Positions 1 through 64,000 of a stretch of DNA of 64,000 nucleotides are shown here, one piece after another (position 1 is the stretch's first letter; each line of letters starts with the position of its first letter). Below the pieces are notes generated by a model. It ran no database searches, was not told the origin of the DNA, and saw only the letters and a list, made by a program, of their open reading frames with translations. Source of the stretch: Verrucomicrobiales bacterium (lineage in GTDB: Bacteria; Verrucomicrobiota; Verrucomicrobiia; Limisphaerales; UBA9464); NCBI GenBank assembly GCA_027488845.1, contig JAIYBC010000012.1, positions 1 through 64,000 on the forward strand, in the 5' to 3' direction. A program made the translations under genes and the position numbers.

Positions 1-95
1 CCGTGAAGCGTCGGGCCCGTGGCTACCGCACTGTCGAATACATGACCGCCATGCTCTACTTCGTCGCAGGCAAACTCTCCCTACCCTGCCACTGA
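1..95 (+). CDS. C-terminal end of a transposase, probably ISL3-like (cut by window edge)
   Basis: Reading from base 3 gives about 30 residues ending in a stop at 93-95. The string KRRARGYRTVEYMTAML followed by FVAGKLSLPCH resembles the extreme C-terminus of DDE transposases of the ISL3 type, where a basic RARGYR segment precedes a final hydrophobic helix. Only the tail is visible, so the catalytic residues and the left end of the element cannot be seen, and no terminal inverted repeat was identified. The family call rests on one short motif. It would fit an insertion sequence that abuts the decayed gene at 81-437. Confidence 0.5.
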   Translation, partial: VKRRARGYRTVEYMTAMLYFVAGKLSLPCH

Positions 96-437
96 CCCAC
101 TGAAAGTGACGAGGAACCGGAACGGTTCGGCCTCCCGGACGGCCTCCACCTCGAAGGTGACCTGCTGCTCCGGGGACAACGCCTGCCAGAACGCGTCAAA
201 AGGCTCGTCCTCAAAAGGGCCCTTCTGTGGCTCTACAGCAGGCGTTCGTTTCGGGGCACCCCGTGGCAAGGGTCGCCCCTGAGGAATCGAACCACGGGCC
301 TTGTAGCCCTCCTGGATGGCCTTCACCCGGTAGCCGGGCAGGTTGCGAACGCCTTTGCCCTTCCGGGACACCGAGGCGAGCTGCCAGCGGAAACTCTCCG
401 CACCCTTGGCACCCCTGGTTGTGAAAACCCCTGCCAC
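81..437 (-). pseudogene. Probable remnant of a Rep-like (plasmid/phage replication initiator) protein
   Basis: The minus strand encodes about 118 residues. Two stretches resemble the C-terminal part of replication-initiator proteins: NLPGYRVKAIQEGYKA, compared with the usual NPAGFLVRAIREGY, and a later FDAFWQALSPEQQ segment. The N-terminal DNA-binding half is absent. The last residues are encoded by DNA that also carries the transposase tail, so the frame looks cut by an insertion. This could instead be a chance reading frame in GC-rich DNA; confidence is low. No partner replication or partition gene is visible. Confidence 0.3.
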
Positions 438-450
438 CTACCTTCGATCC

Positions 451-490
451 CCCCTTCAACCCTTCAACCCTTCATCCCTCCACCTCCCCC
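451..490 (+). repeat. Short CCCTTCAA-type tandem repeat (copy 1)
   Basis: An 8-base unit, CCCTTCAA, repeats about three times and then degrades into a C/T-rich tail. It lies in the gap between the Rep-like remnant and glcD. The same unit appears at 7641-7685 (opposite orientation) and 11551-11655, and a degenerate copy lies at 37522-37565. All copies are intergenic. Confidence 0.75.
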
Positions 491-542
491 TGCCCCGCCT
501 GCGGCCTTGAATCCGATCCGGTCGGGTCCAACCTAGTTCGAC

Positions 543-1922
543 ATGCCGCTGTCATCCGATGTCCTCACGGAACTCCACGGCCGCTTCGGGCCGGATTCCC
601 TGCTGACCGCGCCCGAGGACCTCATCCCCTACTCCTTCGACGGTACCGCGGCCCTTTCCCAGATGCCCGGCTGCGTCGTCTTCGTCAGCTCGGCCGAGGA
701 GGTCCGCTGGGTGCTGCAGCTGGCCAACCGCCGACGCGTGCCCGTCGTCACCCGCGGCTCCGGCACCGGGCTCAGCGGCGGCTCGCTGCCGGTGCCCGAC
801 TGCATCGTGCTCTGCACCGTGAGGATGAGCCGGATCCTCGAGGTGGACGCCGCCAACCTCACCATGGAGGTCGAGCCCGGCGTCACCACCGTGCAGGTCG
901 CGGAGGCCGCCGCAGCCGTGGGACTCTTCTATCCGCCGGACCCGGGTTCGATGCGCATCAGCACCCTGGGCGGAAACGTCGCCGAGAACTCCGGCGGACT
1001 CCGCGGACTGAAGTACGGAATCACCCGCAACTACGTCATGGGCCTGGAGGTGGTGCTGCCCGACGGCGAGATCCTGAAGACGGGCAACAAGTGCGTGAAG
1101 GACGTCGCCGGCTATTCGCTGAAGGACCTGTTCGTCGGGAGCGAGGGCACGTTGGGCGTGATGACCCGCATACTTCTGCGCCTGATCCCGAAGCCGGCCG
1201 CGAAGCGCACCCTCATCGCCACCTTCCCGGCGATGGATTCCGCGGCGCAGACGGTCTCCGACATCATCGCGGCGCGGATCATCCCGTGCACGCTGGAGTT
1301 CCTGGACCGAACGACGATCCGCTGCGTGGAGGACTTCGCGAAGATCGGCCTGCCGGACTGCGAGGCGCTGTTGCTGATGGAGACGGACGGCCATCCGGCG
1401 CAGGTCGCGGACGAGGCGGCTCAGATGGCGGAGATCGCGCGTCGCAACGGGAGCGACTCGATCCGGATCGCGGCGGACGAGGCGGAAGCCACGGCGTTGG
1501 CGACGGCGCGGAGATCGGCGTTCAGCGCGTTGGCCCGGGTGGCGCCGACCACGATCCTCGAGGACGCGACCGTGCCCCGGAGCGAACTGGCGCGGATGAT
1601 CCGGTTCGTCGAGGGCGTGGCCAAGCGGCACCGGCTCCGGATCGGGACCTTCGGGCACATGGGCGACGGCAACCTCCATCCGACCTTCCTGACGGACGAG
1701 CGGAAGGCCGACGAGATGGCGCGGGTGCACCAGGCGTTCCGGGAGATCTTCGACGAGGCGATCCGGCTCGGGGGGACGATCACGGGCGAGCACGGCGTCG
1801 GCGTGGCGAAGAAGGAGTTCCTGCCGGCGTTCCTCGGCGACGCGCAGATCCGCGTGATGCGCGCGCTGCGACGGGAACTCGACCCCAACGGCATCCTGAA
1901 TCCGGGCAAGATGTTCGACTGA
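543..1922 (+). CDS. glcD: FAD-linked glycolate/D-lactate oxidase subunit (GlcD family)
   Basis: The 459-residue product matches flavin oxidases of the GlcD / D-lactate dehydrogenase group, which oxidise 2-hydroxy acids in the cytoplasm or at the inner membrane. The N-terminal FAD_binding_4 domain shows VVTRGSGTGLSGG near residue 70 and a GGNVAENSGGLRG loop near 145. The C-terminal FAD-oxidase domain shows GHMGDGNLHPTF near 372 and GEHGVGVAKKEF near 415, followed by the usual LDPNGILNPGKMF end. Length is normal for GlcD. The usual partners GlcE and the iron-sulfur subunit GlcF are not adjacent, so the physiological electron acceptor is unknown. A SirB1-type gene follows after 20 bases, probably in the same transcript. 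Confidence 0.88.
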   Translation: MPLSSDVLTELHGRFGPDSLLTAPEDLIPYSFDGTAALSQMPGCVVFVSSAEEVRWVLQLANRRRVPVVTRGSGTGLSGGSLPVPDCIVLCTVRMSRILEVDAANLTMEVEPGVTTVQVAEAAAAVGLFYPPDPGSMRISTLGGNVAENSGGLRGLKYGITRNYVMGLEVVLPDGEILKTGNKCVKDVAGYSLKDLFVGSEGTLGVMTRILLRLIPKPAAKRTLIATFPAMDSAAQTVSDIIAARIIPCTLEFLDRTTIRCVEDFAKIGLPDCEALLLMETDGHPAQVADEAAQMAEIARRNGSDSIRIAADEAEATALATARRSAFSALARVAPTTILEDATVPRSELARMIRFVEGVAKRHRLRIGTFGHMGDGNLHPTFLTDERKADEMARVHQAFREIFDEAIRLGGTITGEHGVGVAKKEFLPAFLGDAQIRVMRALRRELDPNGILNPGKMFD

Positions 1923-1942
1923 CACGAACGGGAGCGACCGCG

Positions 1943-2821
1943 ATGGAACCCGCCCACCGACCCGAAAAGCCGACGGAACCGCCGCCCTCACCGGAGCGTC
2001 AGCAGGCGCTGTTGACGTTGTTGGCGGACGAGGACGCCGCGGTGTCCGATGCGATCCGGGAGCGGTTGCTCGCCGGCGGCGCGACGACGATGGCGTGGTT
2101 GTCGCGGCACCGCGCACATCCGGATGCGGAGATCCGCCGACGCGTCCGGGCCCTGCTGCTCCAGGACGGACGCAGCCGCGCGGACGTCGAGTTCCTGAAC
2201 TTCTGCAACCGGCAGGCCGAGCACTTCGACCTCGAGGACGCCTGCTGGATGCTGGCCCGCACCCGGAATCCCGACGCCCCTGTGGAAGCCTACCGGGCGC
2301 AGCTCGACGGATGGGCGGAACAGGCGCGGCCCGCGGTGGAACTCGCGGCCGACGGCGTCGGCGTGGCGGCGGCCCTGAGCCACGTCCTGTTCGTGGAGCA
2401 CGGCTTCCGCGGGAACACGGAGGACTACTACGATCCGCTCAACTCCTACCTCGACGCGGTGATGGACCGCCGCCGGGGCATCCCGATCACGTTGTGCGCG
2501 CTCTACCAGTTCACCGCGCGCCGATTGGGTCTGCCGGTCACGGGCATCGGGATGCCGGGCCACTTCCTCTGCCGCTACCAGACCGTGCACGAGGAACTGT
2601 TCCTCGATCCGTTCCACGGCGGGGTGGTGGTCTCCCGGGCCGAGGCTCGCCGCCGGCTGTCGCACTTCTCGTTGGACGACCTGGACTCGCATCTCCAGCC
2701 GCTGAGCGCCCGTCGTTGCCTGCAGCGGATGATCTCGAACCTCCAGGTGATCCACCGGGAACGGAAGGACACCGAGGACTCCCTCCGGCTCGAGCGCTAC
2801 CTGATGCTGCTCAGCCGTTGA
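1943..2821 (+). CDS. SirB1-type transglutaminase-like protein
   Basis: The 292-residue product carries the SirB1 N-terminal (transglutaminase-like) domain in its second half: EDYYDPLNSYLDAVMDRRRG, then IPITLCALYQFTARRLGLPV and GIGMPGHFLCRY. The first 90 residues are helical and Arg/Glu-rich. Family members occur widely, sometimes with a TPR domain, and have no firmly known enzymatic role. The ATG at 1943 was chosen because GGGAG precedes it by about eight bases and the family-like sequence begins downstream. It follows glcD closely. Its last 11 bases overlap the convergent miaB gene. Confidence 0.8.
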   Translation: MEPAHRPEKPTEPPPSPERQQALLTLLADEDAAVSDAIRERLLAGGATTMAWLSRHRAHPDAEIRRRVRALLLQDGRSRADVEFLNFCNRQAEHFDLEDACWMLARTRNPDAPVEAYRAQLDGWAEQARPAVELAADGVGVAAALSHVLFVEHGFRGNTEDYYDPLNSYLDAVMDRRRGIPITLCALYQFTARRLGLPVTGIGMPGHFLCRYQTVHEELFLDPFHGGVVVSRAEARRRLSHFSLDDLDSHLQPLSARRCLQRMISNLQVIHRERKDTEDSLRLERYLMLLSR

Positions 2822-4199
2822 CCGCGGCCGCGGCGGCGTCTTCGAGCCCGATGATGGCGGGGTTGCCGTAGAGGGTGAAGCTGCCGGCACGTTCGATGCG
2901 CAGCCGGAGCAGTTCCCCGACATGCCGCGGGGAGCCCTCGAAGACCACGATCTTGTTGCTGCGGGTGCGGCCCTCGTAGCGGGCGGCGTTCCGGTGGCTG
3001 GGGCCCTCGACGAGGATCTCCACCTCCTGGCCGACCAGGGCGTGGTACTTGGCCATCGCCATCTCGTTGATGACGGCGAGCAGGCGCTGGTGGCGTTCCT
3101 CGATGACCTCCTCGGGAAGCTGGTCCGGCATCTCGGCCGCCGGGGTGTCGCGACGTCGGCTGTACTTGTAGACGTACGCCTGGTCGAAGCCGACCTCGCG
3201 GCAGAGCGAAAGGGTGTCGGCGAAGTCCTCCTCCGTCTCACCCGGGAAGCCCACGATGATGTCCGTGGTCACCCCGATGTCCGCCCGGACCTCGCGCAGC
3301 CGCCGGATGATCCCGAGGTAGCGCTCCCGGGTGTAGCCGCGGTGCATGAGCTTCAGCAGCCGATCCGAACCGCTCTGGACCGGCAGATGCGCGCACTCCG
3401 CCAGCTTCGGCAGACGTCCGAACGCCGCGATGAGGTCGTCCCCGTAGCCCTTGGGATGCGGCGACGTGAAGCGGATGCGGTGGATGCCGGGGATCTCGTG
3501 GACGGCCTCGACGAGCTGGAGGAAGGCGCTGCGGCCGTCGACGACCGGGTAGAGCCGGCGTCCGTAGCTGGTGACGATCTGGCCGAGGAGGGTGATCTCG
3601 CGGACGCCGCGTTCGGCGAGACCGCGGCATTCGGCCACGATGTCCTCGATGGTGCGGCTCCGTTCGGCGCCGCGGGTGGAGGGGACGATGCAGAAGGTGC
3701 AGTGCTGGTTGCAGCCCTGCATGATGCTGACGAAGGCGGTCACCGCGCCGGAGCCGCCCTTGCCGGTCTGGGGCAGGTGCTCGCGGATCGCCGACTGGCT
3801 GTCGGCCTCCTCGGCGACGTCCACGACCTCGGATTTCCGACCGGCGAGCAGGTCGTCAAGGAACTCGCCGGTGCGATGGAACTTCTGGGTGCCGACGACC
3901 AGCCGGACGCCGTTTGAAGGCTGCACGAGTTCTCCGCCGCGGCTCTGGGCCATGCAACCGAGGTAGCCGAGCACCTGGGTGGAACCCTGCTTGCGGTTGT
4001 CCGCGGCGAGCGCGGTCATCTTGCCGATGGCCTTCTGCTCCGCGAGGTCGCGGACGCTGCAGGTGTTCAGGAGGACCACGTCGGCCCCGGTTTCGCTCTC
4101 CGAAAGCGTGTAGCCACGCGCGACCAACTGGGCGGCGACAGCCTCGCTGTCGCGCTCGTTCATCTGGCAGCCGTAGGTCTTGATGTAAACGCTGGGCAT
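2811..4199 (-). CDS. miaB: tRNA-2-methylthio-N6-dimethylallyladenosine synthase MiaB
   Basis: This is a 462-residue radical-SAM methylthiotransferase that modifies A37 of tRNAs reading UNN codons. The UPF0004 domain holds three cluster cysteines (Cys11 in TYGCQMNE, Cys47 in LLNTCSVRD, Cys82 in LGCMAQ). The radical-SAM cluster is CNQHCTFC at residues 163-170, followed by IVPSTRGAERSR. A C-terminal TRAM domain covers roughly the last 70 residues. MiaB is preferred over the related RimO and MtaB because of the IMQGCNQHCTFCIVP context and the length. It converges on the SirB1-type gene with an 11-base overlap. Confidence 0.93.
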   Translation of the reverse strand: MPSVYIKTYGCQMNERDSEAVAAQLVARGYTLSESETGADVVLLNTCSVRDLAEQKAIGKMTALAADNRKQGSTQVLGYLGCMAQSRGGELVQPSNGVRLVVGTQKFHRTGEFLDDLLAGRKSEVVDVAEEADSQSAIREHLPQTGKGGSGAVTAFVSIMQGCNQHCTFCIVPSTRGAERSRTIEDIVAECRGLAERGVREITLLGQIVTSYGRRLYPVVDGRSAFLQLVEAVHEIPGIHRIRFTSPHPKGYGDDLIAAFGRLPKLAECAHLPVQSGSDRLLKLMHRGYTRERYLGIIRRLREVRADIGVTTDIIVGFPGETEEDFADTLSLCREVGFDQAYVYKYSRRRDTPAAEMPDQLPEEVIEERHQRLLAVINEMAMAKYHALVGQEVEILVEGPSHRNAARYEGRTRSNKIVVFEGSPRHVGELLRLRIERAGSFTLYGNPAIIGLEDAAAAAVNG

Positions 4200-4395
4200 G
4201 GTCCGAAACCGCCGCGGAAGCTAGGTAGCGCGTCCGACGATGGGAAGGAGGAATGGCTTCGTCGGCCCGGAGACCGGCCTCACGCCTAGACGCCAACACG
4301 CTAACCGGACACCGAGCCCGAGGCCCCAGGAGTGATCACCTTGCTGTGTTCGGTTCCGATTCGGGAAGCGCGCGTTTTTCGCCTCACTCCCCCAA

Positions 4396-4418
4396 GCGGC
4401 TTTGCGGCTTGGCGTGCC
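4396..4418 (+). repeat. Copy of a dispersed GCGGCTTTGCGG-type element
   Basis: This lies in the 265-base gap between miaB and the TPR gene. The 23-base segment starting GCGGCTTTGCGGCTT matches the right arm of the palindromic element at 61381-61404 at 19 of 23 positions when aligned by eye. The rest of the gap (4200-4464) shows no coding potential that can be supported. Confidence 0.5.
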
Positions 4419-4464
4419 AATCTCCCCTGCGGCGCTTCCGGGAACCTCGCGGCCTTCCCGCCCG

Positions 4465-5250
4465 TCAGGAGAGCCGGCCGCGCAGCTTCTTGGCACGGGA
4501 GACCCACACCTTGTCGCGGGACTTCTGGAAGGACACCGCGTGCTTCTCGTCTTCGATCACCTCGTCGACCTCCCTGCGGGCGCCTTCGCGGTCGCCGGTT
4601 TCCGCAAGCAGTTCGGCGTATTGGACACGCGCCCGGGGATAGCTGTTGGTCTCGAGGACCTTCCTCCAGGAGGCGGCCGCATCGGACTTCCTGCCCACGA
4701 GGGTCTGGGCCTCGGCGAGCGCCATCATCGTGAAGCCGAAGTCGTGACGGGGATCCTCGCGGATGACGGATTCCAGGACCGGCAGGGATTCCTCGGCCCG
4801 CCCTTGGCGCAGCAGGCATTGGCCGAAGTGGCTCCGGGTGTCGATGTCCTCGGGATCCCGTTCCAAGGCGAGGCGGTACTCTGCCTCGGCCTTGGCCATC
4901 TTGCCCTGGGAGAAGTAGATGTCGGCGAGGTCGGAATGGTCGCGGGCCTTGTCGAGATGATGGATGCGGCCGAGCAGTTCCTTGATGCGCCGCCGGTCCG
5001 CGGCACCGGGCAGCTCGAAGCCACGCAGCCCCACGCCACCGCCGGCCGGGCCCTGCTGGCGGTACACCATGAAGTAGTAGAAGACCGCGCTGAGGACCGA
5101 GAAGAAGACGATGCACGCCACCCAGATCCATTCGCCGCGGCGGACGGCGTCGATGAGCATCCAGAGCTGGAAGGCGACGACGACCAGCCAAAGGAGCGGG
5201 TTGTCGGCCCAGCCCAGCGCGCCACTCAGATCCCGGATCAGTGCGAACAT
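4465..5250 (-). CDS. Membrane-anchored tetratricopeptide-repeat protein
   Basis: The 261-residue product starts MFALIRDLSGALGWADNPLL. It has two predicted membrane helices (about residues 18-35 and 41-62), a charged linker, and then helical repeats with the TPR pattern from about residue 90, for example DIYFSQGKMAKAEAEYRLAL and FGQCLLRQGRAEESLPVLE. The two-helix N-terminus resembles phospholipase-D-nuclease N-terminal or transporter-associated anchors. TPR domains usually mediate protein-protein contacts, so a scaffold role at the inner membrane is likely but the partner is unknown. The start at 5250 was preferred over upstream in-frame ATGs because those lie in sequence antisense to thrB. 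It is divergent from thrB. Confidence 0.75.
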   Translation of the reverse strand: MFALIRDLSGALGWADNPLLWLVVVAFQLWMLIDAVRRGEWIWVACIVFFSVLSAVFYYFMVYRQQGPAGGGVGLRGFELPGAADRRRIKELLGRIHHLDKARDHSDLADIYFSQGKMAKAEAEYRLALERDPEDIDTRSHFGQCLLRQGRAEESLPVLESVIREDPRHDFGFTMMALAEAQTLVGRKSDAAASWRKVLETNSYPRARVQYAELLAETGDREGARREVDEVIEDEKHAVSFQKSRDKVWVSRAKKLRGRLS

Positions 5251-5365
5251 CGGGCGGACATTAGACAGGCTCCGGGGCACCGGCCAGCGCCGAGGTCGAC
5301 CTTGTCGGGGAACGCGATGGAAGTTCGTTGAGCCCCGGGGTTCTTTTCCGTTTGATCCGCCGCCG

Positions 5366-6262
5366 ATGAACTCCGTGATCGTCCGCGTCCCCGGCACCAC
5401 CGCCAACCTCGGCTCCGGTTTCGACACCCTGGGTCTCGCCGTGGCGCTGCACAACCGGGTGACCGTGACCCGCCGCGCAGGCAAGGGCGCGACGGTCACC
5501 TCCCCGATCCCGGACGAGGCCCGTGCCGGTGCGACCGCGATGTTCGAGGCCGCGGCGGCCGCGTTCTTCAGGTCGGCGAAGCTCCGCACGTTCGGGTTCG
5601 ACGTCCACGTCGCAGGGGAGGTCCCGATGGCCCGCGGACTCGGATCGAGCGTCACGGCCCGGCTCGGCTGCGTCGCCGGACTCAACGCCCTTTGCGGATC
5701 CCCGCTGGACCGCCAGGGACTGCTCCAGATCGTCTCCGACCTCGAGGGCCATCCGGACAACGCCGCCCCGGCGGTGTACGGTGGATTCACCGCGGCCGGC
5801 TTCGTCGACGGCCAGGTGCGTTGCCTGCGTGTGCCATTGAAGCGGGATGTGCGCTTCGTGACGCTCATCCCGTCCTTCGAGGTCAGCACGCCCGAGGCGC
5901 GGAAGCTGGTTCCCCAAACCTTCAGCAAGCAGGACACGGTGCACGCGTTGAACCGCTCCGCCCTGGTGGCCACGGCGTTCGCGTTGGGGGATTACGGAGC
6001 CCTCGCAGGACTTTTCGACGATCGGGTGCACCAACCGTACCGGGCGGCGTTGATCCCCCAACTCGACCCGGTGATCCGTGCGGGCGTGAAGGCCGGTGCG
6101 ACGGGCGGATGGCTGAGCGGCAGCGGCTCGACCATCATGTGCCTCGCGGTCGCCGGCGCCGACACCGCCGCCATCGCCAAGGCCATGCTCGGGAAGCTGC
6201 GCGGTTCCGTCGTGCACGTCCTGCGACCGGACAACGACGGCGTGAAGGTGCTCCGCGCCTGA
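5366..6262 (+). CDS. thrB: Homoserine kinase
   Basis: The 298-residue GHMP-family kinase phosphorylates L-homoserine, the penultimate step to threonine. The N-terminus VRVPGTTANLGSGFDTLGLA is characteristic of ThrB, and the ATP-binding GHMP loop PMARGLGSSVTA lies near residues 87-98. DLEGHPDNAAPAVYGGF and the C-terminal GATGGWLSGSGSTIMCL segment complete the fold. The start ATG at 5366 fits the family N-terminus. No other threonine-pathway gene is adjacent. The gene is divergent from the TPR gene, with 115 bases between the two starts. Confidence 0.92.
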   Translation: MNSVIVRVPGTTANLGSGFDTLGLAVALHNRVTVTRRAGKGATVTSPIPDEARAGATAMFEAAAAAFFRSAKLRTFGFDVHVAGEVPMARGLGSSVTARLGCVAGLNALCGSPLDRQGLLQIVSDLEGHPDNAAPAVYGGFTAAGFVDGQVRCLRVPLKRDVRFVTLIPSFEVSTPEARKLVPQTFSKQDTVHALNRSALVATAFALGDYGALAGLFDDRVHQPYRAALIPQLDPVIRAGVKAGATGGWLSGSGSTIMCLAVAGADTAAIAKAMLGKLRGSVVHVLRPDNDGVKVLRA

Positions 6263-6267
6263 GGCGG

Positions 6268-6291
6268 GCCTGCGCACCGAAGGGTGCGGGC
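6268..6291 (+). terminator. Possible hairpin terminator after thrB
   Basis: A 6-bp stem, CGCACC / GGTGCG (6273-6278 and 6283-6288), with loop GAAG is flanked by GCC/GGC that can extend it past a two-base bulge. It lies just after the thrB stop. No clear T-run follows, so the assignment is tentative. Confidence 0.4.
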
Positions 6292-6456
6292 AAACCTGGT
6301 TCCGGATCTTTTGAGCGGGAAATGGAACGGAGACCGCAGCTCGGCAGCCGCGGCCACGTGCTGAAAAACGGGAATCGCAGATCAGGAATCCCGAATCCCC
6401 CGGGCGTGCTCAAGGAACCGAATGAGGTCGGTCCCCTCTCCAACGGAGCTTTCGGC

Positions 6457-7302
6457 TCAGACCACGAACTCGAGCTCGGGAGCCTTGGGCAAGGCGCCGA
6501 GGTCCTGTCCGCGACGCAGGAAGCGGCGGATGCTCTCCCGGCCCTTCTCGCCGTAGTCGAGCGTCCAGTGGTTCACGTACATCCCGACGAACCGGTCGGC
6601 GAGGTCCTGCCCCATGTCCCGGGCCCACTGCATGGAATGGGCGACCGCCTCGTCGCGGTGTTCGAGGGAGTAGCGGATGCTTCCCGTGAGGATGTCGCTC
6701 ACACGCCGGCGCAGTTCGGGCGCGTGGCGCTTGTGGATGACATTCCCGCCCAGCGGCAACGGCAGCCCGTCGTTCTCACGTCCCCACCAGATGCCGAGAT
6801 CCTCGCAGACCACCAGGCCTTCGTTGGCGTAGGTCAGCTGGCCCTCGTGGATGATGAGTCCCACGTCGGCCTTCCCCTCACGGACGGCCTCGAAGATCCG
6901 GTCGAAGGGCACCACGACGAACTGGAAGTCCTTGGAGGTCTTGCCGAGCCAGAGCTGCAGGGCGAGGAAGGCGCTGGTCATGACCCCGGGAACGGCGATG
7001 CGGAGTCCGGCGACCTCTTCCCGGGTGTAATGTTTCCGGGAGACCAGCATCGGACCGTATCCGTCGCCCATGCTCGCGCCGCTTGGGAGCAACGCGTACT
7101 GGTCGCAGACGTGGGCATAGGCGTGGATGCTGATCGCCGAGATGTCGAGTTCTCCGCGGGTGGCGCGTTCGTTCAGGGTCTGGATGTCCTGGAGGATGTG
7201 TTCGAACCGGAGTCCCGGCGTCGGGATGCGGTCACGGGCCAGCCCGTAGAACATGAATGCGTCGTCCGGATCCGGGGAATGGCCAAGGGTCAGTGTCTGC
7301 AT
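6457..7302 (-). CDS. mqnD: 1,4-dihydroxy-6-naphthoate synthase (futalosine menaquinone pathway)
   Basis: The 281-residue product begins with LTLGHSPDPDDAFMFYGLA, the hallmark of MqnD, which converts cyclic dehypoxanthinyl futalosine to 1,4-dihydroxy-6-naphthoate. The fold is a periplasmic-binding-protein-like type without a signal peptide. GKADVGLIIHEGQLTY and the C-terminal YVNHWTLDYGEKGRESIRRF fit the family, and the length is normal. The companion genes mqnA, mqnB, mqnC and mqnE are not in this window. Its presence implies menaquinone-based respiration via futalosine rather than the classical Men pathway. Confidence 0.9.
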   Translation of the reverse strand: MQTLTLGHSPDPDDAFMFYGLARDRIPTPGLRFEHILQDIQTLNERATRGELDISAISIHAYAHVCDQYALLPSGASMGDGYGPMLVSRKHYTREEVAGLRIAVPGVMTSAFLALQLWLGKTSKDFQFVVVPFDRIFEAVREGKADVGLIIHEGQLTYANEGLVVCEDLGIWWGRENDGLPLPLGGNVIHKRHAPELRRRVSDILTGSIRYSLEHRDEAVAHSMQWARDMGQDLADRFVGMYVNHWTLDYGEKGRESIRRFLRRGQDLGALPKAPELEFVV

Positions 7303-7640
7303 GTTGGCAGGGGAACACTACGGTGGAACTCCACGAAGTCGAGCCCGTGCACCCCAGACGGAAGAAACCCCGGGCCTTCCGAGGAAGACGAAATCCGCTC
7401 AAGCCGGACAGCATGGATGCCGATAACCGGATTGGACTCGACGGTCCGGCCATGACGCCAAGGAGGTGGGGCCGCACTTTCAGTCGAGTCCAACCCGAGG
7501 GCACCCTCGCGCCCAGCCGCAATGCTGCGGAGGAACGGGTAGCCAAAAATCCCGACTTACACAGCGAGCTCCGCGCCTCCGCGGGAGTTCAGTTCCCCGG
7601 CAGAACAATTTCCCGCTGAGACGCTGAGGGGTTCAGCAAT

Positions 7641-7685
7641 GGGTTGAAGGGTTGAAGGGTTGAAAGGTTGAAAGGTTAAATGGGG
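7641..7685 (-). repeat. CCCTTCAA-type tandem repeat (copy 2, inverted)
   Basis: About five imperfect units of TTGAAGGG / TTGAAAGG run along the plus strand, so the CCCTTCAA unit is on the minus strand here. It is the same repeat family as at 451-490 and 11551-11655. Confidence 0.75.
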
Positions 7686-7790
7686 CGAATCGAAGGAAAC
7701 CGACGCCTCTCTCCGCTCCGCGCACCCTGCTTCCCGCTCAACTCCTCCCGGCTTCCGCGCTGAAAGCTGAAAACTGAAAACCAGAAACTC

Positions 7791-7811
7791 AGGCGCGTTC
7801 CGAACGCGCCT
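7791..7811 (-). terminator. Hairpin terminator downstream of purD
   Basis: A perfect 9-bp stem, AGGCGCGTT / AACGCGCCT, with a three-base loop lies 12 bases past the purD stop. On the minus strand it is followed by a T-rich stretch (GAGTTTCTGGTTTTCAG), consistent with an intrinsic terminator for purD. Confidence 0.65.
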
Positions 7812-7822
7812 TCAGCCTTTCG

Positions 7823-9121
7823 TCAGAGTCCAGAGGTCAGCCCCTTAGCGCCGATGTCCGACCGCAGCTGCATTCCCTCGAACCGGATCCGTGAACAGGC
7901 TTCGTAGGCCCGGGCTCGGGCCGTGATGAGATCGGGGCCCCAGGCGGTGACCCCGAGCACACGGCCGCCGTTGGCGACCACTTTCCCGTCCGCCTTCGCC
8001 GTCCCGGCGTGGAACACCTTCACGAAGGGCAACGCCGCCGCCGCGTCGAGGCCTTCGATGACCCGGCCCTTCACCACGGTCCCGGGATAGCCCTCGCTGG
8101 CGATCACCACGCAAACCGTCGTCTCCGGCGACCAACGCAGCTCCACGCGGTCCAGGCAGCCATCCACGCAGGCCTCGAACACCTCGAGCAGTTCGTTCTC
8201 GATCCGCGGCAGGTAGGCCTGGGTCTCGGGATCGCCGAAGCGCGCATTGAACTCCAGCACCTTGGGTCCTGCGGCGGTCAGCATCACGCCGGGATAGAGC
8301 AGTCCGCGGAAGTCGATGCCCTCGGCGGCGCATCCGCGGAGCCATGGTTCGAGGATGGATCGGCCGACGGATTCCAGTTCTGCGGCGGAGAGGAACGGCG
8401 CCGGCGAATAGGCTCCCATGCCGCCGGTGTTCGGGCCGCGGTCGCCATCGAAGATGCGCTTGTGGTCCTGGGCCGTGGGGAAAAGGCGCGCGGTCGTGCC
8501 ATCGCACAACGCATGGAGGGAGATCTCCATGCCCTCGAGCAGCTCCTGGATGACCACCGTCGCCCCGGCCCGGCCGAAGGCGTTGCGCACGAGGATCTCG
8601 TCGATGGCGGCATCGGCCTCCGCGACCGAATGGGCGAGCAGCACGCCCTTGCCCAGCGCCAGGCCGTCGGCCTTCACGGCACAACGCCCGCCCAGTTCCG
8701 CGGCGAAACGACGGGCCGCATCGGCTTCCTGGAAGACACCCGAGCGGGCGGTCGGGATGCCGTGGCGTTCCATGAAGTCCTGGGAGAAGGACTTCGAAGC
8801 CTCGAAGAGCGCGGCCTTGCGGTTGGGACCCCAGATGCGGAGGCCCGCCTCCTGGAACAGGTCCACGACGCCCAACGCCAGGGGGTTGTCGGGGCCCACC
8901 ACGGTGAAATCGACGGCCTCCTTGCGTGCGAACGCCAGCAACGCCGGGAGGTCCTCGGCGGAGAGGGGCACGTTCCGCACCGGACGGCCGTTCGGGAGGA
9001 CTTCCAGATCCGTGCCGGCGTTCCCCGGCGCACACCACATCTCGTCGATCCGCGGAGACTGCGCGAGTTTCCACACCAACGCGTGCTCCCGACCGCCGGA
9101 ACCGATCACAAGGACCTTCAT
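7823..9121 (-). CDS. purD: Phosphoribosylamine-glycine ligase
   Basis: The 432-residue ATP-grasp enzyme makes glycinamide ribonucleotide in de novo purine synthesis. MKVLVIGSGGREHALVWKL at the N-terminus, GPDNPLALGVVDLF, KADGLALGKGV and the ATP-grasp signature RFGDPETQAYLPRIENELLE are all present. The C-terminal B-loop region (GYPGTVVKGRVI) is complete and the length is typical. It is a single-gene unit followed by a strong hairpin. The 225 bases between it and the divergent MCP-like gene must hold both promoters; no specific sites were recognised. Confidence 0.93.
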   Translation of the reverse strand: MKVLVIGSGGREHALVWKLAQSPRIDEMWCAPGNAGTDLEVLPNGRPVRNVPLSAEDLPALLAFARKEAVDFTVVGPDNPLALGVVDLFQEAGLRIWGPNRKAALFEASKSFSQDFMERHGIPTARSGVFQEADAARRFAAELGGRCAVKADGLALGKGVLLAHSVAEADAAIDEILVRNAFGRAGATVVIQELLEGMEISLHALCDGTTARLFPTAQDHKRIFDGDRGPNTGGMGAYSPAPFLSAAELESVGRSILEPWLRGCAAEGIDFRGLLYPGVMLTAAGPKVLEFNARFGDPETQAYLPRIENELLEVFEACVDGCLDRVELRWSPETTVCVVIASEGYPGTVVKGRVIEGLDAAAALPFVKVFHAGTAKADGKVVANGGRVLGVTAWGPDLITARARAYEACSRIRFEGMQLRSDIGAKGLTSGL

Positions 9122-9346
9122 CAGGCCGCGGAGTCAACCAACCCGCACCCACCCAAAAAAGGCATTTCCGATCCGGCCCGACATCGCCGTCCCCTGCCCT
9201 GGGCCCGCCCGGGATCTTCCTTTGCGACCCACCCCGTTCGCGGAACATGAACCGGGCTCATCGCCTTCCGAGGTGGGATGAGATGAAAACGGCTCAATTC
9301 CGAGTGGAAATGTCCGATTCGGCTATTGGCCCGACCCGCCACAACC

Positions 9347-10462
9347 ATGCCTGAACGAATCATCGGACTTGCTGACGAGATCTCCACCTTGGTTTCCAAG
9401 AGGGTGGGAGACATCCACCGGATCACCATGACCTCCAAGCTGCTGGCGATGAACGCCTCCATCGAGGCGGCACGCGCCGGGCAGGCCGGAGTCGGCTTCG
9501 CCGTCGTCGCCAGCGAGGTGAAATCCGTCTCCGACCAGATCTCCAAGATCGTCGCCGGACTCCAGGAGGGACTGGATCCGCGCATCCGGGAACTCAACAC
9601 CCTGGGTGACGCGCTCATCGCGCGGCTTCGGGGAACACGACTCACCGATCTCGCCCTGAACATGATCGAGATCATCGACCGCAACCTCTACGAACGTTCC
9701 TGCGACGTGCGCTGGTGGGCCACGGACTCCGCCGTGGTCGACTGCGCCACCCGGAAGGATCCAGAGACCTCGACCCACTGCAGCCGTCGGCTCGGGGTGA
9801 TCCTCGATTCCTACACCGTGTACCTGGACCTCTGGGTCATGGACCTCGAGGGCCGGGTGCTGGCGAACGGCCGTCCAGACCGGTATCCGGCGGCCACGAT
9901 GCAGAACGTGGCCCACACGGCGTGGTTCCGGGATGCCTTGGGGACCTCCGACGGCACCGAGTTCGCCGTCGCGGACATCGCCCCGGTGCCCGCCTTGGAG
10001 AACCGGCTCACGGCGACGTACGCGGCGGCCATCCGCGAGAACGGCGAGACCCATGGCAAGCCGATCGGCGTGCTCGGCATCTTCTTCGACTGGCAGGCTC
10101 AGTCCCAGGCGGTCGTCGACGGCGTCCGATTGAGCCCGGACGAGAAGGCCAACACCCGCTGCCTGATCATCGACCGCAACCACCGCGTCATCGCCGCCTC
10201 GGACCACCGCGGCGTCCTCTCCGAGGAGTTCGCGCTGCACACCGACGGACAACATCAGGGCACCCACATGAGTGCCGAGGGACTGCTCACCGGTTTCGCA
10301 CTGACCCCGGGCTATGAGACCTACCGTGGGCTGGGCTGGTACGGGATCGTCCAGCAGCGGATCGAGCAACGGAAGCCCAAGGGACGGCCGAACGGACTTC
10401 CGACGTCAACCGGCCTCCGTTCCGCCCCGCGGCCGGCAATGCCGGCACTGACCCACGCCTGA
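9347..10462 (+). CDS. Soluble MCP-signalling / Cache-domain protein
   Basis: The 371-residue product begins with a short chemoreceptor-type hairpin (residues about 5-75), including LLAMNASIEAARAGQAGVGF and AVVASEVKSVSDQ, the conserved tip of methyl-accepting chemotaxis proteins. It is followed by a Cache-like ligand-binding region (about 110-345) with LDLWVMDLEGRVLANGR, VAHTAWFRDAL and TRCLIIDRNHRVIAAS. There is no signal peptide or membrane helix, so both modules should be cytoplasmic, and the order is reversed relative to ordinary receptors. An upstream TTG at 9326 would add seven residues; the ATG at 9347 is preferred. No che genes are nearby, so a chemotaxis role is not established. Confidence 0.72.
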   Translation: MPERIIGLADEISTLVSKRVGDIHRITMTSKLLAMNASIEAARAGQAGVGFAVVASEVKSVSDQISKIVAGLQEGLDPRIRELNTLGDALIARLRGTRLTDLALNMIEIIDRNLYERSCDVRWWATDSAVVDCATRKDPETSTHCSRRLGVILDSYTVYLDLWVMDLEGRVLANGRPDRYPAATMQNVAHTAWFRDALGTSDGTEFAVADIAPVPALENRLTATYAAAIRENGETHGKPIGVLGIFFDWQAQSQAVVDGVRLSPDEKANTRCLIIDRNHRVIAASDHRGVLSEEFALHTDGQHQGTHMSAEGLLTGFALTPGYETYRGLGWYGIVQQRIEQRKPKGRPNGLPTSTGLRSAPRPAMPALTHA

Positions 10463-10518
10463 GGCGGAAGAGGAGACGGGCCTCGCGCGCCAGCCCTGGG
10501 ACCCGGACGAGGGGCCGT

Positions 10519-11394
10519 TCAGATCACGACCTCGGTCCCGATCCCGGCGTCGGTGAAGATCTCCAGCAGCACCGAATGCGGCACACGGCCGTCGACGAAG
10601 GAGACCTTCTCGACGCCCGCCTTGAGGGCCGTCACGGCGCTGTCGACCTTCGGGATCATTCCCTTGTCCACGACACCCGTCGCCTTGAGCGCGGGGACCT
10701 CCGAGGCCAGCAGATGGGAGATCACGGTCGAAGGGTCCTTGGGATCCCGCATGAGGCCCGGGACATCGGACATGAAGACCAACCGACAGGCCTTGAGCGC
10801 CACGGCGGCCATCGCGGCGGCGACGTCGGCATTGCAGTTGTAGACCAGTCCATCCTCGCCCCGGGCCGTGGGGCTGACGACCGGCGTGATGCCGCGGCTG
10901 ATGCATTCGAGCAGCGGCGCCGTGTTGACCCCGATGACCTCGCCGACGAAGCCGATGTCGAGCTGTTCGCCACCGGGCCCGGACAGCCAGAGCTTGCGGC
11001 AGGTGAAGATGTCGCTGCCGGCGAACCCCTGGGCGACGCCGCCGAGGTGCTGGATCGTCCTGACGACCTCGGGGTTGATCTCCCGGGAAAGCACCTGGTC
11101 CACCACCGCCACGGTCGCGGCGTCGGTCACGCGTTGGCCCTGGATGAACTTCGCCTGGAGGCCGGCCGCCTCCATGGCGCGGGTGATGGCCTTGCCGCCG
11201 CCGTGGACGACCACCGGGTTGATCTCGACGGCTTCGAGGAAGACGATGTCGCGGGCGACGCCTTCGCGGACCGCCTTGTCCGGTGAATCCATGAAGCTGC
11301 CGCCGTACTTCACGACGAAGGTCTTGCCGGCGAAGCGCTGGATGTAGGGAAGCGCCTCGAGAAGCGTCGCCGCCTTGGCGATGAGATCTTGCAT
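10519..11394 (-). CDS. argB: Acetylglutamate kinase
   Basis: The 291-residue amino-acid-kinase-family enzyme phosphorylates N-acetyl-L-glutamate in arginine synthesis. Visible signatures are FVVKYGGSFMD near residue 28, VVVHGGGKAITRAM near 62, RVTDAATV, and the nucleotide-binding FMSDVPGLMRDPKDPST with DKGMIPKVDSA further on. The length is normal. No other arg genes are adjacent. It converges with the MCP/Cache gene across a 56-base gap. Confidence 0.93.
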   Translation of the reverse strand: MQDLIAKAATLLEALPYIQRFAGKTFVVKYGGSFMDSPDKAVREGVARDIVFLEAVEINPVVVHGGGKAITRAMEAAGLQAKFIQGQRVTDAATVAVVDQVLSREINPEVVRTIQHLGGVAQGFAGSDIFTCRKLWLSGPGGEQLDIGFVGEVIGVNTAPLLECISRGITPVVSPTARGEDGLVYNCNADVAAAMAAVALKACRLVFMSDVPGLMRDPKDPSTVISHLLASEVPALKATGVVDKGMIPKVDSAVTALKAGVEKVSFVDGRVPHSVLLEIFTDAGIGTEVVI

Positions 11395-11480
11395 GGCGGG
11401 AGAATGCCGAGCCGCCCCCCCGCGTCGCCAGTCCGACTTTGCGACCCGGCGGGATGGACGGACTTCAAGCGAAGAAGGGA

Positions 11481-11509
11481 CTCACGCAAAAACGCGAAGG
11501 CGCGAAGGA
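11481..11509 (+). repeat. Copy of a dispersed CTCACGCAAA-type element
   Basis: The segment CTCACGCAAAAACGCGAAGG plus a repeat of GCGCGAAGG resembles the cores at 55871-55895 and 61267-61290. It lies between the argB start and the CCCTTCAA tract and has no coding potential. Confidence 0.5.
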
Positions 11510-11550
11510 AGAAACCCGGGCTTCAATTCCTCAGTTTCACAGCGTTTCGA

Positions 11551-11655
11551 TCCCCCCCCCTTCCCCCCTTCCCCCCTTCCACCCTTCCACCCTTCAACCC
11601 TTCAACCCTTCAACCCTTCAACCTTTCCACCTTTCCACCTTTCAACCCTTCATCC
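11551..11655 (+). repeat. CCCTTCAA-type tandem repeat (copy 3, longest)
   Basis: About 100 bases of almost pure pyrimidine/A sequence: a run of C and CCCCTT, then CCCTTCCA units, about four consecutive CCCTTCAA units, then CCTTTCCA variants. It runs into the 3' end of the minus-strand EamA gene, whose TGA stop lies at its edge. It is the largest copy of this family in the window. Confidence 0.8.
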
Positions 11656-12540
11656 GCGGGCCAGCCAGACGACACCGAGCACCGCCAGGACACCGCCGGC
11701 CACCGACCGGCGTGAGGGGCGTTCGCCTTCGATCCAATAGGCCAAGGGTACGACGGCCAGAGGGGCCATCGCCACCACGGGCAGCACCTCGGCGATCGGA
11801 TGACGTGCAAGCGCCCATTGGTAGGCGACCACGCCCAAGGTCGGTCCGGCCAGCGCGTTGCCGACCATCCAGGTCCAGCCGCGACGCATGCCGTCGGCCA
11901 AGGGAGGCAGGGATCCGGTCCTCAGCACGAGTCCGTACCACAACGCCGCGGTGGCCGTGCCGGCCAAGGCGCGGACGAAGGACACGGACATGGGATCGGC
12001 CGGTTGCCCCAAACCGCGGGCCATCTCGAACCCGTGTCGGCTCAGGACCGCCCCGCCGGCTTGGCCGAGGGCGGCGACGAGGCCGAAGAACACGCCGGTC
12101 CATCCGCCGGGCAACCCCGCGGCTTCGCCTCGCGCCGGGGCAAGGGCCAGCCCGACCCCGCCGAGGATCACCAGGCCCGCGAGGGACTGGTTCCAGCCCG
12201 GCACATGCCCCAGCCACAGCCATTCGATGAGCGCGCCGATGGGTGCGGCGAGGCATTGCGTCATGAGCGAGGTGAGACGGGATCCGAGGCGAGGCAGGGC
12301 GAGGAAGATGCCGGTGTCGCCCACGCCGTAGCCCACCACGCCGCTCCAGAGGAACCAGGCCGTCGCCGGAGCGAACATCGGCGACTGTCCGGCGAGGAGG
12401 ACGGCAAGGATCCCCAGCAACGCGACCGAGAGCAGCTGGCGCCAGAAGTTGGCGGCGGCGGGGCCGAGGTGGCCGACGGACTTGCGGGCGCTCACCGCCG
12501 AGCCGGCGAAGAGCACCATCGCCAACAGGGCCGGGATCAC
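11650..12540 (-). CDS. EamA/DMT-family membrane transporter
   Basis: The 296-residue integral membrane protein has about ten hydrophobic segments arranged as two EamA repeats, as in drug/metabolite transporters. The substrate is unknown. FLALPRLGSRLTSLMTQCLAAP and PIAEVLPVVAMAPLAVVPLAYW are typical repeat-end segments. The GTG start at 12540 is chosen because its GTGA overlaps the stop of rpe by four bases, signalling translational coupling, and because the first helix (IPALLAMVLFAGSAV) starts immediately. The stop lies inside the CCCTTCAA repeat tract. Confidence 0.75.
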   Translation of the reverse strand: MIPALLAMVLFAGSAVSARKSVGHLGPAAANFWRQLLSVALLGILAVLLAGQSPMFAPATAWFLWSGVVGYGVGDTGIFLALPRLGSRLTSLMTQCLAAPIGALIEWLWLGHVPGWNQSLAGLVILGGVGLALAPARGEAAGLPGGWTGVFFGLVAALGQAGGAVLSRHGFEMARGLGQPADPMSVSFVRALAGTATAALWYGLVLRTGSLPPLADGMRRGWTWMVGNALAGPTLGVVAYQWALARHPIAEVLPVVAMAPLAVVPLAYWIEGERPSRRSVAGGVLAVLGVVWLARG

Positions 12541-13208
12541 ACCAGTTCGGCGGAGGCTTCGACGAGGCGCGTGCGCAATGCGCGGACCGCGTGTCCGAGG
12601 CTGTGCTTCTTGAAGAGGTAGGACCCCGAGACGAACGTGTCGGCGCCGGCCCGGGCGCACTCCACGCCGGTGACGTCGGTGATGCCGCCGTCCACCTCGA
12701 TCCGGAAATCCAGTCCGAGTTCCTTACGCCAGGCGGCCACCTGCTGGACCTTCGGCACGCATTCCTCGATGAACGCCTGCCCGCCGAACCCGGGGTTCAC
12801 GGTCATCACCAGCACCAGGTCGACCTGGGAGAGGAACGGCTTCACCGCGGCGATGTTGGTGGGCGGATTGATGGCGATGCCGACCTTCTTCTGCAGCGAA
12901 CGGATCTTCCAGATCAGCGGGGTCACCTGGTCGCCGAGCTCGACATGGATGGTGATGGAGTCCGCCCCGGCCTTGGCGAAGGGCTCGAGCAGGATCTCGG
13001 GCTTGGTGCACATGAGGTGCACGTCGACGAACCGGCTGAAGTGGGGACGGACGTGCCGGAGCACCTCGGGGCCGAACGAGATGTTCGGGACGAAATGGCC
13101 GTCCATGATGTCGATATGGAGCCATTCGGCGCCGGAACGGTCCACCCGCGCCGCCTCATGGGCGAAGCGGCCGTAGTCCGAGGCAAGCAACGAAGGCGCG
13201 ATGATCAT
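12537..13208 (-). CDS. rpe: Ribulose-phosphate 3-epimerase
   Basis: The 223-residue TIM-barrel enzyme interconverts ribulose 5-phosphate and xylulose 5-phosphate in the pentose phosphate pathway. IIAPSLLASDYGRFAHE at the start, HIDIMDGHFVPNISFG near residue 31, LVLVMTVNPGFGGQAFIEE and FRIEVDGGIT supply the metal ligands and phosphate-binding loops. The start at 13208 matches the family N-terminus. The gene overlaps the EamA gene (GTGA) and follows an ACT-domain gene by 66 bases. Confidence 0.93.
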   Translation of the reverse strand: MIIAPSLLASDYGRFAHEAARVDRSGAEWLHIDIMDGHFVPNISFGPEVLRHVRPHFSRFVDVHLMCTKPEILLEPFAKAGADSITIHVELGDQVTPLIWKIRSLQKKVGIAINPPTNIAAVKPFLSQVDLVLVMTVNPGFGGQAFIEECVPKVQQVAAWRKELGLDFRIEVDGGITDVTGVECARAGADTFVSGSYLFKKHSLGHAVRALRTRLVEASAELV

Positions 13209-13274
13209 CGGGGCGCGACAATGCGATTTCGTCCGCGGCGGTTCAACGTCCAACGGGAGCCGGCGGAATGTCGC

Positions 13275-13682
13275 TCAACCCTTGACCGCGGCCGTGTTGA
13301 GGACCTTGAGGGCCTTCTTGGGATTGCTGGTCCGGAGCACGAGCAGGCCGTTCTTGGCGCCGGGGCTGGTGGCGCAGTAGGCGTACTCGATGTTCACCTC
13401 GGCGTCCGAGAGCGCCCGGGCGATCGCGGCGAGGGAACCCGGCTTGTTGTCGCCGCGGATGAGCAGCACCTCGTTCTCGACCACCAGCGCACCGTACTCC
13501 TCGAACAGCTGGAGCGCGCGCCGGGGGTCGCTGACCACCATGCGGACCACGGAATGGTCCACCGTGTCGCTGGTGGTGAACGCATGGATGTTCACCTTCG
13601 CGGTGGCGAGCGCCTCGCACACGCGCGCCAAGGCGCCGGGCTTGTTGTCGAGGAACAGGGCGAGTTGGGTGGCGAGCTCCAT
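13275..13682 (-). CDS. Tandem ACT-domain protein
   Basis: The 135-residue product consists of two ACT domains: residues about 4-70 (ATQLALFLDNKPGALARVCE) and 72-135 (VLLIRGDNKPGSLAAIARAL). Both contain the NKPG turn typical of amino-acid-binding ACT modules. With no catalytic domain, it is likely a free-standing regulatory or amino-acid-sensing protein. It sits 34 bases after the CotH gene and 66 bases before rpe on the same strand, so a common transcript is possible but not demonstrated. Confidence 0.82.
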   Translation of the reverse strand: MELATQLALFLDNKPGALARVCEALATAKVNIHAFTTSDTVDHSVVRMVVSDPRRALQLFEEYGALVVENEVLLIRGDNKPGSLAAIARALSDAEVNIEYAYCATSPGAKNGLLVLRTSNPKKALKVLNTAAVKG

Positions 13683-13716
13683 GGTGGTTCCGTTTTCCGA
13701 GATTGGAACGCGAGGC

Positions 13717-16464
13717 CTACTTCCACAAAGCGGAATCCTGCGGACCCGCCGACTTCAGCTCAGGATCCGCCATCAGGAACGCCCGGCGTTTCCGGATGAA
13801 GGTCTTCAACAGCCGGACGTCCTGCTGGAGCCGGGCGGAGGCGCCGCCTTCGTCCATGCCGCGAAGGGGTGCCTTGAACCGGACCTCCGACTCCAGGTCC
13901 GCCGCATACCGGTCCAGCAGCGGCCCGAGCTTCTCCTCGGTGAACTCCGTCTGCAGGAGGTGCTTCACCCGCGCGACGAACAGGGCCCGGCAGGTGGGAT
14001 TGGCGAGCATCGGCCCCGAGAACCAACCCGGCTGCCGCCACCATCCGGAGGCGCCCGGCTGATGGTAGTACTCCTGGAAGGTCTTTGGCTGACGGAAGCC
14101 ACGCCATCCCGGCGCCCGGTTTCTCGACGACCCGTAGTCCAAAGGCAGCTCCGCGAACACCTCTTCGAGCGAAACCCCGTCGTAGAAGCCCGCCGCCTTG
14201 TCCTGGTCCCAAGGATAGAAGGTCCACCGGCCCGTACCCTCCGTGTCGTGGTAGGCGAAGTGGTTGTTGAAGTAGCCGTCCCAGTGGGAGAGCAGCATGT
14301 TGACCGCGAAGTAGTCGATGGTCTGGGCGACGTCGAACTCGCGCCGGATCACCTCCCACTGCGCGTCCCCACGGGAGCCGTGCAGGGCGTCGACCGTCTT
14401 CTGGAGATCCCCATGGCCGTCCACGAGACGGGTCTTCTTCTCGTACATCTCCACCGGCGTCTCCCCGCGCCAGGTCGCCTTGTAGAGGTGACCGCCTTCC
14501 GCGAGGCCGGCGCGCCGCAGGAAGTTGCGGTTGGGTTGCTCGATGAACACGTGGTAGCCGAGGTCCTGCTGGTCCAGCGTGAGCCGGGCGTGGCCGCTCT
14601 TCGGGACGTTCATCCCGGCCCTGCGATAGACCTCGAACGCGAAGGGCTCGGACAACGCGAACCGGTCGAACATCTCGAACACGAGGTTGATGGAGCTCAT
14701 GCCGTCGATCCGCCGCCCCTTGGGCAGGTGGATCTTGAACCCGGCACTGCGGTTCACGAGGGAGGCGAAGTCCACGAGGGTCGTGGTCGCGGTCGCAGGG
14801 TCGTGGTGGATCACGGCGGTGCGTTCGCGTCCTCCCGACTCGGCACCCTCCTTGCGCTCGGCACGGCGGAAGATGACGGCCTCGTCACGGAACCCCCGCG
14901 AGGCCCCGAGCAGTGCGCGGTCGAGCACGGAGGCGGTCACCTGCTGCATCTCGACGGAAAGGGCGTTCATGGACTCCTGGAACTTCTCCTGGTTCCCCTT
15001 TCCTTCCATGACCTTCTGCGCTTCGCCACGCAGCGCATCCCTGCGCAAGGCGATGGCACGGAAGCCGTCCCTGAGCTTCAGGAAGCGCGCCTCGTCGAGG
15101 CCCTCCATCGCCGTCGAATGGAAGAACTGGCGGTCCAGGCCAAGCCAGTTGCGCAGCAGCTCGTCCGCATTGGCTTCCGCGCCGGCGGCCTGCACCCCGG
15201 CGACCCACGTCTCGGCGACCTTGCGGCCGGCCGCGTCGAGTTCGGGCCGAAGCGCGGCCACCGTCTCCTTCCGGAACTCCTGGAGATCCCGGCCGAGGGT
15301 GTTCATCCGACCCGCCGGATCCTCGGTCGCCGCCGTCTCCAGCACCATCTGGTTCCTGCGCTTCATCAGGTCGCGGAAGACGGCTCCGAGCCGCGGCAAC
15401 CTCCCTGGAGCCGGCGCCCCTTCGAGCAGCAGTGCCGACCACAGCCGGCCAAGGTCGGCTTCCGTCTGGAACCGGCCCTGGAGTCCCCATCGGAGCTGGT
15501 CCTCCGCGGTGAACTCCCCGTTGTTGGACCTCGCCCGGCGGACCCCCTGCCAGACGATGTACTGCGGTATCCTGCCGGCCGGAAACGGCGGAAACACCGC
15601 CACCGAGACCGCCGGCAGGAGGTCGTTGTTGGAGGGCGACAACCTCTCGGCACCGGCGGCGTCCACGGCCCTCACCTGGACCCGTACCACACCCTGGGGA
15701 ATGCCCGGGAGGTTCCCGACCCAGCTTCCGTCGGGTTCGCGGTTCATCTTGTGCGTGACGGGTGACGACTCGCGCCCCGGCGTGAGGATCCGGACCACCG
15801 CCTCGACCGTGCGGATCTCCGTGGCGGCCGACACCTCGGCGCGGATCCGGATCGCTTCACCGGGTTTCGGAAGCCGCGGCGAAAGGGCGACTCCCCGGAT
15901 CGAAGGGACCGGCAGCCGGGAATGGATCCCATTGGTGCGTCCCGGCGTGCCCTTCGGGGCCTCCATCGCCACATCCGGAACCGAGGCACCCCAGTTGGCG
16001 GGATCCCGTCCCGGGGCCTCGGGACAGATCCGTTCAAGCGAGGACGAACCGCCGTCCGCGATCTCGGGCCACGCTCCGTCGTCCTTGTAGACCAGCGAGT
16101 CCACCAGTCTTCCCGACGCGTCTTCCAACTCGATGCGGTCCCCCTTCCGCTTGAGGGCCCCCTCGAATTGCGCCAACGGACGGAAGCGATACGCCTGCTC
16201 GAAGGCGGCGACATCCCGTGCAACCACCGCGAAGCCGCCGGGCGCGAGCGAGGTTCCCATTCCGAACTCCAGCTTCGCCGCACGACGGAGCTTCCACCCG
16301 CCGAGGTCGACCGGCGCCGGGCCGGTGTTGTGGAGTTCGATCCACTGGAGCGCCTCCCGTTCCCCGGGCGCTTTGTAGAAGACCTCGTTCAACACGACGG
16401 ACGCCGTGGCCTTGGCAAGACAGAGCGAGGCGAGGAACAGGGCTCGAAGGGGGATGGGCTTCAT
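13717..16464 (-). CDS. Secreted CotH-kinase family protein with lamin-tail domain
   Basis: The 915-residue product has a signal peptide (about residues 1-21, ending KATAS) and an N-terminal lamin-tail domain (about 22-150; VVLNEVFYKAPGEREALQWI, then ELHNTGPAPVDLGGWKL). A linker and a predicted helical region (about 320-530) follow, then a C-terminal CotH-like kinase domain (about 540-900). The latter contains LLSHWDGYFNNHFAYHD and RWTFYPWDQDKAAG, matching the metal/ATP site pattern of CotH protein kinases. In other phyla CotH phosphorylates spore-coat or cell-surface proteins; here an extracytoplasmic role is inferred. Its substrate is unknown and no obvious partner is adjacent. Confidence 0.8.
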   Translation of the reverse strand: MKPIPLRALFLASLCLAKATASVVLNEVFYKAPGEREALQWIELHNTGPAPVDLGGWKLRRAAKLEFGMGTSLAPGGFAVVARDVAAFEQAYRFRPLAQFEGALKRKGDRIELEDASGRLVDSLVYKDDGAWPEIADGGSSSLERICPEAPGRDPANWGASVPDVAMEAPKGTPGRTNGIHSRLPVPSIRGVALSPRLPKPGEAIRIRAEVSAATEIRTVEAVVRILTPGRESSPVTHKMNREPDGSWVGNLPGIPQGVVRVQVRAVDAAGAERLSPSNNDLLPAVSVAVFPPFPAGRIPQYIVWQGVRRARSNNGEFTAEDQLRWGLQGRFQTEADLGRLWSALLLEGAPAPGRLPRLGAVFRDLMKRRNQMVLETAATEDPAGRMNTLGRDLQEFRKETVAALRPELDAAGRKVAETWVAGVQAAGAEANADELLRNWLGLDRQFFHSTAMEGLDEARFLKLRDGFRAIALRRDALRGEAQKVMEGKGNQEKFQESMNALSVEMQQVTASVLDRALLGASRGFRDEAVIFRRAERKEGAESGGRERTAVIHHDPATATTTLVDFASLVNRSAGFKIHLPKGRRIDGMSSINLVFEMFDRFALSEPFAFEVYRRAGMNVPKSGHARLTLDQQDLGYHVFIEQPNRNFLRRAGLAEGGHLYKATWRGETPVEMYEKKTRLVDGHGDLQKTVDALHGSRGDAQWEVIRREFDVAQTIDYFAVNMLLSHWDGYFNNHFAYHDTEGTGRWTFYPWDQDKAAGFYDGVSLEEVFAELPLDYGSSRNRAPGWRGFRQPKTFQEYYHQPGASGWWRQPGWFSGPMLANPTCRALFVARVKHLLQTEFTEEKLGPLLDRYAADLESEVRFKAPLRGMDEGGASARLQQDVRLLKTFIRKRRAFLMADPELKSAGPQDSALWK

Positions 16465-16617
16465 GGTTGAACCCGGATTCGACTCCGGTAAGGGGGAAAC
16501 GTTTCAGGATCGGAACTGTTCCCTTGGAAATGCACCAGCCTGGAGTTCGCCCGTTTCCGTCCGGCGACAATTGCGACCTCTTGTCTTCCTCCTTGGACGG
16601 TCTAGTCTCCGGCCCGG

Positions 16618-17016
16618 ATGGGAAGCCACACCGAGCTGATGGAACTGCCGGGACTCAAGGTCACGGTGGACCGTCTTCTCTATCAGCGGCTCAAGACAGA
16701 ACAGTCGGAGAAGCCGCACTCGTTCATCTACTTCATCTCCATCCACAACAACTCCGATGTCGCGGTCACCATCCGCGGACGCAAGTGGGTGGTCACCCAC
16801 GACGACGGATCGGTGTTGGTGGTGGAAGGTGACGGCGTGGTCGGTGAGACGCCCACGATCCAGCCCGGCGGCAAGTTCAGCTACAACAGCCGGCACATCA
16901 TCGGCACCGACTCGGCCATGGCCGAGGGCGCCTATCTCGGCGTGGACGACTCCGGCCGCCGGGTGATGATGCGCATCCCCCGCTTCCGGATGGAGGTCCC
17001 GGGCGTGAAGTGCTGA
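16618..17016 (+). CDS. apaG: ApaG-domain protein
   Basis: The 132-residue product is a single ApaG/DUF525 domain: LKVTVDRLLYQRLKT, FIYFISIHNNSDVAVTIRGR and TIQPGGKFSYNSRHIIGTDS are typical. ApaG proteins adopt a fibronectin-III-like fold; the name derives from a link with Co2+/Mg2+ phenotypes, but biochemical function is unresolved. The gene is divergent from the CotH gene and its stop nearly abuts the convergent gmhB stop, leaving seven bases. Confidence 0.85.
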   Translation: MGSHTELMELPGLKVTVDRLLYQRLKTEQSEKPHSFIYFISIHNNSDVAVTIRGRKWVVTHDDGSVLVVEGDGVVGETPTIQPGGKFSYNSRHIIGTDSAMAEGAYLGVDDSGRRVMMRIPRFRMEVPGVKC

Positions 17017-17023
17017 GCGGCGA

Positions 17024-17587
17024 TCACCGCTGATTTCCGAGGATCCAGTCGGCAACTCCGGGGAGGCCGTCCGCCACCACCGCGTTTCGGATTCGGGCGG
17101 ACTCCTTCCTTTCGACCTCCGCGCCGTATCCGGTCCGAACCAGGAACGAGCGCGCCACACCGGCGTTCCAGCCCGCCTCGAGGTCCACCATCTTGTCCCC
17201 GACCATGTAGCTTCCGGCGAGGTCGATCCCGAGCGAGTCCCTGGCGTCGAGGAGGAACTGCGGAGACGGCTTGCGGCCGCGGCTCGGCTGGTCGGGGGCC
17301 TCGGGCGCGGTGTAGAACCGGTCGAACCGGACACCCAGCGACGCACACTCCCCCGCGATGTGTGCGTGGACCCGCTCGACGTCCTCCATGGTGAAGTAGC
17401 CACGACCGACGCCCGACTGGTTGGTGACGACCACCAAGGCGAAGCCGGCGTCGCAGAGCCGCCGAAGCGCCATCACCGCCCCCGGCAGGAACTCCACCTC
17501 CTCGGGGCGGTGCAGGTAATGACGGTCGGCGATGAGGGTGCCGTCCCTGTCGAGGAACAGCGCCCGCCGGAGTCCGGTGCCGTTCAT
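17024..17587 (-). CDS. gmhB: HAD phosphatase, D,D-heptose 1,7-bisphosphate phosphatase-like
   Basis: The 187-residue HAD-family protein has RALFLDRDGTLIADRHYLHR (nucleophile and general acid Asp), VVVTNQSGVGRGYF, a Lys in RGRKPSPQFLLDA and MVGDKMVDLEAGWNAG. These match GmhB, which dephosphorylates heptose bisphosphate in ADP-heptose synthesis. The zinc-binding Cys-rich loop known from E. coli GmhB (before the CRKP motif) is replaced by YTAPEAPDQPSRGRKP without cysteines. Its ATG overlaps the hldA stop (ATGA), and this coupling supports the heptose assignment. Confidence 0.83.
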   Translation of the reverse strand: MNGTGLRRALFLDRDGTLIADRHYLHRPEEVEFLPGAVMALRRLCDAGFALVVVTNQSGVGRGYFTMEDVERVHAHIAGECASLGVRFDRFYTAPEAPDQPSRGRKPSPQFLLDARDSLGIDLAGSYMVGDKMVDLEAGWNAGVARSFLVRTGYGAEVERKESARIRNAVVADGLPGVADWILGNQR

Positions 17588-18597
17588 GCGACCTCCGGGA
17601 AGGAGGCGACGAGTTCCTCGGGCGTGACGGTGGCAGTGCCCCGCTTCCCGACGACGACGCCCGCGGCGTGGTTGGAGAAGACCGCAGCCTCCTCGGGCGA
17701 GGCCCCGGCCGCGATGGCGAGGGTGAAGGAGGCGATCACCGTGTCGCCGGCACCCGAGACGTCGAAGACCTCCCGCGCCACCGTCGGGATGTGCAGCGGC
17801 GGTGCGTGCCTCCGACACAGCAACATCCCGGACTCACCCAGCGTGGAGAGCAACAAGGCAGGCCGGCAGGACTCCTGGATCCTTCGGATGGCCTCCTGCA
17901 GCGGGGCGTCCTTCATGGGGTCGGCATGACGGACCGAATCCTCGACGCCACCCAGTTCAAAGGTCTCCTTGCGGTTCGGGGTCAGCAGGGAAAGCCCCTG
18001 GAGATCCAGCCGGTGCACCGGCTTCGGATCGAGGCTGATCCAACGCCCCCCCTTCTTGCAGGCGGTACGGATCCCATCGAGCAACCGCTGGGAGACGACC
18101 CCCTTGCCGTAGTCCCCCATCACCACCGCATCCGCAGCCGGCAGTGCCGCCTCGATGCGTCGCAGGAGCGCGTCGGTCTGAGCCTCCGAAATCGGTCCGC
18201 GGAACTCACGGTCGAGCCGGACGATCTGCTGTTGGCCGGCGACGATCCGGGTCTTGGTGATGGTCGGGCGTTCCGGCACGCGGACCAGCCCGCCGGTCTT
18301 CACGCCATCCGCGGCCAGCAGTTCCTTGAGACGGTCCGCATGGTGGTCACGGCCCACGACACCGAAGATCGCGGCGGCTCCTCCGAGGGACGTGAGATTG
18401 CGGGCGACGTTCGCCGCGCCGCCGGGCATGAAGACCTCGCGGTCGAAGTCCACCACCGGTACCGGAGCTTCCGGTGAGATCCGGTTCACCCGTCCCCAGA
18501 CGAACTGGTCGAGCATGACGTCGCCCACGATCAGGATCCGGGAACGGACCGCCGCGGAGAGCAACTCACGGATGCGAGCACGGGAAACCCCAATCAT
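17584..18597 (-). CDS. hldA: D-glycero-beta-D-manno-heptose-7-phosphate kinase (single-domain HldA/RfaE1)
   Basis: The 337-residue PfkB/ribokinase-family protein has ILIVGDVMLDQFVWGRVNRI, PVVDFDREVFMPGGAANVAR, LTPNRKETFELGG and the ATP/anion-hole segment EVFDVSGAGDTVIASFTLA. It matches the kinase half of HldE and phosphorylates heptose 7-phosphate for the LPS inner core. The C-terminal adenylyltransferase half of HldE is absent, so a separate hldC/rfaE2 is expected elsewhere. It is translationally coupled to gmhB (ATGA overlap). Start ATG at 18597; upstream in-frame codons are antisense to apbE. Confidence 0.88.
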   Translation of the reverse strand: MIGVSRARIRELLSAAVRSRILIVGDVMLDQFVWGRVNRISPEAPVPVVDFDREVFMPGGAANVARNLTSLGGAAAIFGVVGRDHHADRLKELLAADGVKTGGLVRVPERPTITKTRIVAGQQQIVRLDREFRGPISEAQTDALLRRIEAALPAADAVVMGDYGKGVVSQRLLDGIRTACKKGGRWISLDPKPVHRLDLQGLSLLTPNRKETFELGGVEDSVRHADPMKDAPLQEAIRRIQESCRPALLLSTLGESGMLLCRRHAPPLHIPTVAREVFDVSGAGDTVIASFTLAIAAGASPEEAAVFSNHAAGVVVGKRGTATVTPEELVASFPEVA

Positions 18598-18747
18598 CGC
18601 CGCGGAACCTACGGCGCACGGCCTTGCCGGTGCAATCGCGGGCTCCGCCGGCGCTGGCCTTGGTACGGCACCCTGCCCGACCGGCCGCCTGGATGGCGGA
18701 CTTCCCTTTGCCCGCGGGTAGGAGAAGGTTTGCCGAATCCGTCCGCC

Positions 18748-19725
18748 ATGCCCGAAGCCGTCATCCATCGACAACCGCATCTGCTCGCCCCAGCCGGACT
18801 GCGGGACGTCTTCCGAATGGGACTCACGGCGATGGGCACCCGATTCGAGGTGGCGGGCCATGGTGTTTCGGAACCGGTGTTTCGCGCCGCCGCAGAAGAG
18901 GCGTTCGAGGAGATCCGGAGACTGGAGGACCAGCTCAGCCTCTACCGGCCGCAGTCGGACATCGGCCGCGTCAACACGGCGGCCGGAGACGGGAATTGGA
19001 TCCGGGTCTCCCCGGTGACGTACGACCTGATCGGGTTCGCCCTGCGGGTCGGCCGGGAAACGGACGGGGCCTTCGATCCGATGGTCGGTCCGGTGGTCCG
19101 GGCCTGGGGATTCCAAGGAGGAAACGGCTCCCGGCCGGATTCGGCGGCGCTGGCTGCGGCCGTCGGGGTCTCCGGACCGACGCAGGTCGAACTGGACGAA
19201 GACGTCATCGCGATCCGATTGAAGTCACGGGGCGCCCAATTGGACCTCGGCGCGGTCGGCAAGGGGTTCGCCCTCGACCGGGCCGCCGCATTGCTGGAGG
19301 AAGCCGGGCTAGGCCAGTTCCTGCTTCATGGCGGCACGAGCAGCATCGTCTCACGTGGGTCCCCCCCGGACGGAGGGCCTTGGCTCATCGGACTCGATCC
19401 CCTCCAGGATCCGGGCACCCCACCGATCGCGCCGGCAGCCTTGGTGAACACGTCCCTATCCGTTTCGGCGGTTTGGGGCCGTGGATTTCGGGAGGAAGGC
19501 CGTCATTTCGGCCATGTCATCGATCCGAGGAATGGCGAACCGGTCCGTGATTCGTTTTCAGCGGCGGTCCGCGGGCCGTCGGCGGCGCTGACCGATGCGC
19601 TCTCCACCGCGCTCTTGGTATTGGGAGCCCGGTTTGCCGGGGAACTCCCAAACCGGTTCCCGGGCTACGAAGCGCTGCATCTGGGAACCGCGACGGGTGG
19701 CGGCGGGATTCAGGCCATCCGCTGA
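18748..19725 (+). CDS. apbE: FAD:protein FMN transferase (ApbE family)
   Basis: The 325-residue product matches ApbE, which attaches FMN from FAD to Thr/Ser of target flavoproteins such as Rnf/Nqr subunits. Visible segments are LTAMGTRFEVAGHG, SLYRPQSDIGRVN, GAFDPMVGPVVRAWGF, LDLGAVGKGFALD, LLHGGTSSIVSRG and FGHVIDPRNGEPV. No lipobox or signal peptide is seen, unlike many ApbE proteins. A TTG at 18730 sits just after GGAGAAGG and may be the true start, adding six residues. The 3' end overlaps the convergent tatD gene by 16 bases. No rnf/nqr target genes are nearby. Confidence 0.85.
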   Translation: MPEAVIHRQPHLLAPAGLRDVFRMGLTAMGTRFEVAGHGVSEPVFRAAAEEAFEEIRRLEDQLSLYRPQSDIGRVNTAAGDGNWIRVSPVTYDLIGFALRVGRETDGAFDPMVGPVVRAWGFQGGNGSRPDSAALAAAVGVSGPTQVELDEDVIAIRLKSRGAQLDLGAVGKGFALDRAAALLEEAGLGQFLLHGGTSSIVSRGSPPDGGPWLIGLDPLQDPGTPPIAPAALVNTSLSVSAVWGRGFREEGRHFGHVIDPRNGEPVRDSFSAAVRGPSAALTDALSTALLVLGARFAGELPNRFPGYEALHLGTATGGGGIQAIR

Positions 19726-20516
19726 AAAAAGGCCCTGGCGGTGGCGCAGGTCTCCTTCGAAAGCGCTTCCAAGGTCATCCCGCGGGCCTCCGCGATCACC
19801 GGTGCCAGATCGGCGACATGCGCCGGTTCACAGCGGCGGCCGCGATGCGGAACCGGCGCCAGGAAGGGGCAATCGGTCTCCAACTGGAAGGTTCCCGCAG
19901 GGAGCGCAGCGGCCACGGAGCGGATCGCCGCCCCGTTCTTGAAGGTCGCGATGCCCGTGAAGCTCACCAGGGAACCGGTCGAGACAACCGCCAGGGCTTC
20001 CTCAAGGTTCCCGACCCAGCAATGGAAGACCGTCCGGACTCCGCCTCCCGACGCCCCGAGGAGGTCCATCGTGGGCCGGAAGGAATCGCGGGTATGGACC
20101 ACCACCGGGAGCCCCAGTTCTCCAGCGACTTCCAATTGCTGACGGAACAGGGACTCCTGTCGCCGCCGGTTGATCGTCGCGACCTCCTCGGGAACCGGTT
20201 CCGCCCCCGGACGCCGGAAGAAGTCCAAGCCGGTCTCACCGATGGCGACCACCTTGGGATGGCCGGCGAGCCTCCGGAGTTCGTCGCGGATCTCGTCGGG
20301 CGACTCGTCGACATGTCCCGGATGGACGCCGACCGCGGCGAAGACGCAGGAGAAACGCGCGGCGATCGCCACGGCACGTCGGCTTCCCTCCAAGGTGGTT
20401 CCAATGGTGACGATGCGGGTGACTCCCGCGCTTTCCGCCCGACCGACCACCTCCGGCAGGTCCCCCTCGAAATCCGGGAAGTCGAGGTGGGCGTGGGTGT
20501 CGTAGAACTCGGTCAT
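19710..20516 (-). CDS. tatD: TatD-family metal-dependent hydrolase/DNase
   Basis: The 268-residue TIM-barrel amidohydrolase-fold protein has the metal ligands FYDTHAHLDFPDFEGDL at the N-terminus, VHPGHVDESPDE, AIGETGLDFFRR, LPVVVHTRDSFRP and LETDCPFLAPVPHRGRRCEPAH. TatD-type proteins show 3'-5' exonuclease activity and take part in DNA repair or turnover. The start at 20516 (MTEFYDTHAH) fits the family; an in-frame ATG 39 bases upstream would only add a non-conserved extension. It converges with apbE. Confidence 0.88.
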   Translation of the reverse strand: MTEFYDTHAHLDFPDFEGDLPEVVGRAESAGVTRIVTIGTTLEGSRRAVAIAARFSCVFAAVGVHPGHVDESPDEIRDELRRLAGHPKVVAIGETGLDFFRRPGAEPVPEEVATINRRRQESLFRQQLEVAGELGLPVVVHTRDSFRPTMDLLGASGGGVRTVFHCWVGNLEEALAVVSTGSLVSFTGIATFKNGAAIRSVAAALPAGTFQLETDCPFLAPVPHRGRRCEPAHVADLAPVIAEARGMTLEALSKETCATARAFFQRMA

Positions 20517-20615
20517 GTGCGGGGCGAAGGTGGAGAACACGAAGGCGGCGTTCAATTCCGCACCGATCGCGTCCTACGGCTCGACACCGGGTTCGAAAGC
20601 CCCTAATCGCTGTTC

Positions 20616-21356
20616 GTGGCCCCGAATCGAAACACCCGGGAAGGATCCCGTTCCGCCTTCACGCTGATCGAACTGCTGGTGGTCGTCGCGATCATCGCCA
20701 TCCTCGCCGGCATGCTGCTGCCCGCCCTGGGGCGGGCCAAGGCCAAGGCCAACACCGTCCGATGCATCTCGAACACGAAGCAGATCCAGCTCGCGTTTCA
20801 GATGTATGCCGACGACAACGCCGACACCTTCCCGCTGTGCACGGACTGGAACTCAGCCGGCGGCAAGGATGGGCGCTACGACCGGTTCACGGCGATGACC
20901 AACCGTCCGCTCTACCAATACCAAGGCAGCCCGGAAGTCTTCCGGTGTCCGTCGGACCGCGGCGACATCTTCCGACGGCAGGTCATCGGTGACTACACCA
21001 CCACCAACTGCTACGTCCAATACGGGGTCAGCTACCTCATGGAGTGGGCGATCGACTTCGCGCGGACGAAGAAGATCACCGGCGACATCGCCGCGCGTGG
21101 CACGCCACAGGGCACCTCCATCAAGACGTCCGAGATCGCCCAGTCCTCGGCGAACAAGATCCTCTTTGGCGACTGGATCTGGCACCCGAACCGCGGCAAC
21201 ACCGATCGCCAAAGCACCTGGCACAACTCCAAGGGAACCTACTTCAACGTGATCGCCTTTGGCGACGGTCATTCCGAGGGATATCGGTTCCCCAACATCC
21301 CCTCGGCGAACGCCTTTTGGGCCGCGCCACCCAGTCCCACGAACCAGTGGTGGTGA
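20616..21356 (+). CDS. Prepilin-type leader protein, verrucomicrobial GDWIW family (copy 1)
   Basis: The 246-residue product begins with a class III signal: after the basic [14 protein letters not shown] comes [16 protein letters not shown] and [15 protein letters not shown], a type IV prepilin/pseudopilin N-terminus with the Glu at +5. The globular part contains [60 protein letters not shown] and ends NQWW. Proteins with this leader are greatly expanded in Verrucomicrobia, Planctomycetes and Lentisphaerae; most are not near secretion machinery, as here. The function is unknown. The GTG at 20616 is the start used. It is homologous to the gene at 41837-42595. Confidence 0.82.
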
Positions 21357-21485
21357 GCCCTACGATTTTTGGGAACGGCTTGAGCCGAATCCCATCGGCT
21401 ACCCGTTTGCGATCGTAACTTTTCCTTCGCCTGAACGCGTCTTCGCGTAACGTGTCGCCAACCGGCGCCGCCGGGGACGATTCGG

Positions 21486-22787
21486 ATGCGATTCTTATAC
21501 AACCTGCTGTTCAACATCGGCTTCCTGCTCGCAGCACCGAGGTACTTCCTCAAGATGTACCGTCGAGGTGGTTGGAAGGATGGTTTCGGGGAACGTTTCG
21601 GACTCTATTCCGCCCGCCTCAAGCAGGCGCTGACCAACCGCCAGGTGGTCTGGTTCCATGCCGTCAGCGTCGGGGAAGTGAACCTGTGCACGCAGCTGAT
21701 CCGTGCCGTGGAGCCGCACCTGCCCCTCCACACGATCGTCGTTTCGACGACCACCTCGACCGGCATGGCCCTGCTCAAGGAACGCCTGCCCCAGCACATC
21801 CACAAGATCTACTACCCGATCGACCGCAGGAAGCATGTGCTCCGGGCGATCGGCCTCATCCATCCCTCGGCGGTGGTCTTGGTCGAGGCGGAGATCTGGC
21901 CCAATTTCCTCTGGACCCTCCAGCGGCGGGGAATTCCGCATTTCCTGGTCAATGCACGGCTGTCGGACCGTTCGTTCCGCGGCTACCGCCGGTTCGCTTT
22001 CCTGTTCCGTCCCTTGTTCGCCGGCTTCGCCGGCGTCGGTGCCCAGAACGAGGGCGACGCGGAGAGGCTCCGGCAACTTGGTTGCCGTCCGGAAGCGATC
22101 CAGGTCCTGGGCAGGCTCAAGTTCGACTCCGTCCGCATCGACGAACGGAAATCCGTCTCGGCCTCGGCGATCCTTTCGCAACTCGGCGTTCCCTCGGACG
22201 CCCTGATCCTCGTCGGCGGCAGCACGCATGACGGCGAGGAAAAGATCCTCGCGGAGGTGTGTCGCCGCCTGAAAACCCGTTTCCCGAGCCTGTTCCCGGT
22301 GCTCGTGCCGCGGCATCAGGAGCGTGGTGCCGCGGTGGGAGCGGAATTGGACGCGATCGGCATGCGGTACGCGTTCCGGAAGGACATCCTTCCGAGGACC
22401 CAATTCGAGACCGGCTCGGTGGACTGCCTGGTGGTCAACACGACCGGTGAACTGCTCCACTTCTACCAGCGTGCGGACGTGGTCTTCGTCGGAAAGAGCC
22501 TCACTGCGGAAGGCGGTCAGAACCCGATCGAGCCCGCCGCGTTGGGAAAGCCGGTGGTTTTCGGTCCCAACATGCAGAACTTCCCCGACATCGCCCCGGC
22601 ATTCGTCAAGAAAGGCGGTGCCGTCCAAGTGGCCGATGTCGCCGAACTGGAACGCGTCCTGTCGGATCTGCTCGCCGACCCTTCCCGCCGGAAGGCGATG
22701 GGAACGGCCGCCAGGGAGGTGGTTCGGGAAAACCAAGGCTCCATCGGAAGGACGGCGGAGATGATCCTGGCCGCCATCGACCGTTGA
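21486..22787 (+). CDS. waaA: 3-deoxy-D-manno-octulosonic-acid (Kdo) transferase
   Basis: The 433-residue membrane-anchored GT-B glycosyltransferase transfers Kdo from CMP-Kdo to lipid A precursor. An N-terminal hydrophobic anchor (FLYNLLFNIGFLLAAPRYF) precedes VVWFHAVSVGEVNLCTQLI with the catalytic Glu near residue 64. Further family segments are HTIVVSTTTSTGMALLKERL, AVVLVEAEIWPNFLW, LVGGSTHDGEEKIL and GQNPIEPAALGKPVVFGPNM. Together with hldA and gmhB it shows that the organism builds heptose/Kdo LPS. A hairpin terminator lies directly after the stop. Confidence 0.92.
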   Translation: MRFLYNLLFNIGFLLAAPRYFLKMYRRGGWKDGFGERFGLYSARLKQALTNRQVVWFHAVSVGEVNLCTQLIRAVEPHLPLHTIVVSTTTSTGMALLKERLPQHIHKIYYPIDRRKHVLRAIGLIHPSAVVLVEAEIWPNFLWTLQRRGIPHFLVNARLSDRSFRGYRRFAFLFRPLFAGFAGVGAQNEGDAERLRQLGCRPEAIQVLGRLKFDSVRIDERKSVSASAILSQLGVPSDALILVGGSTHDGEEKILAEVCRRLKTRFPSLFPVLVPRHQERGAAVGAELDAIGMRYAFRKDILPRTQFETGSVDCLVVNTTGELLHFYQRADVVFVGKSLTAEGGQNPIEPAALGKPVVFGPNMQNFPDIAPAFVKKGGAVQVADVAELERVLSDLLADPSRRKAMGTAAREVVRENQGSIGRTAEMILAAIDR

Positions 22788-22793
22788 GGGTTG

Positions 22794-22814
22794 GCGCTCC
22801 CTTGAAGGGAGCGC
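22794..22814 (+). terminator. Hairpin terminator between waaA and a convergent gene
   Basis: A perfect 9-bp stem, GCGCTCCCT / AGGGAGCGC, with loop TGA begins six bases after the waaA stop; a second small hairpin (CGGCC/GGCCG) follows at once. It lies between convergent genes and could serve both. No long T-run is present. Confidence 0.6.
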
Positions 22815-22827
22815 GGCCGAACGGCCG

Positions 22828-23430
22828 TCAACGTCCGCTGGCCTTGAGCTTGGCGATTTCCACGGCGTTCTCGGAGATCATCCGGAGCAGTTTCTCGTTC
22901 TCCCCCTTCACTCGAGCCAACTCCAACTCCAGTTCTTCGATACGGTTCCTTGAGATCCTCTGGGTGGCCGGCGTGGAAACCTGGGTTGCCGCAGCACGGA
23001 TCCGACGTGGATTGACGAACTCGATCCGGCTTGGAGTGGCTGGGGAGGCATTGGATTCGGCCGCGGAAGAGCCCCTTTCGAGGGTCGAAAGCAACGGAAG
23101 GGCTGCGGCCCTCAATCGGGATGTGGAGACCCGGATGCCAAGCAGCTGCCGTCGACGGCTTCGATCGATCAGGTTGAGATCCTTGAACTCGACGATGCGG
23201 TCCTCCAATTCCGACATCGACCTGGACTCGCCCGCTGCGTCCACCAACGCCAGGTCGGGATTGAAGGCGTGGGGGCGGTACCAACCCAGTAGGAGGAACA
23301 TCAGACGCGCCCCGGGGGGCATCGAAAGGGACAGGAGTTCCCGTTGGAAACGCCCTGGCCGGCACCGCCCAGAGCGCTCAAAAGCCTCGCGAAGATTCCT
23401 CGGAGGAGAAGAAGGCGATACGATGTCCAT
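22828..23430 (-). CDS. Uncharacterised protein with C-terminal coiled coil
   Basis: The 200-residue product was not recognised. It starts MDIVSPSSPPRNLREAFERS, has a hydrophobic patch PPGARLMFLLLGWYRPHAF near residue 40, an acidic/basic middle, and a charged heptad-patterned C-terminus (NRIEELELELARVKGENEKL, about residues 165-195) typical of a coiled coil. A TTG 33 bases upstream could also be the start. No signal peptide is obvious. It follows the sugar-binding-protein gene by 93 bases on the same strand. Confidence 0.55.
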   Translation of the reverse strand: MDIVSPSSPPRNLREAFERSGRCRPGRFQRELLSLSMPPGARLMFLLLGWYRPHAFNPDLALVDAAGESRSMSELEDRIVEFKDLNLIDRSRRRQLLGIRVSTSRLRAAALPLLSTLERGSSAAESNASPATPSRIEFVNPRRIRAAATQVSTPATQRISRNRIEELELELARVKGENEKLLRMISENAVEIAKLKASGR

Positions 23431-23523
23431 CCCTGCGGAGTTTTCTACTCCAGGATCCGGCAAACTGGAACATGAAATCCAACCGAACGGACTTCACCGC
23501 AAGCCAGGGCGGGAAGAGGAGGC

Positions 23524-24486
23524 TCACTTCGGCAACCACTTCTCCCAGTTCCTGCCGTACTCCTCGACATTCGTGCGGTCGACCCGGACCAGCGGGCTGA
23601 CATCCCGAGGTGATGGCGGGTTCTTCCCAAGGTGGACCTTGTTGAAAAGGTGTTCGACGGACCGACGGCCCCATTCGTGGCACTGCTGAGCGAGCAGCAC
23701 TTGGACATGGCCGCTGCGCAGGTAGTTGAGGCAGATCGGAAGTGCGTCGACGCTGACGCACTTGACGGTTCCAGGCTGCCACTTCAGGGCGTTCTCCGTG
23801 AACAGCGGCCAACCGCCGATCAGGGCCCAGCCCGTGACATCGGGATTCGACTGCATGACCTGCTCGATCCGGGCCGCGGCGTCCTGCGGGGTCTCCCGGT
23901 GGTAGTAGGTGTCGCGGATCACGATTCCCGGATGCTTCTTCGCCTCGAGACGGACACCGGCGGACCGCTTCTGGAGGTTGGGCGCGTTCTGGTTTCCGGC
24001 GAGGATCGCCACGACTCCGCTGCCGCCCATGACGCGTGCGAGTTCCGCCATCACCTGCTCGCCACACTGACCGTCGTCCACGCCATAGATCACCATCCTC
24101 TTCGACGACGGCGCGTCGGAATCGAAAGTCACCACCGGGACGCCATCGGCGACGGCGCGGTTGATGGCGTCGGTCACCTTGTTGGCGTCACTGCAGCTGA
24201 TCGCCACACCGTCCGCACCGGCGAGCACCAGCTGTTCGATGGCCTCGGCCTGCTTCTGGGCGTCCTCCTCGTTCGGGGTCCGCCAGTCGATCCTGATGGC
24301 CACGCCATGCTTCGCGGACAGCTCACGCGCGGCGTCTTCGGCACCGACGCGCGCGACCTGGAAGACCGCGTTTCCCTGCGACTTGGCGACCAGTCCGAAG
24401 GTGTAGGACTTGCGGCCTTGGGCGTGGACGAGATGGGGAAGGGTCGGGAGCGCCAGCGCCCCGGCGAGAAAACGACGACGATTCAT
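23524..24486 (-). CDS. Tat-exported sugar-binding protein (Peripla_BP_4 / RbsB-like)
   Basis: The 320-residue product starts MNRRRFLAGALALPTLPHLV, a twin-arginine signal ending near AQG. The mature part matches type I periplasmic sugar-binding proteins: TFGLVAKSQGNAVFQVARVG, EAIEQLVLAGADGVAISCSD, DGVPVVTFDSDAPSSKRM and VVAILAGNQNAPNLQKRSAG. Such proteins deliver ribose, xylose or related sugars to ABC importers, but no permease or ATPase gene is nearby. It may serve a distant importer or act as a sensor. The start at 24486 places the RR motif at the very N-terminus. Confidence 0.82.
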   Translation of the reverse strand: MNRRRFLAGALALPTLPHLVHAQGRKSYTFGLVAKSQGNAVFQVARVGAEDAARELSAKHGVAIRIDWRTPNEEDAQKQAEAIEQLVLAGADGVAISCSDANKVTDAINRAVADGVPVVTFDSDAPSSKRMVIYGVDDGQCGEQVMAELARVMGGSGVVAILAGNQNAPNLQKRSAGVRLEAKKHPGIVIRDTYYHRETPQDAAARIEQVMQSNPDVTGWALIGGWPLFTENALKWQPGTVKCVSVDALPICLNYLRSGHVQVLLAQQCHEWGRRSVEHLFNKVHLGKNPPSPRDVSPLVRVDRTNVEEYGRNWEKWLPK

Positions 24487-24580
24487 GGGAGATGCACGAA
24501 GCAAACCGGCCGCAGGGCACGACGTCAATGCAGTCCGCCGGAGGAACCCTGCGGCCGGTGGAATCGGCCCACGGATGCGG

Positions 24581-25333
24581 CTAAAGCCTCAACGTGCTGC
24601 GACGGCCGTCGTCATTGGGGCGGTCCACCCGCTGAACCTGGTGCTGCTGCATGAAGACGGGACCTCCGAGGAGCGCGGCGCCGACGAAGATCCGGGCGGC
24701 CTTCTCGACCATGAGCAGGGACCTGAGGGTCGCCTCCGCGGTCTCGCCAAGCGCGATGACACCGTGGTTCTGGAGCAGGATGACCCTGGGGACCCGCCCG
24801 AAGCCGCGGCGCTGCTGCAGGGTCACCCTCGCGCGGATCTCACGCGCCAAAGGCACCCCGGGATCGGCGTAGGGGACGAAGACCGAAGTCGCCCCGCAGG
24901 CCATGATCTCATCCGGCAGCATCCGTTGCTGGGCGAACGTCTCGCCCTGGGGAGAGCACAGGATCTGGTTGACCGCGACCGGGTGGGCGTGGGCGACGAA
25001 GCGGATCCCCTCGAGCGAAAGAAGCCAATGGTGGAAGAGCAGTTCCGAAGTCGGCTTCGGGGCCTCCGGATAGAGCCGGCAATCCATCAGCTCCCTCTCG
25101 AAATCCTTCGCGTCGAGGAAGGACTGCTCGAAGAGGATCTGGAGGTTCGCGATGCGAACCTCGACCAGCTGGGAAGGTTCCAGGGTCGAGAGATGGGCAC
25201 CGCTCGCCTTCACCAGCAGCCGGTGCTCGTCGAGCTTGGCCGAGACGCTCCCCTCGGACAGCAGCACGAGGCCACGATCCTCACGGCCCACCTCGCGCGC
25301 TAGGTTCAGCAGTTTGTCGGGGATGTCTTCCAC
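24581..25333 (-). CDS. Class II aldolase/adducin-family protein
   Basis: The 250-residue product matches the class II aldolase/adducin domain (L-fuculose-phosphate aldolase type). GLVLLSEGSVSAKLDEHRLL is the N-terminal substrate loop, FVAHAHPVAVNQIL supplies the metal-binding HxH, and VILLQNHGVIALGETAEATL supplies a further His. Members cleave sugar phosphates or epimerise ribulose 5-phosphate; the substrate cannot be read from sequence. It lies 94 bases upstream of the sugar-binding-protein gene on the same strand, which hints at a shared sugar-related role. Confidence 0.78.
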   Translation of the reverse strand: MEDIPDKLLNLAREVGREDRGLVLLSEGSVSAKLDEHRLLVKASGAHLSTLEPSQLVEVRIANLQILFEQSFLDAKDFERELMDCRLYPEAPKPTSELLFHHWLLSLEGIRFVAHAHPVAVNQILCSPQGETFAQQRMLPDEIMACGATSVFVPYADPGVPLAREIRARVTLQQRRGFGRVPRVILLQNHGVIALGETAEATLRSLLMVEKAARIFVGAALLGGPVFMQQHQVQRVDRPNDDGRRSTLRL

Positions 25334-25382
25334 GGTGCGGTCGATTCCACTCCTGTCCGGCGTTCCTAAACGGCCTCGGCCG

Positions 25383-26822
25383 TCAGGACCTGAGCTTCCT
25401 CTCGAGGATCTCGCCGACCAAGCCCGGGTTCGCCTTGCCCTTGGACAGCTTCATCACCTGCCCCTTCAGGAAATTGAGCGCGGAAACCTTGCCGGCGCGG
25501 TAGTCGGCCACCGAACCGGGATTGCCCGCGATTGCGGTGTCACAGAACCCCTCGATCGCACCGGTGTCGCTGACCTGGACCCAACCCTTGCGTTCCACAA
25601 CCGCGGCCGGTGCCTCGCCCGTGGCGTACATCTCGGCGAAGACGTCCTGCGCAATCTTCGAACTGATGCGTCCGGACTCGACCAGCTCGACAAGCTCCCG
25701 GAGCGCCACCGGACCGAACCGGAGTTCTCCGATTCCGGTTCCGGACTCGGTCAACCGTGCCTGGAGGTTGTTGATGACCAGGTTTGCGATCGCCTTGGGG
25801 TTCTTCGTCCCGGCCGCAGCGGACTCGAAAAAGCGCCCCAGCTCCAAATGGTCGCACAGGACCTCGGCGTCACCGGCCGGGATGCCGTACTCGCGGATCA
25901 GGCGGCGTTTGCGTTGCAGCGGCAGCTCCACCACCAACGCACGGACCTCCTCCAGCCAGGCGTCGGTCGGAGCGAACGGCATCAGGTCCGGCTCCGGGAA
26001 GTACCGGTAGTCGTGGGCGTCCTCCTTCGAACGCATCGCCTCGGTGATCCCCGCGACGTCGTCCCAGCGGCGGGTCTCCTGCCGCAGCTTCTCCCCGCGC
26101 CTGACGGCCTCGATCTGTCTTGGGATCTCGTACTCCAAGGCCCGCCGGACGCCGGAGAAGGAGTTCATGTTCTTGATCTCGATCTTGGATCCCAGCGTCG
26201 CGGTGCCCTTGGGCCGCACCGAGACGTTCACGTCGCAGCGGACCATGCCCTTCTCAAGGTCACAGTCGCTGATGCCGCCGCGGTGAAGGATGTCGGTCAG
26301 GGCCTTGAGGTAGGCATAGGCCATCTCGGGTCCGTTCAGGTCCGGCTCCGAAACGATCTCAAGCAGGGGAACGCCCGCGCGGTTGAAATCCACGCCGCTG
26401 TGACGGTCGAAGTGGCTGCTCTTGCCGACGTCCTCCTCGAGATGAGCCCGAGTGATGCGCACCCGGGCGACGCCGTCCACCGAGCCGGGACCGTCGAACT
26501 CGAATTCCACCCAGCCGTTCGCCGTCGAGGGGCGATCGTACTGGGTGACCTGGTAGTTCTTGGCCGAGTCGGGATAGAAGTAGTTCTTGCGGTCGAACTT
26601 CGCGAATCGGGGGATCTCGCAGTTCAGCAGGTAACCGGTCAGCACCGTCAACCGCAGCGCCTCGTCGTTGGCGACCGGCAGGACACCGGGCATGCCGAGG
26701 CAGATCGGGCAAACATTGGTGTTGGGATCGGATCCGAACGCATTCGCGCAGCCACACCACATCTTCGACTGCGTCTTGAGCTGGACGTGCGTCTCCAGTC
26801 CGATGACCGCTTCGTATTCCAT
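25383..26822 (-). CDS. gatB: Aspartyl/glutamyl-tRNA(Asn/Gln) amidotransferase subunit B
   Basis: The 479-residue GatB recognises misacylated Asp-tRNAAsn or Glu-tRNAGln and, with GatA and GatC, amidates it. MEYEAVIGLETHVQLKTQSK, CPICLGMPGVLPVANDEAL, NYFYPDSAKNYQVTQYDRP and EPDLMPFAPTDAWLEEVRA are family signatures, and the C-terminal YqeY/GatB-linked helical domain is present. The length is normal. The ATG at 26822 matches the family start; the longer frame upstream is unrelated. gatA and gatC are not in this window. Confidence 0.94.
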   Translation of the reverse strand: MEYEAVIGLETHVQLKTQSKMWCGCANAFGSDPNTNVCPICLGMPGVLPVANDEALRLTVLTGYLLNCEIPRFAKFDRKNYFYPDSAKNYQVTQYDRPSTANGWVEFEFDGPGSVDGVARVRITRAHLEEDVGKSSHFDRHSGVDFNRAGVPLLEIVSEPDLNGPEMAYAYLKALTDILHRGGISDCDLEKGMVRCDVNVSVRPKGTATLGSKIEIKNMNSFSGVRRALEYEIPRQIEAVRRGEKLRQETRRWDDVAGITEAMRSKEDAHDYRYFPEPDLMPFAPTDAWLEEVRALVVELPLQRKRRLIREYGIPAGDAEVLCDHLELGRFFESAAAGTKNPKAIANLVINNLQARLTESGTGIGELRFGPVALRELVELVESGRISSKIAQDVFAEMYATGEAPAAVVERKGWVQVSDTGAIEGFCDTAIAGNPGSVADYRAGKVSALNFLKGQVMKLSKGKANPGLVGEILERKLRS

Positions 26823-26953
26823 GTCTGGACAGAGGTATGCCACGGGAGCGGCCGCGGGGCCAAACGGAAGTTCCCGCGAATGCGGGGCCTCCGAAAGCGA
26901 CCGGGCCCGGATCACGATGATCCGAGCCCGTCGACAACCGGGGCCGAAGTGGA

Positions 26954-28114
26954 TCAGGCCTTGGAGGCCTTGACCTGCTTGACCTTCGTCCATTTGCGGG
27001 ACTTGGCCGAGGACAGGACCGCGTCGACGACGTAGTCCGTCGCCAGGCCGTCCTTGAAGTCGGGCTTGGCGCCCTTGCCGCTCTCGAGTCCCGCGATGAA
27101 CTCAACCACCTGGTGGATGAAGCTGTGCTCGTAGCCCAGCTGGAGGCCGGGAACCCACCACTTGCCCGTGTAGGGATGGTCGCCGTCGGAGACGTGGACG
27201 CTCTTCCATCCGCGTTCCGCGCCGACGTCCTTGTGATCGAAGATCTGCAGCCGGTGCAGGTCGTGCAGGTCCCACTTCAGGCTCATGGTTTCGCCGTTGA
27301 TCTCGAACGTGTAGAGCGCCTTGTGGCCGCGGGCGTAGCGGGTGGACTCGAACAGGCCGAGGGAACCGTTGTTGAAGTGGCAGAGGAACGCGCAGGCGTC
27401 GTCGATGCCGACCTTCTCGACCTTGCCGGTGAGGTTGTGCTTCCGCTCCTTGATGAAGGTCTCGGTCATGGCGCTGACATCCTTGATGCCGCCGTTGAGC
27501 CAGATCGCGGTGTCGATGCAGTGGGCGAGCAGATCGCCGGTGACACCGGAGCCGGCGGCCTTGACGTCCAGACGCCAAAGGGCCGCACCGCCCTGGGGCA
27601 GGTCGGGATTGATGGTCCAGTCCTGCAGGAAGTTGGCCCGGTAGTGGAACACCTTGCCGAGCTTGCCGGAATCGATGAGCTGCTTGGCCAGGACGACCGC
27701 GGGGCAACGGCGGTAGTTGTACCAGACCATGTTCGGCACACCGGCCTTGTCGATGGCCTTGACCATCTTCTCCGCCTCCTTGGAGTTCAGGGCGAGCGGC
27801 TTCTCGCAGAGGATCATCTTGCCCGCCTTGGCCGCGGCGACCGCGATCTCGGCGTGGAGGTTGTTGGGCACGGCGATGTCGACGAGGTCGATGTCGTCCC
27901 GGGCGATCAGCTTCTTCCAGTCCGTCTCGATCGACTTGTAGCCCCACTTGTCCGCGAACTCCTGCGCCTTTGCCGCATCGCGGGCGCAGACCGCCTGGAG
28001 CACGAGCTCGTGTTCCGACGGGAAGAAGTGCCCGACCTGGGCGAAGGCGTTGGAGTGGGCCCGGCCCATGAAGCCGTAGCCGATGAGTCCGATGCGAATC
28101 TGTTTCTTGGCCAT
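26954..28114 (-). CDS. Gfo/Idh/MocA-family NAD(P)-dependent oxidoreductase
   Basis: The 386-residue product has an N-terminal Rossmann fold ([20 protein letters not shown], residues about 5-25), the signature [20 protein letters not shown] near 100, [20 protein letters not shown], and a C-terminal alpha/beta domain with the catalytic-region sequence [17 protein letters not shown]. Such enzymes oxidise or reduce sugars, inositols or related polyols using NAD(P). No Tat signal is present, so it is cytoplasmic. The closest characterised subgroup cannot be assigned from sequence alone. It is divergent from glgC. Confidence 0.85.
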
Positions 28115-28316
28115 AAAGGTGTGCGGAGGTGGTGGAACGATAGGCAAGCGTCCACTTCCCGGGCAATGCCGAGTTGCCGGAAAGGGACGTCGGGGAAAGG
28201 ACTTCGATGCGCGGACAAGGTCGGTGGGTGGATCGGCAATTCCGGAAGGGCGGACGGAACCTCCGGACTTGAGGCTGTTCCCGGCTCCGGCTAATGCTCT
28301 CGCAACCGCTTCTCCC

Positions 28317-29612
28317 ATGCCCTCTTCACGCAACCTGTCGTTTTCCCGCAACACCCTCAGCATCATTCTCGGGGGAGGCCAGGGCACGCGGCTCTTCCCG
28401 CTGACCCGCGACCGCGCGAAGCCCGCGGTGCCGCTCGCCGGCAAGTACAGGCTGGTCGACATCCCCATCTCGAACTGCATCAACAGCGGTCTCCAGCGCA
28501 TCTACCTGCTCACCCAGTTCAACTCGGCCTCGCTGCACCGGCACATCTCGCAGAGCTACAAGTTCGACCACTTCAGCGGCGGATTCGTCGAACTGCTCGC
28601 CGCGGAGCAGACCTTCTCCAACACCAGCTGGTACCAGGGGACCGCGGACGCCGTCCGGAAGAACCTGATGCACTTCCGGAACACGAACTTCGACTACGTG
28701 CTGATCCTCTCCGGCGACCAGCTCTACCAGATGGACTTCAGCGAGATCCTGAAGTCGCACGTCGAGAATTCCGCAGACCTCACCATCGCGACCATCCCCG
28801 TACCCGCCCGCGAGGCCTCCGCGTTGGGCATCCTCCAGATCAATCCCGAGAGCCGCATCACACGCTTCGTCGAGAAGCCCAAGGATCCGGCCGTGCTCGA
28901 ATCCCTGAAGCTCGACAAGGCGAGCTATGCGCCGCTGGGGATCAAGGGCGACGAGGAGCTGTACCTCGCCTCGATGGGCATCTACGTCTTCAACCGCGAG
29001 GTGCTGTTCGAGCTGCTCAACAACAACCACACGGACTTCGGCAAGCACATCATCCCGGGCGCGATTGCGGAGCGCCGGGTTTTCTCGCACGTCTTCCAGG
29101 GGTACTGGGAGGACATCGGGACGATCCGGGCCTTCTTCGACGCCAACCTGGATCTCGCCGCGGACGTGCCCCGGTTCAACTTCTTCACGCCGCCCGTCTT
29201 CACACGTCCCCGCTACCTTCCCGCCTCCAAGATCAACAGCGCGGCCATCGACCACGCGGTCATCGCCGACGGCTGCATCATCAACCAAGCCCAACTCAAC
29301 CACGTGCTTGTCGGGATCCGTTCCGTGCTCGAGTCGGGTTGCTCGCTCCGGCGGGTCGTGATGATGGGTGCCGACTTCTACGACACCCCGGAGAAGCTCG
29401 CCCAACCGGAAAACCAAGGCGTGCCGCTCGGCGTCGGCCGCGGAACCCGGATCGAGAACGCCATCATCGACAAGAACGCCCGCATCGGGGAGGGCTGCAT
29501 CCTCACTCCCGCCGGGAAGCCTGCGGACTTCGACCATCCGCTCTATTTCATCCGCGACGGCATCCTCGTGATCCCCAAGGGAGCCGTCATCCCGAACGGG
29601 ACCGTGGTCTAG
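28317..29612 (+). CDS. glgC: Glucose-1-phosphate adenylyltransferase
   Basis: The 431-residue ADP-glucose pyrophosphorylase supplies ADP-glucose for glycogen synthesis. The nucleotide-binding [76 protein letters not shown] and [16 protein letters not shown] are all present. A C-terminal left-handed beta-helix with the hexapeptide pattern follows. The ATG at 28317 fits the family N-terminus. No other glg gene is adjacent. Confidence 0.92.
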
Positions 29613-29622
29613 GCCGGGTGCG

Positions 29623-29638
29623 GGCCGCTGCGGCGGCC
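29623..29638 (+). terminator. Possible short hairpin between convergent glgC and ArsR-MT genes
   Basis: GGCCGC / GCGGCC form a 6-bp stem with loop TGCG in the 32-base gap between two convergent stops. The position suits a shared terminator, but the stem is short and there is no T-run. Confidence 0.35.
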
Positions 29639-29644
29639 GCCGAT

Positions 29645-30580
29645 TCAGCGACCCTTCGTGCCGCAGGCCAGCAGGGTCTCGAAACCGGGCTCCTGCTCCT
29701 CGCGGGCGACCTTCGCGATCTCGATTTCACGGAACTGCGCCGCCTCCAGCCAACGCTGCAGGTCGCTCTCCACGAAACCCAGCCAGCGGTCGCCGTACAA
29801 CTCCTTCGCCTGGTCGAACCGGTGGCGTACCAGGTCGAGGATCATCACCCTTCCGCCCGGCCTGAGGATCCGATGCGCCGCCAGGATCGCCTGCGCCGGC
29901 TCGTCGGCGTGGTGAAGGGCCTGGCTCAGGATGACGAGGTCGACGGACTCGGACTCCACCGGGGGGTTCTGCAGGTCGCCTTGGCGGAACTCGAGGTTGT
30001 CGAGACCGTTGCGCTTCGCCTTGCGGGCACCGAAGGCGACCATCTTCTCCGAGTTGTCCACCGCGATGACCCGTCGGCATCGACGGGCCAGGAGTTCCGC
30101 GAGCAACCCCTCGCCCGACCCGAGGTCCGCGACGTCCAGCGGCGGCAACATCCGCAGCAGCAGGTGCCCGAACGCCTGCCAACTCCGCCCCGGTCCGTAG
30201 CTCCGGTCGAAACGCCCCGCCACCTGGTTGAAGTAGACCTGCGCCTGTTCCTCCCGACGGGCCAGCACACGGCGCAGGTTCAATTGGTCCGCCTCCGTCT
30301 CCTTCAACTCCTTCGCCCCGCGCATCGCCAACCGCGTGAACTCGAGAGCGTCTCCGTCCGCCAGCGGGTTGAGCCGGTAGAAGGTCCTCTTGCCATCCCG
30401 CCGCGACGCCAGCAGCCCGGTCTCCGCCAATAGGCTCAGATGTGTCGAGACGCGGGACTGACCCAGGCCCGTGATCTCCTGGATCTCGTTGACCGAAAGT
30501 TCCTCCCGCTCGACCAAGGCCATGATCCGAAGACGGGTCGGATCGGCGAGGGCGCGCAGGGATTTGAGGGTTGAAGTCAT
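29645..30580 (-). CDS. ArsR-family regulator fused to a SAM-dependent methyltransferase
   Basis: The 311-residue two-domain protein has an N-terminal ArsR winged helix (about residues 1-90; MTSTLKSLRALADPTRLRIM, SVNEIQEITGLGQSRVSTHL, LLASRRDGKRTFYRL). A class I methyltransferase follows (about 130-300; VADLGSGEGLLAELLARRC, VIAVDNSEKMVAFGARKA, VDLVILSQALHHADEPAQAI). No ArsR metal-binding CVC motif is visible. In other bacteria this architecture often accompanies methionine/SAM-cycle genes; none is adjacent here. The ATG at 30580 is the family-like start. Confidence 0.83.
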   Translation of the reverse strand: MTSTLKSLRALADPTRLRIMALVEREELSVNEIQEITGLGQSRVSTHLSLLAETGLLASRRDGKRTFYRLNPLADGDALEFTRLAMRGAKELKETEADQLNLRRVLARREEQAQVYFNQVAGRFDRSYGPGRSWQAFGHLLLRMLPPLDVADLGSGEGLLAELLARRCRRVIAVDNSEKMVAFGARKAKRNGLDNLEFRQGDLQNPPVESESVDLVILSQALHHADEPAQAILAAHRILRPGGRVMILDLVRHRFDQAKELYGDRWLGFVESDLQRWLEAAQFREIEIAKVAREEQEPGFETLLACGTKGR

Positions 30581-30837
30581 CGTGACGGCCTGGGTTGCGG
30601 ACCGCCGTAGTGAACCGCCTGCAATCCACGGGAACAAGCCCACTCCCTCGGGACCCGCCATCCCCTCACAGGCTTCCAAGAGAAAAAGAAGGGTGGGCGC
30701 GGGATTCTCACTTTCGAAAACGGCTCCGGCATTGCTGGGCAGACCCACAGCACTCTGTCCGGACCGTCTTGGTTGAACGGTAAGGACACGGTGCACAGGC
30801 CCGTCACGCGGCGCCTGGATCCCAAACAATCCGTCTC

Positions 30838-33800
30838 ATGAAACGCTCGATGACCCTGCCCCGATGGGGCCGTTTCGGTTCGATCCCGACGGCGCTAATG
30901 GCCGCCGCGATCGCGGTCCACGTCTTCGGCCAACAGTCCGATCCTCCTCCCCGGGTTGCCCGACCGACCTTCGAAGGCAATCAGGTTCGGTTCGACTGGA
31001 ACTCCGGTGGAGACCTGCAGTTGGCGCCCACACCCCAAGGGCCGTGGACCACGGTCTCCGTGCCTTCCGTGCGAACCAGCACCACGAGCCTTCCCGCCCT
31101 TGAACAGGGCGCCCAGTTCTTCCGCGTCATGGAACGCGGCATCCCGGGCGAAGCCCAGCCGATCATCGAAGGCGACCCCAGGCGACCCGTCCGGATCCGC
31201 ACCGCGTTCCTCAGGAAGGCCTCCTCGGCCCGCGGCAACGCACTCATGGAGGTGACCCTTCAGCCGGGTCAGACTCCCCCGCGCCAGTTCCCGCTGCTCA
31301 ACAACGGCGACGTCCTCCAGTTCCGCGACGACGGCACCGCGGGCGACACCGCGGCCGACGACGGCGTGTTCACCGCCCCGGTGATGATCGATCTCGACGA
31401 CTTCACCGGCGCCAACCAGTTCTTCCAGTCGCTGCCGCCCGAGTTCCAGGTGCAAGGCGCCTTTACCGGCCGCGGCCTCGCCGCGGAGCACGGGCTGACC
31501 GGATTCGACTCCGGGGCCTTCGACCGCGGTGAACGCGTGCAGGTCTTCCCCTCGCCCTTCGAGGGATTCGGCTCGGGCGCCAACGCCGGCGTCGGCCCGG
31601 AGGCCCTCCGCAAGACACTGAGCCGTCAGGCAGGCCTCCCCAAGACCGTCCAGCGACTCTCGCTCACCAACATCGATTGCCGCCCATTCGTCACCACCAC
31701 CAACGTGTTCGTCCGCTTCGGCGATCCCACGCTGGTGACCAACGTGGACTGCTTTCCGGTGGTGACCTCGACCAACCTCCTCCTGCATCCCGGCAACCCG
31801 CGGACGGAGACGGTCGTGGAATGCTTCACCAACCTCGTCCAGACCAACGTGGTCGTGGGCGTGCGGCCCGCCGAGTTCCGCAACGAGGTCTTCTGCCGCA
31901 CCGTGGTCCTCGACCCCGGCGTCAGCGGCATCTTCACCAACATCTGCACCACCAATCTGGTACCCCGCATCCGTCCGGGATTCGCCACAAACATGGTCGT
32001 GACCGGGATGTCGACCGGCATCCCCTGGACCAACGTCGTGGTCTGCACCGACCTCCCAAACGGATCCGGTTCGATCGTCAAGGATCCGACCGCCCCCGGC
32101 TTCATCCCGCCGGTCACGATGTGTTTCACGAACACCCTTTTCACCAACGGCATCACCCTCCAGACCAACCTCCATCTCGTGCCCATCGAGGTGGTGGAAC
32201 TCGTCCCGGAGGTCCACTGCCAGTCCATCCTGCTTCCCGGCAGCGGCCCCATCACGACCAACATCTGCACCACCAACGCCGTGCTGGTCAGCCCGGAGCA
32301 GCCGATCTTCGAGACCCGCACCTTCCCGCTCGTCCTCTGCAGGACCAACACCCTCGTGATCGACGACTTCCCGGTCTTCACCAACGTCTTCGTCACCAAC
32401 TTCGTCTGCCGCACGAACATCCTCTCGGTCGGCGATCCCCGGCCCATCTTCGAGGAGGTGCTCATCACCAACCTCGTCTGCTTCACCAACATCACCTTCA
32501 CCAACATCACGACCGGCGGCGGCATCGTGATCACCAATTCCAACGGTGATCCGGTCGTCTTCACCAACGGCGTGCCCCCGGGCCAGGGCGGACTCAACGA
32601 GCGGCCCGCGTTCTGGAACAAGTCGCTCATGATCACCGACCTCTCCGTGGTCGAGGACCCCGCCCGCACCTTCGATCCCTGCACCGGCGCTGGAACCCGC
32701 ATGGGCGCCTGGACCTTCGGGAAGCTCATGACCGACATCTGCAACCAGCCGGTCACCGGCATCCAGCCCGGCGACTTCGCCCGGCGCTGGGTCCGCAGCT
32801 GGCAGAAGAACCAGGAGATCAACTTCGAGACGGTCCACCACCGCGAACCCGAGATCCTCGCCCAGGTCATCAACGACTGGGAGGCCGCCAGCGGCGGTCC
32901 GGACCGTCCCCTCGACCTCTCCATCGCGCCGTTCCGCCTGCTGGCGATCGTCAACCGCGTGGACCTGCGCGGCAACCCGGGCTACGGCGTGGTCAACGGC
33001 GACGACCCGTGCAATCCGTCGAACGTGGGCGGTGAAGGCCGCTTCGTGTTCTGTCTCATCCCGAACGCCTTCAGCGGCGGTCGCGGCGGCAGCCAACCGC
33101 CCTCCGGCTACGGTGGCGGTGGCGGCGGCGGCAACACCAACAACGTGTGCGACGCCTCCCAGTTCACCGTCATCTTCGAATACGGCGTCCCCAAGCGCAC
33201 CTGCCAGGAGATCAAGGAATACGGAACCGAGTGGTACAACCTGAGCCGGATGTCCTTCGGTCCCGCGTTCAACTCCGCCCTGCAGCACATCACCGAGCAG
33301 TTCACCGCGGCCGGCGCCGATCCGTCCCGCAAGCCGAACCAGAGCGCCCTGAGCCAGCTCCGCGCCAACGAGCTGCTCCGCGAGCCCTGGGAGATGCGCG
33401 AATGGCGGATCTTCTCCAACGACAGCGACGCCGGATGGCTCCGCCAGGTCACCGCGAAGCAGACCCCTGCGATCGCCCACAACCGCCAGGCCATCGTGGC
33501 CGAGTACATCCTCGCGAATGCCGCGGAGGTCCAGCGCGAGACCCACGTCGTCCCGCTCCAGTGGCGGAGCCCGGGCCGCTCGATGGTGCCGTTCCTCGGC
33601 GGTTCCGCCCCGATGGCCACCGAGCAGTTCTTCTGGGACGGCCCCGCGCCGGCCGGATCGAGCCTGCCGGGCGACCTGCGGCACAAGTTCTCGCTGAACA
33701 CCTGCAACGGCTGCCACGCCGGCGAGACGGGAACGCCCTTCACCCACGTCTTCCCCCGCGTCCCGGGACAGGAGGCCCGCCTCAGCGACTTCCTCACCGG

Positions 33801-33948
33801 CGCCAACATGCCGAAGATCGATCCCGCCGACGGACGCACCCAGCGGTGGTTCTCGGACCTGAAACGCCGCGAGGACGACCTCCTGCGCCTGATCACGGAG
33901 CCCTGCTTCTTCCAGCTGTTCCGCGACCCGGCCCAGTTCATCCACTGA
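30838..33948 (+). CDS. Large exported protein with Cys/Thr-Asn repeat tract and a CxxCH motif
   Basis: The 1036-residue product was not recognised as a characterised family. It has an N-terminal signal peptide (about 1-31, ending VHVFGQ) and a beta-rich region. A calcium-like DDGTAGDTAADDGVFTA motif near residue 165 resembles choice-of-anchor domains. From about 275 to 585 runs a repeat tract with about 12 cysteines set among TN pairs (TNIDC, TNVDC, FTNICTTN twice, FVCRTN, LVCFTN). The C-terminal 450 residues look globular, with a Gly-rich loop near 760 and CNGCHAGET at 956-964, a c-type haem-like motif. It is a single gene followed by a strong terminator. Surface or periplasmic location is inferred. 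Confidence 0.7.
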   Translation: MKRSMTLPRWGRFGSIPTALMAAAIAVHVFGQQSDPPPRVARPTFEGNQVRFDWNSGGDLQLAPTPQGPWTTVSVPSVRTSTTSLPALEQGAQFFRVMERGIPGEAQPIIEGDPRRPVRIRTAFLRKASSARGNALMEVTLQPGQTPPRQFPLLNNGDVLQFRDDGTAGDTAADDGVFTAPVMIDLDDFTGANQFFQSLPPEFQVQGAFTGRGLAAEHGLTGFDSGAFDRGERVQVFPSPFEGFGSGANAGVGPEALRKTLSRQAGLPKTVQRLSLTNIDCRPFVTTTNVFVRFGDPTLVTNVDCFPVVTSTNLLLHPGNPRTETVVECFTNLVQTNVVVGVRPAEFRNEVFCRTVVLDPGVSGIFTNICTTNLVPRIRPGFATNMVVTGMSTGIPWTNVVVCTDLPNGSGSIVKDPTAPGFIPPVTMCFTNTLFTNGITLQTNLHLVPIEVVELVPEVHCQSILLPGSGPITTNICTTNAVLVSPEQPIFETRTFPLVLCRTNTLVIDDFPVFTNVFVTNFVCRTNILSVGDPRPIFEEVLITNLVCFTNITFTNITTGGGIVITNSNGDPVVFTNGVPPGQGGLNERPAFWNKSLMITDLSVVEDPARTFDPCTGAGTRMGAWTFGKLMTDICNQPVTGIQPGDFARRWVRSWQKNQEINFETVHHREPEILAQVINDWEAASGGPDRPLDLSIAPFRLLAIVNRVDLRGNPGYGVVNGDDPCNPSNVGGEGRFVFCLIPNAFSGGRGGSQPPSGYGGGGGGGNTNNVCDASQFTVIFEYGVPKRTCQEIKEYGTEWYNLSRMSFGPAFNSALQHITEQFTAAGADPSRKPNQSALSQLRANELLREPWEMREWRIFSNDSDAGWLRQVTAKQTPAIAHNRQAIVAEYILANAAEVQRETHVVPLQWRSPGRSMVPFLGGSAPMATEQFFWDGPAPAGSSLPGDLRHKFSLNTCNGCHAGETGTPFTHVFPRVPGQEARLSDFLTGANMPKIDPADGRTQRWFSDLKRREDDLLRLITEPCFFQLFRDPAQFIH

Positions 33949-34000
33949 GCGTCCGCGAACGACGGCATCCACCGCCCGAATCGATCGGGCCAATCAGCGC

Positions 34001-34029
34001 CGGCCCGGCAGGGATTCCCTGCCGGGCCG
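34001..34029 (+). terminator. Strong intrinsic terminator after the repeat-tract gene
   Basis: A perfect 13-bp stem, CGGCCCGGCAGGG / CCCTGCCGGGCCG, with the three-base loop ATT is followed by TTTCCATTT. It lies 52 bases after the stop of the 30838-33948 gene. Confidence 0.85.
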
Positions 34030-34139
34030 TTTCCATTTCCCCATGTTCGTCCTGAAGACTGGATCTGCGGCCTTTCCAACGAAGAGAACTCTTGCTGGCC
34101 ACGATCGGAACCCAGGCGAATGCTCGATCCAGAGTTGCG

Positions 34140-36056
34140 ATGCCGGACTGGACCTACAGAACACTGCTGCGGCCGATCCTGTTTTCCATGCCCGCGGGAA
34201 CGGCCCATCGGATGGCCTTGCGCTCTCTGGGCACCTTGATTCGGATGCCGCTGGGCCACCGGGTTCTGGAGTTCTTCGGCCACATGCAACCGGACCGCCG
34301 AGCGGCCTACCAGGTCCGCGGGATGGAGTTCCTCAGTCGAACCGCAATCGGATCGGGGCTGGATCCCGCAGGCGAGGCCTTGGGTTCGTTTCGCCGCTTC
34401 GGGGTCGCGGTGGTCGAGGTCGGACCGCTGGAAGTTCGTCCTCCAGGCGAATCCCCGATGATGACGAGAGTGACGCCCAACGGTTGCAGCCTGCGTTGCA
34501 ATCGGCTGGATCCCTCCTCGCTCGTCCAGCGGATGGAACCGACGTTCGCCTCCTTGGCACAGGTCTGGTTGCGCATCGAGGCCGGTTTCCCGCTCCCGCT
34601 CATGGAGGGGACACTGAAGCGGCTCGGCACGAGGGTTTCCGGCATCACCCTCTCCGGCTGGGAGGCCACTGGGACCTCGGATCGGATCGCACTGGCCCAA
34701 TCGTTTCGGGACCTACGCCTTCCATGGATGCTGAGCGTCGGGGCGGATCCGGCCGCTGCCTTGGGCACAGTTGCGGTCCAGGATGCCGTTCGTCATGGAG
34801 CTGTCGGCGTTTGGTTCCGCTCGGACTCACGACAAGCCGACGGCTCGGTCCGCGTGAAGGCCACGGACCTCCCATCCCTGACCCACTATGTCGGGCGACT
34901 GAGAAACGAGTTCGGTCCGGAGTTCATCCTCGTGGCCGGCGGAGCCAGGGACGTGGGGGAATCGTTGGCCTTGTGCGAATCCGGAGCCGATCTGGTCGGC
35001 CTCGAGTTCGGCATGGTGTTCAGCGGCCCCGGCCTGCCGAAGCGGGTCAACGAGGCGTTGCTGTCGGTCACCCCGACCTCATCATGTTCCGCTGACGATT
35101 CGCCGGAACAGCCGGGATCCATGGCGTGGACCTGGGGCCTGCTCCTTGGAGTGTCGATGGTGTTGGGCGGCCTTCTCGCCATTGGCATCGCCAGCACACG
35201 CGTCGTCCTGCCCTACGACGAGGCGTTCTGTGGAATGGACCTGGAGCAACTGAAGGCGCTCAACCCACGGCTGCTGCCGTTCCTTTCCCACGACCGTGTT
35301 ACGCTGGCCGGGACGATGCTGAGCGCCGGGGTGCTCTACACCGGACTGGCCTGGCATGGAATCCGTCGGGGACTCCACTGGGCCAAGGTCGCCCTCGTCG
35401 TTTCCGCACTCAGCGGATTCTTCAGCTTCTTTCTGTTCCTCGGTTTCGGCTACTTCGATCCATTCCACGCCTTCGTCACCGCGGTCCTCTTCCAGTTCCT
35501 GCTGCTGCTCATCCACAGTCCGATCGCCAAGCCGTCGGATCCCGGGCCGCCTGAGATCGAGGAGAACGCCGCGTGGATCGCCGGCCTATGGGGGCAACTC
35601 CTGATGGTGACCCTGGGGATCGGACTCGTGGTCGCTGGAGCCGTCATCAGCCTGGTCGGCGCCGGACCGGTTTTGGTCAGGGAAGACCTGGAGTTCCTTG
35701 CCACCACCCGGGAGGCCCTCCTGGGATCGGGTCGTCGCCTGATGCCCCTGATAGCCCACGACCGCGCAAGCCTGGGCGGGATGTTGATCGCCTGCGGCCT
35801 CGGGGTCTGGCTGACGGCTCAATGGGGGTTCCGGATCGGTCGCAGTTGGCTTTGGTGGACGCTGGCCTTGGCGGGAACCCCGGCGTTCGTTGCCGCCATC
35901 GGCATCCATCTGATCGTCGGTTACTCGGACCCACTCCACCTCGCCCCGGCGATCGGAGGCGCGGTCTGGTTCGGTGTCGCACTGGGTTTGTCCCGGAAAT
36001 GGCTTTGTGGCCCGAGGCTGGCGGCAGGGACGGCGTTTTCTTCGGCCCCGAAGTGA
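34140..36056 (+). CDS. PyrD-like domain fused to a duplicated polytopic membrane domain
   Basis: The 638-residue product has two parts. Residues about 1-315 resemble class 2 dihydroorotate dehydrogenase: YRTLLRPILFSMPAGTAHRM at the start, GSGLDPAGEALGSFRRFGVA, VVEVGPLEVRPPGE and a late GGARDVGESLALCESGADLV segment. The expected NTSSPNT-like catalytic region is not recognisable. Residues about 327-630 are hydrophobic with two internal repeats, each with a PxxxHDRxxLxG start (LPFLSHDRVTLAG near 379; MPLIAHDRASLGG near 535) and a GYxDPxH end (GYFDPFH near 437; GYSDPLH near 595). It may be a non-catalytic sensor or an unusual redox enzyme. The ATG at 34140 is preferred over a TTG 48 bases upstream. 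Confidence 0.68.
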   Translation: MPDWTYRTLLRPILFSMPAGTAHRMALRSLGTLIRMPLGHRVLEFFGHMQPDRRAAYQVRGMEFLSRTAIGSGLDPAGEALGSFRRFGVAVVEVGPLEVRPPGESPMMTRVTPNGCSLRCNRLDPSSLVQRMEPTFASLAQVWLRIEAGFPLPLMEGTLKRLGTRVSGITLSGWEATGTSDRIALAQSFRDLRLPWMLSVGADPAAALGTVAVQDAVRHGAVGVWFRSDSRQADGSVRVKATDLPSLTHYVGRLRNEFGPEFILVAGGARDVGESLALCESGADLVGLEFGMVFSGPGLPKRVNEALLSVTPTSSCSADDSPEQPGSMAWTWGLLLGVSMVLGGLLAIGIASTRVVLPYDEAFCGMDLEQLKALNPRLLPFLSHDRVTLAGTMLSAGVLYTGLAWHGIRRGLHWAKVALVVSALSGFFSFFLFLGFGYFDPFHAFVTAVLFQFLLLLIHSPIAKPSDPGPPEIEENAAWIAGLWGQLLMVTLGIGLVVAGAVISLVGAGPVLVREDLEFLATTREALLGSGRRLMPLIAHDRASLGGMLIACGLGVWLTAQWGFRIGRSWLWWTLALAGTPAFVAAIGIHLIVGYSDPLHLAPAIGGAVWFGVALGLSRKWLCGPRLAAGTAFSSAPK

Positions 36057-36141
36057 TCCCGCCACATCCCGCCTTGTCGGGTCCGACCGGCGCCGGGTAG
36101 CGTCGTCAAAACGTCACAACCCAGCTCCCCACACGAATCCC

Positions 36142-37470
36142 ATGAATTCCGGTCTACGCCTGAAACTGTTCCTCATGATGGTGCTCGAGTTCTTCATCTG
36201 GGGAGCCTGGCTTCCCCTGATCTTCGGGTACCTCCCGAGCCTCGGGTTCACTCCCGGCCAGCAGTCGCTGATCCTCAATGCCTTCCCGGTCGCCTCGATC
36301 GTCGGCATGTTCTTCAGCAACCAGTGGGCGGACCGGAAGTTCGCCGCGGAGAAGTTCCTCGCCTTCTCCCACCTGGTCGGCGGCCTCGCCATCCTCGGCT
36401 GCGGCTTCACCAAGGACTTCATGCCGTTCTTCCTCCTGATGCTCGTGCACTGCCTGCTCTACGTGCCGACCATCTCCATCACCAACTCCATCGCCTTCGC
36501 CGCGATGAAGGACCCGGCCAAGGAGTTCGGCATCGTCCGCATGGGCGGCACCATCGGCTGGATCCTCGCCGCCTGGCCGTTCACCTTCATCTTCGTCAAC
36601 TGGGACGCCGTCAACGCCGCCAAGACCTCCGGCTTCGTGGATTGGATTGGCACCGTGTTCGCCAACCCGCTGACCGGTGACGCCGCCAAGGCCGCCACCA
36701 AGTGGACCTACATCGTCTCCGGCGTCGCCTCCCTCGCCCTCGCCGCCTTCAGCTTCACCCTGCCCCACACCCCGCCGAAGAAGTCCCAGGGCGAAAGCCT
36801 CGCCTGGCTCGAGGCCGCCAAGCTGCTCAAGCACCCGTTCGTCCTCGTCCTCTGGCTGGTCACCTTCGTCGATTCCTTCGTCCACAACTGCTACTTCAAC
36901 TGGACCGGCGTGTTCCTTGGCACCCCGACCACCGCCGGAGGCGTCGGCATCGCCTCCAACTGGATCACCCCGGTCATGAGCATCGGCCAGATCGCCGAGA
37001 TCCTCACCATGTTCGTCCTCGGCGCGACGCTGAAGAAGCTCGGGTGGCGGACCACAATGATCATCGGCATCCTCGGACACGCCGCCCGCTTCGCGGTCTA
37101 CTCCTTCATGCCCCAGAGCGCGGCGGCGATCATCCTGATCCAGGTCCTCCACGGCGTCTGCTACGCCTTCTTCTTCGCCACGGTGTACATCTTCGTCGAC
37201 GCCTACTTCCCGAAGGACATCCGCTCCTCGGCCCAGGGCCTCTTCAACCTCCAGATCCTCGGCATCGGCGCCCTGGTCGCGAACTCGATCTGCCCGTGGC
37301 TCATGCAGGAGGTCTACACGAACGCCGCCACCAAGATGGTCGACTTCAAGGGGCTCTTCCTGGTGCCGCTGGCCGCCGCATCCGTCGCCGCGATCGCCCT
37401 CGCCCTGTTCTTCCATCCGCCCAAGACGGCGGATGCCGGTGCCGGCGGCGGCTCCGCCCCGGCGCACTGA
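36142..37470 (+). CDS. MFS permease, nucleoside:H+ symporter (NHS)-like
   Basis: The 442-residue polytopic membrane protein has about 12 helices. LKLFLMMVLEFFIWGAWLPL at the start, SLGFTPGQQSLILNAFPVAS and EFGIVRMGGTIGWILAAWPF resemble the NupG/XapB nucleoside:proton symporter group of the major facilitator superfamily, but the real substrate may be a nucleoside or another sugar compound. It lies directly before a sugar isomerase-like gene, an arrangement common in carbohydrate loci. A strong hairpin follows its stop. Confidence 0.78.
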   Translation: MNSGLRLKLFLMMVLEFFIWGAWLPLIFGYLPSLGFTPGQQSLILNAFPVASIVGMFFSNQWADRKFAAEKFLAFSHLVGGLAILGCGFTKDFMPFFLLMLVHCLLYVPTISITNSIAFAAMKDPAKEFGIVRMGGTIGWILAAWPFTFIFVNWDAVNAAKTSGFVDWIGTVFANPLTGDAAKAATKWTYIVSGVASLALAAFSFTLPHTPPKKSQGESLAWLEAAKLLKHPFVLVLWLVTFVDSFVHNCYFNWTGVFLGTPTTAGGVGIASNWITPVMSIGQIAEILTMFVLGATLKKLGWRTTMIIGILGHAARFAVYSFMPQSAAAIILIQVLHGVCYAFFFATVYIFVDAYFPKDIRSSAQGLFNLQILGIGALVANSICPWLMQEVYTNAATKMVDFKGLFLVPLAAASVAAIALALFFHPPKTADAGAGGGSAPAH

Positions 37471-37482
37471 TTGCCCTTCCCA

Positions 37483-37514
37483 ACCGGCCCGGCTCCCCAA
37501 AGAGCCGGGCCGGT
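37483..37514 (+). terminator. Hairpin terminator after the MFS gene
   Basis: A perfect 12-bp stem, ACCGGCCCGGCT / AGCCGGGCCGGT, with loop CCCCAAAG begins 13 bases after the stop. It is followed by a pyrimidine-rich tract rather than a pure T-run. Confidence 0.7.
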
Positions 37515-37521
37515 CTGCATT

Positions 37522-37565
37522 GCCCCTTCCCCTTTCCCCCGTTCAACGCTTCAACCTCTTCCCTT
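37522..37565 (+). repeat. Degenerate CCCTTCAA-type tract (copy 4)
   Basis: A pyrimidine-rich stretch with CCCCTTCC, CCCGTTCAACG and CTTCAACC pieces lies between the MFS terminator and the isomerase-like gene. It looks like a decayed member of the family at 451, 7641 and 11551. Confidence 0.5.
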
Positions 37566-37581
37566 CGACATCGTCGCCACC

Positions 37582-38487
37582 ATGAACCGCCGTCGCTTCC
37601 TCCACGGATCCGCCCTCGCCGCCGCCGGCCTTGCCGCCGGTTGCTCGTACTTCAGCAAGGCCGACGACCGGTCCTTCAAGATCAGCCTCGCCGAGTGGTC
37701 CTACCACAAGGCCCTGTTCGGGAAGAAGATGACCCACATGGATTTCCCGGTGGTCGCCCGACGGACCCATGACATCGACGGCATCGAGCTGGTGAACCAG
37801 TTCTTCAAGGATCAGGTGCGCGACCAAGGCTACATGCGGGAGTTCCTCACTCGCTCCCAAGGCGAAGGCGTCCGGAACGTGCTCATCATGTGCGACGGCG
37901 AAGGCGCCCTTGGCGATCCCGATCCGGCGAAGCGCCGTCAGGCCGTCGAGAATCACCGCAAGTGGGCCGATGCCGCGAAGTTCCTTGGCTGCCACTCCAT
38001 CCGGGTGAATGCCGAGACCCACGACGTGGGCACTCCCGAGGAACAGCAGAAACGCGCCGCCGACGGCCTCGCGGCACTTTCGGACGTCTGCGCCGACCTG
38101 AAGCTCAACTGCATCGTCGAGAACCACGGCCACCTCAGCAGCAACGGCAAGTGGCTCGCCGGCGTCATGCGCCTCGTCGGGAAGAAGAACTGCGGCACGC
38201 TGCCCGACTTCGGGAACTTCAACATCCGTCCCGGCGAGACCTACGACCGCTATCTCGGGGTCCAGGAGATGATGCCCTACGCCAAGGCGGTCAGCGCGAA
38301 GTCCTACGACTTCGACACCAACGGCCTCTGCGTCGAGACGGACTATCGGAAGATGATGAAGATCGTCCTCGATGCCGGCTACCGGGGCTGGGTCGGAATC
38401 GAGTACGAAGGAGAGCGTTACCCCGAAAAGGACGGCATCGACGCCACCCGCGACCTGCTGATCCGCCTTCGGATCGAAGGGATTTGA
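37582..38487 (+). CDS. Tat-exported lipoprotein, sugar phosphate isomerase/epimerase-like TIM barrel
   Basis: The 301-residue product begins MNRRRFLHGSALAAAGLAAG followed by Cys, a twin-arginine signal with a lipobox (LAAGC), so it is probably a membrane-anchored periplasmic lipoprotein. The rest is an AP-endonuclease-2/xylose-isomerase-like TIM barrel: RRTHDIDGIELVNQFF, FLGCHSIRVNAETHDVG, LKLNCIVENHGHLSSNGKWL and GYRGWVGIEYEGERYPEKDG. Such proteins in this phylum act on sugars or related compounds, but the substrate is unknown. It follows the NHS-like permease. Confidence 0.8.
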   Translation: MNRRRFLHGSALAAAGLAAGCSYFSKADDRSFKISLAEWSYHKALFGKKMTHMDFPVVARRTHDIDGIELVNQFFKDQVRDQGYMREFLTRSQGEGVRNVLIMCDGEGALGDPDPAKRRQAVENHRKWADAAKFLGCHSIRVNAETHDVGTPEEQQKRAADGLAALSDVCADLKLNCIVENHGHLSSNGKWLAGVMRLVGKKNCGTLPDFGNFNIRPGETYDRYLGVQEMMPYAKAVSAKSYDFDTNGLCVETDYRKMMKIVLDAGYRGWVGIEYEGERYPEKDGIDATRDLLIRLRIEGI

Positions 38488-38495
38488 GGGACTTT

Positions 38496-38523
38496 AGTCC
38501 GTGGCCCGGAGTCCGTGGTCCGT
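38496..38523 (+). repeat. Two-copy 14-base tandem repeat
   Basis: AGTCCGTGGCCCGG is followed at once by AGTCCGTGGTCCGT (12 of 14 identical) in the 173-base gap after the isomerase-like gene. The rest of the gap is low-complexity, with GGTCACCACAGACAAGGGAC-like strings. It has no coding potential. Confidence 0.6.
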
Positions 38524-38660
38524 TGGCAGGTCGGCTCCCGGTTCCTGCGCCGCTTTCGGCGATCAGAACGGGGCGGTCCACGAGGGCAGAACACCCATCA
38601 ACACTGGCCGGCGATCAACGGTCACCACAGACAAGGGACGACTGGCAACGGACCCATGGA

Positions 38661-41600
38661 TCACCTCGGATGCACGCTGAACCACAGCTGCCCCGACGCC
38701 GTCCCCTTGCCTTCGAGATCGATGTTGTAGCGCAGTTCGTACTGCATCGCCGGGGCGGCGTCCGCCAACTCCAGCCAGATCGTCCGGCCATCCGGCAACA
38801 ACGCGGCCTTCGTGACCGCGACGTCGTCGCGACCGTTCTTGGAAGGATCCGCGACGGACCAATCCTTGGATCCGTACTCCTCGGCATACCGGTAGTTCCA
38901 GCGTTTCACCGCGTAGCTGCCCGGGTCCGACGCCGTGGACCGCTCCAGCGGCACCGCAAAGCGGAACTCCAGGGCGTTGCCATCCTGACGCCAGCTGACC
39001 GGGACTCGCACCGGCTTGTCCGTGAATCGCACCCGCTGCAGCGCGCCGTCCTTCACTGCGCTGGTCTGCCAACCGGTGCTGCCGGCGACATAGAGGGCGT
39101 TCTCCGAAGCCCGGAAAGTCGCGCGGTTCGGTCCGCTCAGGAACTTCACCGGCAGCGGCACGACCGCTCCCTGTGGCACAAGGCCCGAGGTGTCCCGGAG
39201 GACCAGCATCATGCCGCAACGTCCCCAAAGGAGATGGAGCATCTGTCCCCCGAGGGGACCCCACTGTCCGGTGGGCACCCACGCTTGGGAACCGCTCGAG
39301 TTGTCGACACCGTGCGGAATCCAACAGAGCGGCCAATCGCGTCCGAGGCCGTTGGCGATTTCCTTCCTGGGACCGCCGTATCCGTACCAGCCGCCCTCCC
39401 GGATCTCGGCGATCTCGCTGGATGGCGTCCAGGTTCCCTGCTGGGGCGAGACGGTGCGGATGGCGCCATCGGGCGACACACCCATGCCGTTCGGATTGCG
39501 GAAACCCGCCGCGAGCAGCTCCGAGGCCCGGCCGTCCGCCGAAACCCGATGCAGGCCCACAGGATCCACGTAGTAGAAGCGGCCTGAAGAATCGACCTCG
39601 AGGCAGGTCACGTAGTCATGTCCACCGGTGGAGGTCGCGATGCCGTCGTGGAAGGACTCTTGGGAGTCGGCCACACCGTCACCATTGCGGTCGCGCAGCC
39701 GGGTGATGCGGTCGCGGCCGAGGACGTAGACGTCGCCGTTCCGCACCTTCAGACCCAACGGCTGATACATCCCCGTCGCAAACCGGGTCCAGCGGAGGCG
39801 TTGGAGCGAGTCGTCCACGCCGGTCACCCGCCAGACGTCACCGTGGATCGTGGCCAGGAAACCGGAACCATCCGGTCCAAAGTCGATCCCCGACCCGAAG
39901 AGAAGGGCCTTGTCCGCGTTCTCGTACGGCAGGGTCAGTGTGTCGACGGCCAGGAAGTCGTTGTCCACGCCGCGTTGGCCGCGGGTCTCGACCACGGGGA
40001 CCGACAGGCGGGCCGGATCGGACGTGACCGCCGAGGGGATTCCATTGGACTTGGCTTCCTTGAGGAACAAATCCCAGGCGGCGACCGGGCCACGCCAGAG
40101 GTAGGCGACGAATGTCTCCTCGTGGTTCGACGCTTCGAGTCCGGCGACGTGGCCGCCCCAACCCGGCTCACTCCAGGAGAGGGAATCCCCACCGGCCTTC
40201 GTCGATAGGAGAACGAATCCCGACCGCACTCCGGAGTCGTCCGCATATCCGTTCACGACGCGTCGGATACGGCCGCGCTCCGCGGAATCGGATGTCTCGT
40301 CCGCGGAAAACTGGTCTCCGCCCCGGAGATGCGAGGTGAGCGGCAGGGACACCGAAGTCGCATGCGCGGAAACCGTGAAGGTCCTCTCCAAGACAACACC
40401 AGCGGTCGACTTGAGTAGGCGTGGACGTTCCAGGATCCGTGTTTCACCGATGCGGTATTCCAAGACCACACCCGCTTCGGTCCGGTGGATCGCAGACCAA
40501 CGCGGAGGGTTCGTGCCAGGGTGTCTCCGAGGACCTGCCGTGAACAGCACCTCCCCGTCCGGCCGAGGCGTCCCGATCAGACCGAAGCGCGTCGGATCGA
40601 ACTTCAGGAATCCCCCGCTCCAGACGCCCCTCACTTCGGCCCGATCCATGTCGTAGGCGACCGCGCCGCCATCGAGGCGGACGGCAAGTCCCTTGGCGAC
40701 GGTGACCTTGTCGGGAAGTGCCAGGGTCGTGGCAAGGAACGGACCGACATCGGTCGCCTGCCATCGATTGTCCACCCAGTCCTTCTCCGCTTGGCTTCCG
40801 GGTTCCCTACCCGAGACTGCGGGTTCTCCGGCGGACCGTGCCGGCGACGCTGCGGGTTGTGCGCTTCCAACGGACGGATTGGCAACCGGCCGCGGCTTCC
40901 GGGGACCGCGGGGTTCACCGAACCTCGGCGCCAGGAGCTCCAGACCGTCGAGTTCCTTCCGGAGCTTCACCTCGGCGTCCTCGTCGGTGTGCCCGATGAC
41001 ACCGACGTCCCCCTTCCATCCGCTGGCGGCCACGACGCGGAGCAGGTCGAGTTCCTCGTCGCCGGTGCCGAGCGGAATGATCTTCCGACCGAGACGGTCG
41101 CCATTCCAGACCATGCCGTTGAGGTTCAGCGCGAGCAGGTGAGGATTGAGGATCCGGAATTGGGACTCGAAGTCGTCGATGTGGGAGTGGGCATGGTGGA
41201 AGTTGTAGACGATGCCGGCGTTGGTGTGGCCTGCCCGTCCCAGGCGGGCAAGGACCTCGACGAGATTCCTCGGTTCCCCGAACCAGCCCATGTGGTTGTA
41301 GAGGGCGACGCGGCATCCGAGCGATTGGGCCTCGCGGCAGATCGGCGACAGCGTGCGGACGGCGGCTGCGAGCTTGGCCTCGAGCCGCGCGGCATCGGTC
41401 TCGTCCTCGGTTCCCATGGTGATCCAGAGCTGGGGTTGGATCCCGTTGCGGCGGATGCAGTCGAGGATCGCGCGGGCCTCGGTTCCAAGATCCGCAGGGA
41501 ACCACCAGGCGGTGATCTCGATCCCGCGACGACGCATCGCGGCGACCTCGGCGTCGAAGGTGGGGACATGTTCGGAGCGCCAGTCGTAGGCGAGGCGCCG

Positions 41601-41783
41601 CAGGCCGAGACGTTGGAGCATCTCGGCGCGCTCTTCGGGTCCGCGCTTCCGGGAGTCGAAGGGGACGACGCACCAGGCGACGAGGTTGGTGCGGGAGAAA
41701 TTCCCTTCCGGAGGAAGCGCCGCGCTGCAGGGAACGAACCACGACAGGAGGCCGAGGAACAGGAGGACGAACCGGGAGGTCAC
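38661..41783 (-). CDS. Three-part exported protein: TIM barrel, DUF6797-like, beta-propeller
   Basis: The 1040-residue product has a signal peptide (about 1-21; LLFLGLLSWFVPCSAA). An N-terminal TIM-barrel isomerase/epimerase-like part (about 30-290) contains ALYNHMGWFGEPRNLVEVLA and YNFHHAHSHIDDFESQFRIL. A middle DUF6797-like part (about 340-610) contains VGPFLATTLALPDKVTVAKG and VWSGGFLKFDPTRFGLIGTP. A sorbosone/glucose-dehydrogenase-like propeller (about 640-830) contains LLFGSGIDFGPDGSGFLATI and RNPNGMGVSPDGAIR, and a beta-rich tail follows. Each module is common in Verrucomicrobia, usually in separate proteins. An extracytoplasmic carbohydrate-related role is inferred. The catalytic residues were not verified. 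Confidence 0.7.
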   Translation of the reverse strand: MTSRFVLLFLGLLSWFVPCSAALPPEGNFSRTNLVAWCVVPFDSRKRGPEERAEMLQRLGLRRLAYDWRSEHVPTFDAEVAAMRRRGIEITAWWFPADLGTEARAILDCIRRNGIQPQLWITMGTEDETDAARLEAKLAAAVRTLSPICREAQSLGCRVALYNHMGWFGEPRNLVEVLARLGRAGHTNAGIVYNFHHAHSHIDDFESQFRILNPHLLALNLNGMVWNGDRLGRKIIPLGTGDEELDLLRVVAASGWKGDVGVIGHTDEDAEVKLRKELDGLELLAPRFGEPRGPRKPRPVANPSVGSAQPAASPARSAGEPAVSGREPGSQAEKDWVDNRWQATDVGPFLATTLALPDKVTVAKGLAVRLDGGAVAYDMDRAEVRGVWSGGFLKFDPTRFGLIGTPRPDGEVLFTAGPRRHPGTNPPRWSAIHRTEAGVVLEYRIGETRILERPRLLKSTAGVVLERTFTVSAHATSVSLPLTSHLRGGDQFSADETSDSAERGRIRRVVNGYADDSGVRSGFVLLSTKAGGDSLSWSEPGWGGHVAGLEASNHEETFVAYLWRGPVAAWDLFLKEAKSNGIPSAVTSDPARLSVPVVETRGQRGVDNDFLAVDTLTLPYENADKALLFGSGIDFGPDGSGFLATIHGDVWRVTGVDDSLQRLRWTRFATGMYQPLGLKVRNGDVYVLGRDRITRLRDRNGDGVADSQESFHDGIATSTGGHDYVTCLEVDSSGRFYYVDPVGLHRVSADGRASELLAAGFRNPNGMGVSPDGAIRTVSPQQGTWTPSSEIAEIREGGWYGYGGPRKEIANGLGRDWPLCWIPHGVDNSSGSQAWVPTGQWGPLGGQMLHLLWGRCGMMLVLRDTSGLVPQGAVVPLPVKFLSGPNRATFRASENALYVAGSTGWQTSAVKDGALQRVRFTDKPVRVPVSWRQDGNALEFRFAVPLERSTASDPGSYAVKRWNYRYAEEYGSKDWSVADPSKNGRDDVAVTKAALLPDGRTIWLELADAAPAMQYELRYNIDLEGKGTASGQLWFSVHPR

Positions 41784-41836
41784 CCGGAGATGCTAGTCCG
41801 CAGACCGTCGCCGAGTCACGCGGGCTTCGCCGCGGT

Positions 41837-42595
41837 TCACCACCATGCGGCCGCGGGATTCGGCGTTCGGCCGTCGAAGGACTGGTAGCCCTTGGGAAAA
41901 CGGAAGGTCTCGACGTGGTTGTCGCCCCACAGCATGGGGAAGAACGCCTTGCCCTTGTAGTTGTGCCAGACCGATCGGGGATCGTTGATCAGGTTGTCGC
42001 CGCGGTCGCCGAACCAGATCCAGTCGCCAAGGACGATCTTGTTGACCGGCGAGAGCGCGATGCGGGAGGCCTTGATGGGAATGGACTCGGGAGTGTTCGG
42101 GCGCGCGGAGTCGCCGCCGATGCGCTCCACCGCGTAGCGTGTCGCGCCCCAGACCATGAGGTAGCTGTTGCCCCAGGCGTCATAGGTGGTGGTCTTGAGG
42201 TCGCGGAACTCCGTGGCGGCGTACAGGGCGTCCCCCTTGTCCGCGGGGCATTTGAACAGCCTCACCGATCCGGCGAAGGGGTTCAGGACGCGGTTGGATT
42301 CCGGGATGATCCGGCCGTTGAAGCCCTCGTGGAGGAGGCTGGCGTTCTTGCCGGTCGTCCCACCGAACCCGGCCCAGTCCTGATAGGCGGGATAGAGGTC
42401 CGAGAAGTCCTGGGAGTACAGCACCATGGCCAGACCGATCTGGCGCTGGTTGCTGATGCACTGGGTCTTGGTGGCGTTGGACTTCGCGCGGGCCAAGGCG
42501 GGGAGGAGCATCCCCGCGAGGATCGCGATGATGGCGATGACGACGAGCAGCTCGATGAGCGTGAACGCGACGTCCCGGCGGATTTCACCCTTCAT
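41837..42595 (-). CDS. Prepilin-type leader protein, verrucomicrobial GDWIW family (copy 2)
   Basis: The 252-residue product begins [20 protein letters not shown] and continues [20 protein letters not shown], a type IV prepilin/pseudopilin leader. The mature part shares the layout of the gene at 20616-21356: [62 protein letters not shown] and a terminal AAAWW. The start at 42595 is chosen over an in-frame start 42 bases upstream because the basic leader is then of normal length. The function is unknown. No pilus or type II secretion genes are nearby. Confidence 0.82.
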
Positions 42596-42667
42596 GCCTT
42601 CCAGATACCGGCCGCCCGGGAAGCTGGCCAGCACCAACGCCGTCTTCTGACGATTCCGGTGGCCGGT

Positions 42668-43642
42668 TCAGCCCTCCAGCTCGGCGAGGGTCATCCCGCG
42701 GATCAACTGTTCGAACGAGGTCGAAGCCGACCAGCCCAGCACCCGATTCGCCCGCGATGGGTCGCCGACAAGCTGAAGGGGCTCCGCAGGGCGCATGAAC
42801 CGGGCGTCCTGTTTCACATGGGCCCGCCAGTCGAGGTCCACCGCCTGGAAGGCCGTCTCGACCACGTCCTGCACGGAATGGAGCACCCCGCTGGCGAAGA
42901 CGTAATCCTGGGCCGTCTCGTGTTGGAGGCTCAACCACATGCCCAGCACATAGTCCTGTGCATGTCCCCAGTCCCGACGCGCCGAGGTGTCACCCAACAG
43001 AAGTTCGCTTTGGGTTCCACGACGGATGGCTGCGGCGGCGCGGCAGATCTTTCGGGTGACGAAGTTCTCACCCCGCCGAGGAGACTCGTGGTTGTACAGG
43101 ATGCCGTTCACTGCGAACAACCGATGGGCTTCACGGTAGATCCGGACCATCTGTGCGGCGAAGGCCTTCGCCGCCCCATAGGGATTCACCGGATTGAACG
43201 GCGTCTCCTCGTTCTGCGGCGCGGTGACGGGCCGACCGAAGATCTCCGAGGATGCCGCATGGAACAACCGGGGCGGCGTGGGAAGATCCCGCAGCATCTC
43301 CAGGAGTCGCAGGGTGCCCATCGCGGTCATCTCGCAGGTCGACTCGGGGATCTCGAAGCTGAGTCCGACATGGCTCTGGCCGGCGAGATGATAGACCTCG
43401 TCCGGGGCCACCTTCATCAGAACCCGCCGAAGGGTGGTCGGGTCGTCGAGGTCCGCGTAGTGCAGGAAAAGGCGCCTCCCGTAGGTCGCCGGGTCCGAGT
43501 AGAGCGCCTGAAGTCGGGAGCGTTCCAGGGAACTGGTGCGTCGAACCACGCCGTGGACCTCGTATCCCTTACCGAGAAGCAGTTCGGTCAGGTAGGATCC
43601 ATCCTGACCGGTGATTCCGGTGACGAGAGCTTTCCGTGCCAT
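42668..43642 (-). CDS. gmd: GDP-mannose 4,6-dehydratase
   Basis: The 324-residue extended short-chain dehydrogenase converts GDP-mannose to GDP-4-keto-6-deoxymannose, a precursor of fucose, rhamnose and related surface sugars. It has ALVTGITGQDGSYLTELLLG (NADP site), VHGVVRRTSSLERSRL, LAGQSHVGLSFEIPEST, AASSEIFG, the catalytic YGAAK motif, LYNHESPRRGENFVTRKI and SARRDWGHAQDYVLGMW. The ATG at 43642 fits the family. The gene is divergent from the GHL10 gene. Downstream fucose/rhamnose genes are not present in this window. Confidence 0.92.
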   Translation of the reverse strand: MARKALVTGITGQDGSYLTELLLGKGYEVHGVVRRTSSLERSRLQALYSDPATYGRRLFLHYADLDDPTTLRRVLMKVAPDEVYHLAGQSHVGLSFEIPESTCEMTAMGTLRLLEMLRDLPTPPRLFHAASSEIFGRPVTAPQNEETPFNPVNPYGAAKAFAAQMVRIYREAHRLFAVNGILYNHESPRRGENFVTRKICRAAAAIRRGTQSELLLGDTSARRDWGHAQDYVLGMWLSLQHETAQDYVFASGVLHSVQDVVETAFQAVDLDWRAHVKQDARFMRPAEPLQLVGDPSRANRVLGWSASTSFEQLIRGMTLAELEG

Positions 43643-43755
43643 CTTGGTTGAGGCTCCCGGAAACGTCGGCGAAGCCGCAAGCGAGGACTTGCCGCCCGGG
43701 CTGCAAAGAAGGCCGCATCCTTGCCCGAAGGGCGACACGGAGCCAACGTCCCGTC

Positions 43756-45273
43756 GTGTCCCTGTCGAGAGCCCTGCTGCCATTGCTGGCGGCGATCGTT
43801 CCGCTCCTGGTGAGTCCGGCGGCGTCCGCGGCCGTGCCGCCACCTCCGATTCCGCGCGAGTTCCGTGGGATGTGGATCGCGACCGTCGGGAACATCGACT
43901 GGCCCAGCAAACCCGGCCTCCCCACGGCGAAGCAAAAGGAGGAGTTGACCTCTCTGCTCGACCTCGCAAGGCGCCTGAACCTGAACGCGGTGGTCTTCCA
44001 GGTGAGGACCGGTTGCGACGCCCTCTACGCATCGAAGCTGGAGCCTTGGAGCGAGTATCTCACCGGAAGGATGGGTACGCCTCCCCAGCCTGCCTGGGAC
44101 CCACTGGCCTTCGCGATCCAGGAGGCGCACGAACGCGGACTGGAGCTCCATGCATGGTTCAACCCCTACCGGGCCCGCTATCATCAGGCACTGAGTCCGG
44201 TCTCACCCGACCACGTCAGCCGGACCCGGCCCGATCTGACGGTCAAATACGGGCGTTTCCTCTGGCTGGATCCCGGCAACCCGGCGAGCCGCGAGCACAC
44301 CCTTCAGGTGGTGCGGGATGTCGTCCGGCGCTACGACGTCGATGGCATCCACATCGACGACTACTTCTATCCCTACCCGGAACGGACCGAAGGAGCCGGG
44401 AGTGGGAACTCGGGCCTCGTCCCCTTTCCCGACAGCGCGAGCTGGAACCGCTACCGCCGCGATGGCGGCAACCTCGACCTCTCCGACTGGCGCCGTGAGA
44501 ACGTCAACATCCTCGTCCGCGACCTCGGCGCCGCGATCCACAACGAGAAACCTTGGGTGAAGTTCGGGGTGAGTCCCTTCGGCATCTGGCGTCCCGGCAG
44601 CCCTCCGGGGATCAAGGGCCTCGACCAGCATGAACTGCTCTTCGCCGACGTCCGTAAATGGCTGCGTGAGGGGCTCGCCGACTACATGGCACCCCAGCTC
44701 TATTGGCCGGAGCGGCAGGAAGGTCAGCGCTTTTCGCGCCTTCTCGACTGGTGGGCCCAGGAGAACACCGCCGGTCGCCACCTTTGGCCTGGGCTCAATT
44801 CCGCCGACATCGGCAAAACCCGAACCGCCGGCGAGATCCTTTGGCAGGTGAAGCGCATCGGCGACCACCCGAAGTCCGATGGGATCCTCTTCTGGAACGC
44901 CTCCTCGCTGAAGGACGACCGTGGTGCCCTCGCACGCGAACTCCTCCGCGGCCCCTTCGCCCGCAAGGCCTTGGTCCCGGCCTGCCCTTGGCTCGGCGGC
45001 ACCACCCCGGCCGCGCCGGGACTTTCGGTGACCCGGGAAAAATCCGGCATGCTCCGCGCGCGCGTCTCCGGCACACCCGACGACCCGCCGTCATCGGTGG
45101 TGGTCCAAAGCCTCGACGACACGGGGTGGAAAACCCAGATCCTTCCGGGCGTCACCCAAGAGTTCCTGATCGCGAAGGGAACCCGTGGCCGGTTCCCCGC
45201 GGAGGTACGGGTCCGCATGGTGGGTCGAACCGGTTTCGAAGGTGCACCGGCGGTCTGGCGATCCAATCCCTGA
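43756..45273 (+). CDS. Exported glycosyl-hydrolase-like 10 (GHL10/DUF187) protein
   Basis: The 505-residue product starts at a GTG giving a signal peptide (about 1-25; SRALLPLLAAIVPLLVSPAA). It then has the GHL10 domain with REFRGMWIATVGNIDWPSKP near the start, LNLNAVVFQVRTGCDALY, RGLELHAWFNPYRARYH, VDGIHIDDYFYPYP and YMAPQLYWPE. GHL10 proteins adopt a TIM barrel and are thought to act on cell-wall or other glycans (for example YngK-like), but activity is rarely proven. A C-terminal beta domain of about 95 residues follows. A 14-bp hairpin lies downstream. Confidence 0.82.
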   Translation: MSLSRALLPLLAAIVPLLVSPAASAAVPPPPIPREFRGMWIATVGNIDWPSKPGLPTAKQKEELTSLLDLARRLNLNAVVFQVRTGCDALYASKLEPWSEYLTGRMGTPPQPAWDPLAFAIQEAHERGLELHAWFNPYRARYHQALSPVSPDHVSRTRPDLTVKYGRFLWLDPGNPASREHTLQVVRDVVRRYDVDGIHIDDYFYPYPERTEGAGSGNSGLVPFPDSASWNRYRRDGGNLDLSDWRRENVNILVRDLGAAIHNEKPWVKFGVSPFGIWRPGSPPGIKGLDQHELLFADVRKWLREGLADYMAPQLYWPERQEGQRFSRLLDWWAQENTAGRHLWPGLNSADIGKTRTAGEILWQVKRIGDHPKSDGILFWNASSLKDDRGALARELLRGPFARKALVPACPWLGGTTPAAPGLSVTREKSGMLRARVSGTPDDPPSSVVVQSLDDTGWKTQILPGVTQEFLIAKGTRGRFPAEVRVRMVGRTGFEGAPAVWRSNP

Positions 45274-45376
45274 CCCACTCGCCTCGTCGGCCGCCAGGTT
45301 CGGAGACTTCGGTCCGGAACCTCCGCCCCGCCGTGTTCCGTCAGGCGCCTTCATCGGTCACCGCTGGCATCGCAGC

Positions 45377-45412
45377 GATAATGCCGGACACGGAACCATG
45401 TCCGGCATTATC
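45377..45412. terminator. Perfect 14-bp hairpin between convergent GHL10 and glyS genes
   Basis: GATAATGCCGGACA (45377-45390) pairs perfectly with TGTCCGGCATTATC (45399-45412) around an 8-base loop. The stem ends in A/T-rich pairs and lies between two convergent stops, suggesting a bidirectional terminator. Confidence 0.8.
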
Positions 45413-45480
45413 GGCCCCGGGCTGAGGTTCCCGGTGACATCGGATCTTCTTGCGTGAGGTCGGCCTTGACGGACGGCCAC

Positions 45481-47277
45481 TCAAACGAGGCGGGCCTGCA
45501 GCCAGTCGGCCAAGCCCGCGATCGGAACCCGCTCCTGCCGCCCGTCGTCGCGATGGCGGATGGTCACCGTGCCCAGCAACTCAGGCTTCTCGCCCAAGGT
45601 GTCGAAATCCACCGTGACACAGAACGGCGTTCCCGCCTCGTCCTGGCGGGCATAGCGACGCCCGATGGCGCCGGCGTCGTCGTAGAAGGCGAGGAACCGC
45701 CCACGTAGGCCCTGGAAGACCTCTCGGGCCTTGGCCACCAACTCCGGCTTGTTCTTCAGCAAGGGGAAGACGCCGACCTTCACGGGCGCCACGCGGGGGT
45801 GGAACTTCATCACCACCCGGGTCTCGGTCTTGCCCTTCTCATCGGTCGAACTCACCTCGGTGTAGGCATTGGCGATGAGCGCGAGGATCAGACGGTCCAC
45901 CCCGGCCGAAGGCTCGATGACGTGGGGGATGTATTGGCCCTTGGCGAGGCCCTCGGCATCCTCCTTGGCCTCCCTTTCGGCCTTCTCCTGCGGCACGCCG
46001 GATTTGACCAGATACTTCAGACGAGAGTCGTGGTAGCGGCTGGACAGCTCGGACTGGCGTTCCGGGGCGAGTTTGGTCCAAGCGGTCCGCAACTCCTCGT
46101 CGAAGACGCCCATGGACTTCCCGGAGTGCCGTTCGTGCTGGCTCAGGTCGAAGTCGCTCCGGGCCGCGATGCCTTCCAACTCGTCACCCTTCACCGCCCC
46201 GGTTTCGTCCTTCTTGCTGAAGGGGAACTTGAACAGGATGTCGGTGCAGGCCCGGGCGTAGTGGGCCAGTTCCTCGGATGTCTGATGGTGGAAGCCCAGG
46301 GTATCCCGGGACAATCCGATGCCCTCGTAGAAACGGACGCGCTCCTCGACCCAATATCGGTGCCACGCCTGCCAACCCCAGTTCGGCTGGGGTTCACCAG
46401 GATGGCCAGATTCCGGAACCGTCGCCACAGAACCGCAGATCGCCTCGATCGCCTCGTCGGGCTTGATGAAGAACTCGAGTTCCATCTGCTCGAACTCGCG
46501 GGAACGGAAAGTGAAGTTCCGAGGCGTGACCTCGTTGCGGAAGGCCTTCCCGATCTGGGCGATGCCGAACGGCACCTTCTGACGTGAGGTTTCGTGGACG
46601 TTCTTGAACTGCGCGAAGATCGCCTGGGCCGTCTCGGGACGCAGGTAGGCGACGTTGTCCTCCGACTGGATCGGCCCCACGTAGGTCTGGAGCATCAGGT
46701 TGAATGGGCGCGGGTCGGTGAGTTGGGCACCGTTCTCCGGGTTGTAACGGGTGGTGTTCTCCACCTTCTCCGTCCGCTCTCCGAGCAATTCCACGCTCTG
46801 GAGACCGCGGGTCTGATAGAATTGGGCTGCGGTTTTCCGGGCGCTTTCCGGCGGCTTCCCAGGAGGCAGCAAAACCGAAAAGGCATCCGGACTCTCCTTG
46901 CCCGCCGCCGCGTCGCGGGCTCCGGCGAAATGGTAGACCACGCCGCTTTGCGGATCGATCTGGTCGGCCCGGAAACGCTTGCGCGTCAACAGGCAGTCGC
47001 ACATCGGATCGCTGAAGGTGTCCACATGTCCCGACGCCTTCCAGATCTGCGGGGCCATGATGATGGTGGCCTCGAGGCCAACGACATCGTCACGAAGACG
47101 GGTCATCGTGGACCACCAGGTCTCCTTCACATTCCGCTTCAGCTCTGCGCCGAGCGGACCGTAGTCCCAGAATCCGTTGATGCCGCCGTAGATCTCGGAC
47201 GACTGAAACACGAAACCCCGACGCTTGCAGAGGCTGACGATCTTCTCCATCAGCACGTTTTCTTTCGGCTCGGACAT
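45481..47277 (-). CDS. glyS: Glycyl-tRNA synthetase (alpha2 type)
   Basis: The 598-residue class II synthetase charges tRNA-Gly. MEKIVSLCKRRGFVFQSSEI, YGGINGFWDYGPLGAELKRN, LRPETAQAIFAQFKNVHETS, IAQIGKAFRNEVTPRNFTFR and REFEQMELEFFIKP are the class II motifs of the homodimeric (eukaryote/archaeal-like) GlyRS. IPHVIEPSAGVDRLILALIA is motif 3, and a C-terminal anticodon-binding domain follows. The ATG at 47277 (MSEPKENVL) is used; a second ATG at 47250 is possible. The gene symbol is often glyQS or glyS for this form. Confidence 0.92.
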   Translation of the reverse strand: MSEPKENVLMEKIVSLCKRRGFVFQSSEIYGGINGFWDYGPLGAELKRNVKETWWSTMTRLRDDVVGLEATIIMAPQIWKASGHVDTFSDPMCDCLLTRKRFRADQIDPQSGVVYHFAGARDAAAGKESPDAFSVLLPPGKPPESARKTAAQFYQTRGLQSVELLGERTEKVENTTRYNPENGAQLTDPRPFNLMLQTYVGPIQSEDNVAYLRPETAQAIFAQFKNVHETSRQKVPFGIAQIGKAFRNEVTPRNFTFRSREFEQMELEFFIKPDEAIEAICGSVATVPESGHPGEPQPNWGWQAWHRYWVEERVRFYEGIGLSRDTLGFHHQTSEELAHYARACTDILFKFPFSKKDETGAVKGDELEGIAARSDFDLSQHERHSGKSMGVFDEELRTAWTKLAPERQSELSSRYHDSRLKYLVKSGVPQEKAEREAKEDAEGLAKGQYIPHVIEPSAGVDRLILALIANAYTEVSSTDEKGKTETRVVMKFHPRVAPVKVGVFPLLKNKPELVAKAREVFQGLRGRFLAFYDDAGAIGRRYARQDEAGTPFCVTVDFDTLGEKPELLGTVTIRHRDDGRQERVPIAGLADWLQARLV

Positions 47278-47540
47278 AGGAGACGGAGACAGTCCGATAC
47301 CCGGCGGAGCAGTGTCAACGTCCCCGAAAACATCCGGCCAACCCCAGAAACTGGACGCAGGCGGTGTGGCGGCTTCTTCCGAAGCGAAGACCGACAACGC
47401 CCCGAAAACTGACAGTGAACCGGGACCGAATCGTCCGCCAGCAACCGGTGGACGGTCCTGCCACTGAAGACCCCACGTTTCCTCTCCTTTTCCTGCGGAT
47501 TTGCGGCCTGACGTGAGGTCCACCTCCGCATCCGCGGGTA

Positions 47541-48005
47541 TCAGGAGGCCGGTCGAATCTTCCCACGGGGAGGCTGCAATCGATCCAGCTTCTCGCGCTG
47601 TTCGGGAGAGAGGAGCTCCCTCAGCTTCTTCTGGAAATCATCCACCTCCGCCTGGGCCTCCGGGAGCAAAGGGCGCCAAACCTTCACCAAGCGGGCTCGC
47701 GAGGCCGCCAGGATCCGTTTGACCTCAGCAGCCTGTTCCGGCGTCAGATCCAGTTCCCGTGCAATGCGTTCCGATTGATCCAACCGGGCGGCACCGGGGG
47801 GCCGGATGTTCGGAAGAACCCGATCGACCATCGGTCCGTTGGTCTTGGCGGGCTGGGTCTCCACCATCTTTGCCGAGGCCGACCTTCCACCCTTGGCGGC
47901 TCGACTGGCGAATCCAACGGTAACGCCACCGGTGAGCACACCGGCCCCGAAGATGACCAAAGCGGCGGTCAGGATCTTGGGTATGCTGGCGTCGGAGCCG
48001 TTCAC
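47541..48005 (-). CDS. Membrane-anchored CpxP/Spy-like periplasmic protein
   Basis: The 154-residue product has one N-terminal membrane helix (about 11-33; ILTAALVIFGAGVLTGGVTV), a linker, and a helical periplasmic part (about 75-150) with the repeated LTPEQ-type motif: IARELDLTPEQAAEVKRILA and LRELLSPEQREKLDRL. This pattern is shared by LTXXQ-motif proteins of the CpxP/Spy/heavy-metal-sensor group. It is the last of three close genes (ECF sigma, small membrane protein, this one) on the minus strand, suggesting a stress-sensing role; this is an inference from context. Confidence 0.75.
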   Translation of the reverse strand: MNGSDASIPKILTAALVIFGAGVLTGGVTVGFASRAAKGGRSASAKMVETQPAKTNGPMVDRVLPNIRPPGAARLDQSERIARELDLTPEQAAEVKRILAASRARLVKVWRPLLPEAQAEVDDFQKKLRELLSPEQREKLDRLQPPRGKIRPAS

Positions 48006-48020
48006 GCTTGGAGGAGCTTC

Positions 48021-48335
48021 TCAGCCCGACTCGATCTGGTCCAGAGGGTCTTCCTCCTCGATCGAACTCGAAACGCCCCACTCCACGGCTCCTTCAGCTT
48101 CAGGCGACGAGGCTTCCGACTTCGAGAACCAGGAACCATCCACCACCAGAAGGCAGGAGGCCATCGCCACGGCAACGCTGGCGAAGACCGCGGTCCGGAA
48201 GCCCCGGAGCCAAATCTGGAGGGAATCCTCGGGCCGAACCCATTGGACCACCCGCATCACACGTCGCTCGAATCCCAAGGGTACCGAGTCGTCCAGAGGA
48301 CTCTTGCGGGCAGCCTCAAGCAGCAGGGCAATCAT
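48021..48335 (-). CDS. Small membrane protein, candidate anti-sigma factor
   Basis: The 104-residue product has a cytoplasmic N-terminal helix (MIALLLEAARKSPLDDSVPL), one membrane helix (about 48-70; FRTAVFASVAVAMASCLLVV), and an acidic periplasmic tail. It lacks the zinc-binding HxxxCxxC of ZAS-type anti-sigma factors. Its place between an ECF sigma gene and a CpxP-like gene makes a regulator of that sigma factor likely. The true start is uncertain: the frame stays open upstream, and a TTG at 48356 is also possible. The ATG at 48335 lies 53 bases past the sigma stop. Confidence 0.6.
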   Translation of the reverse strand: MIALLLEAARKSPLDDSVPLGFERRVMRVVQWVRPEDSLQIWLRGFRTAVFASVAVAMASCLLVVDGSWFSKSEASSPEAEGAVEWGVSSSIEEEDPLDQIESG

Positions 48336-48388
48336 TCGATCCGGAGCCGGTTTCAACGCTGGGGACGACGATGGTACACCGACCGGGG

Positions 48389-48970
48389 TTACAGGTAGGA
48401 GTCGGTTTGCATCTGACTCAGGATGCGCCGCATTTCGGCCCGCGCCCGGAAGGCCCTCACCTTGACCAAGGTTTCCGACCACCCGGTCAAGGCCGCGATC
48501 TCGCGGACCGGCCGGTCTTCCAATTCCAACAGGGTGATGACCATGCGGTTCGCAGGACTCAGCCGCTCGAAGACTTTTGCCACCAGCGCCTTAGCCGCAT
48601 CTGCGGAGGCGGAATCCCGTTGGGTTCCGGCCACGTTCCGTTCCAGCCAATCGGACTCCTCCCGCGTCAGGTCCGTGAACGAATCCTCCCGGTTCCGCTG
48701 GTGCCCGCGCAGGAAGTCGTAGCAGGTGTTGGTCGCCAATCGCATCAACCAGTGTTCGAACGGCGCATCCCCCCGCCACGAATCCAGCCGGGCATAGGCC
48801 TTCAGGAAGATCTCCTGGACCACGTCCGCCACCTCGTCCTCACGCCGTGAATAGCGCCGGGCCATGCCGAAAAGCCGGGCCTGGTATCGGGTCACGATCT
48901 CCTCGAACCGGGAGGTCTCCCCCTTCAGGACGGCACGGACGATTTCGAGATCGGTGGTCGACTCGCTCAT
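48389..48970 (-). CDS. ECF-type RNA polymerase sigma factor
   Basis: The 193-residue sigma-70-family protein has region 2 (about 25-90; FEEIVTRYQARLFGMARRYS, DEVADVVQEIFLKAYARLDS, PFEHWLMRLATNTCYDFLR) and region 4 (about 135-185; LSPANRMVITLLELEDRPVR, EIAALTGWSETLVKVRAFRA), with no regions 1 or 3. Such factors switch on envelope-stress or niche genes when released from an anti-sigma factor. The two genes downstream (a small membrane protein and a CpxP-like protein) fit this. The ATG at 48970 gives the family N-terminus. It is divergent from the SDR gene. Confidence 0.88.
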   Translation of the reverse strand: MSESTTDLEIVRAVLKGETSRFEEIVTRYQARLFGMARRYSRREDEVADVVQEIFLKAYARLDSWRGDAPFEHWLMRLATNTCYDFLRGHQRNREDSFTDLTREESDWLERNVAGTQRDSASADAAKALVAKVFERLSPANRMVITLLELEDRPVREIAALTGWSETLVKVRAFRARAEMRRILSQMQTDSYL

Positions 48971-49117
48971 CTCCGGTGTCTTGAAGGACTCATTGTCGGA
49001 GGTCTCAAGGTGCTCTGTGGAAGACGTTTCTGGAGCCGACGCGGACGCAACCAAAGGCAGGGAGGTTTCAGGAATTCGTTGGCTTCCGTTCCCAGGTTCC
49101 AACGTTAGGATCCGGTC

Positions 49118-49885
49118 ATGGATCTCCGAAATCGCTGGGTGCTCATCACCGGCGCGTCGAGCGGATTCGGTGCCGCCGCGGCGGTGGCCTTTGCCCGCAC
49201 CGGCGCCCGCCTCCTCATCGGCGCACGTCGCCTCGACCGCCTCGAACGGGTGGCCCAGTCCTGTCGCGATGTGGGTGGGGAAGCCCATGCCTTTCCTCTC
49301 GACGTCGGTTCCTCCGAGTCCGTTGAGAAGTTCGCCGCCGCCGTCCGGAACCGGACAAACATCGTCGACGTCCTGATCAACAACGCGGGCGGCGCCCATG
49401 GACTCGAACCGGTGGTGGAGGGAAAAGACGCGGACTGGGAAGCCATGGTTCAAGGCAATTTCCTCGGCCTGCTCCGGGTCACCCGCGCGATCGTACCCCT
49501 CCTGCCCCGAGACGCAGGAGCCAGTCTCATCAACATCGGCTCCATCGCCGGCCACACCGCCTACGAAGGGGGCGCGGCCTATTGCGGCGTGAAGGCCGCG
49601 GAACGGAGCATCACCCAGGCGCTCCGGCTGGAACTCAACGGCACCGGCATCCGTGTCTCATCCCTCGATCCGGGCATGGCCCTCAGCGAGTTTTCGCTCG
49701 TCCGGTTCAAGGGCGACCAGGCCCGCGCCGAAGCCGTCTACCGGGGTGTCCAGCCGCTCACTCCCGAGGACATCGCCGAGACGCTTGTCTGGATGGCCTC
49801 ACGTCCGGCACACGTGAACATCGACGAGATCGTCATCAAGCCCACCGACCAGGCCGCCGTCCACAAGGTCCGGAGGCGCGTTTGA
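49118..49885 (+). CDS. Short-chain dehydrogenase/reductase (YdfG-like)
   Basis: The 255-residue classical SDR has the NAD(P) site VLITGASSGFGAAAAVAFAR (residues about 8-28), VLINNAGGAHGL, INIGSIAGH and the catalytic Tyr-Lys in AAYCGVKAAERSITQALRL. The closest characterised relatives are YdfG-like serine/3-hydroxy-acid dehydrogenases, but the substrate cannot be assigned. ARRLDRLERVA following the second strand suggests NADP preference. It is convergent with hrpB, with ten bases between the stops. Confidence 0.85.
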   Translation: MDLRNRWVLITGASSGFGAAAAVAFARTGARLLIGARRLDRLERVAQSCRDVGGEAHAFPLDVGSSESVEKFAAAVRNRTNIVDVLINNAGGAHGLEPVVEGKDADWEAMVQGNFLGLLRVTRAIVPLLPRDAGASLINIGSIAGHTAYEGGAAYCGVKAAERSITQALRLELNGTGIRVSSLDPGMALSEFSLVRFKGDQARAEAVYRGVQPLTPEDIAETLVWMASRPAHVNIDEIVIKPTDQAAVHKVRRRV

Positions 49886-49895
49886 ATTCGCCTTT

Positions 49896-52520
49896 TCAGG
49901 GCCAGAGGAAGCCCGGGTACTTCGTCTTGATCTGTGCCCGCAACCGCGGATAGGTGGATTCCTTCCATTTCGGGAAGTTCGAGGTCACCTCCAACCTCTT
50001 CCCGTCGGGCGCCTGCAGTGCCAACCGGACCGGGACACGGCCTTCGGCCAGCTTCGGATGCTCCTTCAACCCGAAGCACTCCTGGAGCTTCACCTGGGCC
50101 TCCGGCCCGGACGGCCCTTCCTCGTCGGCATCCGGATCCGGCTCGGAATACGTGAGCTTCAGGCGCCTCCCCTCGGTCCATGGCAGGTGAACCGGCAACA
50201 TCTCCTCGAGCCATTCCAGTTGCGCGGGCTGCAGGTGGGCGCGGAAGGCCGCCCTTAGCGGCGCCGTCTGAGCTTCCTTGGCCAGCGTGAGCCCCTCGAA
50301 GGCCCGACCCAGCACGCGGACCAACGCCGGCCCGTCGAAGGGCGGGAACTCCAGTTCCGGAAGGCTGCGGGCAAGGAGGTTGACCCGGGCGATGAACTGC
50401 TTGAGCTCGTGGTCGAGCTGCGGCAGGTCGAAGGCACCCCGGCCGAAGGCTTCGGCAAGGCAGGCCCCGGACCGCGCCGGATCCACCTCCCGCAGGTGGT
50501 CCGTCCCGATCACCAGGTCCAGGAAACGGACCCGCTGCACCGCCGCCACACGCTTGTGCAACCTGTCATACACATGCTCCACGACCGTGTTCAGGTGTTG
50601 GGGAAAAAGCTCCTGCAACCACTCGCGGCGGATCGCCGTGGCCATTCCGATCAGGGTCAACACGCCGCCGGACCGGCCGGAAACCTCCCGGATGCTCCCG
50701 GCCACGAAAAGCTCCGCCTTCTGCACCACCGACTCGCGCATCAGCGTCCCCGTCCTTCCCTCGGTCAGCAGGCAGTCGAGGGAACCCGCGTCCTTCCGCA
50801 CACACAGCTGGTCGATGAAGCCCGCGCAGAGGGAACGCAGAAGACCGTCGCCTTCCGGCGGCGGCGATGTGTCCCCGCGCTCCACCAGACGCTCCCGTTC
50901 CGCGACGGAAAGGAACTGGCGGAAGGTGTCCTCGACCTGCCGCGCCGTCTGCGCGTGGATCCCATGACGGCGGCAGGAATCCACGGAGAAGCCGTTGTTG
51001 CGGGCGAACTGATGCGCACGCATCAGGGTGTGGAAGTCGCTCTGGGTGCTGCCCTCGAAGAGCTCCCGTGCCTCCGCCAGGTGGGTCTCGTCCCGACCCA
51101 CACGCATCAGCAGATCCCGGCCGTTCACCAACGCGGCGCAAAGGCAGGCCGCCGGAACGCACCCATGCCGCGAAGCCTCCACCAGCATCCGCGCGAACCG
51201 GGGATGCATCGGCAGCCGGAGCATCCGACGGCCGACCTCCGTGAGGTCGGAGCCGCCGCCTTCGCCTTCGGAGGCGACGATCGCACCCAGGACCTTGAGC
51301 AGGGACTCCGCACGGCGGACCGCCGCCGGGTCCGGGCGGTCCAGCCAGTCGAACCGCACCGCCTCCCGCACTCCGAGCGAATGCAGCAGCAGGACGACCT
51401 CGGCCAGGTCGGCACGTCGGATCTCCGGCGTGTTCCGGGCCTCCCGGTTCAAGTGGCCGCTTTCGGTCCAGAGGCGCCAGCACGTCCCCGGCGCCGTCCG
51501 CCCGGCCCGTCCGGTCCGCTGTTCCGCCGAAGCACGGCTGATCTCCTCCACCGCCAAGGTCTGGATTCCCCGCTCGGCGTCGTAGCGCGCCACCCGCGCG
51601 AGCCCCGCGTCCACGACATGCCGGATGCCCTCGATGGTCACCGACGTCTCCGCGACGTTGGTCGAGACCACCACCTTCCGATGCTCGCTGGGCTGGAACG
51701 CGAGGTCCTGGTCTCCCGGCGGCAGTTCACCGTGCAATGGAACCAGGCTGATCCGCTCGTCGATCCGCGCGGCGCGGATCGCGTTCAACGTCGAGAGGAT
51801 CTCCGCCTTGCCGGGCATGAACACCAGGATGTCCCCTTCCCAGCCGGCCTCGATGATCGCCTCCACCTTGTCGGCCGCCTGCTCGTGCACCGGCCGGTTG
51901 TCGCCGTACTCCAACCACCGCAGTTCAACCGGAAAGGTCCTCCCTTCGGACGTCAGGATCGGCACCGGCTGCACCTGGGCGTCGTCCACACCGGAGGCGG
52001 TCCCGAGGTACCGCGCCACGGGTTCGGCTTCCAAGGTCGCCGACATCACCACGAGCTTCAGGTCCGGCCGCCGCTCCTGCTGCAGGCGCTTGGCCAACGC
52101 CAACGCGACGTCGCTGAGGAGGTTGCGCTCATGGAATTCGTCGAAGACCAGGATCCCGATGTCCGACAGCTCCGGATCCGACTGGAGCCATCGCAGCAGG
52201 ATGCCCTCGGTGACGAAGGCCATGCGCGTCGAGTCGCCGATGTGGTCCTCGAAACGGACCTGATAGCCGACCTCGTCGCCCAGGCGGCCGTCCCGTTCCC
52301 AGGCGACGCGGGCGGCCACCGAGCGGGCGGCGACGCGACGGGGCTGCAGGACCACCAGCCGCTTTCCCACGGGCAGCAGTCCGGCGTCGACGAGCATCTG
52401 CGGGACCTGGGTCGTCTTCCCGGAACCCGTTGCCGCCACCAGCACGAGCCGGTTGCCAGTGGTCAGCGAGGCGACGATGTCGGCGTGGAGACGCCAGATC
52501 GGAAGTCCTGTGTTCGGCAC
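49896..52520 (-). CDS. hrpB: ATP-dependent helicase HrpB
   Basis: The 874-residue DExH-box helicase has Walker A VLVAATGSGKTTQVPQ near residue 26, QPRRVAARSVAARVA, the DEFH box LVFDEFHERNLLSD, VVMSATLEAEPVARYL, and the HrpB-type GRAGRTAPGTCWRLW. The C-terminal HrpB-specific domain ends LQECFGLKEHPKLAEGRVPV followed by TSNFPKWKESTYPRLR. The RNA or DNA substrate of HrpB proteins is not well defined. The GTG at 52520 is chosen because it places the start eight bases after the stop of the upstream TMEM14-like gene and matches the family N-terminus. Confidence 0.88.
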   Translation of the reverse strand: MPNTGLPIWRLHADIVASLTTGNRLVLVAATGSGKTTQVPQMLVDAGLLPVGKRLVVLQPRRVAARSVAARVAWERDGRLGDEVGYQVRFEDHIGDSTRMAFVTEGILLRWLQSDPELSDIGILVFDEFHERNLLSDVALALAKRLQQERRPDLKLVVMSATLEAEPVARYLGTASGVDDAQVQPVPILTSEGRTFPVELRWLEYGDNRPVHEQAADKVEAIIEAGWEGDILVFMPGKAEILSTLNAIRAARIDERISLVPLHGELPPGDQDLAFQPSEHRKVVVSTNVAETSVTIEGIRHVVDAGLARVARYDAERGIQTLAVEEISRASAEQRTGRAGRTAPGTCWRLWTESGHLNREARNTPEIRRADLAEVVLLLHSLGVREAVRFDWLDRPDPAAVRRAESLLKVLGAIVASEGEGGGSDLTEVGRRMLRLPMHPRFARMLVEASRHGCVPAACLCAALVNGRDLLMRVGRDETHLAEARELFEGSTQSDFHTLMRAHQFARNNGFSVDSCRRHGIHAQTARQVEDTFRQFLSVAERERLVERGDTSPPPEGDGLLRSLCAGFIDQLCVRKDAGSLDCLLTEGRTGTLMRESVVQKAELFVAGSIREVSGRSGGVLTLIGMATAIRREWLQELFPQHLNTVVEHVYDRLHKRVAAVQRVRFLDLVIGTDHLREVDPARSGACLAEAFGRGAFDLPQLDHELKQFIARVNLLARSLPELEFPPFDGPALVRVLGRAFEGLTLAKEAQTAPLRAAFRAHLQPAQLEWLEEMLPVHLPWTEGRRLKLTYSEPDPDADEEGPSGPEAQVKLQECFGLKEHPKLAEGRVPVRLALQAPDGKRLEVTSNFPKWKESTYPRLRAQIKTKYPGFLWP

Positions 52521-52527
52521 GGCGGGA

Positions 52528-52842
52528 TCAGGCGGTTCTCGAGGCGAAGTGCAGGTACAGCAACGCCACATCCGTCACCGCAGAGAGCGCCACCAGCATC
52601 CCGGAAGGCATGAACCTGCGGGTCTTCATGTAGCGCTTGATGAACACCACCACGAGCAGGCCCAGGCCGATGTGCGCCACCAGCGGAGGCAGGATGGCCA
52701 AGGCCACGAGGATCAGCGGCACGGCCGAGATCCCCGAGGCGATCAGCGAGGCCTTGGAACCCGCCTTGAGGAAGCCGACGAGCCCTCCTGCCAGGAGGAG
52801 GACGATGTAGATCCAGAGGATGGCAACCGCGGTCGAAGTCAT
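52528..52842 (-). CDS. TMEM14-family small membrane protein
   Basis: The 104-residue product has about four hydrophobic helices and the TMEM14/UPF0136 signature IYIVLLLAGGLVGFLKAGSK followed by ASLIASGISAVPLILVALAI. Mitochondrial homologues are linked to haem or fatty-acid metabolism; bacterial members have no known role. It is co-directional with hrpB, seven bases upstream. It is divergent from an MFS gene. Confidence 0.75.
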   Translation of the reverse strand: MTSTAVAILWIYIVLLLAGGLVGFLKAGSKASLIASGISAVPLILVALAILPPLVAHIGLGLLVVVFIKRYMKTRRFMPSGMLVALSAVTDVALLYLHFASRTA

Positions 52843-52944
52843 TCGCGGAAACCCTGCCCTGTCGTCGTTCCCGCCGCCAGAACTCACTGCGACGAGGATG
52901 CCGCTTGTGGGTGACCGGGGCGTCCGGTTGACTGGCCTCCCGCC

Positions 52945-54192
52945 ATGCCCCCGCAATCCGAAGCCGTCCGCCTTGCCGACCTGTCGTCGCAGCAGAAGAA
53001 GTCCGGTCTGGCAGCATGGCTGGGATGGATGTTCGACGGCCTGGACATGCACATCTACACGCTGGTCGCGACCCCCTTCGTGGCCCAGCTGCTGAGCCTC
53101 CCTCGGACCGACAAGGCGGTCGGCGAGAAGGGCGCCCTGATCAATGCGGCGTTCCTGATCGGATGGGCCCTCGGCGGGGCGTTCTTCGGCCGGATTGGCG
53201 ACCTGCTCGGACGCAGCCGCGCCCTGTGCCTCACGATCCTCTGCTACGCGGGCTTCACCGGCCTCTCGGCGGTCTCGACGGAATGGTGGCACCTCCTCGT
53301 CTTCCGATTCCTCTCGGCCTTGGGAATCGGCGGGGAATGGGCGGTCGGAGCATCCCTGCTCTCCGAAACCTGGCCCCGAAACTGGCGCCCTTGGATCGCC
53401 GCGACACTCCAGACCGCCGTCAACATGGGGGTCCTGCTCGCCTGCTTCTTCGGCTTCGTCTTCGAACAGTCGGAACCCCGCTATATCTTCCTCGTCGGCG
53501 TGCTCCCCGCGCTGATCGTCCTCTGGATCCGCCGCGCCGTTCCCGAGACCGAGGAATGGCATGCCGCACGCAAGGACTCCGGCCCTGCCCCGGGTCTCTC
53601 CGACCTGTTCCGGAACCCGGTCGCTTCCACGACCTGGATCGTGCTCGCGATCTGCGGCGTCTCCCTGACCGCCCACTGGACTTTCATGTTCTGGCAGCAG
53701 AAATACATCCGCGACCTGCCGGAGGTCCGCGATCTGCCCGCAGCCGCCCAGAACCGCGCCGCCGTGGTGGCGCTGGTCGTGCTCATGGTCGGGTCGATCC
53801 TCGGAAACTACCTCGCGGCCTGGGTGGCCCGCCGACATGGATATCGCCGTACGGTGGTCCTCTTCTGCGTCCTCTACGGCATCGCCATGGGAGCCACCTT
53901 CATCCGCCCCATGTCCCACGACGCGGTCCTCGCCGGATTCCTTGTGATCGGCGTCTGCCAAGGGGTCTTCGGCCTGTTCACGATGTGTCTTCCTCCCCTG
54001 TTCCCCACGCTGCTCCGGACGACCGGCGCGGGATTCTGCTACAACTTCGGACGCCTCGTCGCCGCGGCCGGGACGGTCTTCTTCGGCCTCTTCACCAAGG
54101 TCGGCGACGTCCGGCAGGCCCTGCTCTACGCCGCGGTCCTGTTCCTGCCGGCGGCCATCGTTTCCCTCTGGCTGCCCGAACCCCGCGACTGA
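52945..54192 (+). CDS. MFS transporter, metabolite:H+ symporter-like
   Basis: The 415-residue protein has 12 predicted helices. GLAAWLGWMFDGLDMHIYTL is the first-helix Asp motif of aromatic-acid/metabolite:H+ symporters, followed by GRIGDLLGRSRALCL between helices 2 and 3 and FLSALGIGGEWAVGASLLSE. The substrate is likely an organic acid or a sugar acid; it cannot be fixed. No catabolic genes are adjacent. A short hairpin follows its stop. Confidence 0.8.
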   Translation: MPPQSEAVRLADLSSQQKKSGLAAWLGWMFDGLDMHIYTLVATPFVAQLLSLPRTDKAVGEKGALINAAFLIGWALGGAFFGRIGDLLGRSRALCLTILCYAGFTGLSAVSTEWWHLLVFRFLSALGIGGEWAVGASLLSETWPRNWRPWIAATLQTAVNMGVLLACFFGFVFEQSEPRYIFLVGVLPALIVLWIRRAVPETEEWHAARKDSGPAPGLSDLFRNPVASTTWIVLAICGVSLTAHWTFMFWQQKYIRDLPEVRDLPAAAQNRAAVVALVVLMVGSILGNYLAAWVARRHGYRRTVVLFCVLYGIAMGATFIRPMSHDAVLAGFLVIGVCQGVFGLFTMCLPPLFPTLLRTTGAGFCYNFGRLVAAAGTVFFGLFTKVGDVRQALLYAAVLFLPAAIVSLWLPEPRD

Positions 54193-54200
54193 GGCCGCAC

Positions 54201-54217
54201 CGGGGCAACCCGCCCCG
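54201..54217 (+). terminator. Possible hairpin terminator after the MFS gene
   Basis: CGGGGC / GCCCCG (6-bp stem, loop AACCC) lies eight bases past the MFS stop and is followed by CCTTTCAAATCTG. A second small palindrome, GTCGGC / GCCGAC (54235-54254), lies between it and the protease gene. Both are short. Confidence 0.4.
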
Positions 54218-54318
54218 CCTTTCAAATCTGTAATGTCGGCGAAAGGATGCCGACAGGAGGCGCGACGACGGTCCGCCCGCTTCCCCGAACCGGGAATGGT
54301 TCCCGCGGGGATCGGACG

Positions 54319-55845
<1,527 letters not shown>

Positions 55846-55860
55846 TCCACCGAATCCCGG

Positions 55861-55899
55861 CGAAGGCGGATCTCACGCAGATACGCGAAGACGCCTTCG
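55861..55899 (+). repeat. Copy of the dispersed CTCACGCAGA-type element with flanking palindrome
   Basis: CGAAGGCG (55861-55868) and CGCCTTCG (55892-55899) form inverted arms around TCTCACGCAGATACGCGAAG. The core resembles those at 11481 and 61267. It lies in the 157-base gap after degP and could also serve as a terminator. Confidence 0.55.
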
Positions 55900-56002
55900 G
55901 AGAGCCGGATCTGCAGCCGGAGCGTTCGCCACCGGCCAGCGGATCCGGCTTCACCATCTCCAAGACCCCGGCTTCCCGGTTGATCGAGGCGGTGCAAAGG
56001 AC

Positions 56003-56965
56003 ATGATCCGTCCGATGCACCGCCTTCGACGTTTCGTCGCCGGACTGATCCTCCTCGGGGCCGCCCAAACGGGACTCCGCGCCGCCGAGGTCGCCGTCGG
56101 AGCCTACCGAGGTTGGTCCGGGGCCTGGACCCTCGACAACGGCGTCGTCCAAGCGGTGGTCGTCCCCGAGGTCGGCCGCGTCATGCAGTTCGGGTTCAAA
56201 GGCGAGGAAGGAGTCTTCTGGGAGAATCCCGACCTCGCCGGCAAGCCGATGCCGGAGCAGCCCTGGTCGACCCCGGGCAGCTTCGGCGGCGACAAGACCT
56301 GGCCGGCGCCCCAGTCCGCCTGGAATTGGCCCCCGCCGGACGTCTTCGACCGGCAGGCCCTCGACGGCATGCCCGACGGTCGTGGCGGTTTCCTCCTGGT
56401 CTCGCCGGCCAGTCCGAAGTTCGGCATCCGCACCGAACGCCGCATCACGCTCGACGAGGGACGACCCGTGATGCGGATCGTCACCACCTACCAGAAGGTT
56501 CAAGGAGACCCGGTGCAGGTCGCGGTGTGGGTCATCAGCCAACTGAAGGATCCCGAGAAGGTCTTCCTGCCGATCCCGGCCAAGAGCCGTTTCCAAGGCG
56601 GATTGGCGACGACCTGGGATTGGCCGAGTCCCTTCCTTCGCTTCGCGTTCCGTCGGGTGGCGATGGAACGGGACCCAAAGGTCGGCCACAAGATCGGCAA
56701 CGACGCCTCCCGGATGCTCTGGGTCGGGAGGTCGGCGTCCCTGATGATCGAGTGCCCCCGGGAGACGGAGGGCACCTACCCCGACGGCGGCTGCAGCGCC
56801 GAGGTCTACACCAACGGGGATCCGGCGAAATACGTCGAACTGGAGACGCTCGGGCCGCTGAGGACGCTTTCGCTTGGGGACTCGATCTCGGCCACCAACA
56901 CCTACACGCTCCACCGACGCAGGAAGCCGACGCCCGAGGCCGAGGCCACCGCCCTGCTCCGCTGA
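56003..56965 (+). CDS. Exported DUF4380-family protein
   Basis: The 320-residue product has a signal peptide (about 1-27; LRRFVAGLILLGAAQTGLRA) and a single galactose-mutarotase-like beta domain of the DUF4380 type: YRGWSGAWTLDNGVVQAVVV, GRVMQFGFKGEEGVFWENPD, FGGDKTWPAPQSAWNWPPPD and a terminal TNTYTLHRR. DUF4380 proteins are predicted to bind carbohydrates; no activity is known. It is the first gene of a run of close co-directional genes to 60734. Confidence 0.78.
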   Translation: MIRPMHRLRRFVAGLILLGAAQTGLRAAEVAVGAYRGWSGAWTLDNGVVQAVVVPEVGRVMQFGFKGEEGVFWENPDLAGKPMPEQPWSTPGSFGGDKTWPAPQSAWNWPPPDVFDRQALDGMPDGRGGFLLVSPASPKFGIRTERRITLDEGRPVMRIVTTYQKVQGDPVQVAVWVISQLKDPEKVFLPIPAKSRFQGGLATTWDWPSPFLRFAFRRVAMERDPKVGHKIGNDASRMLWVGRSASLMIECPRETEGTYPDGGCSAEVYTNGDPAKYVELETLGPLRTLSLGDSISATNTYTLHRRRKPTPEAEATALLR

Positions 56966-56976
56966 AGCATCCTTCC

Positions 56977-57552
56977 ATGAACGCCATCGCCTGGTCTGAA
57001 GACGACCTCGAGATCCTGCACACCCAGATCTGGGAAGCCCTGGCCACCGCGACCACCGACCACTCCTTTGCCTGGAGGACGCCGGTGCTGGCGTCCTTCG
57101 GACTGGGCGAACCCGACGCGCGGACCGTCGTGCTGCGCGAGGCGGATCCCCAATCCCGCGCACTGATCTGCTTCTCCGACCACCGCACCCGGAAGGTGGC
57201 CGAACTGCACATCAACTCCGTCGCGGCCTGGTGCTTCTACGATCCCGTGGCCCGGGTCCAGCTGCGAGCGCGGGGCGAAACGCGGGTCAACATCAACAAC
57301 GACCTCGCCCACCGCATCTGGCGGGAAATGCCGCAGTCAAGCCGCCGCCTCTACGCCTCGACCCCGAAACCCGGCGAACGCATCGCCCTGCCTTGGGAGA
57401 TTCCTTTCGGCGACCGTCCCATGGACAACTTCGCCGTGCTGGTCACCACCATCCGGGAACTCGATTGGCTGCATCTCGGCGAATCCGGCCATCGCCGCGC
57501 CCGCTTCCGTTGGGACCGTGACGCCTGGGAAGGCCACTGGGCCGCACCTTGA
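56977..57552 (+). CDS. PNPOx-like flavin-binding protein (Alr4036 type)
   Basis: The 191-residue split-barrel protein begins ILHTQIWEALATATTDHSFA and has GEPDARTVVLREADPQSRAL, CFSDHRTRKVAELHINSVAA, RVQLRARGETRVN and MDNFAVLVTTIRELDWLHL. This matches pyridoxamine-5'-phosphate-oxidase-like FMN proteins of the Alr4036 group; the C-terminus lacks the full PNPOx dimerisation region, so PLP synthesis is not assured. It starts 11 bases after the DUF4380 stop. Confidence 0.75.
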   Translation: MNAIAWSEDDLEILHTQIWEALATATTDHSFAWRTPVLASFGLGEPDARTVVLREADPQSRALICFSDHRTRKVAELHINSVAAWCFYDPVARVQLRARGETRVNINNDLAHRIWREMPQSSRRLYASTPKPGERIALPWEIPFGDRPMDNFAVLVTTIRELDWLHLGESGHRRARFRWDRDAWEGHWAAP

Positions 57553-57592
57553 TCCTGTCCGACCTCGCCACGCCCCGCCCGACACACACGCC

Positions 57593-58330
57593 ATGAGCCT
57601 TCTCAAAGCCGTCGCCCCAGAGATCTGGGAATGCAGCCAGCCACTCCGCGTCGCCGGGATGGAACTCGGCCATCGGATGACGGTCGTCCGCCTGGGCACC
57701 AACGGACTCTGGATCCATTCGCCCGTGGAATGGTCGACGGAACTGGAAGCCGAGCTCGGCACGCTCGGCGTGGTCCGTCACGTCGTGGCTCCGAACCGCT
57801 TCCACGACCTGTACCTCGAGGGATGGCGCGCGGCCTGCCGCACCGCGCTGTTTTGGGCGGCGCCCGGCCTCCGCACCGACAGCAAGTTCCCCTTCACCGG
57901 GGACCTCTCCGCGGACGGCAACCCGGAATGGGGCGACGTCTTCGACATCGAACTCATCGGCGGCATGCCGTCGGTGAACGAGCTGGTTTACCGTCACCGC
58001 CCCTCCCGGACGCTGATCGTGGCGGATGCGGTGTTCAACCTGCCTGCCGACGTGGACTTCGCCACCGCGATGCTCGCCCGCGCCAACGGCATCCATGGCC
58101 GGCTCGCGGTGAGCCGCCTGTACCGTTCGCAGATGAAGGACAAGGACGCCGTGGCCGCTTCGGTCCGTCGGATCCTCACCTGGGAGTTCGACCGGCTGCT
58201 CATGGGACATGGCAACCCCGTGGTCGGCCACGGCACCCGGGCCCTCTTCGCCACCGCCTGGTCCTGGCTGCCGAACGCCTTCCCGCAGGGCGGCGACACC
58301 GCTTCCGAGGAAGCGCCCATCTCAGAGTAA
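57593..58330 (+). CDS. DUF4336-family metallo-beta-lactamase-fold-like protein
   Basis: The 245-residue product matches DUF4336: MTVVRLGTNGLWIHSPVEWS, VVRHVVAPNRFHDLYLEGWR, ELIGGMPSVNELVYRHRPSR and LIVADAVFNLPADVDFATA. The family resembles metallo-beta-lactamase-fold proteins but lacks the canonical HxHxDH motif. The function is unknown. It is 40 bases after the PNPOx-like gene and three bases before the ABC exporter gene. Confidence 0.75.
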   Translation: MSLLKAVAPEIWECSQPLRVAGMELGHRMTVVRLGTNGLWIHSPVEWSTELEAELGTLGVVRHVVAPNRFHDLYLEGWRAACRTALFWAAPGLRTDSKFPFTGDLSADGNPEWGDVFDIELIGGMPSVNELVYRHRPSRTLIVADAVFNLPADVDFATAMLARANGIHGRLAVSRLYRSQMKDKDAVAASVRRILTWEFDRLLMGHGNPVVGHGTRALFATAWSWLPNAFPQGGDTASEEAPISE

Positions 58331-58333
58331 CCC

Positions 58334-60145
58334 GTGCACTATCTCGCCCACGTCCAGGGAGAGGCCAAGGGCCGCTTCTCCGTCCAACCCCGAACCACCT
58401 ACGAGATCGTCCGCCGCGTCCTGCGGTACCTGCGCCCCTATCCCTGGCTCGCCTTCGGCACGATCTCCTGCGCCATCCTCGGACAGGTCGCCGCCTTCGC
58501 CTTCCCCAAGCTCACGCGGCACGTGCTCGACGACGTCGTCGGCCAGGGCCGCCACGACCTGCTGGGCAGGGCGATCCTTGCGCTCCTCGCCGCCTTCGCC
58601 GCACGCGACCTGTTCAACTCGTTCCGGATCCACCTGAACAACCGGTTCGAACAGAACGTGATCTTCGACATCCGTTGCGAGCTCTACTCCAGGCTCCAAC
58701 GCCTGCAGCCGGCCTGGTTCGACCATCGCGCAACAGGCGACCTGATGACCCGCGTGATCGAGGACGTCGGAGCGATGGAACGGCTGCTCATCGACGGCAC
58801 GGAGCAAGGCGTGGTCGCGGTCCTCGGCATCGTGGGCGTCGCCGTCCTGCTCTTCCTCAACGACCCCGTGCTCGCCGCGGTGGCGCTGGCCCCCATACCC
58901 CTGCTTGTCGGCGGGGCCATCTGGTACACCTCCACCGCCGCCGGACGCTACCGGACGCGCAGCAAGGCCAGCAGCGCACTCAACGCCCTGCTCATGGACA
59001 ACCTCCAGGGCGTGCGCCAGATCAAGCTCTTCGGACGCGAACGCCACGAGGACGCGCGCTTCGCAAGCCGAGCCGATGCCCTCCGATCCGGCACGCTCGA
59101 GATCATGCGGGCCTGGGCCGCCTACAATCCCGCCATGCAGTTCGCCTCCGCCATCGGGACCGTCCTCGTCCTCTGGATCGGCGGGCGCAAGGTCCTCGCC
59201 GGGTCCATGACCCCGGGCGCGCTCGTGGAGTTCCTCCTCTTCCTCGGGATGTTCTACGCCCCGCTGGCCGTCCTCCATTCCCTCAACCAGATGTCCCAGT
59301 CCGCCCGGGCCGCCGGTGAACGGGTCTTCGACATCCTCGACTCGGAGACCGAGTCCGGCGCCGCCGAGGACTCCGGGTCCACGCCGCGTCCGCGGTTCCG
59401 GGGTGAGGTCGTCTTCGAGGACGTCTCCGCGGCCTACGAAGGCCGGCCCGACGCCCTGCGCCACGTCTCGCTGCGGGCCGAGGCCGGCCAAACCATCGCC
59501 CTGGTCGGACCGACCGGCGCCGGCAAGTCGACCCTGGTGAACCTCCTTCCACGCTTCTACGAGGCCGCCGCCGGGCGCATCACGATCGACGGCCAGGAGC
59601 TCCACGCGATTCCCCTGGCCCACCTGCGCTCCCAGATCGCCGTGGTGAGCCAGGAACCGTTCCTCTTCAACGGCACCATCCGCGAGAACATCCTCTACGG
59701 CCGGCTCGACGCCTCCCCGGCCGAACTCGAGGCCGCGGCCGAGGCCGCGAACGCCGCCGACTTCATCCGACGCCTGCCGAACGGATTCGACACCGAGGTC
59801 GGCGAACGCGGCGTCCGGCTGAGCGTCGGTGAGAAGCAGCGCATCAGCATCGCCCGCGCGCTGCTCAAGGACGCCCCGATCCTCATCCTCGACGAGGCCA
59901 CCGCCAGCGTCGACACCGCCACCGAACGGCTCATCCAGGAAGCCCTCCGACGGCTCATGTCGCACCGCACTTCGTTCGTCATCGCCCACCGTCTCGGCAC
60001 CATCCGCGACGCGGATCTCATCCTCGTGCTCCGCGCCGGCGAGATCGTCGAACGCGGACGTCACGCCGAACTGCTCGCCCACGAGGGACTCTACGCCCGA
60101 CTCCATCGCGCGCAGGAAGCCACCGCCGCCGCAGCCGCCGAATGA
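58334..60145 (+). CDS. ABC exporter (MsbA-like), fused permease and ATPase
   Basis: The 603-residue half-transporter has a six-helix permease domain (about 25-335) and an ATP-binding domain (about 355-590). Walker A is LVGPTGAGKSTLVNLLPRF, the Q-loop is VVSQEPFLFNGTIREN, the signature reads LSVGEKQRISIARALL instead of LSGGQ, Walker B is ILILDEATASVDTATE and the H-loop is FVIAHRLGTIRDADL. Such exporters flip lipids or drugs; the substrate is unknown. The GTG at 58334 is used since it lies three bases after the preceding stop and matches the family start. Confidence 0.87.
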   Translation: MHYLAHVQGEAKGRFSVQPRTTYEIVRRVLRYLRPYPWLAFGTISCAILGQVAAFAFPKLTRHVLDDVVGQGRHDLLGRAILALLAAFAARDLFNSFRIHLNNRFEQNVIFDIRCELYSRLQRLQPAWFDHRATGDLMTRVIEDVGAMERLLIDGTEQGVVAVLGIVGVAVLLFLNDPVLAAVALAPIPLLVGGAIWYTSTAAGRYRTRSKASSALNALLMDNLQGVRQIKLFGRERHEDARFASRADALRSGTLEIMRAWAAYNPAMQFASAIGTVLVLWIGGRKVLAGSMTPGALVEFLLFLGMFYAPLAVLHSLNQMSQSARAAGERVFDILDSETESGAAEDSGSTPRPRFRGEVVFEDVSAAYEGRPDALRHVSLRAEAGQTIALVGPTGAGKSTLVNLLPRFYEAAAGRITIDGQELHAIPLAHLRSQIAVVSQEPFLFNGTIRENILYGRLDASPAELEAAAEAANAADFIRRLPNGFDTEVGERGVRLSVGEKQRISIARALLKDAPILILDEATASVDTATERLIQEALRRLMSHRTSFVIAHRLGTIRDADLILVLRAGEIVERGRHAELLAHEGLYARLHRAQEATAAAAAE

Positions 60146-60179
60146 CCCCGGCCATCGGAACCCCGAAACCACCGCCGAC

Positions 60180-60734
60180 ATGGAAGACCTGATCCGCCGC
60201 CTCGACACCCATCTCCGCCGCCGACCGGTCCTCGGCCGCGACGTCTACATCGCCCGCACCGCCGTGGTGCTCGGCGACGTGACGCTCGGCGACCAGTCCA
60301 GCGTCTGGTATGGCGCCGTGCTCCGCGGCGACATCAACCGCATCGTCCTCGGCCGCGGCTCCAACGTGCAGGACAACGCGGTGCTGCATCTCGCCGACGA
60401 CTTCCCCTGCCTCGTCGGGGATTTCGTGACCATCGGCCATTCCGCGAACGTGCACGCCTGCACCATCGGCGACGAATGTCTCATCGGGATGGGAGCCACC
60501 GTCCTCGACGGCGCGGTCATTGGCGCCCGCTCGCTCGTCGGCGCCAACGCCCTCGTCACCCCTGGCATGAAGATCCCTCCCGGCTCGATGGTCCTCGGTT
60601 CCCCCGCGAAGGTGGTCCGTCCCCTTCGTCCGGAGGAACAGGAAGGTCTCAAGCACTGGGCCGACAAGTATGTCGTCAACGGCGGCTATTGCCTGAGACA
60701 CGGCATCCAGGTCGGTGCTCCATGCGCCACCTGA
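60180..60734 (+). CDS. Gamma-class carbonic-anhydrase-like hexapeptide protein
   Basis: The 184-residue left-handed beta-helix protein has VWYGAVLRGDINRIVLGRGS, NVQDNAVLHLADD, GHSANVHACTIGDECLIGMG and VGANALVTPGMKIPPGSMVL. The three metal-ligand histidines are His70, His87 and His92. It belongs to the YrdA/PaaY/CaiE group of gamma-carbonic-anhydrase-like proteins; carbonic anhydrase activity is not certain in this group. It ends the run of genes that begins with DUF4380. Its start lies 34 bases after the ABC exporter stop. Confidence 0.87.
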   Translation: MEDLIRRLDTHLRRRPVLGRDVYIARTAVVLGDVTLGDQSSVWYGAVLRGDINRIVLGRGSNVQDNAVLHLADDFPCLVGDFVTIGHSANVHACTIGDECLIGMGATVLDGAVIGARSLVGANALVTPGMKIPPGSMVLGSPAKVVRPLRPEEQEGLKHWADKYVVNGGYCLRHGIQVGAPCAT

Positions 60735-60752
60735 CGGCACCCTCGCCTCTTC

Positions 60753-60767
60753 GACGGCGTTGCCGTC
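60753..60767 (+). terminator. Possible hairpin after the gamma-CA gene
   Basis: GACGGC / GCCGTC (6-bp stem, loop GTT) lies 18 bases past the stop, followed by a C/T-rich stretch. It is weak, but its position at the end of a gene run is suitable. Confidence 0.4.
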
Positions 60768-60841
60768 TGCCCGCTCCTCCTTCGGTCCCCAGCCGTTCTC
60801 CGTTCAGCCGGGGGCGCTTTCCGCGTATTCAACAGGGGCGC

Positions 60842-60871
60842 GTTTTTGTTGAACTTTTTTATTGAAACAAT
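60842..60871 (+). promoter_or_regulatory. AT-rich patch, candidate promoter for the DUF4160 gene
   Basis: A 30-base stretch with GTTGAACTTTTTTATTGAAA stands out as the most A/T-rich segment of this very GC-rich region. It lies about 100 bases before the DUF4160 start. TTGAAC could serve as a -35 element, but no good -10 at 16-18 bases is visible, so this is only a candidate. Confidence 0.25.
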
Positions 60872-60966
60872 CCGCGACCGCTTGGGTCAGGAGTCGCGTA
60901 ACGAACATGAACATGAACGCGCGGATGTCCCCAACCCCTCTTCCGCGTGCCGAAGGAGAACCTGCC

Positions 60967-61227
60967 ATGCCTGTCATCTCGAAGTTTTATGGAATCGTCA
61001 TCCGGATGCTGGTGACCCGGACGCTCGACGCCCGCTTCCACGCGCTCTACGGGGATCACGAGATCGTCGTCCAGATCTGGCCGCTGCGGATCGTGGGCGG
61101 CAACGCCCCGGCTCGGGTGCGCCAGATGGTGCTCGAATGGGCCACCCAGAACCAGGATGCCCTGCTCCAGAACTGGCAACGCGCGACCGCCGGGATCGCG
61201 CCGAAGCCGGTTCAGCCGCTCGAGTGA
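60967..61227 (+). CDS. DUF4160-family small protein
   Basis: The 86-residue product matches DUF4160: MPVISKFYGIVIRMLVTRTL, DARFHALYGDHEIVVQIWPL, RVRQMVLEWATQNQDALLQN and a final PVQPLE. DUF4160 genes are usually paired with DUF2442 in operons that resemble toxin-antitoxin or stress modules, but no DUF2442 gene follows here. An exact AAGGAG lies eight bases before the ATG (60953-60958), fixing the start. The family-typical HFHA reads RFHA here. Confidence 0.8.
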   Translation: MPVISKFYGIVIRMLVTRTLDARFHALYGDHEIVVQIWPLRIVGGNAPARVRQMVLEWATQNQDALLQNWQRATAGIAPKPVQPLE

Positions 61228-61266
61228 CCCGCCTCGGGTAACGATCCGGTCGCTGCGCAGACGGGT

Positions 61267-61404
61267 CTCACGCAAATCCGCAAAGACGCCAACGGCACGC
61301 CGGATTCGGGACCGAAACGGCGATCACCATCCGGTACACGAACCTGGCAGTGCAATCGAGCGGTTCTCTTGCCGCTCCTCGGCGGCTTTGCGGTTCTTCG
61401 TGCC
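61267..61404 (+). repeat. Palindromic REP-like element between DUF4160 and PQQ-propeller genes
   Basis: The left arm (61267-61290, containing CGCAAATCCGCAAAGACGCC) and the right arm (61381-61404, containing GGCGGCTTTGCGGTTCTTCG) are imperfect inverted repeats over 24 bases, enclosing about 90 bases. The arms resemble single-arm copies at 4396, 11481 and 55871. It has the form of a miniature element or a REP pair; no coding capacity is evident. Confidence 0.6.
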
Positions 61405-61425
61405 GATCCCTTCCCGAGGGTCGGC

Positions 61426-62676
61426 TCAAAGCGGACTCTGGCGTCCGATGCGGAACAGGCGGCGGTCGCTTCGGACGAACAGCGACCCGGCCGCGATCGA
61501 CGGCGTGCCGATGACCGGCTGTCCAAGGTCCAGTTCGCTCACCACGGTTCCCTCGGCGCCCGAGGGATCCACCACCTGGACCATTCCGACTTCGTTGACG
61601 CAGTAGATCTTGCCGCCCGCGGACACCGGTGTGGCGCTGAACGGTCCCTTGAGTCGCAGCTGCCACAGACGCCGCCCTTCGCCGGTGTCGCCGCAGGTCA
61701 GGATCCCCTGGTCGTTCAGGACCAGGACCTTTCCGTCGAGCACCAGCGGACTCGCCGTTCCCGGACGCAGCTGCGGCGAACGCCAGGCGGGCTTCGGCGA
61801 ACTGTTGTCCGGCTGCATTTCCAACACGGTCAGGCCGTTGGACGGCACGTAGAGCCGGTTGCCCACCACGGCGGTGGACGGCACGGTCGAAGCGCCCTCG
61901 GCCCAGTTCCAGGCCACGCGTCCCGTCGACGGTTCCACCGCGGTCAGGCCCTTCGACGACTGCAGCAGGACCAGCGTGGCCCCGTTGGAATCCTTCATCA
62001 CCGAAGGCGAAGTCCAGTTCGCGCGCTTCGGCCTCTCCAGCTTCCAGCGGTTGCGCCCGGTGGCCGCGTCCAAGCCCGCGGTGAACGACTCGCTGTCGTT
62101 CTCCACCTGGGCGACGAGCACGCCGTCGGCGAAGACCAGCGACGACGACATCCCCAGCGAATTGCTGGCGTTCGGGTAGTCCTTCCCCAGCCCGCGGTAC
62201 CAGAGGAGGTTGCCGTCCAGGTCCAGGGCGACGCAGTCGTTGGAGGAGAAGATCGCGTACACGGCCTTGCCGTCGGAGACCGGCGTCGGAACAGCGGGGC
62301 TGATCTTCTCGTGGGTCATCGTGCGGCCGGTGGCCCAGACCTGGCGCTCCCACCGGAGTTGGCCGTCGGAAAGCCGGAAGCACAGGACATGGAGACGGTC
62401 CCCACGCGCGCCGCTCGATGCGGTGACCAGCACCCGATCGCCGATGATCAGCGGGGACGAGACGCCGCGTCCGGGCAGGTCGATCCCCCAGACGATGGAA
62501 CCGGCGTCCAACCGCTCGGGAACCCCGGCCTCCTGCGAGACGCCGTTGCCGGCGGGTCCGCGGAACCCGGCCCAGTCCGCGGCCGATCCCGGGACGGTCG
62601 AAAGCGCGAGCAGGCCGGCGAGGACCACCTGGCGGCGAAGGACCGGGAAGGACCGTTGGGAAGAATGGCTGCTCAT
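61426..62676 (-). CDS. Exported PQQ-binding-like beta-propeller protein
   Basis: The 416-residue product has an N-terminal signal (about 1-33; LRRQVVLAGLLALSTVPGSA), then DWAGFRGPAGNGVSQEAGVP and about seven repeats of the PQQ-like pattern, for example KAVYAIFSSNDCVALDLDGN and GKVLVLNDQGILTCGDTGEG. This BamB-like family is highly expanded in Planctomycetes and Verrucomicrobia; most members have no proven PQQ binding. Its ATG overlaps the stop of the upstream gene (ATGA), so the two are translationally coupled. Confidence 0.82.
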   Translation of the reverse strand: MSSHSSQRSFPVLRRQVVLAGLLALSTVPGSAADWAGFRGPAGNGVSQEAGVPERLDAGSIVWGIDLPGRGVSSPLIIGDRVLVTASSGARGDRLHVLCFRLSDGQLRWERQVWATGRTMTHEKISPAVPTPVSDGKAVYAIFSSNDCVALDLDGNLLWYRGLGKDYPNASNSLGMSSSLVFADGVLVAQVENDSESFTAGLDAATGRNRWKLERPKRANWTSPSVMKDSNGATLVLLQSSKGLTAVEPSTGRVAWNWAEGASTVPSTAVVGNRLYVPSNGLTVLEMQPDNSSPKPAWRSPQLRPGTASPLVLDGKVLVLNDQGILTCGDTGEGRRLWQLRLKGPFSATPVSAGGKIYCVNEVGMVQVVDPSGAEGTVVSELDLGQPVIGTPSIAAGSLFVRSDRRLFRIGRQSPL

Positions 62677-63800
62677 GGTTCGGATTGGATCGGATTGCCC
62701 TGTTCGTCGGTGACCCGCAGCTGGAACTGCCAGTCCACGGCCCAGTCCTCGGTCTGTTCGTTCTGGAGGCACTTCACGAGGATCACGTTCGTTCCCGGCT
62801 TCAGTTCGACCGGGAGGCGGTACTGGTCGATCTCCGCGCCGCGGTGGTACTCGTCACGGCCGAAGAGGTACTTCCCGTTCAGCCAGACCTTCCATCCCAG
62901 TTCCGAGCCCAGACGGATCTGCGCGCGGCGCGCGGCGGGGACCTTGATCTCGGCCATCGCGTAGCCGGCGGCCCCCTTCACGGTGCCCAGTGCGGCGTTG
63001 AGGTCGACCACCCCGTAGTCGCCGCGGGATTCGTAGTCCATCCACCGAACACGGCCCTTCTTGCCCTCGAGCTCGGAAGCGAGGTCCAGCTTCTCCTCCG
63101 GTGGCTCGACCTTGGTGAAACCGGCGCCGCCGGTGTTGTCGAACGGACCGATCACCTTCCATCGGGTGACCCAGCCGAAGACACGCCGCAGGTCCGCCGG
63201 CGAACCGAGGTCCTTCAGCTGCCTGGCGATCGACTCGATCTGGTCGGCTTCACGGGCGTGGCCGAGCGCCGTGTTCAGGGCCTGGACACCGGCGGCCTTG
63301 TCCTTGGCCAAGAGCGCGGTCGCCGCCTGGACGCGTGCATCCACGGCCTCACGTCGGAGATCCGGCGCGGGATCCCCGATGAAGCCGTCGAGCAGGCGCG
63401 CCGCCGATTCCGGGTCGGCCCGCCGCAGGAGCGTGAAGGCGAGATGCCGCGCCTTCGGATGGTTCCGGGTGTCGCGCAGGACCGCACCCAGCCGCTCCTT
63501 GGGCCATTCCGCTCCGGCGTCGCGGCCCTTCTGCACCGCCGCGTCGACCGCGAGCCGCAGCCAGTTCAGGGCGTAGTCGTTCGCACCCGACATCGACTCC
63601 AGCAGGCTCGGCACAGCGGCCAGCCCTTGGGCCGTGGCCTCACGCCAGGCGTCCCGGGCCGCGGCGTTGCCGAGACCCTCCGCGCCGACCGACTTCAGCA
63701 CGCGGATCGGTTCCTCGATTCCGGCGGCCACCACGACGCCAAGGCGGCCGGACCCGAGCAGGGCGGCAGCGACCAACGCCGGAGGAATTCGAGAGGTCAT
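62673..63800 (-). CDS. Exported protein with helical repeats and C-terminal carbohydrate-binding-like domain
   Basis: The 375-residue product begins with a hydrophobic leader (MTSRIPPALVAAALLGSGRL). The first half is helical with HEAT/armadillo-like spacing (AVLRDTRNHPKARHLAFTLL, ARLLDGFIGDPAPDLRREAV). The second half (about 210-375) starts WKVIGPFDNTGGAGFTKVEP and ends in a jelly-roll-like segment (IRLGSELGWKVWLNGKYLFG). Such tails resemble PA14 or carbohydrate-binding modules. It is coupled to the PQQ-propeller gene by an ATGA overlap, so the two exported proteins may act together; the function is unknown. Confidence 0.72.
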   Translation of the reverse strand: MTSRIPPALVAAALLGSGRLGVVVAAGIEEPIRVLKSVGAEGLGNAAARDAWREATAQGLAAVPSLLESMSGANDYALNWLRLAVDAAVQKGRDAGAEWPKERLGAVLRDTRNHPKARHLAFTLLRRADPESAARLLDGFIGDPAPDLRREAVDARVQAATALLAKDKAAGVQALNTALGHAREADQIESIARQLKDLGSPADLRRVFGWVTRWKVIGPFDNTGGAGFTKVEPPEEKLDLASELEGKKGRVRWMDYESRGDYGVVDLNAALGTVKGAAGYAMAEIKVPAARRAQIRLGSELGWKVWLNGKYLFGRDEYHRGAEIDQYRLPVELKPGTNVILVKCLQNEQTEDWAVDWQFQLRVTDEQGNPIQSEP

Positions 63801-63919
63801 CGGGACAGGACGTTACGGTCTGTCGCGGCGGCCACAAGCCCGGGTGTTGAAGCGGTGTTCCAAACAGGTGTCGGGTTCCTCAATTGCCTCCCACGGCGGC
63901 CGGGCATATCGTGTCGCCC

Positions 63920-64000
63920 ATGTCCGAGATCGCCAGCTACGTCGCCCACGGGGCCGCACAGGTCACTCCCGCAACCCTCGAGAAGGTCCTGCGCAACCTG
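63920..64000 (+). CDS. N-terminal start of an unidentified gene (cut by window edge)
   Basis: An ATG at 63920 opens a frame that runs to the window end: MSEIASYVAHGAAQ, then VTPATLEKVLRNL. Only 27 residues are visible, too few to recognise. The gene is divergent from the helical-repeat gene, and the 119 bases between the starts should carry both promoters. Confidence 0.4.
   Translation, partial: MSEIASYVAHGAAQVTPATLEKVLRNL

Follow-up and report, generated by a model that had tools for sequence, protein, structure and literature searches.

A degenerate dihydroorotate dehydrogenase-like domain fused to a duplicated membrane domain in a Verrucomicrobiales bacterium

The gene described here lies on the forward strand, at 34140..36056, of a 64,000-nucleotide stretch of Verrucomicrobiales DNA (hereafter called the window). 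It is a single open frame running from an ATG at 34140 to a stop codon ending at 36056, and it encodes 638 amino acids beginning MPDWTY. We prefer this ATG to the upstream TTG of the open reading frame list because PDWxY directly after the start is common to all 12 of the fused N halves compared. The protein has a PyrD (dihydroorotate dehydrogenase)-like N half of 314 residues and a C-terminal membrane half. The motifs quoted in an earlier note on this sequence (GSGLDPAGEAL, HDR and GYxDPxH) are all present in the frame and NTSSPNT is absent, as that note had said.

Both neighbouring genes are on the same strand, one encoding a 1036-residue protein without a Pfam match and the other a nucleoside/H+ symporter. 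The gene for the 1036-residue protein is also found upstream of the fused gene in G012, a genome of the same genus. In the window this upstream protein (30838-33948) has many TN/CxTN repeats, a haem-c-like CNGCH motif towards its end, and a choice-of-anchor X match just above cut-off (26.5 versus 25 bits). On the reverse strand (29645-30829) lies an ArsR-type regulator fused to a methyltransferase.

The N half has no Pfam match. The NCBIfam models for quinone-dependent PyrD match it weakly, mostly in two stretches at its ends (residues 5-101 at the N-terminal end); the best is NF003652 (1.2e-18, 67.5 bits, short of its curated cut-off of 267), and TIGR01036 gives 35 bits, short of its cut-off of 200. 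A profile of 11 fused N halves nevertheless matched a profile of 22 canonical PyrDs at 99.9% (E 2e-31; reversed control 0.6%), and the class 2 PyrD ancestry suggested for this half is borne out. The canonical set comprised the 20 loci from relatives, of 28 loci tried, that passed a filter for the motifs NxSSPNx and G[VI]GGI, with E. coli K-12 PyrD and the window genome's own gene added to them; seven loci stayed out, at least two of these (L007 and L011) evident PyrDs.

We can place the similarity more precisely by comparing pieces of the profile of 12 fused members, for which reversed controls reached at most 2.2%. Residues 1-107 (34140..34460) correspond to the N-terminal helices of class 2 PyrD and its first strand region, with residues 1-60 matching at 94.8% (E 5e-8) and residues 61-107 at 97.7%; by the alignment of residues 1-60, the membrane-associating helices are retained. 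Within this end, GSGLDPAGEAL (residues 71-81, 34350..34382) is the counterpart of AGLDKxGE, with proline in the lysine column. Residues 251-314 (34890..35081) match at 98.0% (E 1.8e-13) and represent the last PyrD strands, including GG...GADLVGLEFGMVFSGPGLP at residues 267-300 and ending in GPGLPKRVNEALL plus a few more residues. The intervening residues 108-250 (34461..34889), a diverged middle of what would once have been the barrel, show no significant PyrD similarity alone (9% with 11 members, 1.8% with the eight long members only). The PyrD layout claimed in the earlier note thus stands for residues 1-107 and 251-314 and is unsupported for 108-250 taken alone. For a complete alpha/beta barrel, the ends match and the middle does not by itself, and the AlphaFold model is of low confidence. 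In the G501 relative, a PyrD model matches residues 2-346 in one stretch (8.7e-27, below cut-off). The whole N half is probably PyrD-derived, which for the middle of the window protein is something we infer.

The fused family has its own conservation pattern. Cut at the same point, the N half varies from 187 to 335 residues across fused members, the shortest being the Mycobacterium member with only about 187 residues ahead of the membrane part; 26 positions are shared by 11 or all 12 members. The signature GPGLPKRVNEA (35025..35057) has G296, P297, G298 and R302 in 12/12 members and L299, K301, N304 and E305 in 11/12. Relative to class 2 PyrD (TIGR01036, NF003652, PF01180), then, the window protein has homologous N-terminal helices, first strand region and last strands, but it is shorter, its active-site residues are changed, it is fused to a membrane domain, and it occurs in addition to a canonical PyrD.

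The active site is where the two kinds of protein part company. We scored ten E. coli PyrD positions from a list of our own choosing (K66, N111, N139, N172, S175, N177, K217, N246, T247 and S267), which we take to serve FMN binding, orotate binding or catalysis. Nine of them are kept in 0/11 fused relatives and the tenth, S175, in one, G506, which is not the window; the earlier note's reading that the active site is lost agrees with this. All ten are kept in 22/22 canonical PyrDs, 20 of these rows having been selected with a motif that spans N172-N177. The middle of the fused rows has frequent gaps (10/11 at T247 and 4/11 at N111), and the N139 column is arginine in 11/11. Some other columns persist: D65 in 10/11 fused rows, glycines 296 and 297 of the former phosphate-site loop in 9/11 and 10/11 and, in the same stretches as the scored positions, for example N116 in the window and G012 and G268 in four rows. 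Because the active-site positions are changed in the fused rows, dihydroorotate oxidation by the fused protein is very unlikely; with its loop glycines kept, the N half may still bind some ligand.

Most genomes with the fused gene have a PyrD elsewhere. A separate full-length PyrD above the NF003652 cut-off is present in 11 of 12 such genomes, and PF01180 matches strongly in the same 11 (in G529 split into two pieces). The twelfth, G012, has no PyrD over the NF003652 cut-off and is listed as 88% complete; the two plasmid records with fused genes have none over the cut-off on the plasmid sequence itself. The search for a canonical pyrD that had been recommended for the window genome found a separate full-length gene, so pyrimidine auxotrophy should not depend on the fused gene. 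The extra PyrD domain of the fused protein is, to judge from its residues, very probably dead.

The membrane half is built from two copies of one unit. Module 1 (residues 333-462, 35136..35525) and module 2 (residues 484-619, 35589..35996) each have four predicted helices, and a comparison of the two parts on either side of residue 481 gives a match of 99.8% (E 9e-29, 141 columns), as the earlier note had proposed from the hydrophobic repeats. Reversed controls of this pair stayed at 4.0 and 5.1%. Comparison of a module with its own reverse gave 27 and 48%, a noise level to bear in mind, and the halves of CtaA, our positive control, matched each other at 97.6%. The C half is a predicted eight-helix domain formed by tandem duplication of a four-helix unit, the helix count coming from hydropathy and weak models.

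Each module carries the same conserved motifs. In module 1, HDR (residues 384-386, 35289..35297) sits within PFLSHDRVTLAG at the start of helix 2, predicted outside, and GYFDPFH (residues 437-443, 35448..35468) ends in the invariant H443. In module 2, HDR (residues 540-542, 35757..35765) sits within PLIAHDRASLGG; H590 (35907..35909), an additional conserved histidine, lies at the outer end of helix 7; and GYSDPLH occupies residues 594-600 (35919..35939). Invariant in 18 rows are A347, D360, F381, H384, D385, R386, G391, Y400 and F427, and likewise H443, L450, G500, I503, G507, D516, A539 and H540. Over 19 untruncated rows, both HDRs, H443, H590 and the GY of module 2 are invariant and H600 is present in at least 90%. 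The family-wide conservation expected of HDR and GYxDPxH is therefore real, and a putative metal, haem or quinone site at the His/Asp motifs is possible.

The charge distribution suggests how this domain is oriented. Over 23 rows, lysine and arginine number 263 in predicted inside segments and 102 in outside segments of similar total length; the outside count omits the arginines of the two HDR motifs, worth about 45 more. Even with these added, the N terminus is predicted to be inside and the D, HDR and H motifs outside. AlphaFold models had mean pLDDT values of 42.1 for the full protein (modelled with one relative) and 49.1 for the membrane half alone, too low for a fold search.

The membrane half falls outside every family in the libraries that we searched. 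It has no Pfam, NCBIfam or PDB sequence match; Pfam and NCBIfam searches with 19 members gave only single-member matches, the best 0.013 and 0.025, respectively, and a PDB profile search returned RNA polymerase alone, at E 0.25 or worse. We considered CtaA (COX15, PF02628), DoxX (for the four-helix module) and cytochrome b561/Ni_hydr_CYTB as relatives and rejected all three: profile similarity was 0.3-1.3% for CtaA, whole or by module, 0.1-0.2% for DoxX and 0.1-0.2% for the b561 type, the last with a profile from only 8 sequences. The comparison profiles were made from 28/30 CtaA, 19/20 DoxX and 8/10 b561-type loci tried, picked by hydrophobic reading frames. Among the literature matches listed, we saw no description of a fusion of PyrD to a membrane domain.

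Relatives of the membrane half are thinly spread. In overlapping genome samples, matches occur in 5/387 genomes of the phylum, in 12/384 of the class (one of these through an internally deleted G449 copy only), in 14/293 of the order, counting rows that reach into the membrane part, plus one weak partial, and in 4/223 of a second order plus two weak partials; a tally of 123 for the order consists mostly of PyrD ends. Plasmid records add fused genes from Cytobacillus spongiae (WP_233811857.1, annotated dihydroorotate dehydrogenase) and Mycobacterium branderi (WP_083132801.1, annotated hypothetical). Both proteins have the fused architecture and motifs of the window's and fall on the same side of the tree; they differ in N-half length (284 and 187 residues, respectively, against 314) and in lying on plasmid records. 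Among viral contigs, 84 pattern matches included no relative. The fusion of a PyrD-like half to a membrane half recurs with the same architecture in at least three phyla.

Stand-alone relatives (for example, L036 and L005) have a homologous duplicated membrane domain with the same motifs but lack the PyrD-like half, lie on the other side of the tree and have conserved neighbours including an FA_desaturase gene. In an unrooted tree of 23 rows, the 12 rows labelled fused are split from the 11 stand-alone rows by a 100/100 branch. Two of the fused labels need qualification: G547 begins at a contig edge, where the fusion is not directly visible, and in G529 no more of the N half is visible than its end. 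Left out of both the alignment (A5) and the tree were G565, which is truncated where its contig ends, G012 (N half only) and G449 (internally deleted). A single origin of the fusion fits the tree, and the patchy spread would fit transfer between lineages.

The two sides of the tree also have different neighbourhoods. A homologous FA_desaturase-family gene adjoins the stand-alone members in 8/11 loci (in G598 as a fragment at the contig end, in G026 with its frame split), and an FAD_binding_3 monooxygenase lies beside them in 5/11 (a fragment in G026, on the opposite strand in G103). The desaturase-like gene is missing at G189, G733 and G584, where the G733 flank is 0.5 kb on one side. No homologue of this desaturase was found at any of 14 fused loci, five of which have less than 0.4 kb of flank on one side. 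The contrast of 8/11 stand-alone with 0/12 fused loci gives p 0.0003 by Fisher test, counting related genomes as independent although three of the eight desaturase loci are one genus, and without counting a desaturase of M. branderi. That gene, an acyl-CoA desaturase (PF00487; L040, 11480-12628), lies about 4.7 kb downstream of the fused gene on the M. branderi plasmid. It is barely similar to the cassette desaturase (E 0.002) and is possibly an echo of the stand-alone cassette.

The fused genes have no neighbour in common across genera, except a prepilin-like gene in G469, G506 and the window. Within one genus, a cupin and one further protein recur in two fused loci. In that genus, too, a PQQ dehydrogenase gene adjoins the fused gene in G469 and G506 and is two genes away in G529 (loci L111, L113 and L121 for G469, G506 and G529); the G506 copy carries a cytochrome c domain. 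This neighbour is possibly a quinone link.

Selection appears to have acted unevenly on the two halves. Nei-Gojobori dN/dS between the window and G012, for the N half only (309 codons), is 0.51, indicating little constraint. Between G469 and G506 it is 0.15 for the N half and 0.07 for the membrane half, and between the window and G536 it is 0.29 and 0.25; dS exceeds 1.5 in both pairs, so that the ratios are rough. In the G469/G506 pair, where dS is saturated, the membrane half is under the stronger purifying selection.

We propose that the fused protein combines a working membrane half with a non-catalytic PyrD remnant, an explanation to which, taken whole, we give about an even chance. The N half would be a duplicated class 2 PyrD that has lost its catalytic and flavin/orotate residues and kept both ends of its fold. 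In class 2 PyrD the N-terminal helices are in contact with the membrane and the quinone; at the other end, the last PyrD strands would lead into the membrane part. The N half would lie inside, and two matching conserved Asp/His/Arg clusters would face outwards from the eight-helix domain. We take the membrane half to be the working part because it is better conserved and is found on its own. Its His/Asp clusters may hold a metal, haem or quinone, with which it would carry out redox chemistry or modify lipids. The PyrD remnant would serve in the cytoplasm for docking or regulation, a role that it probably still has because its ends and the PDWxY and GPGLxKRxNE signatures are kept.

The chemistry of the membrane half and the role of the remnant are a guess that we hold only tentatively. 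No known family ties the membrane half to a chemistry. Weak hints of redox or lipid chemistry come from the desaturase cassette and from the outer His/Asp clusters, but for the fused protein the desaturase clue counts against it because the cassette belongs to the stand-alone clade. In a more ambitious and rather improbable form of the proposal, this would be a new redox or lipid-modifying membrane family with two outward His/Asp sites, with a desaturase and a flavin monooxygenase as partners of one branch and with a second branch that captured a quinone-linked PyrD as a dead partner still lending its membrane or quinone site.

Other explanations deserve consideration. The PyrD remnant could be a sensor whose ligand (a quinone, a nucleotide or another molecule) controls the membrane half. 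Such a role would account for conservation that is specific to the family and unlike that of PyrD, namely PDWxY, the arginine that replaces N139 throughout and KRxNE, and for the retention of the fusion in three phyla; yet the N half is variable in length and weakly constrained, and the ligand is putative, so we think this unlikely. Alternatively, the N half could be a passenger in decay, useful at most for membrane targeting. Its lineage-dependent length, down to that of the Mycobacterium member, and the high dN/dS of the window/G012 pair are what decay would produce, but the 26 conserved positions and the low ratio in G469/G506 (saturated dS again) are not, and we doubt this explanation as well.

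A membrane half that is a haem protein acting like heme A synthase (CtaA/COX15) is less probable again. CtaA, like the membrane half as predicted, consists of two repeats of a four-helix unit; it has eight helices with two histidines in each repeat, and its histidine spacing in B. subtilis is 63/62 and 156, against 59/60 and 156 in the membrane half. Nevertheless, no sequence-profile similarity to CtaA is detectable, whole or by module. That the protein is an active flavoenzyme, whose PyrD-like barrel carries FMN and delivers electrons to a quinone or haem in the membrane half, is very improbable. The former phosphate-loop glycines and a GP near the end are mostly kept, as are the N-terminal helices, but the scored side chains are lost almost without exception, the Mycobacterium member lacks the length for a complete barrel and the stand-alone relatives do without the N half; the working flavin barrel envisaged in the earlier note is not supported by this evidence. 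A frameshift or assembly error joining two genes found no supporting point and has a negligible probability: unless every one of them was misassembled, it is ruled out by the relatives from three phyla that share both the fusion and the motifs, and the G012 ortholog is, as far as its contig reaches (residues 1-309), 89% identical.

The preferred reading, a working membrane half with a dead PyrD remnant, would mean that, in a family spread across phyla, an enzyme of core metabolism has become a pseudoenzyme domain attached to an integral membrane protein; annotation labels at least one fused member dihydroorotate dehydrogenase. The stand-alone form of the membrane half, for its part, marks a small desaturase cassette that is genetically testable.

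Two short relatives of the fused gene also appear. The G449 copy (L061, 1318-1860) is a 181-residue frame that starts GMPDWF and runs through module 1 to its HDR and then continues from the HDR of module 2. It looks like the product of recombination between the repeats; a genuine deletion would explain it, as would a collapse in assembly. On a Mycobacterium intracellulare plasmid (NZ_CP012886.2; L110, 4001-4225), there is a short hypothetical gene, apparently a fragment, whose match to the M. branderi fused protein (67%) is confined to residues 1-61 of that protein.
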